Translations under genes and position numbers: made by a program
Assembly: GCA_018725485.1 (NCBI GenBank)
Contig: QLUP01000079.1
Coordinates: 1-5,178, forward strand
Source: Candidatus Lithacetigena glycinireducens
GTDB taxonomy: Bacteria > Coprothermobacterota > HKB111
Length of the DNA stretch: 5,178 nt
Direction: 5' to 3'
Shown: one piece after another, positions 1-5,178 of the stretch
Position numbering within the stretch: position 1 is the stretch's first letter
How the letters are laid out: each line of letters opens with the position of its first letter
Notes under the pieces: generated by a model
The model's database searches: none
Seen by the model: the letters and a program-made list of their open reading frames with translations, nothing else
What the model was told of the DNA's origin: nothing

Positions 1-150
1 TATTACTTAAAGATGTGGCTTGAGAAGGTATCTAACCTCTGATAAATATTGGGGTTAAAAATTAAACGAGTTTAAGGATGGGTAGCAGGGCTAAAAAAAT
101 GTTGTCCGCAGTGGCCAGGTTGGGTTTAGGTTGTGGACTCTTACAGGCTA
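1..150. other. Upstream region without a convincing gene
   Basis: No gene can be supported here. An open frame from base 1 ends at a TGA at 40-42 (reading YYLKMWLEKVSNL) and could be the C-terminal tail of a gene lying to the left, but 13 codons are too few to judge. Bases 78-170 form a 30-codon frame (an alternative ATG at 99 gives 23 codons, with AGGG at 87-90 eight bases upstream). Its product would be a short hydrophobic stretch followed by EKRRI; I do not recognise it. On the RNA side, TAGC at 83-86 can pair with GCTA at 90-93, and GTCCGCA at 104-110 can pair with TGTGGAC at 132-138 (seven pairs, one G-U). This could be a small structured RNA or the 3' end of an upstream transcript. No known riboswitch class is recognised. 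Confidence 0.3.
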
Positions 151-177
151 TTGAGAAACGAAGAATTTAGATATAAT
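151..177 (+). promoter_or_regulatory. Candidate sigma70-type promoter for the FIST gene
   Basis: A perfect TATAAT lies at 172-177, and TTGAGA at 151-156 matches the -35 consensus TTGACA at five of six positions. The spacer is 15 bases, shorter than the usual 16-18, which lowers confidence. Transcription would start at about 183-186, giving a 5' untranslated leader of about 85 bases that begins close to the base of the hairpin at 182-225. The surrounding stretch from 160 to 183 is strongly AT-rich, so a TATAAT match by chance is possible. Confidence 0.35.
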
Positions 178-181
178 ATAA

Positions 182-225
182 ATGTAGGAGGAGGATTCTC
201 CCAAAGCGGGACCTTCCTTCCACAT
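182..225 (+). promoter_or_regulatory. Long imperfect hairpin in the 5' leader
   Basis: Bases 182-194 (ATGTAGGAGGAGG) pair with 213-225 (CCTTCCTTCCACAT, less its first C). Twelve of thirteen positions pair, two of them as G-U, with a single A/C mismatch at 186/221. Inside it, TCCC (199-202) pairs with GGGA (208-211) around the loop AAAGC. The structure lies between the candidate promoter and the FIST start, and ends 43 bases before the ATG. No run of T follows it on the + strand, so it does not look like an intrinsic terminator for an upstream gene. It could be a regulatory or stabilising leader structure, a protein-binding site, or a copy of a dispersed palindromic repeat. It does not match a c-di-GMP riboswitch consensus that I know. 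Confidence 0.5.
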
Positions 226-268
226 AAAATGGTTAAGAGTAACATAAACTATTCATAGAAGGTGTAAA

Positions 269-1450
269 ATGTCCGTTTTTGCAGGTGTAGGAATCAGCAA
301 TATTAAGGACTCCTATCAAGCAGGTAAAGAGGCTGCTCAAAAAGCCCTCACAGAAATGGGAGGTAATCATCCCGATTTTGTTCTGGTATTTAGCACTGAC
401 AGTTTCAATCAAAAGGAGATGATCGAAGGAATAAGGGTAATCACTGGTAAGGCTTCCTTAATTGGCTGTTGTGGTGCTGGTGTGATATCAAAAGAGGGGC
501 TATCTACAGATTCTATCGCGGTTTTAGCACTTAGATCTGATGTTCTTCAAATCAATACTGGTATGGTAAATGATATCGGCCAAAATTCACGACTTGCAGG
601 AGAAAAAGTGGCTAAAGCAATACTGGATAAAGAACCAGAGAAAGGCTATAAATATCCTCCCACTTTGCTTATGCTTCCTGATGGCTTGACCTGCAATGTA
701 TGCGAATTAGTGAGAGGTGTTTACGAAAGTTTAGGACCTACTTACCAGCTTGTTGGTGGAGGAGCTGGTGACAATGTAAGATTTATCAAAACCTACCAGT
801 TTATTGATGATGAAGTCTATCACGATGCCGTTTCTGTTGCCCTTATCACTTCCGAAGTTCCGATGGGGATTGGAGTTGGACACGGGTGGTCTCCTATAGG
901 TAGACCTTTGGTTGTCACCAAATCTCAGGGAAATATTATTAGAGAAATTGAAGGAAGTCCAGCCTTTGAAGCCTATCTTGGCTATTTTGGAGATGTAACT
1001 CCCAGACTTACTCCTGAGAACTTTCCTGAGTTTGGGATGAGACATCCCTTAGGTTTACCTGACATAACAGGAGCCTATACCATAAGGGATCCACTTAAGG
1101 TAGAAGAGGATGGTTCTATATTTTGTGTGGCGGAAGTGCCTGAAAACTCAGTGGTAAGAATAATGAAAGGGGACAACGAATCTGTTATTCAAGCAGCTAA
1201 GGAGAGTGCTCAAAAGGCAGTGAATTCAATAGGGAAGAGAAAGCCTGGTTTAGCAATTGTCTTTGATTGTGTCTCAAGACTTCTACTCTTGGGAAAAGAG
1301 GCTCAAAGAGAGTTAGATACTATTAGAGATGTCATTGGTAGAGATGTGCCTTTAATTGGGTTCTTCACCTTTGGAGAGATAGGCTCTGCTAATGGTGGTC
1401 CTCCTGTTTTTCATAATAAGACAGTGGTAGTGTGTGTGATGGCCTCATAA
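269..1450 (+). CDS. FIST-domain (FIST_N plus FIST_C) signal-sensing protein
   Basis: This 393-residue soluble protein has no signal peptide or membrane segment and should act in the cytoplasm. FIST_N spans about residues 30-220, with the glycine-rich IGCCGAG at 65-71, the GGGAGDN loop at 163-169 and GVGHGWSPIG at 202-211. FIST_C spans about 225-370, with PLGLPD at 260-265 and the typical closing signature FFTFGEIGS at 365-373, followed by FHNKT at 381-385. The length matches stand-alone FIST proteins. The family is a ligand sensor, first proposed to bind small molecules such as amino acids; its NosP members bind haem and sense nitric oxide. The protein has no catalytic or output domain, so it must signal through a partner, and the c-di-GMP enzyme 80 bases downstream is the obvious candidate. 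A TCNVC pair at 141-145 is unusual and might bind metal or respond to redox. The ATG at 269 is preceded by AGAAGGTG (257-264), a reasonable ribosome binding site. The FIST call is firm; the ligand is unknown. Confidence 0.93.
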   Translation: MSVFAGVGISNIKDSYQAGKEAAQKALTEMGGNHPDFVLVFSTDSFNQKEMIEGIRVITGKASLIGCCGAGVISKEGLSTDSIAVLALRSDVLQINTGMVNDIGQNSRLAGEKVAKAILDKEPEKGYKYPPTLLMLPDGLTCNVCELVRGVYESLGPTYQLVGGGAGDNVRFIKTYQFIDDEVYHDAVSVALITSEVPMGIGVGHGWSPIGRPLVVTKSQGNIIREIEGSPAFEAYLGYFGDVTPRLTPENFPEFGMRHPLGLPDITGAYTIRDPLKVEEDGSIFCVAEVPENSVVRIMKGDNESVIQAAKESAQKAVNSIGKRKPGLAIVFDCVSRLLLLGKEAQRELDTIRDVIGRDVPLIGFFTFGEIGSANGGPPVFHNKTVVVCVMAS

Positions 1451-1470
1451 CTATTTTTTGATAAAATTAT

Positions 1471-1483
1471 GGTTAAGTTAACC
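1471..1483. promoter_or_regulatory. Palindrome GGTTAAGTTAACC between the two genes
   Basis: A perfect six-base inverted repeat (GGTTAA / TTAACC) surrounds one central G, in the 80-base gap between the FIST gene and the c-di-GMP enzyme gene, 47 bases before the latter's ATG. A looser relative, ATGGTTAAG followed by AGTAAC, occurs at 229-243 in front of the FIST gene, and both sites begin with ATGGTTAAG. A dimeric regulator could use them as operators, but AT-rich palindromes of this length arise by chance. No clear promoter or terminator is visible in this gap, so co-transcription of the two genes is the default reading. Confidence 0.3.
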
Positions 1484-1530
1484 CCTTAGACGCGATATCA
1501 TTAACAGAGTTTACAAGGAAGAATTAATTG

Positions 1531-4500
1531 ATGGCTGAAAAAAGACGAGTCAAAAATTCGCAATCTAATAATAAGAGTCTCCAATCATTAACTGATCTGG
1601 AGAAAAGAATAGTCGAACTTTCAGTTCTTTACGAGTTATCTTCCATCCCCGCAGTTGGGTTAAATATGGAGGAGATTTTCAACACGGCAATGGACAAAGC
1701 AACAAGACTGATGAAAGCAGAGAGAGCCGCCCTTTTCCTTTTAGATGAACTCACCCAGAAACTAATTATAAAAGTGGGTCAAGGATTTGGAAGAGAAGAT
1801 CTTAAAACAATCACTATCGAGCCTGGAGAGGGGTTTATTGGACAAGCATTTAAAGAAGGAAGACCAATAAATCTTTGGAACCAAGGAGGTTTTAGAAGAT
1901 TAGATCCTTTTATTAAAAGATTTCCTGTTAAATCTGCAATGATTACGCCCATAAAGGTAGGAGAAAAATTTATTGGCGTTCTTTATTCAGGAAGACTCCT
2001 TCCTCAAAAATTCACCTCAGAGGAACTAAGGTTATTCACTATTTTAGCTGATCGGGTGGGGGTAGCTATTGAAAATGCACGGCTTTTTGAAAAAGAAAAG
2101 CAGCATAGGCAACAACTATCCGATCTTCAAACAACCTCCACTGCTATCATCTCTGAGCTCAATCTAAAATCACTTTTGCAAACGATTACTGATAAAGCTG
2201 CCCAAACCTTTAATGCCCCTGCTGTTAGTCTTATGTTCTGGGATGAAAAGGAAGAGAATCTTATTATAAAAGCTAGTTTTGGTCTATCTGATGAATATGT
2301 TAAGTCTCAGCGCATTCCCAAAGATAGAGTCAATTTAGCCAAAGGGCCTGAAGGAAAATTTGTACCCTTCGTTACCTCGGATATCCGTCTTACCCCTTTC
2401 GGGGATGTTAGTCTCATTAAAAGAGAGTGTCTTTGTACTGTATTAACTATCCCACTTTTAGAATCCAGCAAGCTAATTGGTGTTGGTGCCCTCAACATTT
2501 ACAGTAAAGATAGTCCACGAGTCTTTAGTTCAGAAGATATTGAGCTTGCTCAGATCTTTGCTTATCAAGCTTCAATCGCCATCGAGAACGCTCGGCTCTT
2601 TGAAAGAGAAAAAGAAGTTGCTAAACAACTTAGAGCAATAAGTGAGATGGGAAGAGTGATTATAAGCTCCTTAGAAACTGAAAATTTATTCAAGCAGGCT
2701 GTCGATTTAGTTGAAAATGTTGGACCCTATCCTTTTGTTTTCGGATTATTATTAGATAAAGAAACCAATGAGTTAGTTCAGATAGCCAAGGCTGGAAGAA
2801 TCCAGGACAAAATTCCTTCTAAGTATAAGCAAAAGATAACAGAAGGAGTGGTTGGTCGAGCGGTTGTCACAGGTGAAATTCAGATTTCAGGAGATGTAAG
2901 CACTAATCCTTATTACTTAAAATGGTTTCCTGAGGTAAATTCCGAAATTTCTGTTCCAATTAAAACAAGGTTTGGAGAAGTGATTGGCGTTTTAGATGTT
3001 CAATCAGATAAATTCAACGCATTTAGAGAAGATGATATTACAACTATTCAAACTATCACAGACCAACTCTCAGTTGCTGTAGAAAACTTACAACTTTATA
3101 AAGATTTAGAAAAAAGAGTAAATGAATTATCCAGCCTTTACGCGATCGCACAGAGTATCACCAGTATATTAACTTTAGATGATGTTCTCAATCAAGCTCT
3201 TGCTAAATTAAGACAAGTTGTTCCCTCTCATGCAACTGCAATACTACTCTTTGATCCTTCGTTGAATGTATTAAAAGTTAAAGCTTTCTCTGGACCATCG
3301 ATAACTGGTTTGGAAACTATTCACTTTAAACCAGGACAGGGTATTACTGGAACAGCATATCAAACCAAAAAAGGCATTATTGTCCCGGATGTAGAGAAAG
3401 ACCCAAGATATATTACTGGGTTTCTGGACATTAGAAGCGAGATAGCTGTCCCCCTTATTTATCAAGATGAGATATTAGGTGTTTTAAACGCAGAGAGCAA
3501 AGAAATTAATGCCTATAATGAAGATCATCTGAGAATTGTGAATTATTTTGCTAATCAAGTAGCCATTGCCATCAGAAATGCTCAGCTATTTGAAGAGACC
3601 CAGCGTCTTGCAGCCACTGATCCCTTAACAGGTGTTTGGAATAGAGGGCATGTTGAGAAACTTCTTAAGACCGAGTTGGAACGCGCTCATCGCTTCCATC
3701 AAGAATTCTCTGTTCTTTTAATAGACTTGGACAACCTTAAGTTCTTCAACGATACCTATGGTCATTCAGCAGGGGATAAGGTTATCTGCATGCTTGCCCA
3801 GCTCCTTCTAAACACATGTCGGGAGATTGATATCGTGGGAAGATATGGAGGAGATGAATTTGTGGTTATTCTGCCCGAGACTGACGCCCCAGGTGCTACT
3901 GTGGTTGGAGAGAGAATCCTGACTGCTTTGAAAAAGGAAGCCTTCTGGACACCAAAGGCTACCAGAGTGCCGATCAACATAACCATAGGTGTTGCCTCCT
4001 ATCCCTCAGATGCTGATGAGGTTGACAGACTTTTATCTCTTGCCGATGCAGCTATGTACCGGGGCAGGGTTGGAGGAGGAGGAAGATTCTCCTCACTCAC
4101 AGCTCGTCCCCGAGAGGAGCCCGAGCCTTTGTCTACTCGTTTTGATGTGTTAGAAGGATTACTGATTGCAATAGATAGCAAGGATCATTACACCTTTAGA
4201 CACTCCCAGGAGGTTACTAAATTAGCTCTTGCCCTGGGGCAAAAGGTAGGGCTATCTCCAGAAGAGATGAGAATGCTTGAGATTGCAGGTAAGCTTCATG
4301 ATGTGGGAAAGATAGGCATCCCCTCTAATATTTTAAATAAGCCTGGAGTGCTCAATCCAGAAGAATGGAAGGCGATTCAGGAGCATCCTCGCTTAGGATA
4401 CTTGATCTTACAGCAAATTCAACAAATAGAACAAGCACTTCAGGTTGTGTTACTTCATCATGAACGGTATAACGGTGAAGGTTACCCATCAAATCTAAAA

Positions 4501-4704
4501 GGTGAGGATATACCACTCCTTGCCAGGATCTTAGCTATTGCTGATGCATTTTCAGCTATGCAGACTGACCGACCTTATCGAAAAGCATTAACCCCTGCGG
4601 AAGCCGTCCATGAACTGCTGCTTAATGCTGGAAAGCAATTTGACCCCGAGTTAGTAGAGAAGTTCATTGAACTCGTTGAAAAAGGCGAGATCAGTTCGTC
4701 ATGA
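1531..4704 (+). CDS. Bifunctional c-di-GMP enzyme: 4x GAF, GGDEF cyclase, HD-GYP phosphodiesterase
   Basis: This 1057-residue cytoplasmic protein has no membrane segments. Domains in order: coiled-coil lead-in 20-40; GAF1 about 43-185; GAF2 207-356; GAF3 378-521; GAF4 548-685; GGDEF 693-855; linker 856-869; HD-GYP 870-1050. The GAFs end in helices carrying ENARLFE (181, 352) or variants (518, 682), typical signalling helices. The cyclase keeps DLDNLKFFND (732-741), GHSAGD (744-749), GGDEF (773-777) and the RxxD product-inhibition site (764-767). Asn740 and Asp749, the guanine-contacting pair, argue for c-di-GMP rather than cGAMP. The phosphodiesterase keeps H891, the HD pair 923-924 with K927, H952, HH 976-977, GYP 984-986, D1005 and RPYR 1014-1017. 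One chain should therefore make c-di-GMP from two GTP and hydrolyse it. I chose the ATG at 1531; a TTG directly before it (1528) could also serve, and AAGGAAG (1515-1521) suits both. It is probably in an operon with the upstream FIST sensor. Both activities are inferred from conserved residues. Confidence 0.96.
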   Translation: MAEKRRVKNSQSNNKSLQSLTDLEKRIVELSVLYELSSIPAVGLNMEEIFNTAMDKATRLMKAERAALFLLDELTQKLIIKVGQGFGREDLKTITIEPGEGFIGQAFKEGRPINLWNQGGFRRLDPFIKRFPVKSAMITPIKVGEKFIGVLYSGRLLPQKFTSEELRLFTILADRVGVAIENARLFEKEKQHRQQLSDLQTTSTAIISELNLKSLLQTITDKAAQTFNAPAVSLMFWDEKEENLIIKASFGLSDEYVKSQRIPKDRVNLAKGPEGKFVPFVTSDIRLTPFGDVSLIKRECLCTVLTIPLLESSKLIGVGALNIYSKDSPRVFSSEDIELAQIFAYQASIAIENARLFEREKEVAKQLRAISEMGRVIISSLETENLFKQAVDLVENVGPYPFVFGLLLDKETNELVQIAKAGRIQDKIPSKYKQKITEGVVGRAVVTGEIQISGDVSTNPYYLKWFPEVNSEISVPIKTRFGEVIGVLDVQSDKFNAFREDDITTIQTITDQLSVAVENLQLYKDLEKRVNELSSLYAIAQSITSILTLDDVLNQALAKLRQVVPSHATAILLFDPSLNVLKVKAFSGPSITGLETIHFKPGQGITGTAYQTKKGIIVPDVEKDPRYITGFLDIRSEIAVPLIYQDEILGVLNAESKEINAYNEDHLRIVNYFANQVAIAIRNAQLFEETQRLAATDPLTGVWNRGHVEKLLKTELERAHRFHQEFSVLLIDLDNLKFFNDTYGHSAGDKVICMLAQLLLNTCREIDIVGRYGGDEFVVILPETDAPGATVVGERILTALKKEAFWTPKATRVPINITIGVASYPSDADEVDRLLSLADAAMYRGRVGGGGRFSSLTARPREEPEPLSTRFDVLEGLLIAIDSKDHYTFRHSQEVTKLALALGQKVGLSPEEMRMLEIAGKLHDVGKIGIPSNILNKPGVLNPEEWKAIQEHPRLGYLILQQIQQIEQALQVVLLHHERYNGEGYPSNLKGEDIPLLARILAIADAFSAMQTDRPYRKALTPAEAVHELLLNAGKQFDPELVEKFIELVEKGEISSS

Positions 4705-4823
4705 CCTACTGAGCCTTTCATAAATAATGGAGACAGGCATATTTTTAAGCAAGTAAATATCAATATTATCCTTTAAATATATAGGTGGATACAATAAAAT
4801 AATTCTGCCTATCCCCTTAATCA
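4705..4823. other. AT-rich 3' flank of the enzyme gene, no gene
   Basis: No gene is visible on either strand. Just after the stop codon, GCCT (4713-4716) can pair with AGGC (4735-4738), and this is followed by ATATTTTT (4739-4746). This could be a very weak intrinsic terminator, but the stem has only four pairs and an 18-base loop. Further on, 4782-4791 pairs with 4810-4819 at nine of ten positions (core GGATA / TATCC, one G-U, one mismatch) around an AT-rich 18-base loop, with no T run after it. Transcription may end near here, but no convincing terminator can be pointed out. Confidence 0.4.
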
Positions 4824-4857
4824 TCATTGCGGGCAACTGAAGGTTGCGAAACAAACT
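4824..4857. repeat. Palindromic repeat, TTGCG family, copy 1 (degenerate)
   Basis: The element reads TCATTGCGGGCAAC, TGAAG, then GTTGCGAAACAAACTC. GCAAC (4833-4837) pairs with GTTGC (4843-4847) around the loop TGAAG. The outer frame, CATTGCG on the left and a CAA-containing right end, resembles the widespread dispersed repeat with CATTGCGAG on the left and GGCAATC on the right. Two further members lie at 4966-5022 and 5041-5078. The right arm is degenerate here. Confidence 0.5.
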
Positions 4858-4878
4858 CATGTTTTATCGATTGTTCCT

Positions 4879-4919
4879 TTACTTCTCCTCCCTTGATGGG
4901 AGGAGATAGAGGAGGGTGA
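4879..4919. repeat. Direct repeat A, copy 1, with internal hairpin
   Basis: TCTCCTCCC (4884-4892) and GGGAGGAGA (4898-4906) form a perfect nine-base stem around the loop TTGAT, followed by AGAGGAGGGTGA (4908-4919). The first 29 bases (4879-4907) are identical to 5094-5122, and the final 12 are identical to 5125-5136. No T run follows the stem, so it is better read as a dispersed palindromic repeat than as an intrinsic terminator. Confidence 0.85.
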
Positions 4920-4930
4920 AGTTCTCTGTC

Positions 4931-4952
4931 ACTCTGGACCCCAATCCAGAGT
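4931..4952. repeat. Palindrome ACTCTGGA / TCCAGAGT
   Basis: A perfect eight-base stem (4931-4938 with 4945-4952) surrounds the six-base loop CCCCAA. With the GTC in front of it (GTCACTCTGGACCCC), it resembles from memory a common dispersed repeat that starts GTCATTCTGGACCCC. It lies between the two copies of direct repeat A and abuts the TTGCG-family copy at 4966. Confidence 0.6.
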
Positions 4953-4965
4953 CTCCTTCACTTTG

Positions 4966-5022
4966 TCTTTGCGAGCCCCGCACCTATTCACCAATCTCCA
5001 ATAGGTGTGGGGTGTGGCAATC
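4966..5022. repeat. Palindromic repeat, TTGCG family, copy 2 (long arm)
   Basis: CCCCGCACCTATT (4976-4988) pairs with AATAGGTGTGGGG (5000-5012) over 13 positions, one of them G-U in RNA, around the 11-base loop CACCAATCTCC. Outside it, TTGC (4969-4972) matches GCAA (5017-5020). The frame TTTGCGAG ... TGTGGCAATC is the recognisable outer part of the family. The inner arm differs in sequence and length from the other two copies but still folds. Confidence 0.7.
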
Positions 5023-5040
5023 CCATGTTCTCTCCTCTTT

Positions 5041-5078
5041 GTCATCGCAAGACTGCCAAAGGCGGTCAAGCGACCTTA
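5041..5078. repeat. Palindromic repeat, TTGCG family, copy 3
   Basis: GTCATCGCAA leads into GACTGCC (5051-5057), which pairs with GGCGGTC (5061-5067) over seven positions, one of them G-U, around the loop AAA. CGC (5046-5048) and GCG (5070-5072) extend the symmetry outside. The lead-in TCTCCTCTTTGTCATCGCAAG (5031-5051, in two parts: TCTCCT and CTTTGTC onward) matches 4952-4975 in front of copy 2, apart from three extra bases and a few substitutions there. A longer unit than the hairpin alone is therefore duplicated. Confidence 0.6.
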
Positions 5079-5093
5079 TCTTTTATCGCCCCC

Positions 5094-5136
5094 TTACTTC
5101 TCCTCCCTTGATGGGAGGAGATTGAGAGGAGGGTGA
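5094..5136. repeat. Direct repeat A, copy 2, with internal hairpin
   Basis: This is the second copy of the element at 4879-4919, 215 bases downstream and in the same orientation. It has the same nine-base stem (5099-5107 with 5113-5121) and TTGAT loop. It differs only by two extra bases (TG at 5123-5124) before AGAGGAGGGTGA. Together the two copies bracket the CTCTGGA palindrome and TTGCG-family copies 2 and 3. Confidence 0.85.
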
Positions 5137-5178
5137 TTTATTATATAGTTCTAATAAGTATGTAAACATGATATTCCC
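5137..5178. other. AT-rich window end, no gene
   Basis: No coding frame is supported. On the minus strand, TTTACA (5166-5161) and TATAAT (5145-5140), separated by 15 bases, resemble a promoter pointing left into the repeat cluster. No gene lies there, so the match is probably a product of AT-rich composition. Confidence 0.2.

Follow-up and report, generated by a model that had tools for sequence, protein, structure and literature searches.

Stand-alone FIST proteins are widespread, and most of what is understood about them comes from NosP and the kinases it works with. Control of c-di-GMP enzymes by FIST proteins through kinases is known from the NosP-NahK-NarR and NosP-NosK-NosR systems, in the latter of which NosR is a REC-HD-GYP protein (PMC8846402, PMC12570481). 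In CdpA of Vibrio cholerae, FIST is fused to a c-di-GMP enzyme and the protein is inhibited by heme, and direct control of a diguanylate cyclase (DGC) or a DGC-phosphodiesterase (DGC-PDE) by a stand-alone sensor is represented by Legionella Hnox1-Lpg1057 and by the H-NOX-DGC pair of Shewanella woodyi (PMC8846402). The locus described here pairs a stand-alone FIST with a DGC/PDE enzyme in two adjacent genes. A preliminary description regarded this partnership as uncharacterised; the linkage of FIST to c-di-GMP and HD-GYP proteins was in fact already known from NosP and CdpA, and it is the direct two-gene form that differs. Our literature check covered open-access papers, and direct FIST-DGC/PDE pairs may have been reported earlier.

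The stretch of DNA analysed (the window) is an entire contig of 5178 bp with two genes on the plus strand. Open reading frames, Pfam domains and intact motifs all agree with the arrangement first described, namely a stand-alone FIST gene with a co-oriented gene for a four-GAF GGDEF/HD-GYP protein 80 bp downstream. The FIST gene (269..1450; ATG at 269, stop at 1450) encodes 393 aa comprising FIST_N (PF08495; aa 36-229, 374..955; E 1e-52) and FIST_C (PF10442; aa 232-372, 962..1384; E 2e-34), with scores of 179 and 118.8 bits against Pfam gathering scores of 23.2 and 28.5, respectively. The second open reading frame was listed from a TTG at 1528; the in-frame ATG at 1531 was taken as the start, giving a protein of 1057 aa (1531..4704) and the 80-bp gap. 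This enzyme contains four GAF stretches by Pfam, GAF1 (1588..2115, the one matched by the profile described below), GAF2 (2098..2625) and GAF3 (2626..3105), the latter two with approximate boundaries, and GAF4 (aa 548-681, 3172..3573), followed by a GGDEF diguanylate cyclase domain (aa 694-846, 3610..4068; Pfam E 7e-43) and an HD-GYP phosphodiesterase domain (HD_5; aa 881-1041, 4171..4653; Pfam E 4e-42), all on the plus strand.

Both catalytic domains retain their motifs. The cyclase has RYGGDEF, with GGDEF at aa 773, and an intact inhibitory RxxD I-site (REID at aa 764). The HD-GYP domain keeps H891, H923/D924, K927, H952, H976/H977, D1005 and GYP, and the counterparts of these ligands in PmGH are H189, H221/D222, K225, H250, H276/H277 and D305. 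The position of PmGH E185 is occupied by Tyr887, and the metal site is therefore likely to be binuclear rather than trinuclear. Weak Cas3-type HD matches to this domain from PADLOC were dismissed as generic HD similarity. Both proteins look soluble, their mean hydropathy over 19 residues peaking at 1.4 and 1.5. No domains other than those of these two genes were found in the 5178-bp contig by Pfam, and an Rfam search of the window returned no match.

To place the pair in a wider context, FIST loci were collected from a sample of 386 genomes, 89 of which contain FIST, and from a scan of genome contigs; survey genes were delimited by a simple longest-ORF rule, and the counts are therefore approximate. 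Among 58 genes located directly downstream of FIST on the same strand, 41 carried HATPase_c, 39 HisKA, 26 a response regulator domain, 9 GAF and 2 GGDEF, whereas none of these appeared among the families listed for 45 control genes three to four positions from FIST. For histidine kinases the difference (41/58 versus 0/45) corresponds to a Fisher p of 3e-15, so that FIST genes generally lie upstream of signalling proteins; the pairing seen in the window is not due to chance. Adjacency or fusion of FIST and c-di-GMP enzymes recurs across lineages. According to Pfam, one locus encodes FIST-GGDEF-HD-GYP in a single protein and seven encode FIST-GGDEF fusions. As separate genes, FIST precedes GAF-GGDEF at one locus, GAF-GGDEF-EAL in four genomes (gaps of -1 to 18 bp) and PAS-GGDEF-GAF-HD-GYP in one genome (L235; gap of 10 bp). 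FIST followed by GAF-STAS was found in all six genomes carrying this FIST in the genus of another locus, L090, with a gap of 24-25 bp. The FISTs paired with or fused to c-di-GMP enzymes occupy different places in the FIST tree, and direct pairing apparently has more than one origin. The window enzyme and L235 share their outputs, but the L235 FIST belongs to a different clade, and by this placement L235 parallels the window pair rather than being its orthologue. The fusions and recurrent two-gene pairs lend weight to the earlier suggestion that FIST and enzyme are linked in trans.

Maximum-likelihood analysis of 76 FIST domains placed the window FIST in a well-supported clade of 10 rows (ultrafast bootstrap 100, SH-aLRT 99). 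Four members of this clade are fused FIST-GAF-GGDEF proteins. L090 has FIST followed by a GAF-STAS protein, and L096 has FIST followed by a kinase whose N-terminus is the same GAF-like module; in L165, L166 and L173, FIST is followed by kinases with a different N-terminus, for which no relation to the GAF module was detectable (hhalign probability 1.7%). A profile of the FIST-linked GAF was built from five modules, namely the four fused ones and that of L090, with the window left out. It scored 48.8 bits with GAF1 and at most 5.8 bits with GAF2-4, and when it was compared with 1572 genes two matches other than the seeds came up, L096 with an E value of 1e-26 and the window enzyme with 5e-13, the next standing at E 0.04. 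By this comparison, the resemblance of GAF1 to the FIST-linked GAF is specific. A seven-row profile, consisting of the five modules together with the window and L096, reached at least 132 bits across the 386 genomes for its own seven training rows only, the next score being 35, which shows a lack of other strong matches rather than independent confirmation; its weak matches to ordinary GAFs extended up to 33 bits.

From these observations we consider it probable that the two genes form a bicistronic module in which docking of FIST on GAF1 in trans determines the balance between DGC and PDE. The docking step is proposed because the post-FIST module of the fused clade members matches GAF1 and not GAF2-4, which marks GAF1 as a module of FIST-partner type and a putative docking site. 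We infer that the genes are co-transcribed. The soluble FIST would bind a small-molecule or redox signal and serve as a detachable sensor subunit, acting in trans on a soluble DGC/PDE enzyme; its presumed docking on the N-terminal GAF1 would alter that domain, and the change would be relayed through the GAF2-4 stack. The outcome would be a shift, in a presumptive direction, between c-di-GMP synthesis by GGDEF and its hydrolysis by HD-GYP. FIST would thus act directly on the enzyme, with no kinase relay of the NosP-NahK type. Counted against this reading are the 80-bp gap, the weak matches of the GAF profile to ordinary GAFs, the N-termini of the L165, L166 and L173 kinases, which are not detectably related to the GAF module, and the presence of a single FIST genome in the phylum.

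The preliminary description instead treated FIST as a fifth sensory input. A reading of this kind would make FIST an independent input acting at, for instance, the linker, GAF4 or GGDEF, with each GAF sensing its own ligand. It draws some support from GAF1 itself, which has a full-length GAF signature in Pfam, unlike the shortened modules of the fusions, so that ligand binding by GAF1 is still possible. However, GAF1 is the only one of the four domains that resembles the FIST-linked GAF, and in the fusions the GAF module sits directly after FIST. We therefore judge an independent fifth input to be unlikely. GAF1 is better read as the component associated with this clade of FIST proteins, and FIST and GAF1 may together constitute one receptor unit with a single input, which is likelier than FIST as a fifth.

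Partner N-termini associated with FIST were also found outside this clade. Three kinases linked to another FIST clade share a module of some 80 residues at the N-terminus, and a profile made from them gave nine matches among 1551 genes, all nine directly 3' of FIST. The six held-out matches were likewise all directly downstream of FIST (p ~6e-9), and the L235 GGDEF/HD-GYP protein was matched (2e-20) although it lay outside the building set. The module reads LLxRQLRRH...DxDRxLLERSLxLSSxEL and occurs in the partners L082-L087, L092, L102 and L235, that is, in kinases and in a GGDEF/HD-GYP protein. A second module, adA2, was found in 19 genes, 15 of them labelled as downstream of FIST and the other four FIST-adjacent by tblastn; a third, HK165, comprises four genes, one of which was checked by tblastn, and behaves like adA2. 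In these patterns the partner N-terminus tracks the FIST clade while the output varies. Common ancestry of the different partner adaptors found no support with hhalign, and the module types were not confidently alignable.

The signal was approached through the predicted structure of the window FIST (pLDDT 92). A fold comparison was used because a PDB sequence search with the single FIST protein gave nothing and a FIST profile found FBXO22 weakly (E 0.07). The best PDB match of the model was FBXO22 (Foldseek E 2e-12). Chorismatase and cyanuric acid hydrolase folds came next, hinting that the FIST fold might descend from a small-molecule enzyme. Cys334 (codon 1268..1270, plus strand) is present in 97 of 102 FISTs and aligns with Cys326 of FBXO22, and Glu370 (1376..1378, plus strand) is present in 87 of 102 and aligns with Glu362; in FBXO22, C326 is the reactive cysteine that covalent degraders exploit, with E362 as its neighbour (PMC13316043). 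The conservation and alignment of this pair, together with the structural match, make a thiol-based or small-molecule signal possible. His205 (881..883, plus strand) occurs in all 10 rows of the clade that contains the window FIST; it is not claimed as a general heme ligand, as only 51 of the 102 FISTs have it and L235 does not.

ALAD (HemB) is needed for tetrapyrrole synthesis. None of the nine phylum genomes had it, against 11 of 14 control genomes, and the phylum seems unable to make tetrapyrroles. Owing to this absence, a heme sensor here would depend on imported heme, and heme/NO is doubtful as the signal of the window FIST. The same evidence bears on the possibility that the protein is a NosP-type heme NO sensor whose main route runs through a histidine kinase at another locus, the adjacent enzyme being the downstream target. 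It is established that NO acts on c-di-GMP through NosP (PMC8846402, PMC12570481), histidine kinases make up the 41 of 58 downstream genes noted above, and the closest named family is indeed NosP (equivalog NF041558); yet the window FIST scores 116.2 bits, far under the curated cut-off of 450, the enzyme has no receiver domain by Pfam to take a phosphoryl group, and the lack of HemB makes de novo heme improbable. We accordingly hold a NosP-type relay to be quite improbable at this locus. As to the kinase gene expected in a NosP operon, none lies on the 5178-bp contig, although the contig ends are close to the module, 268 bp before it and 474 bp after it. The FBXO22-like Cys/Glu pair and the absence of heme synthesis in the phylum make the question of the FIST signal directly testable.

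A broader scenario can be offered only tentatively, in which FIST would be a general plug-in sensor, each clade having co-evolved with its own docking module while outputs (kinase, GGDEF, GGDEF-EAL, GGDEF-HD-GYP, STAS) were swapped behind it; where heme synthesis is lacking, the Cys/Glu pair would sense an electrophile, a thiol or a small molecule, not heme/NO. Should the association between FIST clade and partner N-terminus hold as observed here, sequence could be used to predict the partners of orphan FIST proteins.

The source assembly is 1.24 Mb with 83% completeness and belongs to a small phylum from which nine genomes were examined. FIST occurs only in the window's own genome, the other eight being without it, so the conserved neighbourhood sought as a check of the pairing is missing from the phylum and recurs in distant lineages. 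It is possible that FIST was recently acquired or that the contig was mis-binned. A 3' repeat (4820-5140) recurs in other contigs of the same assembly and in a same-genus genome, with no match in the seven remaining phylum genomes, and this confinement to the assembly and its genus favours correct binning; the tetranucleotide profile was not decisive. Within this region, a 36-nt direct repeat (4876-4911 and 5091-5126; 94%) contains an internal CTCCTCCC...GGGAGGAG palindrome, and parts of the region with this repeat recur some 30 times in the same-genus genome, the seven others giving no match. The window enzyme is the sole GGDEF protein found in its assembly; in the rest of the phylum the number ranges from 0 to 19. 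A PilZ domain was not found in this assembly and at least one was present in each of the other eight genomes, which probably reflects incompleteness or else the use of a different c-di-GMP receptor.

The intergenic stretch (1451..1530, plus strand) has no terminator-like site. At 80 bp it is longer than the gap in most comparable FIST pairs, which ranges from -1 to 25 bp, and an internal promoter is therefore possible. It includes a perfect palindrome, GGTTAAGTTAACC (1471-1483), possibly an operator or internal regulatory site; allowing up to two mismatches, this palindrome was matched in 37 of 200 shuffles. That the genes are chance neighbours and the FIST target lies elsewhere, as a gap with its own palindrome and an adjacency not conserved in the phylum might suggest, is highly improbable in view of the recurrent fusions and adjacent pairs of distant lineages and the specificity of the GAF1 match to the window's FIST clade.

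Compared with described systems, the locus resembles NosP-NahK-NarR of Legionella and NosP-NosK-NosR of Burkholderia in that a stand-alone FIST adjoins signalling genes ending in GGDEF/EAL or HD-GYP. Those systems place a histidine kinase and a receiver between FIST and enzyme, whereas the window has neither, its FIST scores far under the NosP cut-off and its lineage is without HemB. The data point to a circuit shorter than NosP-kinase signalling, with FIST acting directly on the DGC/PDE. They also point to a specific surface for docking, one of the GAF1 type. FBXO22, a human protein, shares the FIST fold and the aligned Cys/Glu residues but is a ubiquitin ligase substrate receptor with no c-di-GMP role. 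Like CdpA, the window links FIST to a c-di-GMP enzyme without a kinase; CdpA, however, is a single protein with an EAL output, whereas the window encodes FIST as a protein of its own next to an enzyme with GGDEF and HD-GYP as outputs. By analogy, direct control by a stand-alone sensor would place the pair beside the H-NOX/diguanylate cyclase systems, although their sensor domain (HNOB) is unrelated and is a heme NO sensor with experimental evidence.
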